Part shown: in pieces, positions 1 through 64,000 of the stretch
Layout of the letters: each line of letters starts with the position of its first letter
Numbering within the stretch: position 1 is the stretch's first letter
Source of the DNA: Lampris incognitus
Taxonomy: Eukaryota; Chordata; Actinopteri; Lampriformes; Lampridae
DNA: 64,000 nt
Assembly (NCBI RefSeq): GCF_029633865.1
Contig: NC_079212.1
Coordinates: forward strand, 146,097,992-146,161,991
Direction: 5' to 3'
The notes under the pieces: generated by a model
Told to the model about the DNA's origin: nothing
The model's database searches: none
What the model saw: only the letters and a program-made list of their open reading frames with translations
Translations under genes and position numbers: made by a program

Positions 1-2187
1 CAAATCCACGTTTTCAGACCTCTTAAGAGGAAACCAAAGGAATCATTTTTTCAGTAGCTTTCCTTTCCTTCAGTCTTCAGAAGACCAAAAAGTGTACATT
101 TACCAGGATGTTACAGCCGCTGTTATTTAAGGCCTGGATGGCGTCTGGTCTAAGGGCGCTCACGTAGTCTATAAGTACAGGGCGCACACACTGTGCAGAC
201 GGACCACACCTTCTCATAGTCTTTTCATAGTCCGGTCGTACCAACACATACCAAAGGCCTACATTTCCCGCAATCTTGGTGCGTCGTTTTCCTTTCCCGC
301 CAGAAGTGACAGACTGTAAACCACATGGCGCTGCCCCGGACGAGGAAGAAGAGCTGCTCTGTTGCCAGGCCGTGTTGGTGTCGGAAAGAAAAACCTGGCG
401 GAGGTGGCATGTTCGACCAGTTAACAAAGGGAGGGATAGAGAGGGGGAGGTCAGCATGTTGGCGAGGGATATGAGAAGTATGGGTGAGGAAAAACATCGT
501 CTCCATACTGTATGAACGTTGTAAAGCCGCGAAGAAGAAACTAAAGAGGTTTTGCGGTGCCACGCGAAATGCATGCCGATGTGAAACAGTTTCATGCCGA
601 GCTGTGTTTTGTGCGACATCGGTACGTGGACGCTCGGGACGCGCGGTCACAGAAATTGAGCTTCGCGCGGACACGGGCAGGCGGATGTATGCGGAGGTCC
701 ACTATTGCGTCATTTTACCCCCAGCGGAGTACAATCCGTGTTTGGTACGTCAAGACTATGAACTGGCCTTTTAACTGGGACTTCCTCTGGCCAACTCATC
801 TTAATGCTAACTCGGCTTGCTTGGCCTGTCGACGTCAGATGGTTAACTTCCTGTCCTACAGGGGGCACTGTTCCATGTCCATTACTCGTCCTGCTTTGTC
901 TGCTCTCAAACGGGGGCTAGAACTGTATGATTGTACATAGAGGGCTGTCGGCATGTGATCGTATACCCCAGAGGCCTTTCTGTTCATATGGCTCTTTATG
1001 CAACAGATTGTGTTGTCTCATGTTTCACTGGTTATTGCTTCATTGGGTCAGTGCAGGAGCTGCCCAGTGCATGGGGATGGAGGCGCTCTCTCTGGCCATG
1101 TATTTTATATTTGTATTATAATTACCACGTGTTTCGTTGGATCACAGACAAGTGCTTCCTCTGTCTCGGGAGTTTTAAAGATGCAGAATGTCAAGTCACA
1201 CATCTCTGTCATTTCAGCATGTTCCGCAGAAGACAAGAAACGCGTCCATTGGATTTCTATAACTCGCTCTATTTTGAACAAAACAGCTGCAATGCAGACA
1301 AATGCGCTGCTTTTTTATTCTAAAGAAAGTGTCTCTTCTAATCAACTATTAACTATATTTAAATGTGTCAGAAAAATACTTATTTTTCACTGTTTTTTTA
1401 AATTACTCTAATCCAGAAAAGACATCTTCTCATATTGTGACAGGAGTAGCACCCTTGTTCCTGATGTTTTAGTTACTGGAAAACCACATCACATCACCGC
1501 AAAAGGACAAGAAAAACCACCACTTTCCTTATTTTCCACCACAGTGTTTAGAGTCACGGCGACCTGAGCGCTGATGTGAAACCAGCCCGGCAAGTAGCAA
1601 AGAGCCATGCTTATCCTGCTACTGTTCTTTATGTTCTTCCTTATGTTCTACACTAAACAAGCTCACAGCTGACTGTACGGCGGGGACCAGGAGGCTAAAT
1701 GAGACGATACGGCATCTTTCACGTCGTACCTTGTCCGACATCATAACACGCGCCATCCTGAACCACCATCTGAACCACACACTAACCAGCCAACCAAAGC
1801 AAATGTGTAAAGTTACTTGACGAAGATGAGTGTATATCTATGTGAAAAAGATGTATAATCTCGAGCTGTGATTTCTAATATTTCTGAGGAGTTTTACAGT
1901 CTTAAATTACAGTGTTTGTACAGACATACTATACATGTATTAGGTTGCAAAGGCTTGTCCCCCCCCCAAACCAATGATTCAGGCAAAATTCAGGGCATAA
2001 TGTATTGTCTCTACTTCCCACTCTGAATCTGATGAGATTCAAGTGACACGACTGTCTAAACCCTCCTTGTTAATGTGTGTGTTGACTGGAGGTGTCCTCT
2101 TACGATTTTACAGGAAGAACCAGTGCTAAAAATGTAGGTGTGTTATTAAAGGTGCAATGTGTAAGCTTTACCTGAATACTGACCTGA
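1..2187. other. Unassigned sequence, no recognised gene
   Basis: No protein family recognised on either strand. 240-700 is relatively CpG-rich. 900-2180 is AT-rich and UTR-like, with no convincing splice-bounded exon. Open frames here are short and overlap on opposite strands. Confidence 0.4.
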
Positions 2188-2198
2188 GAAACATTAAG

Positions 2199-2848
2199 GG
2201 GACGAGTTGTTGCCTCAAGTGAAGGAGTTCAAGTATCTCGGGGTCTTGTTCACGAGTGAGGGTAGGATGGAGCGGGAGATTGACAGCCGGATTGGTGCAG
2301 CATCAGCAGTAATGTGGACGTTGTACTGGACCGTTGTGGTGAAGAGGGAGCTGAGCCGGAAGGCAAAGCTCTCAATTTACCAGTCAGTCTTCGTTCCAAC
2401 CCTCACCTATGGTCATGAGCTTTGGTAGTGACTGGAAGAGTGAGATCACGGATACAAGCGGCTGAAATGAGTTTCCTCTGTAGGGTGTCTGGGCTCAGCC
2501 TTAGAGATAGGGTGAGGAGCTCGGACATCCGGAGGGAGCTCGGAGTAGAGCCACTGCTCCCTCGCGTCGAAAGGAGCCAGTTGAGGTGGTTCGGGCATCT
2601 GATTAGGATGCCTCCTGGGTGACTTCCTTTGGAGGTTTACCGAGCACAGCCAACTGGGAGGAGACCCCGGGGTAGACCCAGGACTCGCTGGAGGGACTAC
2701 ATGTCCAGTCTGGCCCGGGAACACCTTGGGGATTCCCCAGGGGGAGCTGAAGGGCGTTGCTGGGGAGAGGGATGTCTGGAGTGCCCTACTTAGCTTGCTG
2801 CCACCGCGACCTGACCCCGGAGAAGCGGCTGAAGATGAATGAATGAAT
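2199..2848 (+). mobile_element. Rex3-like (RTE clade) LINE, 5'-truncated, with 11-bp TSD
   Basis: Encodes the C-terminal part of an RTE-type reverse transcriptase polyprotein: [49 protein letters not shown] and RPRTRWRDYM. A TAG stop interrupts after GHELW and other frameshifts follow. The 3' end is a GATG/ATGA tail (2833-2848). Both flanks carry GAAACATTAAG (2188-2198 and 2849-2859), an 11-bp perfect target site duplication. It is 5'-truncated like most fish Rex3 copies and is dead. Confidence 0.9.
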
Positions 2849-3191
2849 GAAACATTAAGCAAGACAACCTAATTTTTAAAAATTAAATAAAAATGAAATG
2901 AGTGCATTTCCATAGCACTTTTCAAGTCCCAGAACAACTTACAGGACATGTCTGCATGACTTTCAGTATGAGACAGGAAGTGGACGCACGGTGTTTGGGG
3001 ACATCTACTGTTTTCAAACTCCTTCAGTGAACATCAGTTGGCTGATGGCTGTGAGTTTGAGACAAAACTTCAGGGGGCGTCAAACAACAACTGAACCAGT
3101 TATCTGGCCCAGTTCCTGTGTTTTTAAATGAAGAAATCTGGGCAGTCAATCAGTATCAGTCACCTGACATGTACTAGTCCTGTTATGATAG

Positions 3192-3817
3192 TGTAACCTA
3201 CAGAAAGACTCACTGGCTGATCGCCGGGGGGGGGGGGGGGGGGCGGTTCGACCCCCTTTAGTCGAGCGGTTAGCGTTGTCGTCTTGTGGTGCAGTTCATG
3301 CCAGATCGAATCCCGCAGCGGGCGGAAATATGCTCGGTTACATTGGTGGCAGCGGTTGGGTTCCGGAAGTGTGCGGATCCTGATAAGTCTCTTCGGAGCG
3401 CGGGAATAACGAACCGGGAGGGCGCGCTTCCGGGAGGGCAACTACTGTAACCAACCAAAAGACTCACTGGCCGATCACCAAGGGGTCGGTCCCCTTTAGT
3501 CGAGCGGTTAGTGATGTCGCCTTGTGGTGCAGTACACCCCGTATCGAATCCCGCACCGGGCAAGAAAATAACCAGTTACATTGGTGGCAGCGGTGGGATC
3601 CGGAAGTGTGCAGATCCTCAGAAGTCTCTTCGGAGCGCGGGAATAACGAACCGGGAGGGCGCGCTTCCGGGAGGGCGACTACTGTAACCAACCAAAAGAC
3701 TCACTGGCCGATCGCCAAGGGGTCGGTCCCCTTTAGTCGAGCGGTTAGTGATGTCGCCTTGTGGTGCAGATCACCCCGTATCGAATCCCGCACCGGGCAA
3801 GAAAATAACCGGTTACA
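3192..3817 (+). mobile_element. Miniature LTR element (TRIM-like), LTR-int-LTR-int-LTR
   Basis: Three LTRs (3192-3342, 3446-3580, 3683-3817) separate two short internal segments (3343-3445, 3581-3682). LTRs begin TGTAACC and end GGTTACA (or AGTTACA). Right after each LTR, one base in, comes TGGTGGCAGCGG...; the 3582-3599 copy reads TGGTGGCAGCGGTGGGAT, complementary (from memory) to the 3' end of a tRNA-Leu including CCA. Each internal segment ends in a GGGAGGG purine tract next to the following LTR. ATAG flanks both sides (3188-3191, 3818-3821). The LTR holds an A-box (TAGTCGAGCGG, 3497-3507) and a near B-box (GTATCGAATCC, 3541-3551). There is no coding capacity. The extra LTR-int unit suggests unequal recombination. 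Confidence 0.8.
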
Positions 3818-5044
3818 ATAGTTACACGTAGGGAATGCAGAACTATTACACATGGCACCTTTAAGTATTGGGGAACTCGATGCGTTGTCTTACTAACTGG
3901 ACTCTTACATGACCAATTTTTGCAGGTAAGATGTGTGATTTGTATAACGTGGATTGTAATGGAAATGAATGTTTCATAAGGGTTTTATATGACTGGTTTT
4001 TAAGTGCATGTAGCTGGTGGTGGGAGTACGTGCTGACGGTAACTGTTGTGTCAATACAGTTTTATGTGTTAATCTGCACACCTGTTAATGGGAAGGGGGA
4101 ATCTGTTCTCGTTGGCGCTTGATTCCATTAAGGCACAGGGAGAGGAGAGGCTCTTGACGCACACGCGGCCATATTGGAACGAGATGTCCCGAACCACACC
4201 GAGTACCGACCTGTGCGTTTTCAGTGACGTCACAGGAAATGACCCGTATTCCGTCCTAAATGATTTGAATCACCCGCTTTCAATTCAGCGCTTATCTTTC
4301 TCAGCATCGTAACATTAAGGTTTTATTTCTAGTAATCTACTGATTCTGTTTTTATGTGGGGCATTGGGGGTAGATTTTTGTTTCAAAGTAGTGAATGTAC
4401 ACAGTTGGTATTTGGGTTGATGAAATAAAATGGTGGATTGAATAAACCAAGGCCGTTTTGTTTTTATTTTGTTGTTTTCTCTTCTTAATGCGATTTTGTT
4501 TTCTGCTTTGAATTACATGCCGACTGTGAACCCAACTCTAACTTGGAGGCAGGATGGCGAGTTAACATCAGTTTGTCCATGTGGCAGAGCTCGTGACTCA
4601 TGATAATAAATTGCCCTGGCGAAGCGTGGCTCTGGACCCTGGGCCTTCAGTAGGACCACATGTGCCAATAAAAAAAAATCAAACAAGGCAATAAAAATAA
4701 TAGCTACAGCCCTGTCACATGGAAGTTCAGCATATTAAAGATTTATTTTTCCTGACTGGCTTCACAACACACAAAGGCGACCTTACAATCCAGCTTCTAG
4801 TATACCCCTCTGGTCAAGCGTTTTTAAAACACACTAAAATAATTTACAGAGGCCTCATTAGAACAGCAGATGTCAGCAGAAGTTGCATAATTTCAAGATA
4901 GAATGAAAACAGAGAAAACCAGCCGACTATTGAAAAAAGCTGCGTACTCACCAAATGAAGATCACTTGAAAACAAAGTCCATCCCACGATCCTTTTTTTT
5001 TTCTCTTCTTACTTTCCAATTTTCAAGTTTTTTTGGAACAGGTA
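3818..5044. other. Unassigned AT-rich sequence
   Basis: No gene recognised. AATAAA motifs near 4423-4446 on the plus strand could end an unrelated transcript. 4670-5040 may include the degraded 3' flank of the minus-strand L1 that follows. Confidence 0.3.
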
Positions 5045-6757
5045 TACAAGACACACGAACAACAATAACAAAAGAAGAAACGTGTGGACAGCACCTCCCT
5101 CAACCACTGCAAAAATTATGGCGCTTTATTGCACTTCCAGTTAAATAGGATCAGTCTGCGTGCTAGTAATGAGGCAAATCCTGCAAAGTTGTGACCTTAC
5201 AGTTAGGGGGCGGTATGCCAAAGATGGCTGTGTGAAAATCAGGGTTTATGGTCTGTTTACAGATATGTGAGAATACATTAAATATCTGTCCCCAATAACT
5301 GTTGAGGGAGGGGCATGCCCAGAACATGTGTCCCACCGAGGCTGGACTATGGCTGCACCTCAGACAGCCAGGGTCTGTGGTGGGAAAGATTCTGGCAAGC
5401 TTGTCCCCCGAGTAGTGAAGACGGTGAAGCACCTTAAACTGAATTAACCCATGTCGTATACACAATGAAGACGTATGAATACGAGTTAAGCTGTCCCGCC
5501 ATGCCTCTTCAGAAAGCTCTACACCCAGCTCTCTCTCCCATGCAGTTTTTGTTTTGTTCCAGGATATCTGTTTCAATCCCTGTATCAGTGTGTAAATTAT
5601 AGAGACCCGTCTCTTCCCAAAGGGATCCATCTCTAGAATAACATCTAATTGGCTCCTGGGTGGCAGATACGGAAATGAGGGAAACACTTTCTTGGCAAAA
5701 CTACAGATTTGAAGGTATCTAAAAAAATGGGATCTGGGTATGTTATGGTCTTTGGCAAGTGTTTCAAATGAGGTGAATGTTCCATCTTTAAATAGATCAC
5801 AGAAAAACACCAGTCCATTTCTATGCCAAAGTTGAAATGCGTTATCTAACACAGATGACAAGAAGAATTGATTATTTGCTACTGGAAGAAGACCGCTAGC
5901 ATGCTTTAATCCAAAATGCCTCCTAAACTGGAGCCATATCCTAAGTGAAGCTTTAACCACCGGGTTTGTTATTTGTATGTTACGATTATGTGGTAGTGGA
6001 GAGGTGAATATCGGTAAAGGATTGGATAAGAGTTCCATGTGAACCAAACCTGTACCCTGTTGATTCTTATATGTAAATGCCCAATGTAAAAGTTTTAAAA
6101 TGTTCGCAGCCCAATAGTAACAAATAAAGTTAGGCAAGCCTAATCCCCCTGTCTCCTTAGGGACCTCCAAGTATATTTTCTTCATCCTGGGGTTTGAATT
6201 GTTCCAGATGAATGATGAAATTAATCTATCTAATTGTTGAAAAGTTGTCTTAGGTATGAATATGGGAATCATTTGAAAAAGATAGAGAAATCTGGGTAAG
6301 ACTGACATTTTAACTGTATTAATGCGGCCCGCTAATGAAATTGGTAGCGTTGACCACTTTTTAAAATCTTGTTTTGTTCGTTCTATTAGTGTTTTAAAGT
6401 TATTGTTATATAACCTCCCCATTGTATGAGTGACTTTGATTCCTAAATATGTAAATACATTATGTTCAAGTTTAAATGGAAAGCTAGAGTAGTCTCTATC
6501 AGTGTGGTTAATCGGAAAAAGCCCGCTTTTGAATAGTTTATCTTATAACCTGACAGGCGACCAAAGTTATCCAAGGTAAGTAATATTCTTGGTATGGATT
6601 CTGTTGGGTATATATACCAACAGGTCATCTGCATAAAGTGATACCTTATGCAATTTACTGCCTCGTGAGATACCTTTAATGCCATCCTCTGCCCTAAGAG
6701 CTATAGCGAGTGGCTGAATAGCCAAATTGAACAGGTAAGGAGAGAGGCTGCATTCCT
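5045..6757 (-). mobile_element. L1-like LINE ORF2 fragment, 5'-truncated
   Basis: Minus-strand reading gives the reverse transcriptase YADDLLVYI box (about 6600), then the typical L1 ORF2 C-terminal half. That half includes FKKWSTLPISLAGRINTVKM, LPRFLYLFQMIPIFIP and GGLGLPNF, and a Cys-rich end (GCLRCSHSPASVGHMFWACP). A 419-codon frame is open at 5163-6422, and frameshifts separate it from the RT part. The 5' break at about 6757 falls inside the hAT transposase relic. Inactive. Confidence 0.85.
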
Positions 6758-8240
6758 TACGATCCTTTTTAACAAAGTGTGCAATTGCTGGGTCGTACAG
6801 TTTGTCCTTTGACTTCAACTCCATAAGAAGTTCTTTCTCAACTGAGATTAAAACCAAGGCTGACAGACGAGCCTGTCCAGTGCTGCTTCTTGTGTACGTT
6901 TTTATCTTTTCCAGTGCCGAGAATGTTCTCTATATGGAAGCTGTGGACACAGGGATGATTAAGACCAGGCAAGTGAGAAGGTGGAGTTGGGGCGTACTTT
7001 CAGTCAGTCCCTTTTGCTGGAGAAAATGGAGGAGATCAGAGGGGCTCCGTCCTTCCAAGTCAGACATAGCGTACATACACATCGCGCAGTCTTCAGATGG
7101 GGTGTGTTGAAGTGGCACCCATAACTTTCCTCCAGATTGCAGAGAGCCGTGTTGGGGAAGCTCTGCCCATATGCAGTAAACTGCTGTGGATCTAGTAGTG
7201 CAAGAAACAAGAGTCTCTCGTGGTCTTTGAACCTGTCCCTCACCTGTGTGTGCAGGTTGTCCATTATCCCACTGTGCAGTTGTTGGTAATGAGTGCGCAC
7301 GTCATACTGCGCTCCAGCCTGCTGCCTTCTGGGTACCCCAGTCTCACCAACTGTTTCCCCATAGATGGCGTGGAAGCTCACCGTCTCCCTCTCAATGGTG
7401 TCACAAAAGTCACTAATCCTCTTCAGAAAAAAACTGCATGTCCAACACTTTAGTCTGCAGAATGTCAAACAGCACATCCGAGTGTGCAAAGATGGAGTTG
7501 GAGGTAGCCGGAAGGAAACGGAACTCGGACAATAAGGTTGACAGACCCATCTGCACAGCAAACGCTGTCAGCACCAAAGTCCTCGTGATGATCTACAATC
7601 TGCTCAAACACCTCTCGTAGCTCTTCTCCCCTCTCCTACATTGTGTTGACCAAGCAAGATGAATACGTCCACCGTGTTGGGGCAACTCCGGGTAGTCGGC
7701 GCTGACATATGTCATCCAATAATTTTATGCGCTTAGGGGATCTTGAGAAAAACGCTGCCAGGCCACTGAGATGGGTAAAAAATAAGATTTTGCATTCCCT
7801 GATCTTCGCAGCACCCTGAGACGTGACCAAACTGTGCGCATAGCAGTGAACGAACAATGCCTGTGGGATTGCTTCCTTTACCCTGGCCTGAACTCCATGT
7901 AGGCCAGAGTTCATCACTGCTGCTCCATCATAACACTGAGCAACTACTTTTGAAGTGCATCCGACCTCGTTAAGAAAGGCAAGAATGCGAGCTGCAACAG
8001 CCTCCGCCCGCAGCGACATCCTCGAATCTGAAAAAACCCTCCTTCACGCCACTGTCACTGACGTAACGTAACACAAGTGACATCTGTGCTGAGTTACTCA
8101 CGTGGGTTGTCTCATCAAGCATGACCGCTACAAATGGTGTGTTCCGCACCTCATCTTTCATTGCATCCCATAACACCTCGGCGGTGACACTGATCAGGTC
8201 ATTCTGGATTTTGCTTGACATATCAGCAAACGCCTTAGAT

Positions 8241-8433
8241 CAGTGGTGTCCAACCCTGCTCGTGGAGATCTACCCTCCTGTCGGTTTTCACTCCAACCCT
8301 GATTTAACACATCTGACTCAATAAATCAAGGTCTTCGTCAGTAGGTAATTAGTAGAATCGGGTGTGTTACATTAGGGTTGGAGTGAAAAACGGCAGCATG
8401 GTAGCTCTCCAGGAGCAGGGTTAGACACCACTG
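8241..8433. mobile_element. hAT-type MITE inside hAT transposase
   Basis: A 193-bp near-palindrome beginning CAGTGGTGTCCAACCCTGCT and ending in its inverted copy (CAGGGTTAGACACCACTG). Flanks are CCTTAGAT (8233-8240) and CCTCAGAT (8434-8441), an 8-bp target duplication with one mismatch. It interrupts the transposase reading frame between two recognisable hAT segments. Confidence 0.9.
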
Positions 8434-8624
8434 CCTCAGATGTTGCCAGGTGGCATCTCAGCTCATTGTCATATTCAGCTAAGTAGTCCAACAACTCCAA
8501 ATAATTCCCCTTGTTCGCCAATTTTCTGCTCTCGTCATGTCCTCTAAACGGTAGTTCCTATTTCCCCCAAAACACCACAGTGTGGATGAGCCGTTTCAAA
8601 ACCTCCCTGTTCTGTCTCACCTAT

Positions 8625-9103
8625 GGGCAGAGATACTATGTGTCACTAGAAACTGAATTTGGATCATTTGTATTTGAATTTGAATTGCTCAACTAGAATA
8701 ATTGCATTGACAAACTGAACCTGAATAGCATAATTTGAAACTGAATTTAGTAGTTTGGAGGTGGATGTCAATAAACTTGAAACTGAATGTAACATTATGA
8801 AATTGAATTGTTGAATTCATTTGCTCCAAAACTATTTGATCCTCACTGAAATTAGAGTTGAATTTTCAGTGAGGTTGAGGATCAAGGCTGATTCCAGACA
8901 TTTTGCGACCCCCCCCCCCAAAAAAAAGGTAGCACCGGTGCGACTTCACAATTAATGAACGTTTAGAAAAAATATATTTTTTAGCCGTCTGACTAAAACT
9001 GTTTTGGTCTGATTGTCAAATCACGTGCTGGTGCGACAATCTGGAACAGGTAGTGTGGTGACATTTCTGCGCATGCTCACCTTCTGGTTGTGTGCAGCGG
9101 TCT
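8625..9103. other. AT-rich insertion of unknown class inside hAT relic
   Basis: Sequence between two hAT-coding segments that matches neither. 8640-8880 repeats AAACTGAATTTGAATT-like words. 8900-8960 has a C9/A8 run next to GCACCGGTGCGACTT, which is reminiscent of a DNA-transposon end. No coding frame. Confidence 0.4.
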
Positions 9104-9372
9104 CTCCGCTGCATGTCTCTCCGCTGTTGCTCTCTCAGCTGCATGTCTCTCCGCTGTTGCTCCCTCAGCTGCATGTCTCTCCGCTGCATGTCTCTCCCTC
9201 AGCTGCATGTCTCTCCGCTGTTGCTCCCTCAGCTGCATGTCTCTCCGCTGCATGTCTCTCCCTCAGCTGCATGTCTCTCCGCTGTTGCTCCCTCCGCTGC
9301 GTGTCTCTCCGCTGTTGCTCCCTCAGGTGCATGTCTCTCCGCTGCACGTCCCTCCGCTGTTGCTCCCTCAGC
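9104..9372. repeat. 15-bp minisatellite (CTCCGCTGTTGCTCC / CTCAGCTGCATGTCT)
   Basis: About 18 copies of a 15-bp unit, alternating GCATGTCTCTCCGCT and GTTGCTCCCTCAGCT variants. Because 15 is a multiple of three, every frame stays open. It begins inside the minus-strand hAT reading frame just after NTFG. Confidence 0.9.
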
Positions 9373-9829
9373 TACAGGGGTGTTTCCAAAGGTGTTCAGA
9401 GAAACAGTGGCACGCAGGTGTCCGGGGGGTGGACTGACGTCTCAGAGCTGCTTTACTTAAGCAACTGAAATGACTAAACCCTGTGCTGGACCAGCGCCCC
9501 CTGTCGGGATTAAAAAACAAGCGGTCCCAGCAGTACAGCCTGTTGGTGCGCAGGCTGCCCGCTAGCCACGGATAGCGGCTAGCTTGAAAACGCCTCTGGT
9601 AGCTTCTGGCAGCTTGCACCAATCCTGGCAAGGCGGGTGACGGTCGACTTTTCTGGATTCTTTCTAATTTTTCCTGAAAAGGCAAGTCTGGAAAATGGAG
9701 TTTCGATTAACTCAGCCAAGCGATGTCCTTCGCTAACTGCCGCCATGTCGCTGCTGTCTACAGCCTCCGCCTTCGTTCCGTCGTCTCTTCATCCCGCCGC
9801 CCGCTCACTGACTACCTGACTACCCGGAA

Positions 9830-10010
9830 ATGTCGGGATATTGTCCCGCCCACAACGCCACAGCATATGATTGGCTAGACAGCTGTCGGTTACAGCTACC
9901 GAGGGTCCCGATACGGGGGAGCCGCTGATTCGCCCAGATACCGTCGCAAGAAAGACTGTGATTGGTCCATTTCCCGTTCCGTTACATTAACCCACAGTTT
10001 GCAGACACAT
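9830..10010 (-). promoter_or_regulatory. Possible promoter of the hAT relic
   Basis: Upstream of the hAT start the minus strand has two CCAAT boxes (near 9970 and 9872) in GC-rich sequence. It is consistent with a promoter, but this is inferred from position and motif only. Confidence 0.25.
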
Positions 10011-10118
10011 CAGTCCCCGTTTATAACGACGATCTAGAAATGATTACTATTATTTCAGTCAATAAAAATAATCGAAAAAAATTCTTTCAATTTTTTTTGG
10101 GCATTCACCGAATACCAG

Positions 10119-10253
10119 TGTAAACTACTAATAAGACACGTTAGCCGCTAGCTAACGGGTCTGACCCTTTAGCCGAGCGGTTAGTGACGTCGCCTTGTGG
10201 TGCAGTACACCCCGTATCGAATCCCGCACCGGGCAAAAAAATAACCGGTTACA
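10119..10253 (+). mobile_element. Solo LTR of the TRIM-like element (Leu subfamily 1)
   Basis: 135 bp, the same length as the LTRs at 3446-3580 and 3683-3817. It starts TGTAAAC and ends CGGTTACA. The A-box TAGCCGAGCGG (10170-10180) matches the Pol III consensus, and a near B-box (GTATCGAATCC) is at 10214-10224. No clear target duplication. Confidence 0.7.
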
Positions 10254-10269
10254 CCTTGAAGGTCCAGAG

Positions 10270-10463
10270 CAGTGGTACCCAACCCTGCTCCTAGAGAGCT
10301 CCCATCCTGCCGTTTTTTCACTCCAACCCTAATTTGACACACCTACTACTACTAATTACCTACTGACCAAGACCTTCACTAACGGAACCAGATGTGTTAA
10401 ATCAGGGTTGGAGTGAAAACCGGCAGCAGGGTAGCTCTCCCGGAGCAGGGTTGGGCACCACTG
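10270..10463. mobile_element. hAT-type MITE with perfect 8-bp TSD
   Basis: A 194-bp near-palindrome, CAGTGGTACCCAACCCTGCT to CAGGGTTGGGCACCACTG, of the same family as 8241-8433. GTCCAGAG flanks both sides (10262-10269, 10464-10471). Confidence 0.93.
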
Positions 10464-10969
10464 GTCCAGAGGGTTCCCTCTGAAACTGGGTATTCCTTCT
10501 TTCTGACAAAGTTTAGCTAGAGAAGGCTTAAAGCAAGCAAGCCCGTCAACCCATAATGCATTGCACCCTTCTAATATTCTTCTCGTTCTGGGCCCGGATT
10601 TAAGCGCAGAGCTGCTGTGGGTTTCGGGCAGAATGGAGCGAATCAGACTTTGCATAAAGTAAGAACGTTGTGGGCCCTGGCCTGGTCTTCTTGACGTGGG
10701 GCGATGAGTCTAAAGTGAGACTGCCTAAGCCAAAACAGTACCACCAGTGACTGTAGTGGAAAAGTCTGGTCAGACTGGGACATTTCCAGTCTGTCATTAG
10801 AATCATTTCATCAGAAACGTCCTGTTGTATGGATTAAATAAAATGGCTGAATGATTCCTGAATAATATTGTTCAGTGAACAACATGTATTCAGACTTGAT
10901 CGGTTTGTATTTGTCCAGTGCTGCCAGTGCAGTGTGACACCACGTTCGTGCAACAGGGAGGAAGACGTG

Positions 10970-11860
10970 CATAGGAGAATACACTTTATTTGGTTATTAC
11001 AAGCAAAGGGCTGTTACATGTTTGCAATGAGGGACTCGTACTCAGCAGACTGACGTTTGCCCTTTGAATCCGCAGTTCTTGCAAACAAGCGGTCCCATAT
11101 TTAAACCAAGAAGGAAGAAGCAAGACACACATCCTGGACTCCAACCCCATGTCAACATCAGGCGGCTGTTCAATAAAACACATCCTACATTAAAAACATG
11201 AAGAAATCTCATCTCAGGAACACAAGTCCAATTAAAAGCTTGGGATCTTAGCATTAAATGGTTGAATTATTCTCCACAAGGTTAAAAATACGATGACATT
11301 AGTTTGTCCTTTGCTGAAAGCGTTATCATTCACACTTCATAAAACTGCATGAGAACACACACAACGCAGTACAGACAAATAATCAACCTGCACAACTTCC
11401 AGTCAACCGGACAGTCAGACACCACTCTGGAGCGGCCATGTTGAGAAAAGGTTAAAGGATTTGGGGAGTTAAAATGATCCTTTTTCTCCTTACTTACTGG
11501 AAGATCATTTGCAGAAGAAACATGATTTATTAAATATGTAAGCATCAGCATGTTTTAACAGTAGGTAAAAGCAGGACTCTTCTGTGTGAGCAAAAAAATG
11601 GCTGCCACACAGAAAATCTAACAATGGAAATTAAAAAAACAACAACTTTGGTACATATCAGCTAACAAGCCTGATATTCTTCTGTACTCAGTTGGTTTCA
11701 AATGTTTGAGAAAAGCCTTGGTCACGTTACTCGACTGCGAGCTTGTATTCCCAGCATGTATTCCCAGCTTGGACCAGATGATCTCAGTGTGAACACGTCT
11801 GCATTCTACAACATCCACACATGACCTATGTGATATTCTCCATCACCACCCTTCTCCCCA
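10970..11860 (-). other. terf2ip: terf2ip 3' UTR
   Basis: Non-coding sequence downstream of the stop codon. On the minus strand, an AATAAA signal lies at 10990-10985 and an alternative at about 11531-11526. No repeat is recognised here. The 3' end near 10970 is inferred from the distal signal. Confidence 0.6.
10985..10990 (-). promoter_or_regulatory. terf2ip: AATAAA poly(A) signal for terf2ip
   Basis: TTTATT on the plus strand is AATAAA on the minus strand, about 870 nt after the terf2ip stop codon. It is the last canonical signal before unrelated repeat sequence. Confidence 0.5.
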
Positions 11861-12079
11861 TCACTCCCCCTCCAGGAAGATGAGCCTTTTGGCCAGGCTC
11901 TCCTCCCCGTATTTCTCCTGCAGCCGCTGGCGTGTCTCAGAGTCAGCTGACAGCAGGAGACTGTCGTCACGGCGATTCCAAAAGGGTCCCAAGATGGTGG
12001 AGGAATTCAGCAGGAGATGCAGGGCGGCGGAAAAATCCCCGCTGGTCTTCAACAGAGCCTTGGTCACACTCACCAGGTC
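11861..12079 (-). CDS. terf2ip: terf2ip coding exon 8 (RCT domain, stop)
   Basis: 219 nt starting at GTCTCAG|GACCTG and ending with TGA at 11863-11861. It encodes [20 protein letters not shown], then the [11 protein letters not shown] and [17 protein letters not shown] segments. These are hallmark residues of the TRF2-binding RCT domain at the C-terminus of RAP1. The acceptor directly abuts a long CT-rich microsatellite on the coding strand. Confidence 0.95.
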   Translation of the reverse strand, partial: DLVSVTKALLKTSGDFSAALHLLLNSSTILGPFWNRRDDSLLLSADSETRQRLQEKYGEESLAKRLIFLEGE

Positions 12080-12205
12080 CTGAGACAGAGAGAGAGACAG
12101 ACAGAGAGAGACAGAGAGAGACAGACGGAAAGAGACAGACAGACACAGACAGACAGAAAGACAGAAACAGACAGACAAAGAGAGAGATAGACAGACAGAG
12201 ACAAA

Positions 12206-12291
<86 letters not shown>

Positions 12292-15200
12292 GCAAGAGGA
12301 AGGAAGAAGAGAGGTATAATGAGAGAGAACGAGTGAACATGTGACAGACTCGTTACTGCGTCAGAAAGCTGGTTTGTATCTTGGCAGGTGGCTTTGCTGA
12401 CTGCGCAAAAACTGAAGACGGCATCAAAATCTAAAGGCTCATAGTTAACGGCAATGAGCTTGACACCAGATCCAAAACATCTGCTCTGGGGCTGTTAAAC
12501 TGTAAGCGAGCCAGAGAAATGACCTTCTTGAAGGGTGTATGCACATGGGTTTGTCCTTACTGTGTGTGTTCATGAGCTCTGGGAGTGGCAGATTCAAGCA
12601 AAAGGACTACTTCCCCTCACATGGTAGGGTGGGGTATCATTAGCAAGTTACTGATATCAGTACATCTTATCGATTACGGTGTTTGACAATACCCTGCTTA
12701 ATGGTACCTTTTTTGCCATGGTGCGATTTTTTTTTTATTGTTGCTGGTAATTATCAGCATCATTATCAACATCATCATCATATTTGATAGATTTTTTATT
12801 GCTGGTAACAACTAGACATCAACATGCTATGTTTAACAGCAGTATACTGAATAATCAAAGAAGGTTGAATCAGCTCATCTGGATACAGCAGATACAGCTG
12901 TCAGCAGCATTTCAGCCGATTCAGCAGGTTGACTCGACGGAGCCCGTCAGTGAGAGAGATCACTCTGATTGGCTGTTCAGCTTAGCAGATCATTGCTAAG
13001 CTAGCGAATCGGGGCCGTCGGCTGTAGTCTTTGCGGTGTGTTCAAGTTGGCCCAGATGGCAGGCGACGTGAGGCGAGCCAACAGTCGGCCTTCGTCGCCA
13101 CTAGTCGGTTTGGCGTGTCTGGGCCCTTAGTTACATCTTCAGTCCAAACTGACTGCAGGTGTCCCCGCCCTTCTAAACAATACAGGGCCTAACGACCGAA
13201 ACCAACGCCCAGTTTCATATGCAAATATGGGTGTGACCATTGAATAGAGTTACACTGGTCATGTGTACTATTCACAGAGGATTGGGGAATAGTTGCAATC
13301 ACAGCATTGTAAGATGGTGACATGTACTCTTACCCCCCCCCCACCCACCCCGGTTCAGGGACGGTCGTTCCTCTTCACATAGATGGCCTCTTTGACTCCC
13401 CGTTCAAACCAGCGTTCCTCCCTATCAAGGATGTGGCCACTGGCCTGTAGATGGGAGCAGACTGTGTAGATGGCAGTGTTGTAGTACTCGAGTCCAGGAC
13501 CCGGACTCGAGCACTGATTTTTAAGGACTTGTGACTCGATTTGGACTTGAGCACCGATGACTCGGACTTGTTAATTGATAGACTTTTTTTTTTGTTTTGT
13601 TAGTTTTTTTGGTTGGCTATTGTGCCACCAGCTAAATAAACTCCCTTTGAAGTGGTGACAGCTGTGTCATTTTTGTTTGATGTCGACCTGTTTTATTTGT
13701 ACGTCAGCTTTTTTTACGGTGCCAGAGTGGAGCACTGGAGTCCATCTTGGAACTCGACTCAGACTCAACCTTGATGACTCGGACTCAGGTAATGGGGACT
13801 TGACTTGTACCCAACTCGGACTCTTCTTTGGGGACTCGGACTCGAACACTGGGGACTCGAGACTCGACTCGGACTCGAGGTTTAGTGACTCGACTACAAC
13901 ACCGGTAGATGGTGTAGACTGTGTAGATGGTGTAGACTGTGTAGATGGTTTAGACCAGGGATAGGCAACATGGTCCAGAAAGGTCCTGTGTGGGTGCAGG
14001 TCTTTGTTAAAACCAAGGATTTACACACCTGAGTCTACAGATCAAGGTCTTGAGGAAAGACTATTGGTTGACCAATAGAATCAGGTGTGTAACTGCTTGG
14101 TTGGAACAAAGACCTGCACCCACACCGGACCTTTCTGGACCATGTTGCCTATCCCTGGTGTAGATTGTGGAGTCCTGGTCTGACGTGTTAGATCTCCTGT
14201 GTTGTGCCATCCTCTTAGCCAGCGTCTGTTTAGTTTCCCCGATGTACAAGTCACAGCAATCTTCCTGGCACTTAACAGTGTACACTATATTGCTCTGTTT
14301 GTGCCGGGGACCCGATCCTTGGGGTGGACCAACTTCTAGCGCAGCATGTTTTGGGGTTTGAAAGCAACTGACATCAGATCCAAAATATCTGCTCTGGGGT
14401 TGTTAAACTGCAAGTGAGCCAATGAAATGACCTTCTTGAAGGGTGTATGCACATGGCTTTGTTCCTATTGTGTGTGTGCGCCCATGAGCTCTTGGGTGGG
14501 GAGACCTGCAGTCAGGTGAGACTGAAGAGGTCACTTAGATGATGATGAAACGTTTCTCTCTCAATAAACGTTGTGTCCAGATGAACTGATTCAACCTTCT
14601 TTGATTTTTTTTACCTGGATTATTGAGCATGCATCAAGACATGCTGAATAATTAAGGCTCAGCGTTTTCAGTTTTTACTGATTTTCACCGAAAAATACCC
14701 AGAAATTTTAACAGGAGCAGATGGTTTAAACTGATTTTCACCCGGATTTTATGTTTCCATGGATCCAAACTTTGTTCCTGTTCGTGTGAGGTTATGCAAT
14801 AGTGTCGTATTGTGGTGATATTTGGCATGCTGGATGGCTTTGAAAAATAAAAACCGAAAACGATGAGCCTTGTGAATAATGTATATGTGTTGGAACATGT
14901 CCAGTAACTAACAGCTTTGAAGCATTGTTGGTTGACGGACTTTTAACAAATTTTCTCTAGAAAATTTAGCATATCAGCTATTTCTGGTAGAACATCTGGC
15001 CTCTTTTTACATATTATCTCACCTACTATGGAAAATTACTTATCTATGTTTACACATCGTGACGCACCGTTAGTAGAGACCATATCGGTTAAGTTGGTAC
15101 CTCCCACTTTGGTACTGGTACCTTAATAGTATCAGTATTCAATAGCCAATCCTTCATTATATGGTGAATGCCCCTTTTTCACTACATGGTACCGGCTAAA

Positions 15201-18200
15201 CCGGACTGGACTGGACTCGCAGAGTGTCGTTTTCCATCACCGTAGCAGTACCCCCTAACTGTAGCTGGTCTGCACTGATTTTGGTACCCGCCCCAGGTTT
15301 TTTGGAACCTGGACAAAGGTGGTACCAGAAAAGTGGTAACAGTTACCAAAATGCCGGTGCTTTCCGGTAATGGAAAACAAAAACGGTGAGTCGAGTGGAG
15401 CCGGTACCATGTAGTGGAAAAGGGGCATGAGTGGCTTCTTCTTCTTCTGACTCCTCTGTCTAATCACCTGTTTCACACTCTGCTTGTATGACTGAAGCAC
15501 CGACACGGCTTTGTCAACAAAAAGGATCACGCATGACATGAAACCCCGAGTAGTCTGCTGCTCACTTACTTTTTAAGAAAAAGGAAGAGAAAACAAAACA
15601 AGAGGCACAAATCTTAACGCAGAACCAGAGACACCCACCTGGTTAGCGCGTTTCATCAGACTTCTGATTCGCTCCTTGTCCTCCTCCAAATGTACCTGGG
15701 TCAGTGACACCTCTGTGTCCTTGCTTCTGATTGGCTGGTCAACTGAGGAAGCTATTTCACTGTCACAAACGTTTAGCTGGGAGTCTTCCTGGGACTCATT
15801 CTCAAATATGAAGAGGTGGGCCTTGGAGGTGGATGGGACAGGTTCACTGGGCACAGGGCAATCTGTCTCAGGTAAGGGAGGATCCTCCCTGGAGGCCCGG
15901 TCCTCCGGCCCGCTGCCCCTGCCCTGACTGGGGCCTGACTCTGGGGCAGGAAATGTGGTGGCGGTTGCAACACTGATCACGGGGCTTTGTGCGTGTCTGG
16001 GCTGCTCTGCTGCAGTTTCTTCTTCGATTTGTGAGTCTGTGGTTTCACTCATATCAGCGTGATCAGACTAGGGGACAGAAACACAACGGCATCAGTTCCC
16101 TTTAAACAAGATGATGCGACACTGAACCACAGTCAAACACATTTGTATATCGCTGATGTGAATTGCTCTTCAACTGTGAGACATTATAACAGAAGAAATG
16201 TAAACAAAAGTATTAAACCAAAACAGGAAGTGGAGATAACAATAATAATAATAACAATAATAAACTTTACTTGTAGAGCAATTTTCATACAAGAGATGTA
16301 GCTCAAAGTGCTTCGCAATTAAATAAAAAATACAAAGCAACTCATAACAGGAGCAAACAGAAAGACAATAAAATGAGACAACAAAAAGACAGCAGATGAG
16401 AAACTATGTAAGTGAAAGTAAAAACAGAAACCAGTAAAAATAATAAAATACGAGACATTTAGTCAAAATAATTAATAAGAATGACATTAATTAAAAGCCA
16501 AATTAAATAAATAGGTTTTCATTCCGTGGCATCCGGGTAGCGTAGCGGTCTATTCCGTTGCCTACCGACACGGTGATCGCCAGTTCGAATCCCCGTGTTA
16601 CCTCCGGCTTGGTCGGGCATCCCTACAGACACAACCGGCCGTGTCTGCGGGTGGGAAGCCGGCTATGGGTATGTGTCCTGGTCGCTGCACTAGCACCTCC
16701 TCTGGTCGGTCGGGGCGCCTGTTCGGGGGGAGGGGGAACTGGGGGGAATAGCATGATCCTCCCACGCGCTACGCCCCCCTGGTGAAACTCCTCACCGTCA
16801 GGAGAAAAGAAGCAGCTGGCGACCCCACATGAATCGGAGGAGGCATGCTTTAGTCTGCAGCCCTCCCCTGACCAGCAGGGGGGTCGGAGCAGCGACCGGG
16901 ACGGCTCAGAAGAGTGGGGTATAATTGGCCGGATACAATTGGGAAGAAAAAACGAGAACCACCCCCCCCCCCAAAAAAAAAAGAAAAAAAGAAAAAGAAA
17001 AGAAAAGGTAAAACCCTTGACAGAGAACTGTTGAATTTGACTTTTGATTTTTTAATTTTCATATACTTTAATGATCCCCATAGGGAACTTACACTCTGCA
17101 GTTAACCCATCCTAGCTGTGTAGCTAGGAGCAGTGGGCAGCCCCCGTGCAGCAGCCGGGGACCAACTCCAGTTTGTCTTGCTATGCCTTGCTCAGGGGCA
17201 CAGACAGCAGTACTAACCCTAACACGCATGCCTTTTTGATGGTGATGGAAACCGGAGTCCCCGGAGAAAACCTACACGGGGAGAACATGCAAACTCCACA
17301 CAGAGGACGACCTGGGATGACCCCCAAGGTTAGACAACCCCGGGGTTCGAGCCCAGGACCTTCTTGCTGTGAGGCAACAGCATTAACCACTGCGCCACCG
17401 TGCTGCCCAGTTTTTTCAACCTACAATGGTCTTCTGGCCTTGTTGAGCAATGAATCAATTCCCAAAGCGTTCGTTCCTTTATCCAAGTTAACTTGGGTTC
17501 ATTTAGAAATGCATAGAAGATCACTGAAGAGTAAAGAGGAAAAATTACAGGTATTATACAATTGGAACAGGTCAAAATTACTCAAATTCTTACTTGAAGA
17601 GGACATTATAATCCTCTAGCAGGCTGTTTTCTTTAGAAAATGGTGTTTTTTGTGTAAAATAGTGGGGAACTGAATTTGTTTCCAGGTTCATTGGATAGTC
17701 CTGCTATGCTGGATATGTGCAAAATAATGGAAAGGAATTTGTAGAAAACACAACCTATCTGAAGAAATGTAGTCAGTGTAGTAACACATATTATGTATTA
17801 TTATTATTAAATGATGATGCTGGTCGCGTGGCTTGGGTCCTGGACTGCTCCGTTGGCACGTGGACATTGTTTGGCATCCTGTGCATCATGTTCTTCATAA
17901 ATTTTATGTCCATTATAATTCTGTTATCCTCTTTCAATGTTGTATTGTGTAAATTGCGTGAACACAACATCCATTGCACGCTGTCCGTCTTGGGAGAGAG
18001 ATCCCTCCTCTGGTGCTCTCCCTGACGTTTCTTCCTATTTTTTCTCCCTGTTAAAAGGTTTTTTTAGGGAGTTTTTCCTTATCCGATGAGAAGGTCTAAG
18101 GACAGGATGTTGTGTTGCTGTTAAGCCCACTGAGGCAAATTTGTGATATTGGGCTATACAAATAAAACTGATTTGATTTGATTTGATTTTGATTTGAAGA

Positions 18201-21200
18201 GATATTTACATAAAGAGGAACTCCAGCTGATACATCAAAAACAGTCCCGTTTGTGTTTTGGGACCTTCATCCTCAAATGTGACATCTCGATGTCAGCGAA
18301 GTCATCGTCTTACCTCGCTGTCATCTTCAAACTCTTTTGCTGCCATCTCCAGGATCCCCAACTTCCTTTTTTTCTTCCTCTTCCCTTTTTTTCCTGCTTC
18401 TTTCAGGATCACTGCATCGCCTCTCACATCTGAGACACATAGAAATAAAACTGGAGTGCGACCACTTCTCCTGCATGGAGGACCATGTCAGTCTATCAGC
18501 TGGTTTTCAGAACTCAGTACCACCAACAAAGGTATCACTGGTGTTGTTAAACAATACAATTGCATACTGTTGCTCTAGCTGCAACATTTGACAAACGATG
18601 TTAAAGGATAATTCTGTTTTGTTTTTTGCAACGTGGTTCTTATTTTCTCCATCATTCATATCTGTTATATCATTTAACTCACCTGCTTCACTTTGTAGAT
18701 TCTGGACATGGTACCACCGCTGGACTCAGCTTTACAACGGTGTCTTAAGGCAGTGGTTGTTATCCATCCATCCATCCATCCATCCATCCATCCATCCATC
18801 CATCCATCCACTATCCAAACCGCTTATCCTGCTGTCAGGGTCGCAGGGATGCTGGAGCCTATCCCAGCAGCCATTGGGCGGCAGGCAGGGATTGTGCCGT
18901 ATCATTAAAAAGTGCATCTACAGATGGGAACCATTTGCACCGATAAAACAAGCACATTGTGTTCATTACTCCCACCCAGGGGCAGTAAGTAGTACTAACA
19001 TGATTAAAATTGAAACGCGTTTCGGGTTGTCACTGTGAAACGGGTCTGAAATATTTAGGTTGAAAAGTTTTAGACTATTTAGTATGGCCGATTCACCTGA
19101 CCTACGTGTCTTTGGACTGTGGGAGGAAGCCGGAGCTCCCGGAGGAAACCCACGCAGACACGCGCAGAACATGCAAACTCCACACAGAGGACGGCGCGGG
19201 ACAACCCCCAAGGTTGGACTACCCCAGGGCTCGAACCCGGGACCTTCTTGCTGAGGGGACTGCGCTAACCACTGCGCCACGATGCTGCCATGTGTGTGTG
19301 AGTTTGTGTATGTCAGCCCTGTGATGGTCTGGCGGCCTGTCCAGGGTGTCTCGCCGTCTGCCGCCCAATGACTGCTGGGATAGGCTCCGACATCCCCGCG
19401 ACCCTGAGTAAGGATAAGCAGTTTGGATAATGGATGAATGAGTTTTAGACTACAAATAGTTCCAATGGCATCCGAGAGTACAAACAGTAGTAAGCATATG
19501 CTTAATTGATGTTACGATTACAAGGAGGACCTTGGAAAATTTCTCCCTTGTAAGGGGTCCCAGGCTCCAAAAAGTTTGAGATGCCCTGTCTTAAGGGACA
19601 ACTGAACACAAGTGTCAGGCATGTTTCAAAAAGTCCGAAGTGAAAATGAAAGTTAACGTTAAAAGTTATTAGCTGAAATGTCCAATATTATCAATGGTGG
19701 ATGACACGGCTGATCTAGCAGCCTATGCTTAGCAGGCTGATCTAGCAGCCTATACTTAGTGTAGGTAGTAGTAACCATCCATAAACTAGCCAGCCAGCAC
19801 AATAGAGAAGTCATAGATAACGGACAATCATGAGACTCTAGTCTAGCGGGACTTAAGACTCCTGTTCAGCTGTCTCATAAGACACCGTTATAAAATTATA
19901 CTATAACTGATATGCATGATGGAAAAACTACAACAATAAGACCCAGGTTGTAAAAAATTGGAATGATCCTTTAATAAATGTACATAAGCAAAACTGCACC
20001 TGAAGATTAATGATATCACTAATAAACCAGAGTATAAAAGAGTGATAATGTCTGCTGATGTCACACCAGCTGAGGTGCTTCCAAACTTTGAGTCATGATG
20101 CAAATTGGTGTCGGATTCTGTGCAATGTGCAGTAATGAAGGCCACAATCCCCTCTAGTGGTGAGAGGTGGTAATACTGGTTAACGATCGGTAAAAATGGT
20201 ACTTAATCAGAACCCTGCGACATCATCAGAGTGGCAGAGGGATGACACACCAAGTCACCTTCTTCAGCCCAACTATACATGCAGAACCGCCCTCGTTGTG
20301 GAGGCCTACCTGAGGTTGTCGCCTGTCCAGTCTCTTCTTGCCCGTCCTCTGTCACTTTGTCCCTACCTTCCTCTCTGGGTCTCTTGGACGGGGGGTGATC
20401 TGTTGATGGGTCTGGCTGACCAGCACGCTGGCCAGTGGATTTAGTTTTCCTTGTGAATTGAGGTGATGATGTGTCTTTGTGAAGGTTGGGAGAGGATGAG
20501 GATGATACCGGGGGCTGGTCTGACTCCTGCAGAAGCTGCCTGCGTGCTGACGTACGATAAGGCTGTTTTTGTGGAGAAGAAGCCTTCTCCTCCTTCCTCT
20601 TCCTCGTCTGCCTGTTCTGAGAAGAAGGGGTGTCCGGGAGGGATTTAGGCTGAGCTGCCGGAGAATCTTCCGGCATGACGTTCAGCACAGCGGGGTCAGT
20701 CATTTGTGGTTCTGAGGTTTCTAGCGGAGTTTTCTCAGCCAGCGTAGGTTCTGCATTAGCCTGCAGAGAAAACCTGTTTAGTTTATTGCTGACAGTTACA
20801 GCAGAACAGATTTAAATTTTAATGATCCGCCCAGGGAAATTAAACTGATGCAGCAGTAAAAAGTAAATAACAGAAAAAAGGTAAGCATAAAAACAGACAT
20901 TAAAAAAATCTAAAAATAAAAATTAAGATAAGCATACAGCTAGACCTAAAAAGGTAAATTACGGTATTATCTAATACTAAATAATTATGTGATTACATAG
21001 TGTAAACACCATACATGCAATTTGTGTCAACGTTTGGGTGATATTCTGCCATACTCAACTCCTCTGAGCCACTTCATTTATTCTTCATCAGATAATTGAT
21101 TTTACATGTTGTTTTGTCCTTCTTCACCATTTCCTGTAACGTTTTGTTTCATGAACACAACACTGCCTTCCTTGGCACACCTGAGAGCTATACGTTCAAG

Positions 21201-24200
21201 TATGCAGAAAACACCTATATGCACACATATACATCAATTCAGCATGCACACTTGCGGATGTTTAAGCATAAACCACCGATCATTACCTGACACCTACCTG
21301 ACTAAATCACCAGGACATTCCTTTAGAGGATGGCCTATGATACAATTTACAATTTCATTTAGTGGACACTTTTATCCAAAGAGAACTACATCTGAGAGTT
21401 AGTTGGCTTTTTTTTTTTAACTACAAGGGGATCAGTAAAGATGATGGATGACTTTGGGGATGAGTTGTTGCCTCAAGTGAAGGACTTCGAGTATCTCGGG
21501 GTCTTGTTCACGAGCGATGGTAGGATGGAGCGAGAGGTTGACAGGTGGATTGGTGCAGCATTAGCAGTAATGCGGACGTTGTACCGGACCATTGTGATGA
21601 AGAGGGAGCTGAGCCGGAAGGCAAAGCTCCCAATTTACCAGTCAATCTTCGTTCCAACCCTCACCTATGGTCATGAGCTTTGGGTAGTGACCGAAAGGGT
21701 GAGATCACGAATACAAGCGGCTGAAATGAGTTTCCTCCATAGGGTGTCTGGGCTCAGCCTTAGAGATAGGGTGAGGAGCTCGGACATCCGGAGGGAGCTC
21801 GGAGTAGAGCCGCTGCTCCTTCGCATCGAAAGGAGCCAGTTGAGGTGGTTCGGGCATCTGATTAGGATGCCTCCTGGGCGCCTTCCTTTGGAGGTTTATC
21901 GGGCACATCAAACTGGGAGGAGATCCCGGGGTACACCCAGAACTTGCTGAAGGGACTACATGTCCAATCTGGCCTGGGAACGCCTTGGGATCCCCCAGGA
22001 GGAGCTGGAGGGTGTTTCTGGCGAGAGGGACGTCTGGAGTGCCCTACTTAGCTTGCTGCCACCGCGACCCGACCCTGGAGAAGCGGTTGATGATGAATGA
22101 ATGAGTGATCCCCATGGGGAAATTCTTTCTCTGCATTTAACCCATCCTAGCTGTGTAGCTAGGAGCAGTGGGCAGCCGCCGTGCAGCACCTGGGGACCAA
22201 CTCCAGGTCGTCTTGCCATTACTCGTCAGGGGCACAGACAGGAGTACTAACCCTAACACGTATGTCTTTTTGATGGTGGGGGAAACCGGAGCACCTAGAG
22301 AAAACCCACTGCAGACACGGCAGAACATGCAAACTCCACACAGAGGACACCCTGGGATGACCCCCAAGGTTGGACAACCCCGGGGTTCAAACCCAGCACC
22401 TCATATAGCATGGCCGCGGACTCTTACCGGAGACTCGTCCCAACCTAGAATCCCCCTGATCTCTGGTGGGAAAGCTGGCATTCTTACCTACTGAGCTGTC
22501 CAGCTGCCAGTACCTACCTGTGCTACTGATGTTTCAGATGAGGATGCTTCAGGAGAAAGATCATTCTTGGCAGGGGAGCTGTTCTGATTATATATCTCTT
22601 GGTTTTCCACATCCTAAGGCCAAGAATAAAAAAAGGCATGTTAAGTCTTGTATCTACAGAAGTTGTAAATTCAGGGGGTTCATTGCTCTTCCGACTCCCA
22701 AACGTTGCTCCTAAGGAAACAGTGTACAGTACATTTGACCTGCTGTCCTTTGTAAAAACTGGGAAAACAACCTAGAAATGTCATAGAAGCATTTTTGGTT
22801 TGTTCATTTGTTTAGCTTGTTGTGGTTAAATCAAATAACCTTTCAATTTTTTGTTATTTTTTTTCTTTCCCCCCTTTTTCTCCCCAATTGTATTTGTCTA
22901 ATCACCAAACTAAACCATTAAACCACAGACATGGTTTTTTGTGAGTATTCTTTTTTTTTATGGATTTTTCCCCCTTTCTCCCCAATTGTATCTGGCCAAT
23001 TACCCCACTCTTCCGAACCATCTCGGTTGTTGCTGCACCCCCTCTGCTGATCTGGGGAGGGCTGCAGACTACCAAACGCCTTCTCCGATTCATGTGGAGT
23101 CGCCAGCCGCTTCTTTTCACCTGACAGTCAGGAGTTTCACCATGGAGACGTAGTGCGCGGGAGGATCACGCTATTCCCCCCAGTTCCCCCTTCCCCATGA
23201 ACGGGACCCCCAACCGACTAGTGGAGGTGCTAGTGCAGCGACCAGGACACATACCCACCACATCCGGCTTCCCACCCGCAGACACGGCCAATTATGTCTG
23301 TAGGGACGCCCGACCAAGTTCTGTCAAAATTAGGCTGCCCTGACGACTACTTCATGATAGTATGTCAGCTAGAGTACTCAGTAATTATGGAGATGAGACA
23401 GAGTCCTTCAAGGTCCACACAGGAGTTAAACAAGGTTGTGTCACTGCCCCAACTCTGTTTTCTGTCTTAATTGCCACCATCCTGCACCTCATGGGTCCCC
23501 ATCTGGCTCAGGGAGTCAAATCATGTATAGGACTGAGGGGAATCTTCTGAATATTAACAGATCCAGGGCTAAAAGTAAAACCACTACCACATCCATCATT
23601 GAGCTGCAGTATGCCGATGACAACGCCTTAGCATCCCTCATAGAAGAGGAACTCCAGAGCATACCTGATGCCTTTGCCAAGGCATACAAGCAGCTTGGCC
23701 TGGCCATTAACATAAAAAAGACCCATATCCTCTACTAACCCATACCCAACAGAAATATGCCTGCTCTGCCCCACCCATCTCTGTAGACAACACCAGCCCC
23801 GAAAACGTGGAACAGTTCCCATATCTTGGCAGCCTTCTCTCCTCCAAAGCCAACGTTGACACTGAAATACACCATTGTCTCAGTTGTGACAGCCCGGCCT
23901 ACAAAGCGGTAGTGCTGCCCACCCTACTGTATGGGTCAGAAATCCGGCTCACATATAGCCGACACCTGAAGGCACTCGAGGCATACCAATAGCGATGCTT
24001 CAGGAAGATCCTTAAGATCGACTGGGAGGATAGGCGCACCAACTTCAGTGTCCTTGAGGAGGCCAACATACCTACTATAACTCCCACCATTGCACATTAG
24101 CTGAGATGCACTGGCCATCCGCATGTCTGACTCTCACCTCCGGAAACAAGTCCTTTACTCTCAGCTCATGACAGGATGCTGCGCCCCAGGAGGACAAAAG

Positions 24201-24537
24201 AAGTGATATAAAGACAACATCAAGGCCCACGTCAAAAGGTTTGGCATCGACCTTAACACCTGGGAACAAGCAGCAAAAAACAGGGAGGCCTGGAGACTGG
24301 CTGTCCGTGAGAGTGCTTGGTTCTACAACCATGACCTCCACTGTGCTCCTGAAAACAAGCAGACTCAGAGAGGAGGGAGTTACCAGAAAGGCCCAAACCA
24401 CATCCTCAACCACTTCTTCACAGCCTTGCCCACGTTGCTCCAAAATTAGAGCTCAAGAATCGGCCTCTACGGCCACTGGAAGACTCACAAGGACCTAGAA
24501 GGAGGACAGTCATACTCGACCCAGAGTGACCGCCGAC

Positions 24538-24574
<37 letters not shown>

Positions 24575-27528
24575 CTACAACAATATTTTTTTTCCTCAGG
24601 TTGATTTAAACCTTAATTTTTGGTAAATTCATTTTTATCAGTGATTTTGAAGTTTAGCATTACTACTGTTACTACCATAAGCATATCATTTTTCCTCTCA
24701 CTCAAAAATCCATTAAAAACGTAGAACTGCAAACAGATGTGTGACATACAAAGCAGAAGCTCCAATAACCCTTTCTTCCAACATAGGCCTACCTTATCGT
24801 CTCCCTCTGTTCTGTCCTTCATTTGTCTGTCGGCTAGCTTCTTTTTGTAGCGGCACTTCATCGACTGCCAGCTGTGAGGGGTTACATGCTTCTTCTCCAT
24901 CTCCTTCCACACACCATCTCCCCGGATGTCCTCTTTGAGCATGGAGATGTAGCTCAAAATGGCTTCATCTTCCTCTGGGGTGTAGTTTAACCGGCCTTGT
25001 TGGTAAAGAAAAAGTCTAAATATCCATAGATTTAGGTTGTCGAAAATTCTAAACTAGTGTGTAAATGTTATGAAATTGATATAACGAATAACACAAACAT
25101 TAATAGATGTTTACATTAGTTGAAACACACTTCCTCAGTCTGTATACGATCCAAGGACAGGAGCAATGAAAAAATAAGAACAATACAAAATACATGTGCA
25201 CGTGAAGTGTGAAAACCTTAATAGTTTAAGTCATAGCCAACCTGTTAAGGTATATATGCTGGTATTTCGTCTGCGAGATGGACCGGGAATGTTTTCAGGA
25301 CTCAACCGGTAGTCCTCCACATCCAGCTGAACATTCTTCTCTATACAGTCCCGGATGTACTGGGTCGACACATACCTGGGAACAAAAAAGATGATGTTGT
25401 TCGTAGTCACAGTAGTAAATAATGCCATGGCCACTAGTAAATGGTACATTAATGTCCTTTGTGCATTTTATTTTGAGCAACTTTCTTGTCTAAAAATAAA
25501 GAGCTATAAAATGTGCTTGTTGTATAGAAAAAAGGCCTACTATCAACTACAAATAGAATTATTCCACTGAATGCTCAGGTGAATAAAGCTTTAGAATCTA
25601 ATGCAATATATTCTAAGGCTTAAGCAATAACATCTAATACAGCATCTGCTGAGCTATGTGGATGTACTAAGCATACCAATGAATGAATGGATGGGTGATT
25701 TATTTCGAACATGTAAATAAGCAGGATATCACATACAGATAAGCCATTGCCAATAACCTGAAGTGAACAACAAGTCCACAGATCAAACTCAGCAAACAAG
25801 TCTCCGTACACACCAGATTATTTGTTACAGGTTGGAAAAGCAGGAGGAGGAAGTGTACACTTATTTTGTCCTACCCCTTCTCACCTACTCTTACATTAAT
25901 TCAGCCACTATACATTTCAAACTCAATTCCCACTGTACTGTGTAGTTCACACTCAATGCAAGTTGTGCTGCACAATACAAACTCAACTACTGTGGACAAT
26001 AAGGGAAAAACACAAGAGATAGAGGACAAAAAAAGAAGAAAAGAAAAACACATCCTAATGCCATAAACAGATCTCAGTGCTAGGTACAACCCAAATATCT
26101 ACTCTGTGTCCTAGGAAAAAAAAAATTAATACGAAATGTTTAGAGATGGGCGTCCGGGTAGCGTAGCGGTCTATTCCGTTGCCTACCAACATGGAGATCG
26201 GTGGTTTGAATCCCCGTGTTACCTCCGGCTTGGTCGGGCGTCCCTACAGAAACAATTGACCGTGTCTGTGGGTGGGAAGCCGGATGTGGGTATGCCGTGG
26301 TTGCTGCAATAGTGCCTCTTCTGGTCGGTCAGGGCACCTGTTCAGGGGAAGGGGGAACTGGGGGGATAGCGTGATCCACCCACGCGCTACGTCCCCCTGG
26401 TGAAACTCCACAGTGTCAGGTCAAAAGAAGCGGCTGGTGACTCCACATGTATCAGAGGAGGCATGTGGTAGTCTGCAGCCCTCCCCCGATCGGCAGAAGG
26501 GGTGGAGCAGAGACCGGGAGCACTCGCAAGAGTGGGGTAATTGGCCGGATACAAATGGGGAGAAAAAGGGGGGGAACCCCCCCCCAAGGGATGTTTAGAA
26601 ATAAATAAAACTTAATCATCCCTGTATGTCTTGATACTCAGACCTTTGTAGTTCTTCTTGAGCTGTGTAATGTTTGTACTTTCAGTTCCATGCTCACACT
26701 GTTCCAGTTTTACCCCACAGATTGAAATGCCCATGCCCTTCAAAGTTGTACCAACACAAGTTTAATTTCCCTCTCAAATTATATTCCTCTTCTCTATCTC
26801 AGAATATTTTTTGTATATTCCTCGGTAGTAGATTGTATCTTGAATTATTTGTGCTGTGTTAAATTCTACTAAATCCCTGAACTTCAAGGCACCTGACTTT
26901 AAAAACAGCTTGTTGGTGTGTTCACCATATCCTGCATTAGCAACTATCCTTATGGCTCGTTTTTGTAGTCTACATAATGGTTGTAGGTTCTCATGACTGC
27001 AACGCTCCTTGCCAGCTTTGCTCGCACATATGTTACGTGAGGCCTCCAGGAGATTTTGTGGTCTAGCATCACACCTAGGAATTTATTTTCATACAGTGTC
27101 TATCACTACTTTTACTTTGGTGTTTATTCTATAATTTCCAAACAACATAAACTTTGTTTTGTCCAGATTTAATGACAATTTGTTTTTGTCAAACCACCGT
27201 TTTAATTTTTCCATTTCTACTGTGGTCCCCTCCAAAAGCTGCTGTAACTTCTCACCAGAACAATAATGCAGAGGGAGAAAAAGGTGGCTTCAGCATATCA
27301 GCTCCGTCACGCCTCTGGGCGCACGCGCTTCCGATGACCTCACGGTCTCACCATCCCACTTCTGACACCAATGCAGCGAATTCGGGGGGCAGCCCGGCTG
27401 GACGTCACAGCCGGGACACGAACTTGGATTTCCCGCAGCGCGGGCGACGTCGTTAACCAGTCGATCAAAGGGTCCGACCCGTTAGCCAAGGGCTACCGAG
27501 CCTATTCATCCGTGATCGTGTCTCTCTC

Positions 27529-27581
<53 letters not shown>

Positions 27582-30500
27582 GACGTCACCCTGTTATAGT
27601 TGACAGCAGCCCCTACTGAGAACGTCTCCGCGCCCCGGGAAGCCATGACCTGATTACTACTGCTACTACTCCAAGGTCAATCAATCGTTATAAAATTCCT
27701 GCAGTTTGACGTTAAAGAAACCGTCCTGAAATTGGCGTGGAAGAATAAACGTCACATAAATAACAAGCAGATTTTTTTTTTCCTTTATCTTTCTGCCTTT
27801 TAATAACAAGCAGATTTTGTTAAGACCATAACTATGCATATGGGGTGATGGAGAAGCGCCGTGCCTACGGAGGAATTAAAAAAAGCACTCACAGGTGAAG
27901 GTGTTCGCTTTCAAACTCCGCTCACGAGGATGGGGATCTACTGGAGTACCGGACCACGGACCTACGAGAACGAGGGGCTTTCAGGTGGCCACCGCTAGGG
28001 AGGATCCAGGCTGCAACATGGAGGAGAACGTACAGAGGGCGTTTCCGTGGCAACAAGCAGGCGCCAGGGCCCGAGGAAAACCAATGGAGACACGGGTGGG
28101 AGAAAAACTTGAGGAGTTTAGGAGACCACCCCAGCATTACAAGACCACAAATCACACGGCACAATAAAGTGAACTGACTGGAAACGAGGGAGGTAAATGT
28201 GATTTTATTCTCTCCTCTTTTCCCCCTTTGGATAATTGCCCGCTAAATGCAATATAAAGTAAGACAATTTACAAATAGTGAAATTACCGATGGAGCAGGT
28301 TAGCATTGTGGTATATGTTGGACTTATCGAGGGGATATGGAATGTACATGCAGGTCAGTCATTCCGCCTCTAGGGAAGGCCACCCGTCTGGGGGGACATT
28401 ATCCTTCACCTTCCAACAGGGACTTTAGGGACGAGGGTCCCTTGTTTCTGGGAAGTTTCCTTAGTTGTTCTATTGTTCTTGAGTGTTAAAAGTAGGGGGG
28501 GGTGTTTTTATCTTTTTTCTCAATGTAAGAAATCTGCATCTGTGGAGGATATTACCTTATACCATACAGCACACAAAACTAAGAGTATAGGAACCACATG
28601 GCTAATGTAAGTTCTCTACATGTTAATGGGCTTCTCAGCCCAGTCAAACAGACCACAATTCTTACAAAATTAAAAAGAGAAAACATAGATATTGCACTCC
28701 TGCAGGAAACCCACATGACAGGGAATAGAAGATGAAAAACTCAAAAGACAAGGCTTTAAATATGCATTTTCCTCCTCAAGTGGATCAAAACATACAAGAG
28801 GGGTAGTTATACTGATCTCTGGAAGAGCGATATATGAACACATATCTACCAACAAGGACAGAGAAGGCAGATTCCTGCTGATAAAGGGAAAAGTTGAGGG
28901 AATTTTGTTTACCTTCTACAATGTATATATTCCCCCCAGCTCAGAGTCCATTTCTATGTAAAAATACTGGATAGGATTGCCATAGAAGCACAAGGGACTC
29001 TTGTATGTGGTGGTGATTTTAATACCACTCTGAATCCTCCACCTTGACTCATCCAGAATGAGAATATTTCAACCCAAATAAATAACAAAGAAAATAAACC
29101 CAGTAATATCAGAGATAGGACTGATTGATGTTTGGAGACACCTAAATCCATCACTTAGAGACTATACATTCTTTTCACTCCCACATTCAACATACTCAAA
29201 AATCAATTATTTCTTATTAGTTGGAATGGATAGCAGCAGGGTGCAAAAATGTCATATTGGAACAATGGACCTCTCCGATCACTGCCCAGTGTATCTGTCC
29301 TTAACAACAACATATACAAGGAAGCTTACACATTGGAGATTTAACTCTAGCCTAGTGAATAAACATAGGATTCAACAGTTTGCAAAGGAAGTATCAGATT
29401 ATAACAATTATGGGCAGGTGTCTCCGCCTATGAGCTGGGATACCTGTAAAGCAGTAATGAGAGGGAAGGTGACTGTGTTAACATCCTTTCTTAAGAAACA
29501 AAGAGCAGAAAAACTCAACACCCTTCAGGTTGAACTGACAAACCTAGAGTCTGGACATAAGAACTCAATGGATACCAAAATAAAAGTAGAAATTTATCAG
29601 GAAAAGAAACCAGATTGAAGATATATATACACAAGAAATCCAAAAGAAAATGATATTCACTAAACAAAAGTACTATGAAGGTGGCAGCAAATATACAAAA
29701 TTACTGGCCTACACACTAGGTGCCTGGGGGAGAAGGTCTTTCAGGAGACTTGTGTCATCACCCTTACTGAGACCTTCCTGGACAAGTCTGTTTCTGATGA
29801 GGTTGGCCTCAACAACTTCATCATCACCAGGGTGGTCAGGATGAGGGAATCAGGTAAGGAAAGGGGTGGCGGAGTTTGTATCTATGTTAACAACCGATGG
29901 TGTAGTAACATCAAGCTCCACAATAGGGTCTGTACCCCAGACCTGGAGATGCTAACTCTATCTATGCACCCTTTTTACCTTCCGAGGGAATTTACTGCTG
30001 TGGTGATCAGCTGTGTTTACATTCTACCTGGCGATAACCCCAAAGCCGGACTGAGCTGGCAGCCTTGAGCGCCCAGGCTATGCAAGATAAAAACCCCGAG
30101 GCCCCAGTGTTCATTGTGGGAGACTTTAATAGCTGCACACCGGATGGTGTTCTGCCCTCATTTAAGCAATACATGAATTTCTCGACAAGAAGGGGAAAAA
30201 CTCTGGAGTTATGCGATGATAACATCACCGATACCTGCATGACCCGAGCACAGCCATCTCTGAGCTCCGTGGACCACTGAAACGTCATAAGCCAAAAACC
30301 TACAGTATCCCATGGCACTTATCGCAAAGAGTAGGGGGTTTTCTAGTGTCCTGGCAAAATTCCCAACCTGGCTCTCTCCATCTGGCCACCTAATCATCCC
30401 CCCGTGTAATTGGCACAATGATTCCTCCCTCTCCACCTCAAGCTGATGTGTGGTGAGTGTTCTGGTGCAAAATGGCAGTTGTGCATCACCCAGGTGGTGC

Positions 30501-33002
30501 TACATATTGGTGGTGGTTGAAGTGAATTACCCCCTTCAATGTGAAGCTTTTTGGGTATTTAGAAAAGCGCTACATAAATGCAATGATTATGAGTTTCCTC
30601 TGTAGGGTATCTGGGCTCAGCCTTAGAGATAGGGTGAGGAGCTCGGACATCCGGACGGAACTCGGAATAGAGCCGCTGCTCTTTCATGTCGAAAGGAGCC
30701 AGTTGAGGTGGTTCGGGCATCTGATTAAGATGCCTCCTGGGCGCCTTCCTTTGGAGGTTTACAGGGCACATCCAACTGGGGGGGGACCCCGGGGTAGACC
30801 CAGAACTCACTGGAGGGACTACATGTCCAATCTGGCCTGGGAACGCCTTGGGTTCCTCCAGGAGGAGCTGGAGGGTGTTGCTGGGGAGAGGGACGTCTGG
30901 AGTGCCCTACTTAGCTTGCTGCCACCGCGACCCGACCCCGGAGAAGCGGCTGATGATGAGATGAGATGAGATTATTATTATAGTATCAACCAGTCGTCAG
31001 AGGATGCGACTGCACAACTTCAGGGGTCCCTTGCATGTACTGACTGGAGCACTTTTGACAGTAATCTAAATGACAGGGTTAACATCAGCACAGATTACAC
31101 CAAATTTGCATATCAACCACCATCCCAGTCAGAACAGTAAAGAGGTATCCCAACACAAAACCATGGATCATTCCCCCATATTAAACACAGACTAAAAGAG
31201 AAACAACAGTGCTTTCATCGTAAAGACTGGATTTCCCTCAAAGCCATGAACTGTTCCATGAAAAATGACATCAGGGAAGCCAAACTCAGATATAAGGACA
31301 AACTCAAACAAGAATTCAGCAATATGAACACCAAACAGGCTTTTCAGTGGGTGAGATCACTTACGGGGAACAACAATAAATCCAACATACAATCACTCAC
31401 TGACCTCACCTCATTCAACCAGAGATCTAGGCACTTTTTATGCCCTCTTTGACATCTACAACTGCCCCAACGAGTGTGAGAGACTGCTAAGGACCCTACC
31501 CACCCCTGACACAACTGGCTCTCTTCACAGAGGACGACGTCTGGTGGCAGCTGTCGATGTGCAAGCCTGGCAAGGCCCCAGGTTCGGATGGCATCCCAGG
31601 ACGGATGCTTAAGAGATGTGCCACGGAACTCGCTCCTGTCTTCCACTCCATCTTCACTGAGCCCCTCCAGACTTCATCAGTACCCATTCTCTGGAAAACA
31701 TCCACCATCATGCCAGTCCCAAGAAACCCCGCCCCTCTGAGCTGAACCACTACAGACCAGTAGTACTCACCACCATCATAATGAATACTTTGAATTCCAT
31801 CCTCCCTGCCATCAGCCCACAACTAGACCCCCACCAGTTTGCATATAAAGCCAAATGAGGAACGGAGGATGCTGTGACATATCTCCGCCATACCCTCCTT
31901 CAGCACCTAAACTCCCATGGCCACTATGCCAGGGTTCTATTCATTGACTTTAGCTCTGCCTTCAACGCCATACAATGCTACCAGATGATCCGCAAACTAA
32001 CTCTAATGTTAGCATGTGCTGTTTAGTCCGTTAGCATAAGCTGGTTACAACATAAATCCTCGGTTTAATGGAATTCTGTTATGTTATCAGTCATGTTTAA
32101 TGATGTGTGTATTTGTTCTGTGTGTATTTTCAGTTTTGCAACAAAATCATTGCTTCAGTAAAATCAAGAAAAGTCACGCCTTGGTCTTTATTGGAGAATG
32201 CTTAGTTGTTCGCTAGCTGTCTAGCTCTGCAAGATAGTGACGCACTGTGAGGACAGCATATGTCTCTGTTGAATAAACCTAACCTAACCTAGCTGTGGGT
32301 CTGTCTACGCACATGCTTTTAATTTATTGATTTACTCTCTATACAATCTTAATTCAAATCAGGGTTGTCATGGACTGGAGTCTATACCAAAAGGAAAGCA
32401 GGAAATCCAGGAGAAGTCACCAGTCCATCACAGGGACTACACACACCATTCATACCTATGGGCAATTTAATGTCTTCAATTCACCTCAGGTTTGTCTTTG
32501 GACTGTGGAAGGAAACTCATTCCTACACAGAAATTACTGTAGTTTTACTTTCTTTTCTTTGCTTTACTTTTGAAGGGAGGAAAGGAAATTAAATATTTCA
32601 AAGAAATACACCACTACATTTTTGAAAATCGATGCAAGAAGCAAAACAAACTATTAAATTCAGTCTCCATTCAAACTACTATGTGCCAAAAACGTTTTGC
32701 TTTCACTATAAGAGAAACTTTTTTTCCCCCCCAGCTCACACTATCCTGAAGCTATACTCCATAACCCACCGGTGAGCAGTAGTCTTGGCGTGAGACCCCA
32801 GTTCCTCCGCCTCAGCCAGTAGGATAGCCTCTGGCTGCTGGGCCCTGCACAGAAGGCCTCCCCCGGCCTTGATGTGGGGCTGCAGCTCCTGCTTGGTGGG
32901 CCCTGGACGCAGGAAGAAACGCATCGGCTCGCCATCCACAGTCACAAACAGAACTGGAGAGATGGAAGGGGGCTTGTCACCAGCCTTTCTTTTAGATACC
33001 AT
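11861..33002 (-). CDS. terf2ip: terf2ip, RAP1 shelterin subunit (8 coding exons)
   Basis: Telomeric repeat-binding factor 2-interacting protein 1 (RAP1). In vertebrates it binds TRF2 at telomeres through its C-terminal RCT domain, represses homology-directed repair there, and also acts in NF-kB signalling and transcription. Coding exons, in transcript order: 33002-32770, 25375-25242, 24995-24793, 22613-22518, 20760-20310, 18429-18314, 16067-15639, 12079-11861. All seven introns are GT-AG and every junction is phase-consistent, giving 1881 nt or 626 aa. Domains: BRCT about 15-110, Myb about 123-190, acidic/Ser-Pro disordered 191-540 with a Lys/Arg-rich stretch in exon 6, RCT about 540-626. Identification rests on family resemblance I recall: STQYI..C in BRCT, HSWQSMK.RY in Myb, [10 protein letters not shown] and RRDD in RCT. 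The protein is longer than the roughly 400-aa human one because of the middle region. I saw no frameshift or internal stop. Confidence 0.95.
12083..12287. repeat. (AG)n / (GACA)n microsatellite next to terf2ip exon 8
   Basis: Imperfect GAGACAGA units (12083-12209) run into a pure (AG)n of about 39 dinucleotides (12210-12287). On the coding (minus) strand this is an almost uninterrupted CT tract directly upstream of the terf2ip exon 8 acceptor. Confidence 0.95.
12440..12600 (-). mobile_element. Penelope-like element, terminal-region fragment
   Basis: About 130 bp closely matches 14367-14500, sharing ATCTGCTCTGGGG, AAATGACCTTCTTGAAGG and GTATGCACATGG. At 14.4 kb the same sequence adjoins a GIY-YIG coding relic. 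A second short shared piece is at 12850-12895. Confidence 0.6.
13473..13903. mobile_element. MITE with GACTCGGACT internal repeats
   Basis: Inverted ends GTGTTGTAGTACTCGAGTC (left) and GACTCGACTACAACAC (right) enclose many degenerate GACTCGGACT units. It splits the Penelope-like GIY-YIG domain. No clear target duplication; superfamily unassigned. Confidence 0.6.
13956..14157. mobile_element. hAT-type MITE, second family
   Basis: A near-palindrome starting CAGGGATAGGCAACATGGTC and ending in its inverted copy. Flanks GTTTAGAC and GTGTAGAT agree at 6 of 8 positions, consistent with an aged 8-bp duplication. Confidence 0.75.
14522..14600 (+). ncRNA. Hammerhead-ribozyme-like motif in Penelope terminal region
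   Basis: CTGAAGA (14522-14528) is followed by a pairable segment, then GAAAC (14547-14551). An AACGTTT...AAACGTT inverted pair follows, and then GTGTC. These fit the hammerhead core order (CUGANGA, stem II, GAAA, stem III, cleavage site). Penelope-like elements are known to carry hammerhead motifs. Stem I is not convincing by eye. A related, mutated copy is at 33593-33660. Confidence 0.35.
15170..15425. mobile_element. MITE (CCCCTTTTTCACTACATGG family)
   Basis: Terminal inverted repeats GCCCCTTTTTCACTACATGG and CCATGTAGTGGAAAAGGGGC, plus internal GGTACC-containing inverted pairs. It is the same family as the split copy at 33958-34747. Target duplication unclear. Confidence 0.7.
15639..16067 (-). 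CDS. terf2ip: terf2ip coding exon 7 (acidic region to start of RCT)
   Basis: 429 nt, phase 0 at both ends, between CCCTAG|TCTGATC and AACCAG|GTGGGT. It is an acidic, Pro/Ser-rich disordered segment ending in [15 protein letters not shown], which begins the first RCT helix. An internal ATG (16052-16050) is not the start, because the open frame continues to the acceptor. Confidence 0.92.
16230..16520. repeat. LINE/SINE 3'-tail-like AT-rich repeat
   Basis: An AATAATAA run followed by sequence resembling the common fish LINE tail (TGTAGAGCAATTTTCATACA, then AAAGTGCTTCGCA) and A-rich sequence. No coding content. Confidence 0.35.
16528..16985 (+). mobile_element. tRNA-derived SINE (CGGGTAGCGTAGCGG family), copy 1
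   Basis: The tRNA-like head has an A-box GGTAGCGTAGCGG and B-box AGTTCGAATCC. The body includes AAGCCGGCTATGGGTATG and GGCGACCCCACATGAATCGG, ending in an A-rich, C-run tail. The same family recurs at 22950-23330 (minus), 26148-26590 (plus) and 33200-33528 (minus). It is a SINE and not a tRNA gene. Confidence 0.85.
17061..17408 (-). mobile_element. tRNA-like SINE (GGCGCAGTGGTTAATGC family)
   Basis: On the minus strand it starts GGCAGCACGGTGGCGCAGTG, with a B-box-like GGGCTCGAACCCCGGGG in reverse on the plus strand. It continues through GGAGTTTGCATGTTCTCCCC to a TTAAAGTATATGAAAA end. Related copies: 19085-19290, 22106-22400, 54585-54790. Confidence 0.7.
17810..18198 (+). mobile_element. Fish SINE/LINE 3' end with (TTGAT)n tail
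   Basis: Contains AAGCCCACTGAGGCAAATTT and GGGCTATACAAATAAAACTG before a (TTGAT)n tail at 18170-18198. This is a very common teleost repeat end, non-coding. Exact family not determined. Confidence 0.6.
18314..18429 (-). CDS. terf2ip: terf2ip coding exon 6 (basic stretch)
   Basis: 116 nt between TCTCAG|AT and AGCGAG|GTAAGA. It encodes [12 protein letters not shown], then a strongly basic run ([10 protein letters not shown]) and [16 protein letters not shown]. The basic run is a plausible nuclear localisation signal (inference). The phase fits both neighbours. Confidence 0.88.
18760..18905 (+). repeat. (CATC)n-headed interspersed repeat, 5' half
   Basis: (CATC)n at 18765-18810 is followed by CCGCTTATCCTGCTGTCAGG and GAGCCTATCCCAGCAGCCAT. 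It is the same composite repeat seen complete at 54365-54790 and as a 5' half at 58140-58265. Confidence 0.7.
19085..19440. repeat. Composite repeat, two halves in opposite arrangement
   Basis: 19085-19290 is the tRNA-like half (TTTGGACTGTGGGAGGAAGC to GCGCTAACCACTGCGCCACG). 19300-19440 is the CATCC-headed half in the opposite orientation (GCCCAATGACTGCTGGGATA, AATGGATGAATGA). Together they are a rearranged copy of the 54365-54790 element. Confidence 0.55.
19441..20195. other. Unassigned intronic sequence
   Basis: Part of terf2ip intron 5. A short tandem duplication, CTGATCTAGCAGCCTATGCTTAG / CTGATCTAGCAGCCTATACTTAG style, is present near 19709-19760. Nothing else recognised. Confidence 0.4.
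20310..20760 (-). CDS. terf2ip: terf2ip coding exon 5 (disordered middle)
   Basis: 451 nt between CTGCAG|GCTAAT and CCTCAG|GTAGGC. It encodes about 150 residues rich in Ser, Pro, Glu, Lys and Arg, with several KR-type basic clusters ([16 protein letters not shown]). The extra length relative to mammalian RAP1 is mostly here and in exon 7. It ends in phase 1, completed by the first two bases of exon 6 to give Asp. Confidence 0.88.
21441..22105 (+). mobile_element. Rex3-like LINE fragment, C-terminal ORF nearly intact
   Basis: A 169-codon frame (21441-21950) encodes [20 protein letters not shown] through [20 protein letters not shown] and [23 protein letters not shown] sequence. It then stops, with the rest frameshifted to a GATGATGAATGAATGA tail at 22088-22105. 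It sits in terf2ip intron 4 and abuts a minus-strand SINE. Confidence 0.88.
22106..22400 (-). mobile_element. tRNA-like SINE (second copy of 17061 family)
   Basis: Matches 17061-17408 in order and spacing (AACCCATCCTAGCTGTGTAG, GCAAACTCCACACAGAGGAC, then a CCCCGGGGTTC segment). The 5' tRNA-like head (right end on plus) is replaced by other sequence. Confidence 0.7.
22518..22613 (-). CDS. terf2ip: terf2ip coding exon 4 (linker)
   Basis: 96 nt, phase 0 at both ends, between CCTTAG|GATGTGG and GCACAG|GTAGGT. It encodes 32 polar residues (starts [18 protein letters not shown]) with no recognisable domain. It is assigned because it has clean splice sites, an open frame and exact phase compatibility with exons 3 and 5. 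Confidence 0.8.
22950..23330 (-). mobile_element. tRNA-derived SINE (CGGGTAGCG family), 5'-truncated copy
   Basis: On the plus strand this is the reverse of the SINE body, from TTTTTCCCCCTTTCTCCCCA to GGGACGCCCGACCAAG. The tRNA head is missing. Located in terf2ip intron 3. Confidence 0.8.
23340..24535 (+). mobile_element. Non-LTR reverse transcriptase fragment with (ATG)n tail
   Basis: Encodes [20 protein letters not shown], then [14 protein letters not shown] (the YADD box), [17 protein letters not shown], and later [12 protein letters not shown] and [12 protein letters not shown]. Frames shift repeatedly. The 3' end (ACCGCCGACGATG) runs into (GATGAT)n at 24536-24573. Clade not determined (RTE- or I-like). 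A tail-like relic of the same family is at 40070-40175. Confidence 0.75.
24536..24573. repeat. (GAT)n microsatellite
   Basis: Twelve or so GAT units directly continuing the LINE 3' end. Confidence 0.9.
24793..24995 (-). CDS. terf2ip: terf2ip coding exon 3 (Myb domain)
   Basis: 203 nt between acceptor ACAAG|GC and donor GATAAG|GTAGGC. It encodes the RAP1 Myb-type helix-turn-helix: [24 protein letters not shown], then [14 protein letters not shown] with its conserved Trp spacing. It ends in phase 0. Confidence 0.95.
25242..25375 (-). CDS. terf2ip: terf2ip coding exon 2 (BRCT, second half)
   Basis: 134 nt between acceptor TTCCCAG|G and donor AACAG|GTTGGC. It encodes [14 protein letters not shown] and the following VEDYRLSP, the characteristic end of the RAP1 BRCT fold, then a basic linker. 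It completes the split Arg codon from exon 1 and leaves one base that forms a Gly codon with exon 3. Confidence 0.94.
25676..27275 (-). mobile_element. Jockey-superfamily LINE 3' part, split by a SINE
   Basis: 26600-27275 on the minus strand gives degenerate RT C-terminal sequence: [40 protein letters not shown] and KLARSVAV. 25676-26135 is the 3' region with a (GAATGAATG) end near 25680 and AAATAAGTGTACACTTCCTC. A tRNA-SINE occupies 26148-26590. Located in terf2ip intron 1. Confidence 0.65.
26148..26590 (+). mobile_element. tRNA-derived SINE with 12-bp TSD
   Basis: Full-length copy, A-box GGTAGCGTAGCGG and B-box GGTTTGAATCC, same family as 16528-16985. Flanks are ATGTTTAGAGAT (26136-26147) and ATGTTTAGAAAT (26591-26602), a 12-bp duplication with one mismatch. 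It is inserted in the minus-strand LINE. Confidence 0.92.
27285..27520 (-). mobile_element. TRIM-like element, LTR plus internal part (Leu-CAA-type PBS)
   Basis: Minus strand: LTR about 27520-27372, then the primer site TGGTGTCAGAAGTGGGAT (plus 27353-27370). This is the exact complement, from memory, of the tRNA-Leu(CAA) 3' end with CCA. About 70 bp of internal sequence resembles 60392-60456. The LTR contains GGTCGGACCCTTTGATCGAC. The LTR 5' end is lost in the neighbouring (TC)/(TA) microsatellite, and no second LTR was found. Confidence 0.65.
27522..27580. repeat. (TC)n-(TA)n microsatellite
   Basis: TCTCTCTC followed by about 22 TA units. Confidence 0.95.
27590..28325. other. Unassigned, partly CpG-rich intronic sequence
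   Basis: GC-rich stretch 27890-28140 with an open frame of about 90 codons that I do not recognise, followed by AATAAA near 28164. It may be a repeat or an unknown exon; neither can be supported. Confidence 0.3.
28330..29715 (+). mobile_element. L1-like LINE, ORF2 endonuclease part
   Basis: From about 28600 it reads [20 protein letters not shown], then [12 protein letters not shown] (the APE endonuclease glutamate motif), later [15 protein letters not shown], and [10 protein letters not shown] near 29275 (the catalytic SDH motif). Frameshifts near 28735 and 28960. It ends at [15 protein letters not shown], where an L2-like element begins. Located in terf2ip intron 1. Confidence 0.85.
29716..30290 (+). 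mobile_element. L2-like LINE, endonuclease part
   Basis: Encodes [70 protein letters not shown] and [18 protein letters not shown] sequence. This is the APE endonuclease of an L2/jockey-like element, with frameshifts. Collinear with the RT portion at 30973-32010 beyond two later insertions. Confidence 0.82.
30295..30590 (+). mobile_element. SINE3-type repeat body, 5S head missing
   Basis: Shares the body of the complete 5S-derived SINE at 43506-44086 in opposite orientation (CCATGGCACTTATCGCAAAG, GGGTTTTCTAGTGTCCTGGC, then AGAAAAGCGCTACATAAATG). The 5S-like head is absent. Confidence 0.75.
30591..30972 (+). mobile_element. Rex3-like LINE 3' fragment
   Basis: An open frame encodes [57 protein letters not shown] and [19 protein letters not shown]. 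It ends in GATGATGAGATGAGATGAG. It has the intact C-terminus of the Rex3 ORF but is strongly 5'-truncated. Confidence 0.9.
30973..32010 (+). mobile_element. L2-like LINE, reverse transcriptase part
   Basis: Encodes [33 protein letters not shown], then [48 protein letters not shown] and [16 protein letters not shown] (RT domains 1-3). It stops abruptly at RKLT near 32005, so the catalytic YADD region is missing. Continuation of 29716-30290. Confidence 0.85.
32770..33002 (-). CDS. terf2ip: terf2ip coding exon 1 (BRCT, first half)
   Basis: 233 nt from ATG (33002-33000) to donor CACCG|GTGGGT. It encodes the N-terminus and first BRCT half ([18 protein letters not shown], then [20 protein letters not shown]). 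The ATG follows GACC, a reasonable Kozak context. An in-frame TTG six bases upstream is not a plausible start. The exon ends with two bases of an Arg codon completed by the next exon. Confidence 0.93.
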
Positions 33003-33199
33003 GGTCAAGCTCCTCCACTGGCACTGGAAGTGTAATTACAGCGAGCATTATTATCATTGTTATTATAATTGTTATAGCAAAAATACAGTGGCATTCTTTG
33101 CTGTGGTAAAGCGCTGTCGGAAATAAATCATACGCAGTACCAAAATATGTATTATATTAGTAAAACCCATGCATATAATTCCCATCTATTTTTCTTTGT

Positions 33200-33528
33200 T
33201 TTTTGTGGATTTTTCCCCCTCTTTCTCTTCAATTGTACTTGGCCAATTACCCCACTCTTCTGAGCCGTCCCGGTCGCTGCTCCGCCCCCTCTGCTGATCC
33301 GGGGAGGGCTGCAGACTACCACATGCCTCCTCCGATACATGTGGAGTCACCAGCCGCTTCTTTTCACCTGACAGTGAGGAGTTTCGCCAGGGGGACGTAG
33401 CGCATGGGAGGATCCCGCTATTCCCCCCAGTTCCACCCCCCCCCCGAACAGACACCCCGACTGACCAGAGGAGGCGCTAGTGTAGCGACCAGGACACATA
33501 CCCACATCCGGCTTCCCACCCACAGACA
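33200..33528 (-). mobile_element. tRNA-derived SINE (CGGGTAGCG family), head missing
   Basis: Reverse of the SINE body: GATTTTTCCCCCTCTTTCTC through CCACATGCCTCCTCCGATAC to TCCGGCTTCCCACCCACAGA. Cut off before the tRNA-like head and joined to a Penelope fragment. Confidence 0.8.
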
Positions 33529-33539
33529 CTACTACAATA

Positions 33540-33665
33540 TATCTGCAGCTGTGCTGTTTATGAGGTTGGGGGATACCTGCAGTCAGCTGAGACTGAAGAG
33601 GTCACTTGGATGAGCGATGAGATGTTTCGCCCACTAAACGTTGTGTCCAGCTGAACTGATCCAAC
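33540..33665 (+). mobile_element. Penelope-like terminal-region fragment
   Basis: Matches 14500-14610 (CTGCAGTC, GAGACTGAAGAGGTCACTT, AAACGTTGTGTCCAG, GAACTGATC). Carries CTGAAGA at 33593-33599, but the GAAA element of the hammerhead core is mutated. Confidence 0.6.
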
Positions 33666-33957
33666 TCTCTGTGTATCAAACAATAAGTACTTGAATTTAA
33701 ATATGTTTCCTTTGTGTTTACTCTGCATTAATTACGTGATTTTACATTTACATATCCATTATTACAAGCGTCAGTCTTAAGAAAAAAGCGATTAATCACA
33801 GCTTTTTGTGTGATTAATTAGTCAATTTTTTAATCGCTCGACAGCCTAATCCAGATATGACCTAACTCTGACTGACTGATTGTAACCAACACTGTACCGT
33901 GACAACACAAGAAAAGCAGGCATAGTACTCAACAGGGACCTTGCCAGTATCTCACTT

Positions 33958-34747
33958 TGCCCCCTTTCCACTGCATGGTACCGGCTCGACTTGACTCAAC
34001 TCTACTCTACTCGCTTGTTTTTGGTTTTCCACTGGGCAAGTTAGGGACAGTACCTGGTACCAGGTACCTTTTTTGGTACCACCTCCATCGAAGTTTCAAG
34101 TATCTACTGCTACTACTACTACTACTACTACTTTCGGCTGCTCCTGTTAGGGGGCGCCACAGCAGATCATCCGTTTCCATCTCTGCATCTTCCTCTGTCA
34201 CACCAGCCACCTGTATGTCCTCCCTCACCACATCCATAAACCTCCTCTTTGGTCTTCCTCTTCTCCTCTTCCCTGGCAGCTCCATATTCAGCATCCTTCT
34301 CCCAGTATACCCAGCATCTCTCCTCCACACATGTCCACACCATCTCCATCTTGCCTCTCTTGCTTTGTCTCCAAACCGTCCAACCTGAGCAGTCCCTCTG
34401 ATATACTCGTTCCTAATCCTGTCCTTCTTCATCACTCCCAGTGAAAATCTTATCATCTTCATCTCTGCCACCTCCAGCTCCTCCTCCTGTCTTTTCATCA
34501 GGGCCACTGTCTCCAAACCATACAACATACCATACCAAAATACCACTATAAATAAATAAATGTATATTTATTTATATTCATTTGAATATAAATAAAATCT
34601 AAAAAATAAAAGATTAGTCAACACGCCCACAGATGAGCAGCGGGGCTTGGCCGTGAGGGGGCGCTACCTGCGGTGGAAAACCAAACCCCAAACAGTAAAG
34701 CGAGTAGAGGCGAGCTGAGGCAGCAGCGTGCCGTGGAAAGGGGGCAT
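33958..34747. mobile_element. MITE split by an RTE fragment
   Basis: Left part 33958-34100 starts CCCCCTTTCCACTGCATGGT. Right part 34600-34747 ends CCGTGGAAAGGGGGC, the inverted end. Same family as 15170-15425. The RTE fragment described separately sits between the two halves. Confidence 0.7.
34100..34560 (-). mobile_element. RTE-like LINE C-terminal fragment
   Basis: A minus-strand frame encodes GLETVALMKRQEEELEVAEM, FSLGVMKKDRIRNEYIRGTA, RWCGHVWRRDAGYTGRRML and RPKRRFMDVVREDI, then ends in a (TAG)n tail (plus (CTA)n at 34107-34131). It is about 150 codons long and open, but only the C-terminal piece of an RT ORF. Distinct from Rex3. Confidence 0.82.
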
Positions 34748-35150
34748 TAGATACCGCTCGTGTTGCCCGTGGTGTCTGCAGCCCGCTGGGGCGGCAGGCG
34801 GGCTGCAGCGCCCCTGGCGGCGGGACGAGCGGTGCGGGTAAAGGACGGACGGGTGTTTCTGTGTCCGTCACGTGTGTAGCAACGCAAGACACGCCGAGAA
34901 AACACCACGCAACCGGGCGACGACAAGGCTTGGTTAAAGAACAGTTCAACACTTCTTCTTTCTTTCTTTCTTTTTGGTTCGACTAAACTTTACTGAATGG
35001 AATCAGCGTTTACTTGTAAACCCGTCTCACAACAAGCGACACCAGAGTTTAGCGGGATACGTTGCTGTTTTCTCACATAATCACACTTCTACAACGAAGC
35101 GAAGACTTCTAGCTAAAATCAGGACGCTTAGAAACCCCGCTGCAACTAAT
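34748..35150. other. GC-rich unassigned sequence upstream of terf2ip
   Basis: 34748-34940 is very CpG-rich and could be part of a promoter CpG island. No coding frame recognised. Confidence 0.3.
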
Positions 35151-35245
35151 TTAGACGGGTCCGTAACTTCATTAGACGTGTCCGTAACTCATTTAGACGG
35201 GTCCGTAACTTAATTAGACGTGTCCGTAACTTCATTAGACGTGTC
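35151..35245. repeat. 21-bp tandem repeat
   Basis: Four and a half units of TTAGACGTGTCCGTAACTTCA, with G/T variation at the eighth base. It lies directly downstream of the putative terf2ip first-exon donor. Confidence 0.9.
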
Positions 35246-35265
35246 ATCAGATGGAAAACACGTAC

Positions 35266-35350
35266 CGTTCTGACAGGTGACTCCTGGGTTTGTTTCCCGC
35301 GCCCCGGCTTCCGGGTAGACAACTGCGCATGTCTGACGGCGCTTCTTCTG
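35266..35350 (-). promoter_or_regulatory. Possible terf2ip promoter and non-coding first exon
   Basis: A CpG-rich stretch read on the minus strand contains an ETS-like CCGGAAG and an NRF1-like ATGCGCAGT. It is followed by a strong donor, GAACG|GTACGT (exon end 35266). An acceptor-like CTTCCAG ending at 33024 sits 22 bases before the terf2ip ATG. A 5' UTR exon spliced across a 2.2-kb intron would fit, but this is inference. The sequence also reads open for about 80 codons, probably by chance. Confidence 0.35.
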
Positions 35351-35719
35351 GGCGTTCCGAACACGCCGGAGAATGATGTTGTCATACTGCCCCCTGCCGT
35401 TTGCTGTTGACCACGTTAATTTTCTATCGGCACGAATGGTGACAAAGTAGCACAGTTGGCATCTAGCCATCGCAAGCAAGACAGCCTGCTGGCTCCCCCC
35501 GATATCTCCGTTCTGTCCCAGTATAACGTGGCCGGTCCCAAGTACTCATATGAAACAGAACAAGAAAGCAGAAAACAGAAAAATAAGGCACGTGACTCTA
35601 GACATAGTAAAAACAAAAAAACCCCAAAAAACAAAAACGGTTGAACTTATAACAGCCTAGTGGTCAGTTACAGACAGTATAAGATTGTTTTTATTTTTAT
35701 TTATTTTTTACTTTGGACC

Positions 35720-35815
35720 CACTGAGAGGCAAGACAATATAATAATAATAATAATAATAAATCAAACTTATATAGCACTTTTCTAAAACTCAAAGTTGCT
35801 TTACAATAAAGGGGG
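35720..35815 (-). repeat. (AAT)n plus LINE-tail-like sequence
   Basis: (AATAAT)n at 35741-35759, then ATATAGCACTTTTCTAAAAC, resembling the 3' end of fish SINE3/LINE repeats read on the minus strand. Confidence 0.4.
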
Positions 35816-35845
35816 TGAAACAAGACAACAGATAAACACAACACA

Positions 35846-36262
35846 GACATACAGGGGTGGATGGGAAGGGGGGCAAACATACAGGGGTGGATGGGAAGGG
35901 GGGCAGACATACAGGGGTGGATGGGAAGGGGGGCAAACATACAGGGGTGGATGGGAAGGGGGCAGACATACAGGGGTGGATGGGAAGGGGGGCAGACATA
36001 CAGGGGTGGATGGGAAGGGGGGCAGACATACAGGGGTGGATGGGAAGGGGGGTAAACATACAGGGGTGGATGGGAAGGGGGCAAACATACAGGGGTGGAT
36101 GGGAAGGGGGGTAAACATACAGGGGTGGATGGGAAGGGGGCAGACATACAGGGGTGGATGGGAAGGGGGGGCAGACATACAGGGGTGGATGGGAAGGGGG
36201 GCAGACATACAGGGGTGGATGGGAAGGGGGGGCAGACATACAGGGGTGGATGGGAAGGGGGG
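35846..36262. repeat. 29-31-bp minisatellite
   Basis: About 14 copies of GACATACAGGGGTGGATGGG followed by AAGGGGGGCA, with length variation only in the G run. G-rich on the plus strand. All overlapping long open frames (Cys/Pro- or Gly/Trp-rich) are artefacts of the repeat. Confidence 0.97.
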
Positions 36263-36368
36263 CTACGAGAGGGAGAAGTGGCAGCCACACACGACGCCAG
36301 CAGGACTCTCCCACTCAAACACACAAAAGGGCAAGAACAACACAAAACAACAACACTGTAGACGTTGA

Positions 36369-36725
36369 TGTTGTGTAGGGGTTTACTCCCGTAGCCTATT
36401 CCTCTCCCGAGGTATCCACTAGGTGGCACTATTTAACCCATAACAGGGGGTGGTTCGTGGGCAGCAGGGAACAGCCTCCCCCGAGTCCCTTGTAGTTCAG
36501 CTAGAGTCCAAGGTGTACCCAGTTACCGTGTGTCGCCACGAGGAGGCGCTACATAGGGCTTGCTGTTGGAGAGGCTGTGTACTGGCAGGGAGAGACTTAC
36601 GTGCTCGGCTCTCCTGTTGGCATTTCTGCGAGCCAGCGGTGAAGGCTGAGAGTGACACGTGACAGACACACAACACCACACCAACACGCTAGACGCTTCA
36701 CAACAACCCCACTTCCTACACAACA
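36369..36725. mobile_element. Possible solo LTR (357 bp)
   Basis: Begins TGTTGTGTAGG and ends CCTACACAACA, a perfect 11-bp inverted terminal pair with TG...CA boundaries. The flanks (GTTGA, ATGTC) show no target duplication, so an LTR is only one reading; a MITE is another. Confidence 0.35.
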
Positions 36726-36819
36726 ATGTCACACACACAACACACTATATTCTAGACAATGCTCCTGACATCTTATCCAGAGGTTTTACATGACTAATGA
36801 CTTATTATTACTATTAGTA

Positions 36820-36820
36820 A

Positions 36821-36860
<40 letters not shown>

Positions 36861-37100
36861 TTACTAATAGTAATACTATACATATATATGTATTACTATT
36901 AGTAATACTATATATATACTATTAGTAATACTATACATATATATAGTATTGCTAATAGTAATACTATATATATGTGTGTATAGTATTACTATTAGTAATA
37001 CTATATATATGTATAGTATTACTATATATATATATAAATATATATAGTATTACTAATAGTAATACATATATACGTATATATATATATATATATATATATA
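36820..37100. repeat. AT-rich palindromic repeat (TAGTATTACTA / (TA)n)
   Basis: (TA)n runs alternate with TAGTATTACTATTAGTAAT-type palindromes over 280 bp, including several self-complementary 20-30-bp words. It directly adjoins the Tc1 fold-back element. Confidence 0.9.
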
Positions 37101-38297
37101 CACTACCGTTCAAAAGTTTGGGATCACCCAAACAATTTTGTGTTTTCCATGAAAAGTCACACTTATTCACCACCATATGTTGTGAAATGAATAGAAAATA
37201 GAGTCAAGACATTGACAAGGTTAGAAATAATGATTTGTATTTGAAATAAGATTTTTTTTACATCAAACTTTGCTTTGATCAAAGAATCCTCCATTTGCAG
37301 CAATTACAGCATTGCAGACCTTTGGCATTCTAGCTGTTAATTTGTTGAGGTAATCTGGAGAAATTGCACCCCACGCTTCCAGAAGCAGCTCCCACAAGTT
37401 GGATTGGTTGGATGGGCACTTCTTTGAGCAGATTGAGTTTCTGGAGCATCACATTTGTGGGGTCAATTAAACGCTCAAAATGGCCAGAAAAAGAGAACTT
37501 TCATCTGAAACTCGACAGTCTATTCTTGTTCTTAGAAATGAAGGCTATTCCATGCGAGAAATTGCTAAGAAATTGAAGATTTCCTACACCGGTGTGTACT
37601 ACTCCCTTCAGAGGACAGCACAAACAGGCTCTAACCAGAGTAGAAAAAGAAGTGGGAGGCCGCGTTGCACAACTGAGCAAGAAGATAAGTACATTAGAGT
37701 CTCTAGTTTGAGAAACAGACGCCTCACAGGTCCCCAACTGGCATCTTCATTAAATAGTACCTGTTAGAGCCTGTTTGTGCTGTCCTCTGAAGGGAGTAGT
37801 ACACACCGGTGTAGGAAATCTTCAATTTCTTAGCAATTTCTCGCATGGAATAGCCTTCATTTCTAAGAACAAGAATAGACTGTCGAGTTTCAGATGAAAG
37901 TTCTCTTTTTCTGGCCATTTTGAGCGTTTAATTGACCCCACAAATGTGATGCTCCAGAAACTCAATCTGCTCAAAGAAGTGCCCATCCAACCAATCCAAC
38001 TTGTGGGAGCCGCTTCTGGAAGCGTGGGGTGCAATTTCTCCAGATTACCTCAACAAATTAACAGCTAGAATGCCAAAGGTCTGCAATGCTGTAATTGCTG
38101 CAAATGGAGGATTCTTTAACGAAAGCAAAGTTTGATGTAAAAAAAATCTTATTTCAAATACAAATCATTATTTCTAACCTTGTCAATGTCTTGACTCTAT
38201 TTTCTATTCATTTCACAACATATGGTGGTGAATAAGTGTGACTTTTCATGGAAAACACGAAATTGTTTGGTTGATCCCAAACTTTTGAACGGTAGTG
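37101..38297. mobile_element. Tc1-like fold-back element with 535-bp inverted arms
   Basis: Ends CACTACCGTTCAAAAGTTTG and its inverse, with TA flanking both sides (37099-37100, 38298-38299). Left arm 37101-37635 and right arm 37763-38297 are inverted copies of equal length, with few mismatches, around a 127-bp loop. Each arm holds the transposase N-terminus (MARKRELSSETRQSILVLRN then MREIAKKLKISYTGVYYSL, a paired-type helix-turn-helix). The left copy extends through the loop to about residue 95. There is no DDE catalytic domain, so it is non-autonomous. Confidence 0.93.
37480..37767 (+). pseudogene. Tc1 transposase N-terminal fragment
   Basis: 95 codons: helix-turn-helix DNA-binding region, a GRP-like hinge (KRSGRPRC), and the start of the second helix-turn-helix (RRLTGPQLASSLNST). 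It ends at a premature stop at the arm junction. The catalytic DDE domain is absent. An inverted shorter copy is at 37724-37918 on the minus strand. Confidence 0.88.
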
Positions 38298-38299
38298 TA

Positions 38300-39290
38300 T
38301 ATATATACATATAGTACTTCTATGATATGATTACTGTGTAACAAATCAGCTGCTACTACCATTTCCTAAATGATGACATGAGAAGTCTTTAGTGCTCAGC
38401 ACAACGACTCGGCCCTCTGTCACTAGTCCGCTTCTACTCGGCCGACTAATCTCTAACATAGTTGTTGCTGCTTCAGTCAGATTTCCTTGATTTTTCCAAC
38501 CTTCTTTCAAAATGATAGCTTTCCGTAACTTTTCCCAAGACCTGCAAAGTTTATTTCCAGGCTGTTCCAGGCCGTTCCAGGTTGTTCCATGAGGGCGTAG
38601 CGGCGATAGGCACCGAGGGTGTGTGCAACTGACAGGCCTCAGCAAGGACTGTGTTTCTGCTCTTTGCCTTGGTTGTTTTTACTTGTTGGCATGTCGCTGA
38701 GTCACGGTGGTCATGACCCGGTGGAATTACACCTACAGCACCTGCCCCTGACTATCCCAGCCCAATGTTACCCCCCCCCACTTGTTTATGACACAGTAGG
38801 AAAAAGTCACAACGCCTACGGGCGGGACACAACCCCCAGGACCGCGGCAGACTTGCCTCGGCAGGTGGTTTCTGCAGGAGGCACAAAAGCCCGTGAAATC
38901 TCTGCTATTCAGCGCACAAAGGGATGCTTCCAGTGGTGGGCGTTGTGTTGAGCTGATTGCTCCCCCCAGGCCTGGACCGCCGGGGCGGCAGGGACGGGTC
39001 ATTACTTTCACTGCTGGCTCCACCTTGTTAACGAGCAAGGCGGGGAAACGAGAGTTGATCCGGACAATCCAGAAAAACAGGCGCGTCCCCCGCCTCCCGC
39101 AGACGGCGTCGGACACAGTCAGGTGGGTCACGGCCCCACGGGCGGACCTGCGACAACAGGTCTCGAGGTGCAAAACCAGCTAATGGCTGAACTGCAGCAA
39201 CATCAGCAGGCACGTGTGTCAGAGACCAGCGGAACATTACACATGAAACCTGAGGCTGGGAAGACGCGTTCACTGACAGGGAAGTGTGGC
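38300..39290. other. Unassigned sequence
   Basis: No gene or repeat family recognised. 38560-39180 is moderately GC-rich with overlapping open frames on both strands and no convincing splice sites. Confidence 0.35.
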
Positions 39291-39439
39291 GGTTTAGTGT
39301 TCAGCACTGTGGCCTCGCAGCAAGAAGGCCTGCGATTGGTTTAAAGCTCTGTGGAGTTTACATGTTCTCCCTGCACTCACGTGTTTCTTCCCACAGTCTA
39401 AAGACACTGTATGTCAGCTGAACTTGAGACCCCCAGATA

Positions 39440-39840
39440 GCAGAACTGCTGTGGCCCGGACCCGTCCCACACCCGACACCTCACCCGGCCCAAATACGGC
39501 GTGGAATGATGCCATCCTGTTTGCCAGATCTGGGCCAGAACCAAGCCATAGCAAATATGTGCCACATATTTGCCAAAAGGTGGCCATATTTGTTTTGTGA
39601 TATTTGGGCCATATTCACCATTTACCACATGGGCCACTTCAGGGTCACCTCCAGATTACATGTTGCCCAGAGCACCGCGTCTTTGCCAAACAAGGCCACA
39701 TGTGATTTGGCATATTTGGGCCATATTTGCTGTTATACATGTGGGCCACTTCAGGCTCACATCCGTTTTGTCAGGGCCAGAAGAAGACCAGCAGTGCTGC
39801 ATCACTGCCTGAAGTGGCCCACATCCAGATGCTGTCTAGG
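39440..39840. repeat. Degenerate GGGCCA-rich tandem repeat
   Basis: About 118-bp degenerate units, each with ATTTGGGCCATATT and ATGGGCCACTTCAGG-like words (for example 39605 and 39716). A common type of fish repeat, with unknown origin. Confidence 0.5.
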
Positions 39841-39854
39841 ACTAAATTTTAGAC

Positions 39855-39855
<1 letters not shown>

Positions 39856-39901
<46 letters not shown>

Positions 39902-39910
39902 CGTGTGTGT
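39856..39910. repeat. (GT)n microsatellite
   Basis: About 22 GT units, then TCGTGTGTGT. Confidence 0.95.
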
Positions 39911-40469
39911 CTGTCCAACACAGGCCCCAACGGTGGAACTGTTGGACGATGTCTCCAGGTCACAATGGCAGTGAAGGTGGATGAAGGCTGCAACAGAGGG
40001 TGGTCCCCAATCGTCTTGGTTCTCCATGCCATTGGACTCTGGCCACCCCCTGCCAAGGACCGTGTGGTGGCTGCAGGTACATCAGCCACTCCACGTAAAA
40101 AGCTGTCTCACGCAGGCGTCCTAAAGGACACTCATACTTGACCCCAAGTGACTGCCGATGATGATGATGATGTGTGTGTACTGTGATTGACTGGTAACCC
40201 ATCCATGTTGTCTCCTTGCCATCTACCCAATGCATGCTGGACCCCAGCCCTCCTTTAAAAACAAACTGAAATCTGTGATTTTCCTCCCTAAATAAATGTT
40301 TATGTTCTCCATGTGTGTGATGAAGTCAGGCTCCATAACACCACCAGTCATCTTCACCGTGGTTGGAGACTCTCTCCAGTCTCCGTATACCACTGGTGAG
40401 ATGTTTTGACCAGGTAGGATGAACACTGGTGCAGCAGCAAACACGAACGTGTAGGAAAACAGACTGAGA

Positions 40470-41235
40470 CGTGATGCTGATGTGTCCATGACAACCAATA
40501 TGACTGTACAACAGTGATGCTGAAGTGTCCACGACAACCAATATGACTGTACAACAGTGATGCTGATGTGTTCATGACAACGAATGACTGTACAACTGTG
40601 ATGCTGATGTGTCCATGACAACCAATATGACTGTACAACTGTGATGCTGATGTGTTCATGACAACAAATATGACTGTACAACAGTGATGCTGATGTGTCC
40701 ATGACAACCAATATGACTGTACAACAGTGATGCTGATGTGTTCATGACAACCAATGTGACTGTACAACAGTGATGCTGATGTGTTCATGACAACCAATAT
40801 GACTGTACAACAGTGATGCTGATGTGTCCACGACAACCAATATGACTGTACAACAGTGATGCTGATGTGTTCATGACAACCAATATGACTGTACAACTGT
40901 GATGCTGAAGTGTCCACGACAACCAATATGACTGTACAACAGTGATGCTGATGTGTTCATGACAACCAATATGACTGTACAACAGTGATGCTGAAGTGTC
41001 CACGACAACCAATATGACTGTACAACAGTGATGCTGATGTGTTCATGACAACGAATGACTGTACAACTGTGATGCTGATGTGTCCATGACAACCAATATG
41101 ACTGTACAACAGTGATGCTGATGTGTTCATGACAACCAATATGACTGTACAACTGTGATGCTGATGTGTCCATGACAACCAATATGACTGTACAACAGTG
41201 ATGCTGATGTGTCCATGACAACCAATGCGACTGTA
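40470..41235. repeat. 43-bp minisatellite
   Basis: About 18 copies of GACTGTACAACAGTGATGCT followed by GATGTGTTCATGACAACCAATAT. Variants alternate C/T and A/T at fixed positions, and a few units lack 4 bp. Open frames across it are repeat artefacts. Confidence 0.97.
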
Positions 41236-41370
41236 CAACAGTGTTCCCATATGGTGTGATGTAGTGTGTAATACATCAAACTGTGTGTGTTAGCTTTGCT
41301 CCCAGGATCCATTTTTACAAGGGTGGAACTGTTTACTGCTGAGCTGACGGCACACCAGCCACAATGGCTG

Positions 41371-41478
41371 CTACACCTGGTTGGTAGTCCTGCTACACCT
41401 GGTTGGTAGTCCTGCTACACCTGGTTGGTAGTCCTGCTACAATTGTTTGTAGTCTTGCTACACCTGGTTTGTAGTCCC
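41371..41478. repeat. 22-bp tandem repeat
   Basis: Four to five units of TGGTTGGTAGTCCTGCTACACC; the last units are diverged. Confidence 0.85.
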
Positions 41479-41949
41479 AGAACATCAGTCAACAGGTATG
41501 TTTCCCTCTGCCTCCTACATCCACCTATATTACAACACTGCTCTACTGGAAGACTGTCTGTCCACCACCACCACCACCACATCACCTCCACCTCTCACAT
41601 GGATGATGGATGAACTAAACACTCATTAATGGAGATGAAGTGAACCCAGGCATACAAGTTTGGATTCTTCCAGAAACATTATGTAGTTTAATCTGACATC
41701 CTGCTTGTGTGTGCACAAGCGCACTTACACACAAATGGCCTTAAAAGTGCCAAATTGACATTAAAAAGACTGGGATCCCACCTGAGAAACCATGTTTATT
41801 TCACATGGTTATTGGATTTATAGAATCAAACTGACCACCTAACGACCTTTCCGGGTCATCGTCACTGTTACTCACAGGGAGAAGATTTAATCTCATCTCT
41901 ACAAGGCAGAAACTAACCACCGGATGGAGAAAAAGGACAATGACTTAAA

Positions 41950-42900
41950 TTGCCCAACTCAAACCTCATTCTCTCTCTCTCACACACACATACTCAGATC
42001 CCCTCTCTGGAGCCTTTGTGCCAAATGCTTGTCACATGCCTGCAGCAAACTGAGCTCATGGTTGTAGCTCCCAAGGCATTGTTTCAGAAGGTTGGAGATC
42101 TTCTTGATGTGGACGGCTGCTCCATCTGCCCATCCCCAGAAATCCACAACTTGGGTTTCATTCTGGATTCCACACTCTCATTCCAGTCACACATCTGCCA
42201 AATCTGCTCTCTTTCACCTCAAAAACATCTCCAGACTCTAGCCATCACTCTCAGACTCAGTGGCAGGGACCCTCATCCATGTGTTCAACACCTCCCCTCT
42301 GGATTATTGCAATGGAGTCCTGCCCCAGGTACCCAGCAAAGCCCTGACAGGCTTCGGTATGTGCAGGGTGCTCAACCGCACCAAGCCCTGGGAGCACATC
42401 ACCCCCACCGTTGTCCACATTCACTGCCTCCCAGTCAAGTCCCCCATTTCCAACAAAATCCTCCTCCTCCTCACCTAAAAATCCCCCCATGCCCTTGCCC
42501 TTGCCTCCCAGTTCCTATCAGACCTCCTCCAACCCTATATTCCATCCCGGAATCTGCAGTCCGCAGACATGGTCCTGCTTTCCACCCCCCACACCAGTCT
42601 GCAGACTTTTGGGGGAAAAGCCTTCAGTGTGGCAGCCCCCAGTATTTGGAACTCTCTCCTGGCAGAGGTCCGCAATGGTGCTGCTTTGGACCCTTTTAAA
42701 AAACTCCTGAAAACTCCACTGTTCACCAAAGCCTGTGGTCTCTAGTCGCTTCTCTTATCCCCGGCAATCTCTGCTAGTTTTATTTTCTGTTCTTGTATTA
42801 TTTGTTTTGTCTGCTCCACTATGTGTAAAGCTTCGTTGGGTCCCTTGAAAGGCATTGTATATATTTAGGTTAAGTTAAGTTAAGTTAAGTTAGGTTAAAT
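41950..42900 (+). mobile_element. L2/Rex1-like LINE 3' part with (TTAAG)n tail
   Basis: Degenerate RT C-terminus: TELMVVAPKALFQKVGDLL, LGFILDSTLSFQSHI, LDYCNGVL (frame-shifted), RTKPWEHITPT and LPVKS-type segments, then FGGKAFSVAAPSIWNSL-like reading across frames. It ends in (AAGTT)n at 42880-42897. Confidence 0.75.
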
Positions 42901-42924
42901 GCTGGTAGTCTTACCTAAGGTCAT

Positions 42925-43505
42925 ACAGAGGAAGCCTACAGGAGTGGAGATAGGATCTGGTACAACAAAGCCAGAAATACACTCACAAAGGACATCAGAG
43001 TGGCAAAAAGGTGCTACTCTGAAAAACTGAAAACAGGTTTTCTGCCAACAACCCATCATCAGTCTGGAGCGGTTTGAAAGACATTACCAACTAGAGGAGA
43101 CCATCCTCCCCACACAGCAGGGAACCAACAACTGGCTGACGACCTAAATGAGTTTTACTGCAGGTTTGAAAAGCAAACTTTCACACCCCTCACCCTCTCC
43201 GGCCACAACAAACAACCAACTGCACTCTCTGCCAGCCTCTCTCCCCTCCCCACCGACCCCCCCACCCATACTCAAGGTCTGTGTTGAGGACAGAAGACCA
43301 GGAAGGCACCAGGCCTGGATGGCGTGTCACCCCCCTGTCTTAAAGTCTGTGCTGACCAGCTGGGCCCCATTTTCACACTGATCTTCAACAGATCACTGGA
43401 GCTGTGTGAAGTCCCCTCCTGCTTCAAGAGCTCCACTATCATCCTGGTCCCCAAGAAACCCCGTATCACAGGATCAAATGACTTCAGGCCCGTTGCCCTC
43501 ATAAG
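42925..43505 (+). mobile_element. L2-like LINE, RT N-terminal half
   Basis: Encodes EFYCRFEKQTFTP-type sequence and [20 protein letters not shown] (frame-shifted). It continues [33 protein letters not shown] and [10 protein letters not shown]. Interrupted at 43505 by a SINE3 copy; the C-terminal end resumes at 44087. Confidence 0.82.
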
Positions 43506-44086
43506 TACAATAATAATAATAAACATTACATCTTTATAGCGCTTTTCTAGACACCCAAAGCGCTTCACATTGAAGGGTGTAACTCACATGTGTAGCACCA
43601 CCTGGGTGGTGCACGGCAGCCATTTTGCACCAGAACGCTCACCACACATCAGCTTGAGGTGCAGAGGGAGGAACCCTTGAGCCAGTGACATGGGGGGATG
43701 ATTAGGTGGCCAGATGGCGAGAGCCAGGTTGGGTATTTTGCCAGGACACCGGGAAACCCCCTACTCTTTGTGATAAGTGCCATGGGATCTTTAACACAGT
43801 GAGTCAGGACCTCGGTTTAACGTCTCATCCGAAGGATGGCATCGCCTACAGCACAATCTCCCCGTCATTGCACTGGGATTTGATATTTGTTGTTTTTATT
43901 AGGACCAAAGGGAAGGCTGCCCCTACTGGCCCACCAACACCACTTCCGGTAGCAACTCAGTTTTCCCAGGTGGTCTCCCATCCAAGTTCCAGCCAAGCCC
44001 ATACCTGCTTAGCTTCCGTCATTTGGTAGAGACAGGGTACATGTTGGTATGGCTGCCGGCAATAGCTAAGGTTGCTACCTAAGGTG
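43506..44086 (-). mobile_element. SINE3 (5S rRNA-derived SINE), complete copy
   Basis: On the minus strand the head (44086-43960) reads as a diverged 5S rRNA: GGAAGCTAAGCAGGTATGGG, then GGAACTTGGATGGGAGACCA and CCTGGGAAAA. These are the conserved 5S internal-promoter and 3' regions. The body and tail (AAAGCGCTATAAAGATGTAA, (TTA)n) follow. Not a functional 5S gene. It sits in the L2 element. Confidence 0.88.
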
Positions 44087-44465
44087 GGCATCCAACACAG
44101 ACACAATCATCAAAAACACCCAGCAGAGGATGTACGTTCTCCGCCAGCTCAGGAAGTTCAACCTGCCTCAGGAACTGCTGATTCAGTTCTACACTGCAAT
44201 AACCCAGTCTGTCCTCTGCACACCCATCACTGTCTGGTTTGGTTGGCCACCAAACAGGACAGGGATTATAAGGGACAGTCAAATCTGCAGAGAAAATCTT
44301 TGGTGCCAACCTGCCCTCCATTCAGGACCTATACACCTCCAGACTCAGGAAACAGGCAGGCAACATCGCTGCAGACCCATCACACCCTGGTCACAACCTG
44401 GTCCAACTCCTCCCCTCTGGTTCTCTGCGAAATGGACCTCACGGGCTAATCTGCCATGTTAAGTA
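44087..44465 (+). mobile_element. L2-like LINE, C-terminal end
   Basis: Encodes NTDTIIKNTQQRMYVLRQLR, KFNLPQELLIQFYTAITQSV, CTPITVWFG, then a frame-shifted LQSAEKIFGANLPSIQDLYT-type region. This is the typical post-RT C-terminus of L2-like ORF2. The RT core (palm) between 43505 and 44087 is absent. Confidence 0.82.
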
Positions 44466-44777
44466 AGATTCCAAACCGTAGGGAGCAAAAAATGTTCAGT
44501 TCAAAGGGACCCATGAGCTGTGTTGGGAAGAACTGAACAACCGTTCATTGGTTGGCCGGAAGTTGACAAGCAAGATAATCCACCAGTCATTGCGCCTCGC
44601 TGGAGCCAATACTCAACCAGCTCTGTGCATAACTGTAGTCCACTGACTTCTGGTTTCTACTGCAGTGGTCATACCAGTTTCCTGTTTGTTGGTTTGTGCT
44701 GTTGACAATGGCGTATTTTTAGTGATGCCTGCAAGATTTACCATGGATAAATGTCAACCACATGCACACAACTGTCC

Positions 44778-45789
44778 ACACACTTCCACCTGCACCTACC
44801 AGCACACTTCCACCTGCACCTACCAGCACACTTCCACCTGCACCTACCAGCACACTTCCACCTGCACCTACCAGCACACTTCCACCTGCACCTACCAGCA
44901 CACTTTAACCTGCACCTACCAGCAAACTTTAACCTGCACCAACCAGCACACTTTCACCTGCACCTACCAGCACACTTTCACCTGCACCTACCAGCACACT
45001 TCCACCTGCACCTACCAGCACACTTCCACCTGCACCTACCAGCACACTTCCACCTGCGCCTACCAGCACACTTCCACCTGCACCTACCAGCACACTTCCA
45101 CCTGCACCTACCAGCACACTTTCACCTGCATCTACCAGCACACTTCCACCTGCGCCTACCAGCACACTTCCACCTGCGCCTACCAGCACACTTCCACCTG
45201 CGCCTACCAGCACACTTCCACCTGCGCCTACCAGCACACTTCCACCTGCGCCTACCAGCACACTTCCACCTGCACCTACCAGCACACTTCCACCTGCACC
45301 TACCAGCACACTTTCACCTGCACCTACCAGCACACTTCCACCTGCACCTACCAGCACACTTCCACCTGCACCTACCAGCACACTTCCACCTGCACCTACC
45401 AGCACACTTCCACCTGCACCTACCAGCACACTTCCACCTGCACCTACCAGCACACTTCCACCTGCGCCTACCAGCACACTTCCACCTGCGCCTACCAGCA
45501 CACTTCCACCTGCGCCTACCAGCACACTTCCACCTGCGCCTACCAGCACACTTCCACCTGCACCTACCAGCACACTTCCACCTGCACCTACCAGCACACT
45601 TTCACCTGCACCTACCAGCACACTTCCACCTGCACCTACCAGCACACTTCCACCTGCACCTACCAGCACACTTCCACCTGCACCTACCAGCACACTTCCA
45701 CCTGCACCTACCAGCACACTTTCACCTGCACCTACCGATACACTTCCACCTGCACCTACCAGCACACTTCCACCTGCACCTACCAGCAA
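44778..45789. repeat. 24-bp minisatellite, about 42 copies
   Basis: Units of CACTTCCACCTGCACCTACC plus AGCA, with CACTTTCACC, TGCGCC and TTTAACC variants in blocks. The unit is divisible by three, so long frames stay open on both strands (Thr/Cys/Tyr/Gln/His, Phe/His/Leu/Pro or Val/Gly/Ala/Ser repeats). I do not consider these genes. Confidence 0.97.
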
Positions 45790-45799
45790 ACGGGTGAAC

Positions 45800-47380
45800 A
45801 GTTTCAAGTTGTACATATCAAGTTACGTCCACGACTGCGAGGATGAGGATATTCGTCCTCATAAAGTTACTCATCCTCATCTTTTCGTCCGTTTGCTGCA
45901 CAGAGTCGATTGTCAGTAGTCTTGTCCTATGAAGTCGTCGCCTGCGATGGGTTTCCCCATATTGTTGGCATCATATAAAGAAGTATGCCAGGCTAAAAGC
46001 AGTGACAAGGAGTTGAGGCTCTCACATTTTTGCTTGTTTTACCTTAAAAGTGTAAGGTTGATAATGGCGGCAACAATAGGGTGCAAGAGGCCTGGCATTA
46101 ATTTCATGCACCATTCATAATTATCAAGGACAACAAAATATAAATATTACACATTAATAATATGTAAATAATCAACATAACATTAATCTCTTTAGGAATG
46201 ACACCGTACATCTTCTAAATGAATCAAACCACATTTATTCACAAGCTACATACATTTCAATAGAAGACCTTTTATAATGGCATCAGTTTTCGTTTCAATA
46301 TATAGTCCATGTTTAATATCGGTGGTGTAAAGATTCCACAGTAGCAGCAACAGGTATCGGAGGTGTTTACGTTACCAGGGTAACGCATGAAGGTAGTGAT
46401 GTCTGTATTGGTGATGCTGCAGGGGGTTCCGAATGGAGGAATTTTGTCGAAGGAAGTTCCCTTAACCGACATTCCCAGAACAGCGAGCAGGGAGTACTGT
46501 TTATGTACACTGTGGAATGGAACGCAGCTCAGCTCTTTCAAAGCGGTTCCCCTCCAGCTGTCTCTACAGCAACCCGAAGGTCACCGAGCCTGCCCCGGCA
46601 CACCCCCATGTCCTCCAGCAAAGCTTGCCATGATCTTCAGCCATCCAACACCGCAGAAACAACAGTTCTTCTGCGACCGGGACTACAGTGATCCTAAGTC
46701 CCCCAAGTCCGTTTCAACACGGCCGAGGCCTTTTGGAAAAGCCTGCCTACATCCTAGACCATCCATCACCGCAGAAGCAAGTAGGACCAGACCATCTTCC
46801 ATGCGTTCTGCCGATGAGAGGTGATGCAAAAGAGCTATTCTGATTCCGATTACCTCATTGTCCATTTACATAATCCAAATCCATTGTCCAAATTTACAAA
46901 AAATGGAAATGTTTCTTTGTCACTGGCATATGGGACAACGCAGACCCTACAACAATACACAGCACTACACAGTAGCTATACATTCAGGCTGATGGCATTC
47001 TGAAGTGACTGAATGGCAGCGGCAGTAATAACAGGGACGAGTGGCTGGTTCGTCCACTGGCACGTAAAGCCATCATAACCACCACAACACTGCATAACAC
47101 ACTGCTGTACCTAACAACAGCACATGTACATCAAAATAGGTGACGGGGTTGGTTGTAGAGCAGCCCAAAAAAGGAGGGGGCTTGGGCGAAAGGGGTTAAA
47201 AGAGAGCCTAAATTTCCCCTTTTTTTCAGTTGGCTTTAGTCGCCCCCCATTCAGTTCATTCATTCATTCATTCAGCCGGCAACATTTTGCTTGATGTCCA
47301 TTCACTCATTCATCCCTTCACTTGTTTTCCCATCCAGTCACTCACTCATGTTTAATTCCTTCCACTACTTGCTCTAACTC
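45800..47380. other. Unassigned sequence
   Basis: A 40-bp imperfect palindrome of GAGGATGAG and CTCATCCTC lies at 45838-45885. 46550-46870 resembles the end of an unidentified retroelement (tail CTATTCTGATTCCGATTACC). No gene supported. Confidence 0.35.
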
Positions 47381-47390
47381 TATGTATGTA

Positions 47391-47542
47391 TATGGAGCGA
47401 ACTCAGGGGGCAGCCGGGAACCGCCGGATCCGGGACGCGAACCCGGGTCGCCCGCACCACAGGCTACTGCGCTAACCGGTCGGCTAAAGGGTCCGACCCG
47501 TTAGCTAAGGGCTAGTGATTCTACTCATCCATGATCGCTACA
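47391..47542 (-). mobile_element. Solo LTR of TRIM-like element (subfamily 2)
   Basis: Minus strand begins TGTAGCGATCATGGATGAGT, contains GGGTCGGACCCTTTAGCCGA and CCGGGTTCGCGTCCCGG (B-box-like T-arm), and ends near GAGTTCGCT. The terminal CTACA is mutated. About 150 bp. Confidence 0.65.
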
Positions 47543-47549
47543 CATAGTC

Positions 47550-48825
47550 TCTGCTCATTCATCCCATTAGCTGGTCAGTAACTATTCCCATCTAGAGCAG
47601 GTCGTTGTTGTGCGTACGTTCTTCACCCGAGAGGAGACGTGATTACTACCTCACGTGTGTTTCTTCCGAGCACAGATGCAGATCCCTGAGCCGACAATTC
47701 ACAGCTTTGTGATATGTGACCGATCCATTTGGTTTATCCTATTTTCTTTCCTTTAACCGGAAAGTGGTGCCCCCAATGTTCAGTGAGTGCAACATTTAAA
47801 TCATAGTGTTGGAAAAATCAAGAATTGCAGCTTTAATTCAGAAAACCGGATGGAGAATGAATCGATGTTGTCATCAATAAGGACTAGTTGTTGGGCGGTT
47901 TTTTTGGTTCATTTGTTTTAATTTCCATAATCGAAGCACAGCGTGGCATTCACACGGCCGAGCTCGTTTTTCCGCTGAGGGTAACCGGGTTGACTTGAAT
48001 CGCCTCGCTTTGAGGTCTCACACATTACAGCGTCCATCGTCCTCCGGCCGGAAGGCCTTCAGGAGCCTCCTGCTCCATTTGCCGTGTTTAGAGTTTGTTC
48101 GTTTTTTAGACGGGCGGGAGTCCCGACGGGTGGAGCCGAGGTCATCGGTACTGATGTGTTGCACCGGGGCCCAGCGGACCCGATGAGGTTAAAAGTCCCA
48201 CAGACCAACAGCGGCTGGACTTTCTCCATCTCTCCCCATGGACGTAGTTTGGGTTGTCCTGTTTGTCTTCTGTCTTTCTGCTGGTACCCTTCCTCCCCAC
48301 AGGCCCGGTACGTCTCATCTCTCTCCCAGCACCAGTCATGAGTGCTCCCTTCAAATAAACACCCGGGCTAGCACGAGTGTTACATCAGCCTCCCTTCTTG
48401 TTGCAGCTGTTTGTGTCCCAGCCATGGAGCCGCGAGGCCATGGGAGGAGTTGAGGCTCATTTACTACGGAGCCTCCCTGGTCTCTCCTCCTTCACTGGGC
48501 TGATGGCTCCTCTGTTGTTATTGGCCTCCATCGATCCATCCATCTTCTCTTCCTACAGGCTGAAACAACACAACAGCCATCCACATCCTGCTACCCGTCT
48601 CCATTCCGTTATATCTGAGCACAACCAGTAATGATCCCTGGTTCTGCAGAGTCTCCGCTGCTCTCGTCCCCAAATGTGGACGTTGCTAAATCAACAGGTC
48701 CAGGACTACTCTAGTCTGTCCAACTGAGGACTTTGACTTGGTGGGATGCTCACATCAGCGACACAGAAGATACGAATGCAGCATTCACGGTAGGTGAACA
48801 CCGCAGAGTCCTAAGAATGTTTAGA
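47550..48825. other. Mostly unassigned sequence with a possible signal-peptide exon
   Basis: No repeat family recognised. The only exon-like signal is at 48238-48307 (separate entry). Confidence 0.35.
48238..48307 (+). CDS. Possible first exon with signal peptide (unidentified)
   Basis: ATG in a CCCCATGG context starts MDVVWVVLFVFCLSAGTLPP, which looks like a hydrophobic signal peptide with a small-residue cleavage site. A GGCCCG|GTACGT donor follows after 70 nt. No downstream exon could be linked and no family was recognised, so this may be chance. Confidence 0.2.
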
Positions 48826-48829
48826 ACAG

Positions 48830-48946
48830 TGTACCGACCACGGATGACTAGACTCACTAGCCCTCGGCTAACGGGTCGGACCCTTTAGTCGCCCGTGGTG
48901 CGGGAGACCCGGGTTCACGCCCCGGCTGCCCCCCGAATTCGCTACA
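48830..48946 (+). mobile_element. Solo LTR of TRIM-like element, internally deleted
   Basis: 117 bp from TGTACCGACCACGGATGACT to AATTCGCTACA, including GGGTCGGACCCTTTAGTCG and ACCCGGGTTCACGCCCCGG. The D-arm-like part after the A-box is deleted. Flanks ACAG/ATAG match at 3 of 4 positions. Confidence 0.7.
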
Positions 48947-48959
48947 ATAGCGTGTATAA

Positions 48960-49206
48960 CAGTGTTTCTCAACCCAGTCCTCAAGGACCCCCTATCCTGC
49001 AGGTTTTCATGGTAACCCTGCATAGGTGGCCCTGCTTGTACTTACTCGACCAATCATCTCGCAGCACTTAATTATGCAAGGTGTGCAACGTCTGACAAAA
49101 TTCATTGCTGATTGGTTGAATAACTACAAACAGGTACCTATTCAGGGTTGCAAAGAAAATATGCAGGATAGGGGGGGGTCCTTGAGGACTGGGTGGAGAA
49201 ACACTG
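48960..49206. mobile_element. hAT-type MITE, third family, perfect TSD
   Basis: 247 bp from CAGTGTTTCTCAACCCAGTC to its inverted copy (GACTGGGTGGAGAAACACTG). GTGTATAA flanks both sides (48952-48959, 49207-49214). Confidence 0.93.
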
Positions 49207-49337
49207 GTGTATAAGAATGTCAAGAATAGTGTCTATCAAATATCAGTAGCCGGTATCTTTCTGTCCAGATGACAAAAAGCAAAAGGTGACAAGCTGGGAC
49301 CATCAGCATGTATTGGTCTCGTGTTCATTGTTGAGGA

Positions 49338-49393
49338 ACAAACAAACAAACAAACAAACAAACAAACAAACAAACAAACAAACAAACAAACAA
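49338..49393. repeat. (AAAC)n microsatellite
   Basis: About 14 AAAC units. Confidence 0.95.
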
Positions 49394-49894
49394 TTAACAT
49401 GGATGTACACAGGAGGATATTGGTGAACAAACCTGAACAGGTGGCTTGAAACAAATATCAACCAGCTGAGCCAGTGTGACTTCAGGTTCTCTTTTGTTCC
49501 TGTGGAGATGTCCCTCATCTGGACCGAGGGTTCGAGGACGGGGGACGCCGTACTGTGTCCTTCCTCACCTTACCTCAACTGCAGCACGTCAGGTGAACGG
49601 GGAGCCCTGCGGGGCTCTGCTGATTTCAGGTGTCGCGCTCCTGTACCGACGACCTCTGCCTGCAGGGGGCGCCATCGCTCCACGGACGTGACGGACCGCG
49701 TGTCTGTCTCTCAACGTAACACTCAGGACCAACCGTGGAGGACCTGTCCAGCACAAGAGATGTGTATTGTTTTAACAAGTACAGACGACTGCGGTTGGAC
49801 ACTGAGCTGACGGAAGTGGACTTTCGTGTGGCAGCTTCACGTCGTCACTCACGGTCCCTTAACACGGAGGTAGGGGTCCAATTAGTCTAATTCT

Positions 49895-49976
49895 GTTAAA
49901 CCAATCAACCAATCAATCAACCAACCAACCAACCAACCCATCCATCCATCCATCCATCCATCCATCCATCCATCCA
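49895..49976. repeat. (CAAC)n-(CATC)n microsatellite
   Basis: AACCAATCAACC units run into (CATC)n. Confidence 0.9.
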
Positions 49977-50078
49977 TATCTATAAGCAATGTGCGTTACA
50001 AGGACGGAAGTGCCCGGATGAAAGATGAAAACAACAAATGGGTCAAATTAAAACGAGGCAACAGAACCACAAAACAAC

Positions 50079-50237
50079 ACAACCACATGACTCAACACAC
50101 AACCACGTGACTCAAAACACAACCACGTGACTCAAAACACAACCACACGGCTCAAAACACAACCACGTGACTCAAAACACAACCACACGACTCAAAACAC
50201 AACCACACGACTCAAAACACAACCACACGACTCAAAA
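50079..50237. repeat. 20-bp tandem repeat
   Basis: About eight units of CTCAAAACACAACCACGTGA, with CACGTGA and CACACGA variants. Units with CACGTG contain an E-box. Confidence 0.92.
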
Positions 50238-50352
50238 CCCAGCTGGGGGAATTGAAAAAGACGGAACCTGTGAGGGTTCAGCAGCAGATAAGGAGTTAAC
50301 GTTAGGAAGAGGAGTCGGACTACAAGCTTCTACTGAGGAGGCGTCTATTACA

Positions 50353-51968
50353 CACATGAAGACCACACACAGTACAAGATATACACACATGAAGACCACA
50401 CACAGTATAAGATATACACACACGAAGACCACACACAGTACAAGATATACACACATGAAGACCAAACACAGTATAAAATATACACACATGAAGACCACAC
50501 ACAGTACAAAATATACACACATGAAGACCACACACAGTATAAGATATACACACATGAAGACCACACACAGTACAAAATATACACACATGAAGACCACACA
50601 CAGTATAAGATATACACACACGAAGACCACACACAGCACAAGATATACACACATGAAGACCACACACAGTACAAAATATACACACATGAAGACCACACAC
50701 AGTATAAGATATACACACATGAAGACCACACACAGTATAAGGTATACACACATGAAGACCACACACAGTACAAGATATACACACATGAAGACCACACACA
50801 GTATAAGGTATACACACATGAAGACCACACACAGTATAAGATATACACACATGAAGACCACACACAGTATAAGGTATACACACATGAAGACCACACACAG
50901 TACAAGATATACACACATGAAGACCACACACAGTATAAGGTATACACACATGAAGACCACACACAGTATAAGATATACACACATGAAGACCACACACAGT
51001 ACAAGATATACACACATGAAGACCACACACAGTACAAGATATACACACATGAAGACCAAAACACACTACAAGATATACACACATGAAGACCACACACAGT
51101 ACAAGATATACACACATGAAGACCACACACAGTACAAGATATACACACATGAAGACCACACACAGTACAAGATATACACACATGAAGACCACACACAGTA
51201 TAAGATATACACACATGAAGACCACACACAGTACAAGATATACACACATGAAGACCACACACAGTATAAGATATACACACATGAAGACCACACACAGTAC
51301 AAGATATACACACATGAAGACCACACACAGTACAAGATATACACACATGAAGACCACACACAGTACAAGATATACACACATGAAGACCACACACAGTACA
51401 AGATATACACACATGAAGACCAAAACACACTACAAGATATACACACATGAAGACCACACACAGTACAAGATATACACACATGAAGACCACACACAGTACA
51501 AGATATACACACATGAAGACCACACACAGTACAAGATATACACACATGAAGACCACACACAGTATAAGATATACACACATGAAGACCACACACAGTACAA
51601 GATATACACACATGAAGACCACACACAGTATAAGATATACACACATGAAGACCACACACAGTATAAGGTATACACACATGAAGACCACACACAAGATATA
51701 CACACATGAAGACCACACACAAGATATACACACATGAAGACCACACACAAGATATACACACATGAAGACCACACACAGTACAAGATATACACACATGAAG
51801 ACCACACACAGTACCAGATATACACACATGAAGACCACACACAGTATAAGGTATACACACATGTAGACCACACACAGTACAAGATATACACACATGAAGA
51901 CCACACACAGTACAAGATATACACACATGTAGACCACACACAGTACAAGATATACACACATGAAGACC
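50353..51968. repeat. 33-bp minisatellite, about 49 copies
   Basis: GAAGACCACACACAGTACAA plus GATATACACACAT. Variant units (TATAAG, GGTATAC, AAACAC) recur in ordered blocks, suggesting segmental expansions. Near 51680-51780 three units lose the CAGTACAA part. Unit length divisible by three keeps several frames open for 200-540 codons. I reject these as genes. Confidence 0.97.
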
Positions 51969-52009
51969 AAAAGCTAGAAATAAGTTCAAAAGAGCAGGAG
52001 TATAAAAAT

Positions 52010-52727
52010 ATCTACAGACATTCAGTGGGTATCCAGGTTCAGGTGGGCAACAGCTTGGGGAAAGAAGCTGTTTCTGAGCCTGGTAGTGCGGGCTCTGAGG
52101 CTCCTGTAGCGCCTCCCAGAGTGCAGGGGGGAGAACAGTCCATGGTTGGGGTGGGTGGGATCTCTGCTGATGCTCAGACCCCTTCGAAGGCAGCGTTTGT
52201 GATAAATGTCTTGTATGGCTGGGAGCTGGGTACCGGTGATATGCTGGGCCGCCTTGACGACCCGCTGCAGAGCTTTCTGGTCTACTGAGGTACAGTTGCC
52301 GTACCACACTGAGATGCAGATGGTCAGGATGCTCTCTATGGTGCAGTGGTAGAAGTTGGTGAGAATTTTGGGGGGTAGACGGGCGCTCCTCAGCCTCCTC
52401 AGGAAATGCAGGCGTTGTTGGGCCTTTTTCACAAGGGCCTGGGTGCTTAATGTCCAGGAGAGGTCCTCGCTGATGTGGACTCCAAGGAATTTAAAGGTGG
52501 AGACACGCTCCACTTCCACCCCATTGATGTGTATGGGGGAGTGGCTGCAGCTTCTAGACCTCCTGAAGTCCACAATCAGCTCCTTCTTCTGCACATTGAG
52601 GACAAGATTGTTGGTGGTGCACCATGATGTGAGGTGCTGAATCTCGTCCCTGTAGGCCATCTCATCATTGTTGGTGATACGGCCTACGACTGTGGAGTCA
52701 TCTGCAAACTTAACTATTCGCCATAAG
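52010..52727 (-). mobile_element. L2-like LINE, RT thumb and C-terminus, frame open
   Basis: Minus strand begins KFADDSTVVGRITNNDEMAY (the ADD catalytic box) and continues SWCTTNNLVLNVQKKELIVD, FKFLGVHISEDLSW, KAQQRLHFLRRLRSARLPP and SVWYGNCTSVDQKALQRVVK, ending FPQAVAHLNLDTH and stop. The last 212 codons are uninterrupted, so this is one of the youngest-looking LINE pieces here, though it is 5'-truncated. Confidence 0.88.
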
Positions 52728-53280
52728 ACTTAGTTTGTATAAATGGAATAATTTTGGGGAAGAGCATCTGTATTCATCTGGATGACAGTCTCACTTGATG
52801 AAACCTGACCCATGTACGGGACGACGGAAAAGACCACGAAGTCTTCCTAAAACACCAAAAACCAGATGACGACGAGTCGCCAACAGGAACGCATGATAGT
52901 CTGACAATTCTAAAATCACACAGAAACAGCTGATCTTCTGGTTTCCCCAATCATTTACTCATCAAGAGCTGGCTATGTAAGATTATCTATCAGGATATAA
53001 GAATATTTATGCTGCTCCAAGAAATCCTACCTAGCTGAGGTAGCTCCCTGTACTGGAAGATTCAATTGCTTGTTTTGGGATTTCTTAATGGAATATGCTG
53101 CATTTTGTTGCGTTTTTGACATGGTATTTTTGCGGTGTAAGGTTAGTGTGACATTCTGTCCAGTTGTCGTCATGATACAACCTTCCCTGCAGATCGACTG
53201 CTGTGGTGAAATTAGCAAGTAGGGTAAAGTACATGAGACCCAATGTCTCTCTGAATCACTACACGGCTTTGATTTCTTCA

Positions 53281-54065
53281 TGTCAGCAGAGCTAAGATGT
53301 TCCGCTTCCGGCGTGGGAGGTGGCAGTGCAAATTCACATTTGCGGCGGCCTCACCCAGTACCGTCCATGCAGTGTCTTTGTCCACGTCTAAGTTTGTCTT
53401 CGTTTGATGGCTGGGAGAGCTGGCGCTGGATCGGCTGGGAGAGCCTGGTCTGCTGCGTCCTGTGGGCCCAGGGACCACGGCCCTGCCTGGAGTTGTGCTC
53501 GAAGAGGAAACACCGAGGGCGGTCTGACAGGATGTGGAAGCAGGGCAGGCGAAGCTAACTGCTAGCCCATGCAGACTGCCAGTTCCAATAATACCGAGGG
53601 CAGTCTGGCGACGGCCTCGCCTAGCCTTGACTGTGTTTTTAGTGTCGTCCTGTGGAGTGCAGGGAGGTGTATTGAAGGTGTCCGATTGGGAGACCCGGCG
53701 TTGGATTGGCTGAGGGAGCTTGGTCTGCAAGACCACAGCTCTGATTGGAGTTGCGACCGAAGAGGAAACACAGAGGGCGGTCTGACAGGATGCGGAAGCG
53801 GGGCAGGCTAAGCTAACTGCTAGCCCATGTAGACCGGCAGTTCCGACAGTCATCCTGGCTGGTGTTTGTTCTCCTGGACAGTGATTTTTTGTTTTTTTAG
53901 ATAAACGTGTTAGTTAGTATGTGTGTTCTTGTAGTGTTTGGATGTGTGTTGTTATCTTTGTGTTGCACTGCTGTGGGCTGGGGGAAACCATGTGTCGTTT
54001 CATTTCATGTGCGCAAGTGCATGAAATGAAACGACAAACGAAGTGTTTCTGATTCAGATTCTGGA
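53281..54065. repeat. Retroelement-like non-coding repeat with internal duplication
   Basis: 53440-53580 and 53690-53840 are diverged copies of one ~140-bp segment (both contain GAGGAAACAC, GGGCGGTCTGACAGGAT and GCTAACTGCTAGCCCATG). 53840-54062 looks like a LINE 3' end (ATGAAATGAAACGACAAACG, then GTTTCTGATTCAGATTCTG). The minus-strand open frame of 191 codons across it resembles no family I know. Confidence 0.45.
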
Positions 54066-54364
54066 GATGGAAAAAGAGCACGGTGGTTGCTTTCAGAGGA
54101 TTCAGGCTTGATTCAAGGATTGTTGATGAATAAAATCAACGCAGGATGCTGGTCTCACTGGCTGGACTGAAAGAAAATCCTCCCACACCCAAAAACAGAA
54201 CACTGTGCTCAGTATTACCTGGAGCTGTGGGTGTGTGCTGTATGGAGAGGCTGATTAGGTGAAACGGATCAAACTGGACTCAATAACATCAGGACACGGG
54301 GTCGGAGGTCACGTATGTCACCACTTCATCCCCAAATATCCTAATATTGATGCTCAGGACAGGG

Positions 54365-54502
54365 TTGCACCCGTCCATCCATCCATTATCCAAGCCGCTG
54401 ATCCTGCTTAGGGTCATGGGGATTCTGGAGCCTATCCCAGCAGTCAGTTGGTGGCAGGCGGGGAGACACCCTGGACAGGCTACCAGGCCATCACAGGGCC
54501 GA

Positions 54503-54565
<63 letters not shown>

Positions 54566-54790
54566 CTAGGGGCAACTTAGTACGGGTGAGTCGCCTGACC
54601 TACATGTCTTTGGACTGTGGGAGGAAACCGGAGCCCCCGGAGGAAACCCACACAGACACGGGGAGAACATGCAAACTCCACACAGAGGATGACCCGAGAC
54701 GACCCCCAAGGTTGGACCACCCCAGGACTCGAACCCAGGACCTTCTTGCTGTGAGGTGACCACGCTAACCATTGTGCCACCGTGCCGGCC
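54365..54790. repeat. Composite (CATCC)n / tRNA-like interspersed repeat with (CA)n
   Basis: Complete version: CATCCATCCATTATCCAAGC, GGAGCCTATCCCAGCAGTC, (CA)n at 54505-54563, then TTTGGACTGTGGGAGGAAAC, CATGCAAACTCCACACAGAG and GCTAACCATTGTGCCACCGT (reverse of a tRNA-like head). Partial copies at 18760, 19085 and 58140. Confidence 0.75.
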
Positions 54791-56742
54791 CCACCTTATC
54801 TTACAAAGACACAGAAAGCAAATGAGGATGTTGAGGCAGGCAGAATGGAACAAAAGAGAGGCAGAAAACGTAGAAACATAGAAAAACAGAGAAAGACAAA
54901 CCCGTCAGTTATATAGCGCTGGGGTGGTTTCACAGTCATCACTAAACCTCCTACTAAGTTAGTGCACTAGGTCTTTACTGAGGTCTTCGTATTAACTCGC
55001 AAGTGACAAACTAGTGACTTACTCATCTGTGTTGCACAGTTCAAACACAAAGGATGGAGCTCGGAAAGCCTCAGTCGTGTGTACATCTGTTGCTAGGCAG
55101 ACATCACAGCAACCAGCCAATCAGAAGCTGTTCAAACATGTAAATATGGAGCTGCACACCCGCCTCGTAAAGATGTCCACATCATATAAATCAAGAGGAC
55201 AGAGTCCAAATCCTGTAAAATGAGCCGCTGACCGTTTTCGAATGATAACTCCCGACGGTCTAAGCCGGCCGTTGCTCTGTTTGGTGTAGTTTAGGTTTGG
55301 ACTGTTGGCGTTGTTGCTGTTCCCCATTAATTAACTCCAACAGCTACACCTCCTTGCTGCTATGTGTAAGAGTTTAACAGCTAAGTTCTTAGTAATAACC
55401 ATAGGAGTGATGCAACCTGTTTTTATGTAGTGTGGTGCGAGTTCTGACTTAGCGACTACGTAGCTGGGCATGCACACATCTGGTGTAGCCGGCACCAGAT
55501 CTCCATGTGTGTTGTGGTTGGGATGCAGGGATTAGCAGTTTAAAGTTTTGTAAGCTAATGCCCAGGACACGCGGAATGAAATCAAGCCCGACGTTTGGCC
55601 CAGTTCGACCGCTTGGGACTGGATTTCGAGATTGGCCAGAGTCCCATGTACTGATTCAGTAGATGTGGGACATCTGGGGGGTCAGAGGTCAGCTTGGATG
55701 TGTAGTGTGAGAGAAGTTAAAGGACGCTGGTGCTAGGATCATTACAACACAAAGAGAAGACTTCCCAAGAACCCGAGAGCAAAAGCTGGTGGCAAGAACT
55801 AAACATGTCGAAGAACGTGTCAGAAACGGCTGTTAAGCGAGTCGTGTCCGTACTGCACGTGCATCGTTCTCCTGATTGGCCCCAGAAACCCCTCTCCGTG
55901 TGCACGTCCGGAGGAAAAACGCACACATCCAGCTCCGAGAAAGCTTGCTTTGTTTCAAATCTGTGATTAGGAAAGAGAGAGAACATTCTTAGTGGCTTCC
56001 TCACCCTCACTGCTGTCACAACTCAGCCAGAACGGTTCGGACGGATCCTCTTTTACCACCCAACGCCGACTTTCCTAAACACAACGATTCTGATAATTCC
56101 TCGTCTAAGGAGTTACTCATGATTAGTCTCAGGGACTAATTATGAGTATATACTGACTCTCTTAAATGCAGAATCACTAATGAAAGTGCAGGTCTATAGT
56201 TTGTATTGGAGTCTGTTCTACCGTCCCAACATGTTCAGACAGTAAAACTCCCCTGCTGGACTTCATTCACTCTGCGGTGACGCTCGACTGAATGTTAATG
56301 TACAGTAGCAGACGTAATGGAAAATAAATACAGCAATGCCACACACGCTGTGTCTCTGATAGCTGCTTGTGCAATCCCACAGATGGATTGTGGGTAAACA
56401 GGGAGCGGGAGCGGGAGCCGTAGCAAATACATGATTCGATTCTCACGACACCTGGCTTCTGCATGTGTCGTCATTTCTACAGTTCTTTCAAAATAACCTG
56501 CTGCGTGAGCTCATGGATTCATAATACAACTCATGTAAAATAAATCTAACAATCTGTTCATTCTGCTCGATGTTGTCACTAAAGCAGAAAGCGCAACACG
56601 CTCCATTCCTAAAGTCTTGCGTAGACTAAGTGGAAAGTGTACGTCAGTAAGACTGACGGACATTCAAGCGCCACTGTTAAAGATCTGCTATCACAAAATG
56701 GTGCAGAAGCTTGAAATTCAGCCCATTTTCCTCCAATCACTC
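54791..56742. other. Unassigned sequence
   Basis: Unique-looking sequence without a recognised gene, repeat or splice-supported exon. Short opposing open frames near 55720-56010 have no family resemblance. Confidence 0.4.
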
Positions 56743-56888
56743 AGTAACCCAGCACATTTCCGCCCGCTGCGGGATTCGATCCGGCGTTGTGCTGCCCCAC
56801 GAGGCGACGTCGCTAGCCGCCCGACTAGAGGGGCCACCCCCCCCGGCGACCCCCCCGGCGACCGGCCTGCGAGTCTTTGCAGGTTACA
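56743..56888 (-). mobile_element. Solo LTR of TRIM-like element (subfamily 1)
   Basis: Minus strand TGTAACCTGCAAAGACTC to GGAAATGTGCTGGGTTAC, closest to the LTR at 3192-3342 (shared GCGGGCGGAAAT and GATCGAATCCCGCAGCGGG). GC-rich, with a duplicated GGTCGCCGGGGGGG. The final CA is lost and no TSD is seen. Confidence 0.65.
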
Positions 56889-56889
56889 G

Positions 56890-57790
56890 CTGTAGCAGCG
56901 TTGCTCGCCACGTCGTGACGTCACCGCGCAGCTACTGACGTCGTCTAACGGAGTTCACGCCGCATGACACCGGACACGGTGTCGCACCACCATGACAAGC
57001 CTGGAGAGGGCGCTGTAGCGCTCACCGCTACCACAATAACACGCTTCCAAACGCGCAGCTGGGCGCTGCTTTACTTGCGGCTGCCGTCGGCCGCAGCCAC
57101 GCCGCCATTAACCCCGACTCTCTCCACACAGACCCGACCCACTAAACCCTGACCAGGCAAGAGTGTACCGCCCCCCGCCCGCCCGCCCGGAACTGCAGAA
57201 CCTCTTCCTCAACTATGCACCACTAACACAACCCCCTCCCCCCTACTGAAGTCCTTCACCCCGGGGACAACGTCTCCCCGGCCCGCTCCTGCCGTCCGCG
57301 TCCTCGTCGTAGTCCACACAGGCTTGTACGGACCGAGACGTCGGCGAGACTTTGGGTTCGACGTGCAGTTGAAGTCGGTAGAGACTCTGCTCGGTTCGGA
57401 GGTTCGGGAGAGGAGTCGGGCCCTGCTGCTGCTGCTGCACGTGAGCAGTGAGTGGGCGCGGGAAACCAAACAAAACAAAACCAGAAAAGGCACGAGACGG
57501 CGGAACCGACGCTTACCGGTCCGCGGCGCCATCTTGATGACGCATCACGCGAGGGCGTCTGTGGCGCGTAGTGAGAAACCGGAAACAGTCCACAGAGTGA
57601 CCGGAAGAGCCAGGGAGGGCCGTGGGAACGTGATTTCCTCCGGTCTTTCCTTTGTCTCACTGGTCGCTGTTCTTTCTTCGCCTGGGCTGTGGGCGGGCCC
57701 GGCATACAACACAGGGGCCTGTGTGGCGGACTAGTCGGGTCTAGCGGTTCCGGGTTACGCACGCAGTACTAGTCCGAACCTGCAGTGTGT
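56890..57790. promoter_or_regulatory. CpG-rich region, possible promoter
   Basis: High CpG density over about 800 bp, with GC boxes and GATGACGCATCA (ATF/AP-1-like) at 57535-57546. It suggests a CpG-island promoter for a minus-strand transcript beginning near 57560. Based on composition only. Confidence 0.4.
57517..57532 (-). CDS. Possible first coding exon of unidentified minus-strand gene
   Basis: Minus strand AAGATGGCGCCGCGGACCG|GTAAGC: an ATG in the common housekeeping context AAGATGGCG, 16 coding bases, then a strong donor. A possible acceptor (ACGTGCAG, about 57432) opens 60 further codons before a stop. No family identified; the rest may lie outside this stretch. Confidence 0.3.
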
Positions 57791-58139
57791 AGGAGGATGA
57801 AAAACGAGGCAAGAAACAGAAAGGAGGACTGGCTTCCAAGACTAGAGAAGCAGCCGGGAGGTGGGCTAGCAGCTAGCTTACCCAGGTAGCAGGCTAGCAG
57901 TTAGCAGGTCCCTCCCCCCGACAAGGCCTCGGCCATGTGGGTCTCAGTTCCCCTAAGCGGCGGACTCCGTCTTGGTAGGCTAGTTCAGATTAGGGTGACG
58001 GTGTTGAACTGGATAGGTGTGGACTTGTAAAGGTGTGGACTTGCAGCGTCCTGGACAGCGTGTTCAAAATGGCGCCCCCCCATGGCGGATCCTTTTCTTT
58101 TTTTAAATATACCTTTATTCAACAAGACAATGTACATAA

Positions 58140-58265
58140 CATCCATCCATTATCCGACCCGCTTCCCCTGCTCCCAGGGTGGCGGGGACGCTGCGGCCTA
58201 TCCCAGCAGCGGCCACTAGGCGGCAGGCGGGGGACACCCGGGACAGGCCGCCAGGCCATCACAGA
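58140..58265 (+). repeat. Composite interspersed repeat, 5' half
   Basis: CATCCATCCATTATCCGACC to GGACAGGCCGCCAGGCCATC, matching 18760-18905 and the left half of 54365-54790. Confidence 0.7.
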
Positions 58266-59420
58266 TGTACGGAACATGTCAGGTACAAAGAACAAAACAA
58301 AAACCACACAATGGAGAGCTGATAACAACAACAAAAACATAAAATACCAACATATATGAGATGTCATTATAGTAACAACACAAAAATAAATAAATAAAAT
58401 AAAAATCTTAAACTAAACAAATCCAAAAAAGAAAAATAAATCATTTGACACCAGGGGGTTTCATCAAACATGTTTCTGTAACATTCTCAGAACCGGTTTC
58501 AACACAAATGACAAGAAATGTAAGAACAGACGTATCCGTCAAATGTTTCACAGTAAAAACCAAATCACTGGGACGCACACGTGGAAGAAAATAACCGGCA
58601 AAACCACGGACATGGCTTTTACCTTATCAGCTTTGTATTCCTAACCAAGTCAAAGAAGTTCGTTTTAAAACCTTACCCAAACTCTGTCCAGTGAACTCTA
58701 TAACCTGCAGATCTGTGGATGCTGATGACTGTCACAGCCTCTCGCCCTTGACATCAAAGCGATCGCCCTTGACACCTGCTACGCCAGCTGACACCTGCTA
58801 CACCACCAGCTGACACCTGCTACGCCAGCTGACACCTGCTACACCACCAGCTGACACCTGCTGACCCCCCCTTCACCCCGACAATCGCCCTCACCCTTAA
58901 AAGGCCTCCACTGTGGACCAGTCTTCGATGGAACGTCGCCATTCATGGACTTCTGCCTGCCTGCCTACCTGCCACAGAGCCACCTCCTGCTCTACCCCCG
59001 AGATCGGTCACTTCAATAAAGACTGGATTCTTCCCTTACCTAGTTGTCCCGTCTGCTTTTGGGTTCTTTCCCGGTACGTGACAGTAACTTGTTCTTTTGG
59101 TGGACCTGCTGATGAAACGTGGGTCCATTAATTCTCTCAGTGTAGAATAACAACGAAATGTTGGTCTGATTTAAATTCCCATGTTTCCAATATCACTGAT
59201 GTTACTCGTTGCTTTACTCTTAAAGATATAATCTGTTACCATGACAACATGAGTAACAAATCTCTGAAATATGTTGTTATTTTTTCATCTTAATGGGAAA
59301 ATTCTTTATTCATAAACAGGTTTGTAGGTTCACGACCATTCTTCCCTCTTCTCTGACTGGATTTAACTCGGTGCTTCACTCTCTCGCGCTCACACAGCAG
59401 CAAACGCACCAGGCTCCTAC
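58266..59420. other. Unassigned sequence with a short minisatellite
   Basis: 58783-58862 repeats GCTGACACCTGCTACGCCA / GCTGACACCTGCTACACCACCA. 58895-59030 resembles the end of an unknown repeat. No gene recognised. Confidence 0.4.
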
Positions 59421-59430
59421 GTGCCTCGGA

Positions 59431-59745
59431 GTGACGTCATCTTATACTACGCGCCTCACAGTGACGCCATCTTACATTACGAGCCTCGCAGTGACGTCAT
59501 CTTATACTACGCCCCTCAATGTGACGTCATCTTATACTACGCGCCTCGCAGTGACGTCATCTTATACTACGCGCCTCGCAGTGACGTCATCTTATACTAC
59601 GCGCCTCACAGTGACGTCATCTTATACTACGCGCCTCACAGTGACGTCATCTTATACTACGCGCCTCACAGTGACGCCATCTTACATTACGAGCCTCGCA
59701 GTGACGTCATCTTATACTACGCCCCTCAATGTGACGTCATCTCAT
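59431..59745. repeat. 30-bp minisatellite with CRE octamer in 9 of 11 units
   Basis: Eleven units in exact 30-bp register (GTGACGTCATCTTATACTAC plus GCGCCTCGCA). TGACGTCA is intact in nine; units at 59461 and 59671 read TGACGCCA. The block 59431-59530 recurs at 59641-59740, a seven-unit higher-order period of 210 bp. Confidence 0.95.
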
Positions 59746-60235
59746 ACACGCTGCTTAACCACGCCTCCAATCACCTCTCAACGAAAACCAGTCCAAGCAC
59801 GGAGGAAAAGGATGGGAAAGGCAACTATAACCCCGTCACTTCTAACAATGTGTATGTCGACGTGTCCTAGACCGAGTTAATCTGCACGTGGAGCTCAGGT
59901 TCTCCACCTGCAAACACAATCTTTATTAATTATCAAGAACCGCTGATAATAACGCCGTCCTCTGGATGATCTGTGGGGTGACGAGCCCAGCGTTTTTGTT
60001 ACACAATGATAGCCTCCATCTGTCCCCCTCCTCACCATGTTCCATATTCCTTTTTTTCTTTTGACTTTTCATTGATTTGTGTTGTATCAAAGTTTAGGTG
60101 GTGTTCAGTGGGACGGGACATGATGCACTGCTAGGAATCCTGGTCTGTAGCGCTCATTTAAACAAAACAACTTGCCTGCTTTCCAGCCATCTACGGAAAC
60201 GCAGTCGGCTCCCCAAGACCAAATCTAGCTGTCAC

Positions 60236-60610
60236 TGTAACGACCACGGATTGGTAGACCTCGCTAGCCCTTGGCTAACGAGTCGGGCCCTTTAGTCGAC
60301 TGGCTAACGTAGTCGTTCGGGTTCTCGTCCCGGCTGCGGCGGTCCCCGGCTACCCCCTGAATTCTCGCTACATGGGTGCCAGAAGTGGGATGGTGAGGCC
60401 ATCAAAGCACGTGCGTCCAGAGGCTTGAGGGACCTGGTATGCTGGGAGGGGGCTAGTGTAATGACCACGAATGAGTAGAGTCGCTAGCCCTTAGCTAACG
60501 GGTCGGACCCTTTAGTCGACTGGTTAACGTAGTCGCCCGTGGTGCGGGCGGGCAGGCCGGATTCGCGTCCCGGCTGCAGCAGTTCCCGGTTGCCCCCTAA
60601 ATTTGCTACA
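60236..60610 (+). mobile_element. Miniature LTR element (TRIM-like), complete, 375 bp
   Basis: 5' LTR 60236-60372 (TGTAACGACCACGG to CTCGCTACA). Primer site TGGGTGCCAGAAGTGGGAT at 60373-60391. Internal segment of 84 bp ends in polypurine GGGAGGGGG (60444-60452) and CTAG. 3' LTR 60457-60610 (TGTAATGACCACG to TTTGCTACA). TCAC flanks both sides (60232-60235, 60611-60614). In the 3' LTR a perfect anticodon-arm-like hairpin CGCCC-GTGGTGC-GGGCG (60534-60550) lies between an A-box-like TAGTCGACTGG (60513-60523) and a B-box-like GGATTCGCGTCC (60559-60570). No coding capacity. Confidence 0.82.
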
Positions 60611-60946
60611 TCACAAACACATAGGCCGTCAAAAATGTGTTTCACTGTGGTCAATGAAAAGGGTGACTTCTTAGGCTCATGGCTATCTGCCACTAATGGC
60701 TGCTTTCATTTTGGAACACCACCCCTCAGAGAATTCAACAAGCCCATGTTAAAAATCTGAATAAAATTTTATGACTTGGAATGAAAACCTTTTTTTCCCG
60801 CAGTAAAGCTCAACAAATAAGACGTAGTACATCCAGTTCAGGGCAGACCGCCGAGGTGTTTTCTGTGTAAACATATTTTAAACTGTATTTGACTCAGTGG
60901 CAGGTGAGTCATTTCAACAACGGCAAATCTCCCTCTCCCCCTTTAA

Positions 60947-60950
<4 letters not shown>

Positions 60951-61002
<52 letters not shown>
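60951..61002. repeat. (CA)n microsatellite
   Basis: About 26 CA units. Confidence 0.95.
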
Positions 61003-61004
<2 letters not shown>

Positions 61005-61924
61005 GAGGAATCTCACACACTCTAGGGAGTAGAATTCCTGCCCATGTGTCCAAACAATGTTGCTGACAAAACGAAGCTGCAGCCCGGCCATCATCTCACA
61101 CAGAAACAGCTTCCTTAAGTAAATCAGAGCTGCTATTTCTGGACTTGGCTCGCGGTGAAAATAAACCTCTGAAAAAATGATTTGGCAGGTAAACTTTGGA
61201 ATATTGGCCGGCTTTGGTCAGGAGAGACCAGGCCGGGACAAAGTGAGGATATGCTGACTCCACATGAGAAAACCTATTTAATCACAATTATCTGAATGCC
61301 CCCCCAACCCCCCCCCCAAACAGCTATTTTTAAATGCCACACCTCCTCTCCGTCCTCCCTCCTTCTTTCATCCTCCATCCCTCAATCCTCCTGCAAAGAA
61401 GACGAGCTTATCGCAGCATTTCATTCTGTTTTAAGCCTCATGGTACTTATTTTAAGATATGACTTATTCTCACCTGACTGACGGATCATCTTTGTAGGAA
61501 AGTGTACTTGTTTTAGGGTTAGAGCTAGGATTATAAGACTTCTTAAAATAAGAACTTTGAATTGAGACATTTTTTCTCAAGTAAATTCCTTGAAACAAGT
61601 CTTAAAATCGTGAAACAAGTCCTCTTTACTGCAAAAAACAATATTATGTCAGTGAGATAAGACAATTTTGCCAGCAACAGCCTGAAAGAAACATTATGAG
61701 ACTTAAGACAGGATCAAATTCCTTGATAAAACTGTTTTGGTTTTTTTTGTGCAGATTTTCCTCCTCCTTCAGAGATATTTGCCTGGCACTCCTCCCACTA
61801 TTCCCCCTTCCTGTTCTTCCCCCTCCCCTCCTGGCCCTCCTTTTTTTTCCCAGATAACCACTTCTGTCAAAACTTCTCCTCCCTCCTGAACATCAGAGAA
61901 TGCGGCATGCGGCCAGGCTAGATT

Positions 61925-61980
<56 letters not shown>

Positions 61981-62180
61981 GTTGACTTTTAAAATAACTA
62001 CATTGCATTATAAAAATCATCCATTCCCATCATGTCAACGTAAACTGGCAAACTAAAAACCAATAAAATCTCAGGCATCCAGGCATCGTTACTGTGGCTC
62101 CATCAAATTACACACAAAAAACCCCTCCCCTGTCACATACACTCCCACATCCACCACACACCCACACACACACACACATC
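61005..62180. other. Unassigned sequence
   Basis: AT-rich, no gene or repeat family recognised apart from microsatellites. Confidence 0.4.
61929..61978. repeat. (GA)n microsatellite
   Basis: About 25 GA units. Confidence 0.95.
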
Positions 62181-63345
62181 ACCATCTCATCTCATCATCA
62201 GCCGCTTCTCCGGGGTCGGGTCACGGTGACAGCAAGCTAAGTAGGGGGATCCCGAGACGTTCCCAGGCCAGATTGGACATGTAGTCCCTCCAGCGAGTTC
62301 TGGGTCTACCCCGGGATCTCCTCCCAGTTGGACGTGCCCAGAAAACCTCCAAAGGAAGGCGCCCAGGATGCATCCTAATCAGATGCCCGAACCATCTCAA
62401 CTGGCTCCTTTCGACACGAAGGAGGAGCGGCTCTACTCCGAGCTCCCTCTGGATGTCCGAGCTCCTCACCGTATCTCTAAGACTGAGCCCAGACACCCTA
62501 CGGAGGAAACTCATTTCAGTCACTTGTATCCACTATCTCACCTTTTCGATCACTACCCAATGCTCATGACCATAGGTGAGAGCTGGAACAAAGATTGACT
62601 GGTAAATTAAGAGCTTTGCCTTGTGGCTCAGCTCCCTCTTCACCACAGTGGTCTGGTACAACGTCCACATTACTGCTGATGCTGCACAAAATCCGCCTGT
62701 CAATCTCCCGTTCCATCCTACCCTCACTCGTCAACAACACCCCGAGATACTTGAACTTCTTCACTTGAGGCAACAACTCATTCCCAACCCGGAGGGAGCA
62801 AGCCACCATTTTCCAGCAGAGAACCAAGGCCCCAGATTTGGAGGTGCTGACTCTCATCCCGGCCATTTCACACTCAGCTGCAAACCGCCCCAGTGCGCAC
62901 TGGAGGTCGCGTTCTGATGAAGTCAACAAAACCACATCATCTGCGAAGAGCAGAGATGCAATTCTGAGGTTCTCAAAACGGACACCCTCCTCATCTTGGC
63001 TGCGCCTTGAGATCCTGTCCATGAATATCACAAACACAACCGGAGACAAGGGGCAACCTTGATGGAGTCTGACATCCACCGAAAACTTGTTTGACTTTGT
63101 GCCAAGAATACGGATACAGCTCTCACTTTGGTTATACAAGGACCGGACTGCTTGTAGCAACTGCCCTGGTGCCCCATACTCCCATAGTACACCCCACAGA
63201 GTGCCCTTGGGTACACGGTCGTAAGCTTTCTTCAAGTCCACAAAAAACATGAAGACTGACTGGTCAAACTCCCAAACTCCCTCAGCACTTCCGCAAGGGT
63301 AAAGAGTTGGTCTTTTGTTCCACGGCCAGGACGGAATCCTGTCTT
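62181..63345 (-). mobile_element. Rex3-like LINE with RT domain
   Basis: Longest Rex3 copy here. Minus-strand frame 63250-62564 encodes FFVDLKKAYDRVPKGTLW, LHQGCPLSPVVFVIFMDRI, ASLLFADDVVLLTSS (RT palm FADD) and QVKKFKYLGVLLTSEGRM. After frameshifts, 62523-62221 encodes [39 protein letters not shown] and [17 protein letters not shown]. Tail GATGATGAGATGAGATGG ends at 62181. 5' end near 63345 is frameshifted. Inactive. Confidence 0.92.
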
Positions 63346-63349
63346 ATCC

Positions 63350-64000
63350 CCCACAGAGCCCTGAAAGAGTCCAGATTACTGGTCAGAGTGTAGAAAGCTC
63401 TATCTTCAAATGAGCTGCCACCAAACCCTTCATACTCTGCACTACATCAGTCCAGCCCTGACCTAACATCTTATTCTCCCTGGTCTTCCAGATCGCTAGC
63501 TTAGCAGTTCCAAACAAAAAATTTACTAGGAACAGAAGCAGTATTCTTCTTACTGCGTATTTAGACCCAAAAACAAACAAAGAGACAGAGAATTCCTCTC
63601 CCAAAGCTTCTACCCATTCCTGCCAAATAATCCCACTAATCCAGGGCAAAAGACCAGTAAATGCTCTGTTTCTCTTTGTGTACAGAAAGGATAGTCCTCC
63701 CCAGTGCTTGGATCCAGATGAGCTCTGTGTCTGTTCGTAGGTATTGATCCATGTATAATCCTCCACTGGAGATCAGCCACCTGTTTCTCAACAGGAGATT
63801 TATACAGGACCTTCCACCTGCCTTTAGGGGTACAGTCTGAAGCAAAATCCTCAGTCTAACTCGACTCCTTGACTTCAGCCAGAGAGTGAAGGTTGAGTAC
63901 CTTCACACAGCTGTGATAAAACTGCTTCTTCCCACAAGAGCTGAAACTACCCAGCACTGGGTAGCAGTCCGCCCCCCCCCCTGTGCCACGCCTCAAGTGC
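63350..64000 (-). mobile_element. Tx1-like L1 LINE, ORF2 C-terminus (continues beyond window)
   Basis: Minus-strand frames give PLKAGGRSCINLLLRNRWL and IHGS-type reading at 63840-63700. They continue to LPWISGIIWQEWVEALGEEF, FSVSLFVFGSKYA and LLFLVNFLFGTAKLAIWKTR, then LGQGWTDVVQSMKGLVAAHL. The VNF..G.AK.AIWK block is typical of the end of fish Tx1/L1-clade ORF2. Frameshifted; cut by the window edge. Confidence 0.8.

Follow-up and report, generated by a model that had tools for sequence, protein, structure and literature searches.

Results

A miniature LTR element and its relatives in the window

The window, by which we mean the whole 64,000-nt stretch of DNA analysed here, comes from the opah Lampris incognitus, a lampriform of the Acanthomorphata. 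Its host sequence includes exons of TERF2IP (Rap1) for the Myb and C-terminal domains (11864-33002, minus strand). Peptides of these exons, joined into one query, found their best match in an L. incognitus protein (87% over the query), eight stretches of which match the window at 89-100%. A 5S rRNA match of 53.2 bits (43944-44060, minus strand) may be a gene, a pseudogene or a 5S-derived SINE.

At 60236-60610, a sequence-only reading had described a complete 375-bp LTR element with TCAC on both flanks and 84 bp between its LTRs, and these coordinates proved exact (Table 1). The two LTRs match each other at BLAST E values of 6e-23 to 6e-24. The primer-site-like sequence noticed directly after the 5′ LTR is of the tRNA-Leu type, with a 17-nt stretch matching a tRNA-Leu 3′ end at 94%, and the purine tract before the 3′ LTR was confirmed as well. 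No open frame of at least 130 codons lies within the element. The LTR pair shows 20 mismatches over 134 ungapped columns (K2P 0.173), and the insertion is therefore old. This is a genuine, very short mobile element, one among many copies in the opah genome.

Table 1. Positions of the element, its parts and related copies within the window
Feature	Position	Strand	Remarks
Left target-site duplication, TCAC	60232..60235	+	
5′ LTR, A family, TGTAAC...GCTACA, 137 bp	60236..60372	+	without anticodon-like hairpin
Box-A-like sequence TAGTCGACTGG, 5′ LTR	60293..60303	+	
Internal domain, 84 bp	60373..60456	+	
Primer site, tRNA-Leu type	60374..60391	+	16/18 against a tRNA-Leu 3′ end
Polypurine tract GGGAGGGGG	60444..60452	+	same position in other copies
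3′ LTR, A family, 154 bp	60457..60610	+	
Box-A-like sequence TAGTCGACTGG, 3′ LTR	60513..60523	+	
Anticodon-like hairpin CGCCC-GTGGTGC-GGGCG, 3′ LTR	60534..60550	+	not conserved over 45 LTRs
Box-B-like sequence GATTCGCGTCC, 3′ LTR	60560..60570	+	
Right target-site duplication, TCAC	60611..60614	+	
A-family LTR and 5′ part of internal domain, truncated copy	27291..27521	-	primer site 18/18 to a tRNA-Leu 3′ end
A-family solo LTR	47392..47542	-	
A-family solo LTR, deletion between boxes	48830..48946	+	
B-family tandem copy, LTR-int-LTR-int-LTR	3192..3817	+	LTRs 3192-3342, 3446-3580, 3683-3817; internal domains 103 and 102 bp
B-family solo LTR	10119..10253	+	
B-like diverged solo LTR	56743..56885	-	

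A profile search of the window found 8 LTR stretches beyond the two of this element; the profile was itself built from nine LTR stretches, which included 7 of the 8 extra matches and not the one at 56743-56885. A core pattern drawn from the window copies matched 9 times in the window and never in 100 shuffles, and had no match in the viral contig set and the genome contig set that were scanned. A chance repeat was rejected on these shuffles and on a BLAST E value of 2e-23. The B-family tandem copy has ATAG on both flanks and is crossed by a 144-codon open frame (3387-3821) that has no Pfam match.

Two families of short copies across the genome

A genome search with 60236-60610 gave 3664 first-look candidates, a number not to be taken for verified copies, and the 40 that were scored yielded 49 matches. 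In the A-locus sample of 40 loci (L001, L009-L047), a chain of at least two LTRs was present at every locus, with 9 single LTRs besides in total. There were 34 chains with two LTRs and six with three or more, the five LTRs of L032 being partly overlapping matches. The comparison with terminal-repeat retrotransposons in miniature (TRIMs) drawn in the sequence-only reading thus holds, with true LTR boundaries. Arrays of three or four LTRs in series were seen at L014, L019, L022, L035 and L036, as in Cassandra and the zebrafish element LTR-11_DR.

The A internal domains measured 63-114 bp (median 95; 48 values, two overlapping L032 values left out), and complete two-LTR copies were 315-414 bp long (n=25). 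An exact 4-bp target duplication flanked 9 of 27 complete A chains at their profile-anchored ends, against 0.62 expected from pairing the left flank of one locus with the right flank of another, while exact duplications of 5 bp (0/27) or 6 bp were absent. The remaining 18 chains showed no exact duplication at the anchored ends. One scored miss, L013, had its end shifted by the profile; by eye ATAC flanks it left and right, and a single ATAC is found at the empty site in L035. LTR-LTR K2P distances in the A family ranged from 0.12 to 0.29 (21 loci).

A second search, with the window's B tandem copy, gave 3039 candidates, of which 40 were scored, with 46 matches. The B sample (40 loci: L048, L050-L088) consists of best matches and is possibly biased; it held 42 chains, 36 with two LTRs and 6 with three, plus 4 single LTRs. 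Exact 4-bp duplications flanked 23 of 35 complete chains (null 1.18), an exact 5-bp duplication 1 of 35, and a 6-bp duplication none. The internal domains were 91-108 bp (48 internals) and complete two-LTR copies 370-378 bp (n=31). The median LTR K2P distance was 0.047 (range 0.023-0.206; 18 complete chains of 21 loci), and B therefore looks like a sister family younger than A. The two families share the upstream hairpins, box A, box B and the sequence between them, and differ over much of their LTR ends. NTAN accounts for 17 of the 23 exact B duplications, compared with 6% in flanks. The surroundings of the B insertions (L048, L050-L088) are A/T-rich.

When flank pairs were joined and compared with other sequence at hand, 4 of 62 aligned across the junction as empty sites. 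L088 is a B copy within an A element, for which A copies serve as empty sites; the B copy L072 has empty sites near 18009-18170 of the window and in L037; and the A copies L013 and L011 sit in a repeat also present in L035, although L011 is not clean. The empty sites seen carry one target copy.

The genome-wide search that had been proposed as a check returned many copies with 4-bp duplications, together with single LTRs. LTRs chained at all A loci, the excess of 4-bp duplications in both families and the empty sites together indicate a mobilised TRIM. Its layout is that of a TRIM: two LTRs, mostly of 130-155 bp, enclose about 63-114 bp with a tRNA-Leu primer site and a purine tract, the whole being shorter than 1000 bp, without coding capacity and with a fixed 4-bp duplication. 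Primer site and tract were present in 37 A copies (the tract recognisable in most, not all) and in 21 B chains. The internal domain is too short to code for a helper; mobilisation is therefore in trans, in line with the earlier suggestion that another element moves it. We regard the element as very probably a TRIM of the Helenus kind, discussed below, moved in trans.

Two other origins were weighed against these data. The short copies could be internal deletions of one coding Gypsy family that owns these LTRs. The Leu primer site and the 4-bp duplication are Gypsy-like signs, and a whole-element query favours short copies, so that coding copies would rank low. Against this stand two families of narrow internal length on many contigs, lying between different target duplications, from which it follows that the short form itself moves; at the 80 A and B loci, moreover, the LTRs are spaced by a short internal domain, a comparison of LTR spacing rather than of coding content in the flanks. 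We consider the deletion origin very unlikely. A tRNA-derived SINE, or a tRNA pseudogene in tandem, would account for tRNA-like boxes and for the tandem copies that do exist, but not for TG...CA ends, a primer site, a purine tract, fixed 4-bp duplications and solo LTRs. We give it almost no chance, and count it as refuted by the target duplications and the primer site.

A probable tRNA-like promoter remnant in the LTRs

Part of the tRNA-like module proposed for the LTRs is conserved. With up to 2 mismatches per box and a distance of 35-59 nt between them, boxes A and B were found in 61 of 70 near-complete A LTRs, compared with 7.6% of shuffles. The two boxes of L009 lie 43 nt apart by eye, close to the spacing in tRNA genes; the script's leftmost best pair gave 43 nt in 11 of 70 LTRs, with other values arising from tied sites. 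The cloverleaf stems are not conserved. In an alignment of 45 LTRs, pairing was kept in 64% of cells for the anticodon-like stem and in 66% for the T-arm stem; for the upstream hairpins the figures were 88% and 93%. The 5′ LTR of the element at 60236-60610 has a 20-column gap at the place of the anticodon-like hairpin, so that its tRNA-like module is complete in the 3′ LTR only. Over the whole structure, cells changed on both sides (27 vs 14.1) and the covariation score exceeded all 500 shuffles, while pairs and pair types did not; no claim here rests on covariation.

We also compared LTR cores with ten tRNAs, and 10 of 12 LTRs scored above all 200 shuffles. For the B core the best match in 6 of 6 LTRs was tRNA-His, in an alignment of about 50 nt, with no shuffle of 200 as high. 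The A core aligns over about 23-27 nt with tRNA-Asp/Gly, again the best match in 6 of 6; four had no shuffle as high, and two had 1 and 6 of 200.

The tRNA-like fold did not pass a direct check. An Rfam scan of 60236-60610 returned no tRNA up to E = 10, and over 20 loci the Rfam tRNA model gave one sub-threshold match, L012, at 23.1 bits (cut-off 29). ARAGORN called no tRNA in the window and none in 21 LTR loci, whereas all 13 control tRNA loci received a call; it misses or misnames the intron-bearing tRNA-Leu genes L120 and L121. It did report a tRNA-Thr within L124, in a stretch of A LTR that is rearranged, and at lowered thresholds over 80 loci it made 3 calls at 95% and 13 at 90%, figures that come without a shuffled control. 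A tRNA gene or pseudogene was rejected on the lack of any Rfam tRNA above cut-off in the LTRs and of ARAGORN calls in the window and the 21 loci. Rfam scans of the element and the window gave no 5S match in these LTRs either. With the boxes conserved and the cloverleaf stems not, the module is likely a promoter-like remnant rather than a tRNA.

Judging from the boxes, these TRIMs are somewhat more probably than otherwise transcribed by RNA polymerase III (Pol III). The competing view, to which we give roughly a third of our credence or slightly less, takes the boxes as idle inherited relics and assigns transcription of the TRIM to RNA polymerase II, as in ordinary TRIMs. It gains from the decayed cloverleaf stems and from the covariance models, which find no tRNA above cut-off. 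Nor is there a Pol III terminator where Pol III transcription would place it, and a Pol III transcript would have to read through the 5′ LTR yet terminate in the 3′ one, for which this reading offers no account. None of 25 A elements contains TTTT, for which shuffles average 12.2, but AAAA, expected 7.5 times, is missing just as completely; the absence is therefore not specific to Pol III read-through, and we withdrew it as a Pol III sign. What weighs against idle boxes is that their frequency is far above that in shuffles, and that the hairpins-box A-box B stretch is the part common to A and B, the LTR ends being largely different.

Primer sites and copies that extend into tRNA-Leu

The tRNA-Leu 3′ ends used as primer-site references are also present in opah tRNA-Leu genes. 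In 19 of 37 A copies the 18 nt that follow the LTR are identical to the 3′ end of tRNA-Leu (CAA/CAG type), and at least 16 of 18 positions agree in 33 of 37. The best counts for other primer words in A copies were 16 (Leu-AAG type), 14 (Lys), 13 (His) and 12 (Pro). B copies carry a primer site of the Leu-AAG type. The A family seems to prime with tRNA-Leu-CAG and the B family with tRNA-Leu-AAG.

The tRNA-Leu 3′-end pattern occurs at 48 places in the genome, and a reversed control at 0. Twelve fit a canonical tRNA-Leu gene, 21 are directly followed by CCA, and 15 are other places, several of them clustered tRNA-Leu variants and some of them fused to an unrelated stretch. Fourteen of the 21 CCA places, all at different loci, have the primer site immediately preceded by the 3′ end of an LTR of family A or B (L122, L123, L127, L133, L135, L138, L139, L140, L143, L145, L146, L147, L152, L160). 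Here the identity to tRNA-Leu extends 23-62 nt from the tRNA 3′ end, whereas a normal primer site comprises 15 nt plus CCA. The best match was a Leu-CAG gene (L155) at 7 of the 11 loci with an A LTR and a Leu-CAA gene (L120) at the other 4, whose tRNA stretch is only 23-26 nt long; at all 3 loci with a B LTR it was the Leu-AAG gene (L161). Ties went to the first gene listed, and the anticodons of L155 and L161 were read by eye. Eight of the 14 are head-to-head, in the order LTR, tRNA-Leu stretch, inverted LTR (L133, L140, L143, L145, L146, L147, L152, L160); L146 and L147 look like one duplicated event. Such tRNA-Leu stretches, beyond what a primer site needs, are the least expected part of our findings.

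Several further loci border on this set. L137, a CCA place, has an ending like a B LTR and no profile match, and at L124 and the second L160 place LTR stretches lie close by, not directly before the primer site. At L144, L150, L151 and L156, tRNA-Leu 3′ parts of 27-40 nt with CCA adjoin non-TRIM sequence, which ends in ACA at three of them; these neighbours are possibly LTR ends of other, perhaps helper, elements. L119, L125 and L126 have a non-TRIM stretch in common that is joined to the 3′ half of a tRNA-Leu; two isoacceptor types are represented, and CCA is lacking. B internal domains (window 3581-3682; L152) hold a AGTCTCTTCGG-like sequence resembling the tRNA-Leu-AAG variable arm, and in L152 the switch into tRNA falls at that word.

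The simplest reading of the 14 loci would be that reverse transcription copied the primer tRNA beyond position 58; assembly error or gene conversion may instead have produced them. Among the literature matches listed, as judged by titles and abstract openings, nothing was on point for primer-tRNA read-through in genomic LTR copies. A fuller account, which we offer as a long shot, would have two Helenus families of one fish sharing an LTR core and using different tRNA-Leu isoacceptors as primers, with reverse transcription sometimes passing the usual 18-nt stop. Inherited copies with as many as 62 nt of tRNA-Leu would result, many of them in a head-to-head LTR-tRNA-LTR arrangement. If true, such primer capture would let tRNA sequence enter LTR elements and might, alongside SINE insertion, give rise to LTRs that bear tRNA sequence. 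The module in the present LTRs is nearer to tRNA-His or tRNA-Asp/Gly than to tRNA-Leu, which counts against primer capture as its own origin.

Discussion

We propose that RNA of these elements would start in the 5′ LTR, probably from the tRNA-like box A/box B promoter by Pol III, and would be packaged and reverse transcribed by the proteins of an autonomous LTR retrotransposon, probably of the Ty3/Gypsy type. First-strand synthesis would be primed by a tRNA-Leu and second-strand synthesis by the purine tract, and integration would fall to the integrase of the helper, with NTAN targets favoured in family B. A point against this account is that a genome search with the internal domain, which gave 40 matches, led to no coding helper around the minority whose surroundings were viewed. 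As two related families, one older than the other, with cleanly preserved duplications, a bias in target choice and fossil traces of their primers, the opah TRIMs make helper dependence, promoter use and primer choice testable by sequence.

With these findings an acanthomorph fish joins the hosts of TRIMs whose LTRs are tRNA-like and possibly driven by Pol III. Ordinary TRIM/SMART elements resemble the opah TRIM in layout and in mobilisation in trans, but have no small-RNA promoter in the LTR. Cassandra differs from it in being a plant family with 5S rRNA in the LTR, and its target duplications are 5 bp. The two are alike as TRIMs with a Pol III promoter in the LTR (putative in opah) and in forming tandem arrays (PMC7215508). 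Ajax likewise has a small-RNA-gene promoter in the LTR and a tRNA-Leu primer, but is described as 5S rRNA-derived, from nemerteans and with a 5-bp duplication (PMC10886601). In a survey of about 100 teleost genomes, a congener, Lampris guttatus, is given the highest LTR-retrotransposon content (7.4%; PMC10546739).

The closest system is Helenus, the name given in 2024 to TRIMs with tRNA-derived LTRs (Kojima 2024, PMC10886601). The sequence-only reading had known of no described fish family of this sort, a view that has to be given up, since Helenus was published with fish included and the kind was therefore already known. Among the matches listed, a set with most subscription papers and the Repbase reports outside it, the names Helenus, LTR-11_DR and LTR1_LCh were found in PMC10886601 only; TRIMp3 led to the same paper, other matches being unrelated by title. 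As described there, Helenus and the opah TRIM are alike in having LTRs that contain a tRNA-like stretch with both boxes, a primer site and a purine tract besides, in the 4-bp duplication (in animals) and tRNA-Leu among vertebrate primers, and in tandem copies (zebrafish LTR-11_DR) and a mostly non-functional tRNA. Pol III transcription is expected and unvalidated in that paper also. On these described features, the opah TRIM can with high confidence be assigned to Helenus. The vertebrate hosts in Table 1 of PMC10886601 are coelacanth, sturgeon and paddlefish (Acipenseriformes), and zebrafish and other Ostariophysi, whereas the opah is a lampriform acanthomorph, of which that table lists none. 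What is new is thus not the kind itself but Helenus-type families in the opah, a member of a fish order outside the published host list.
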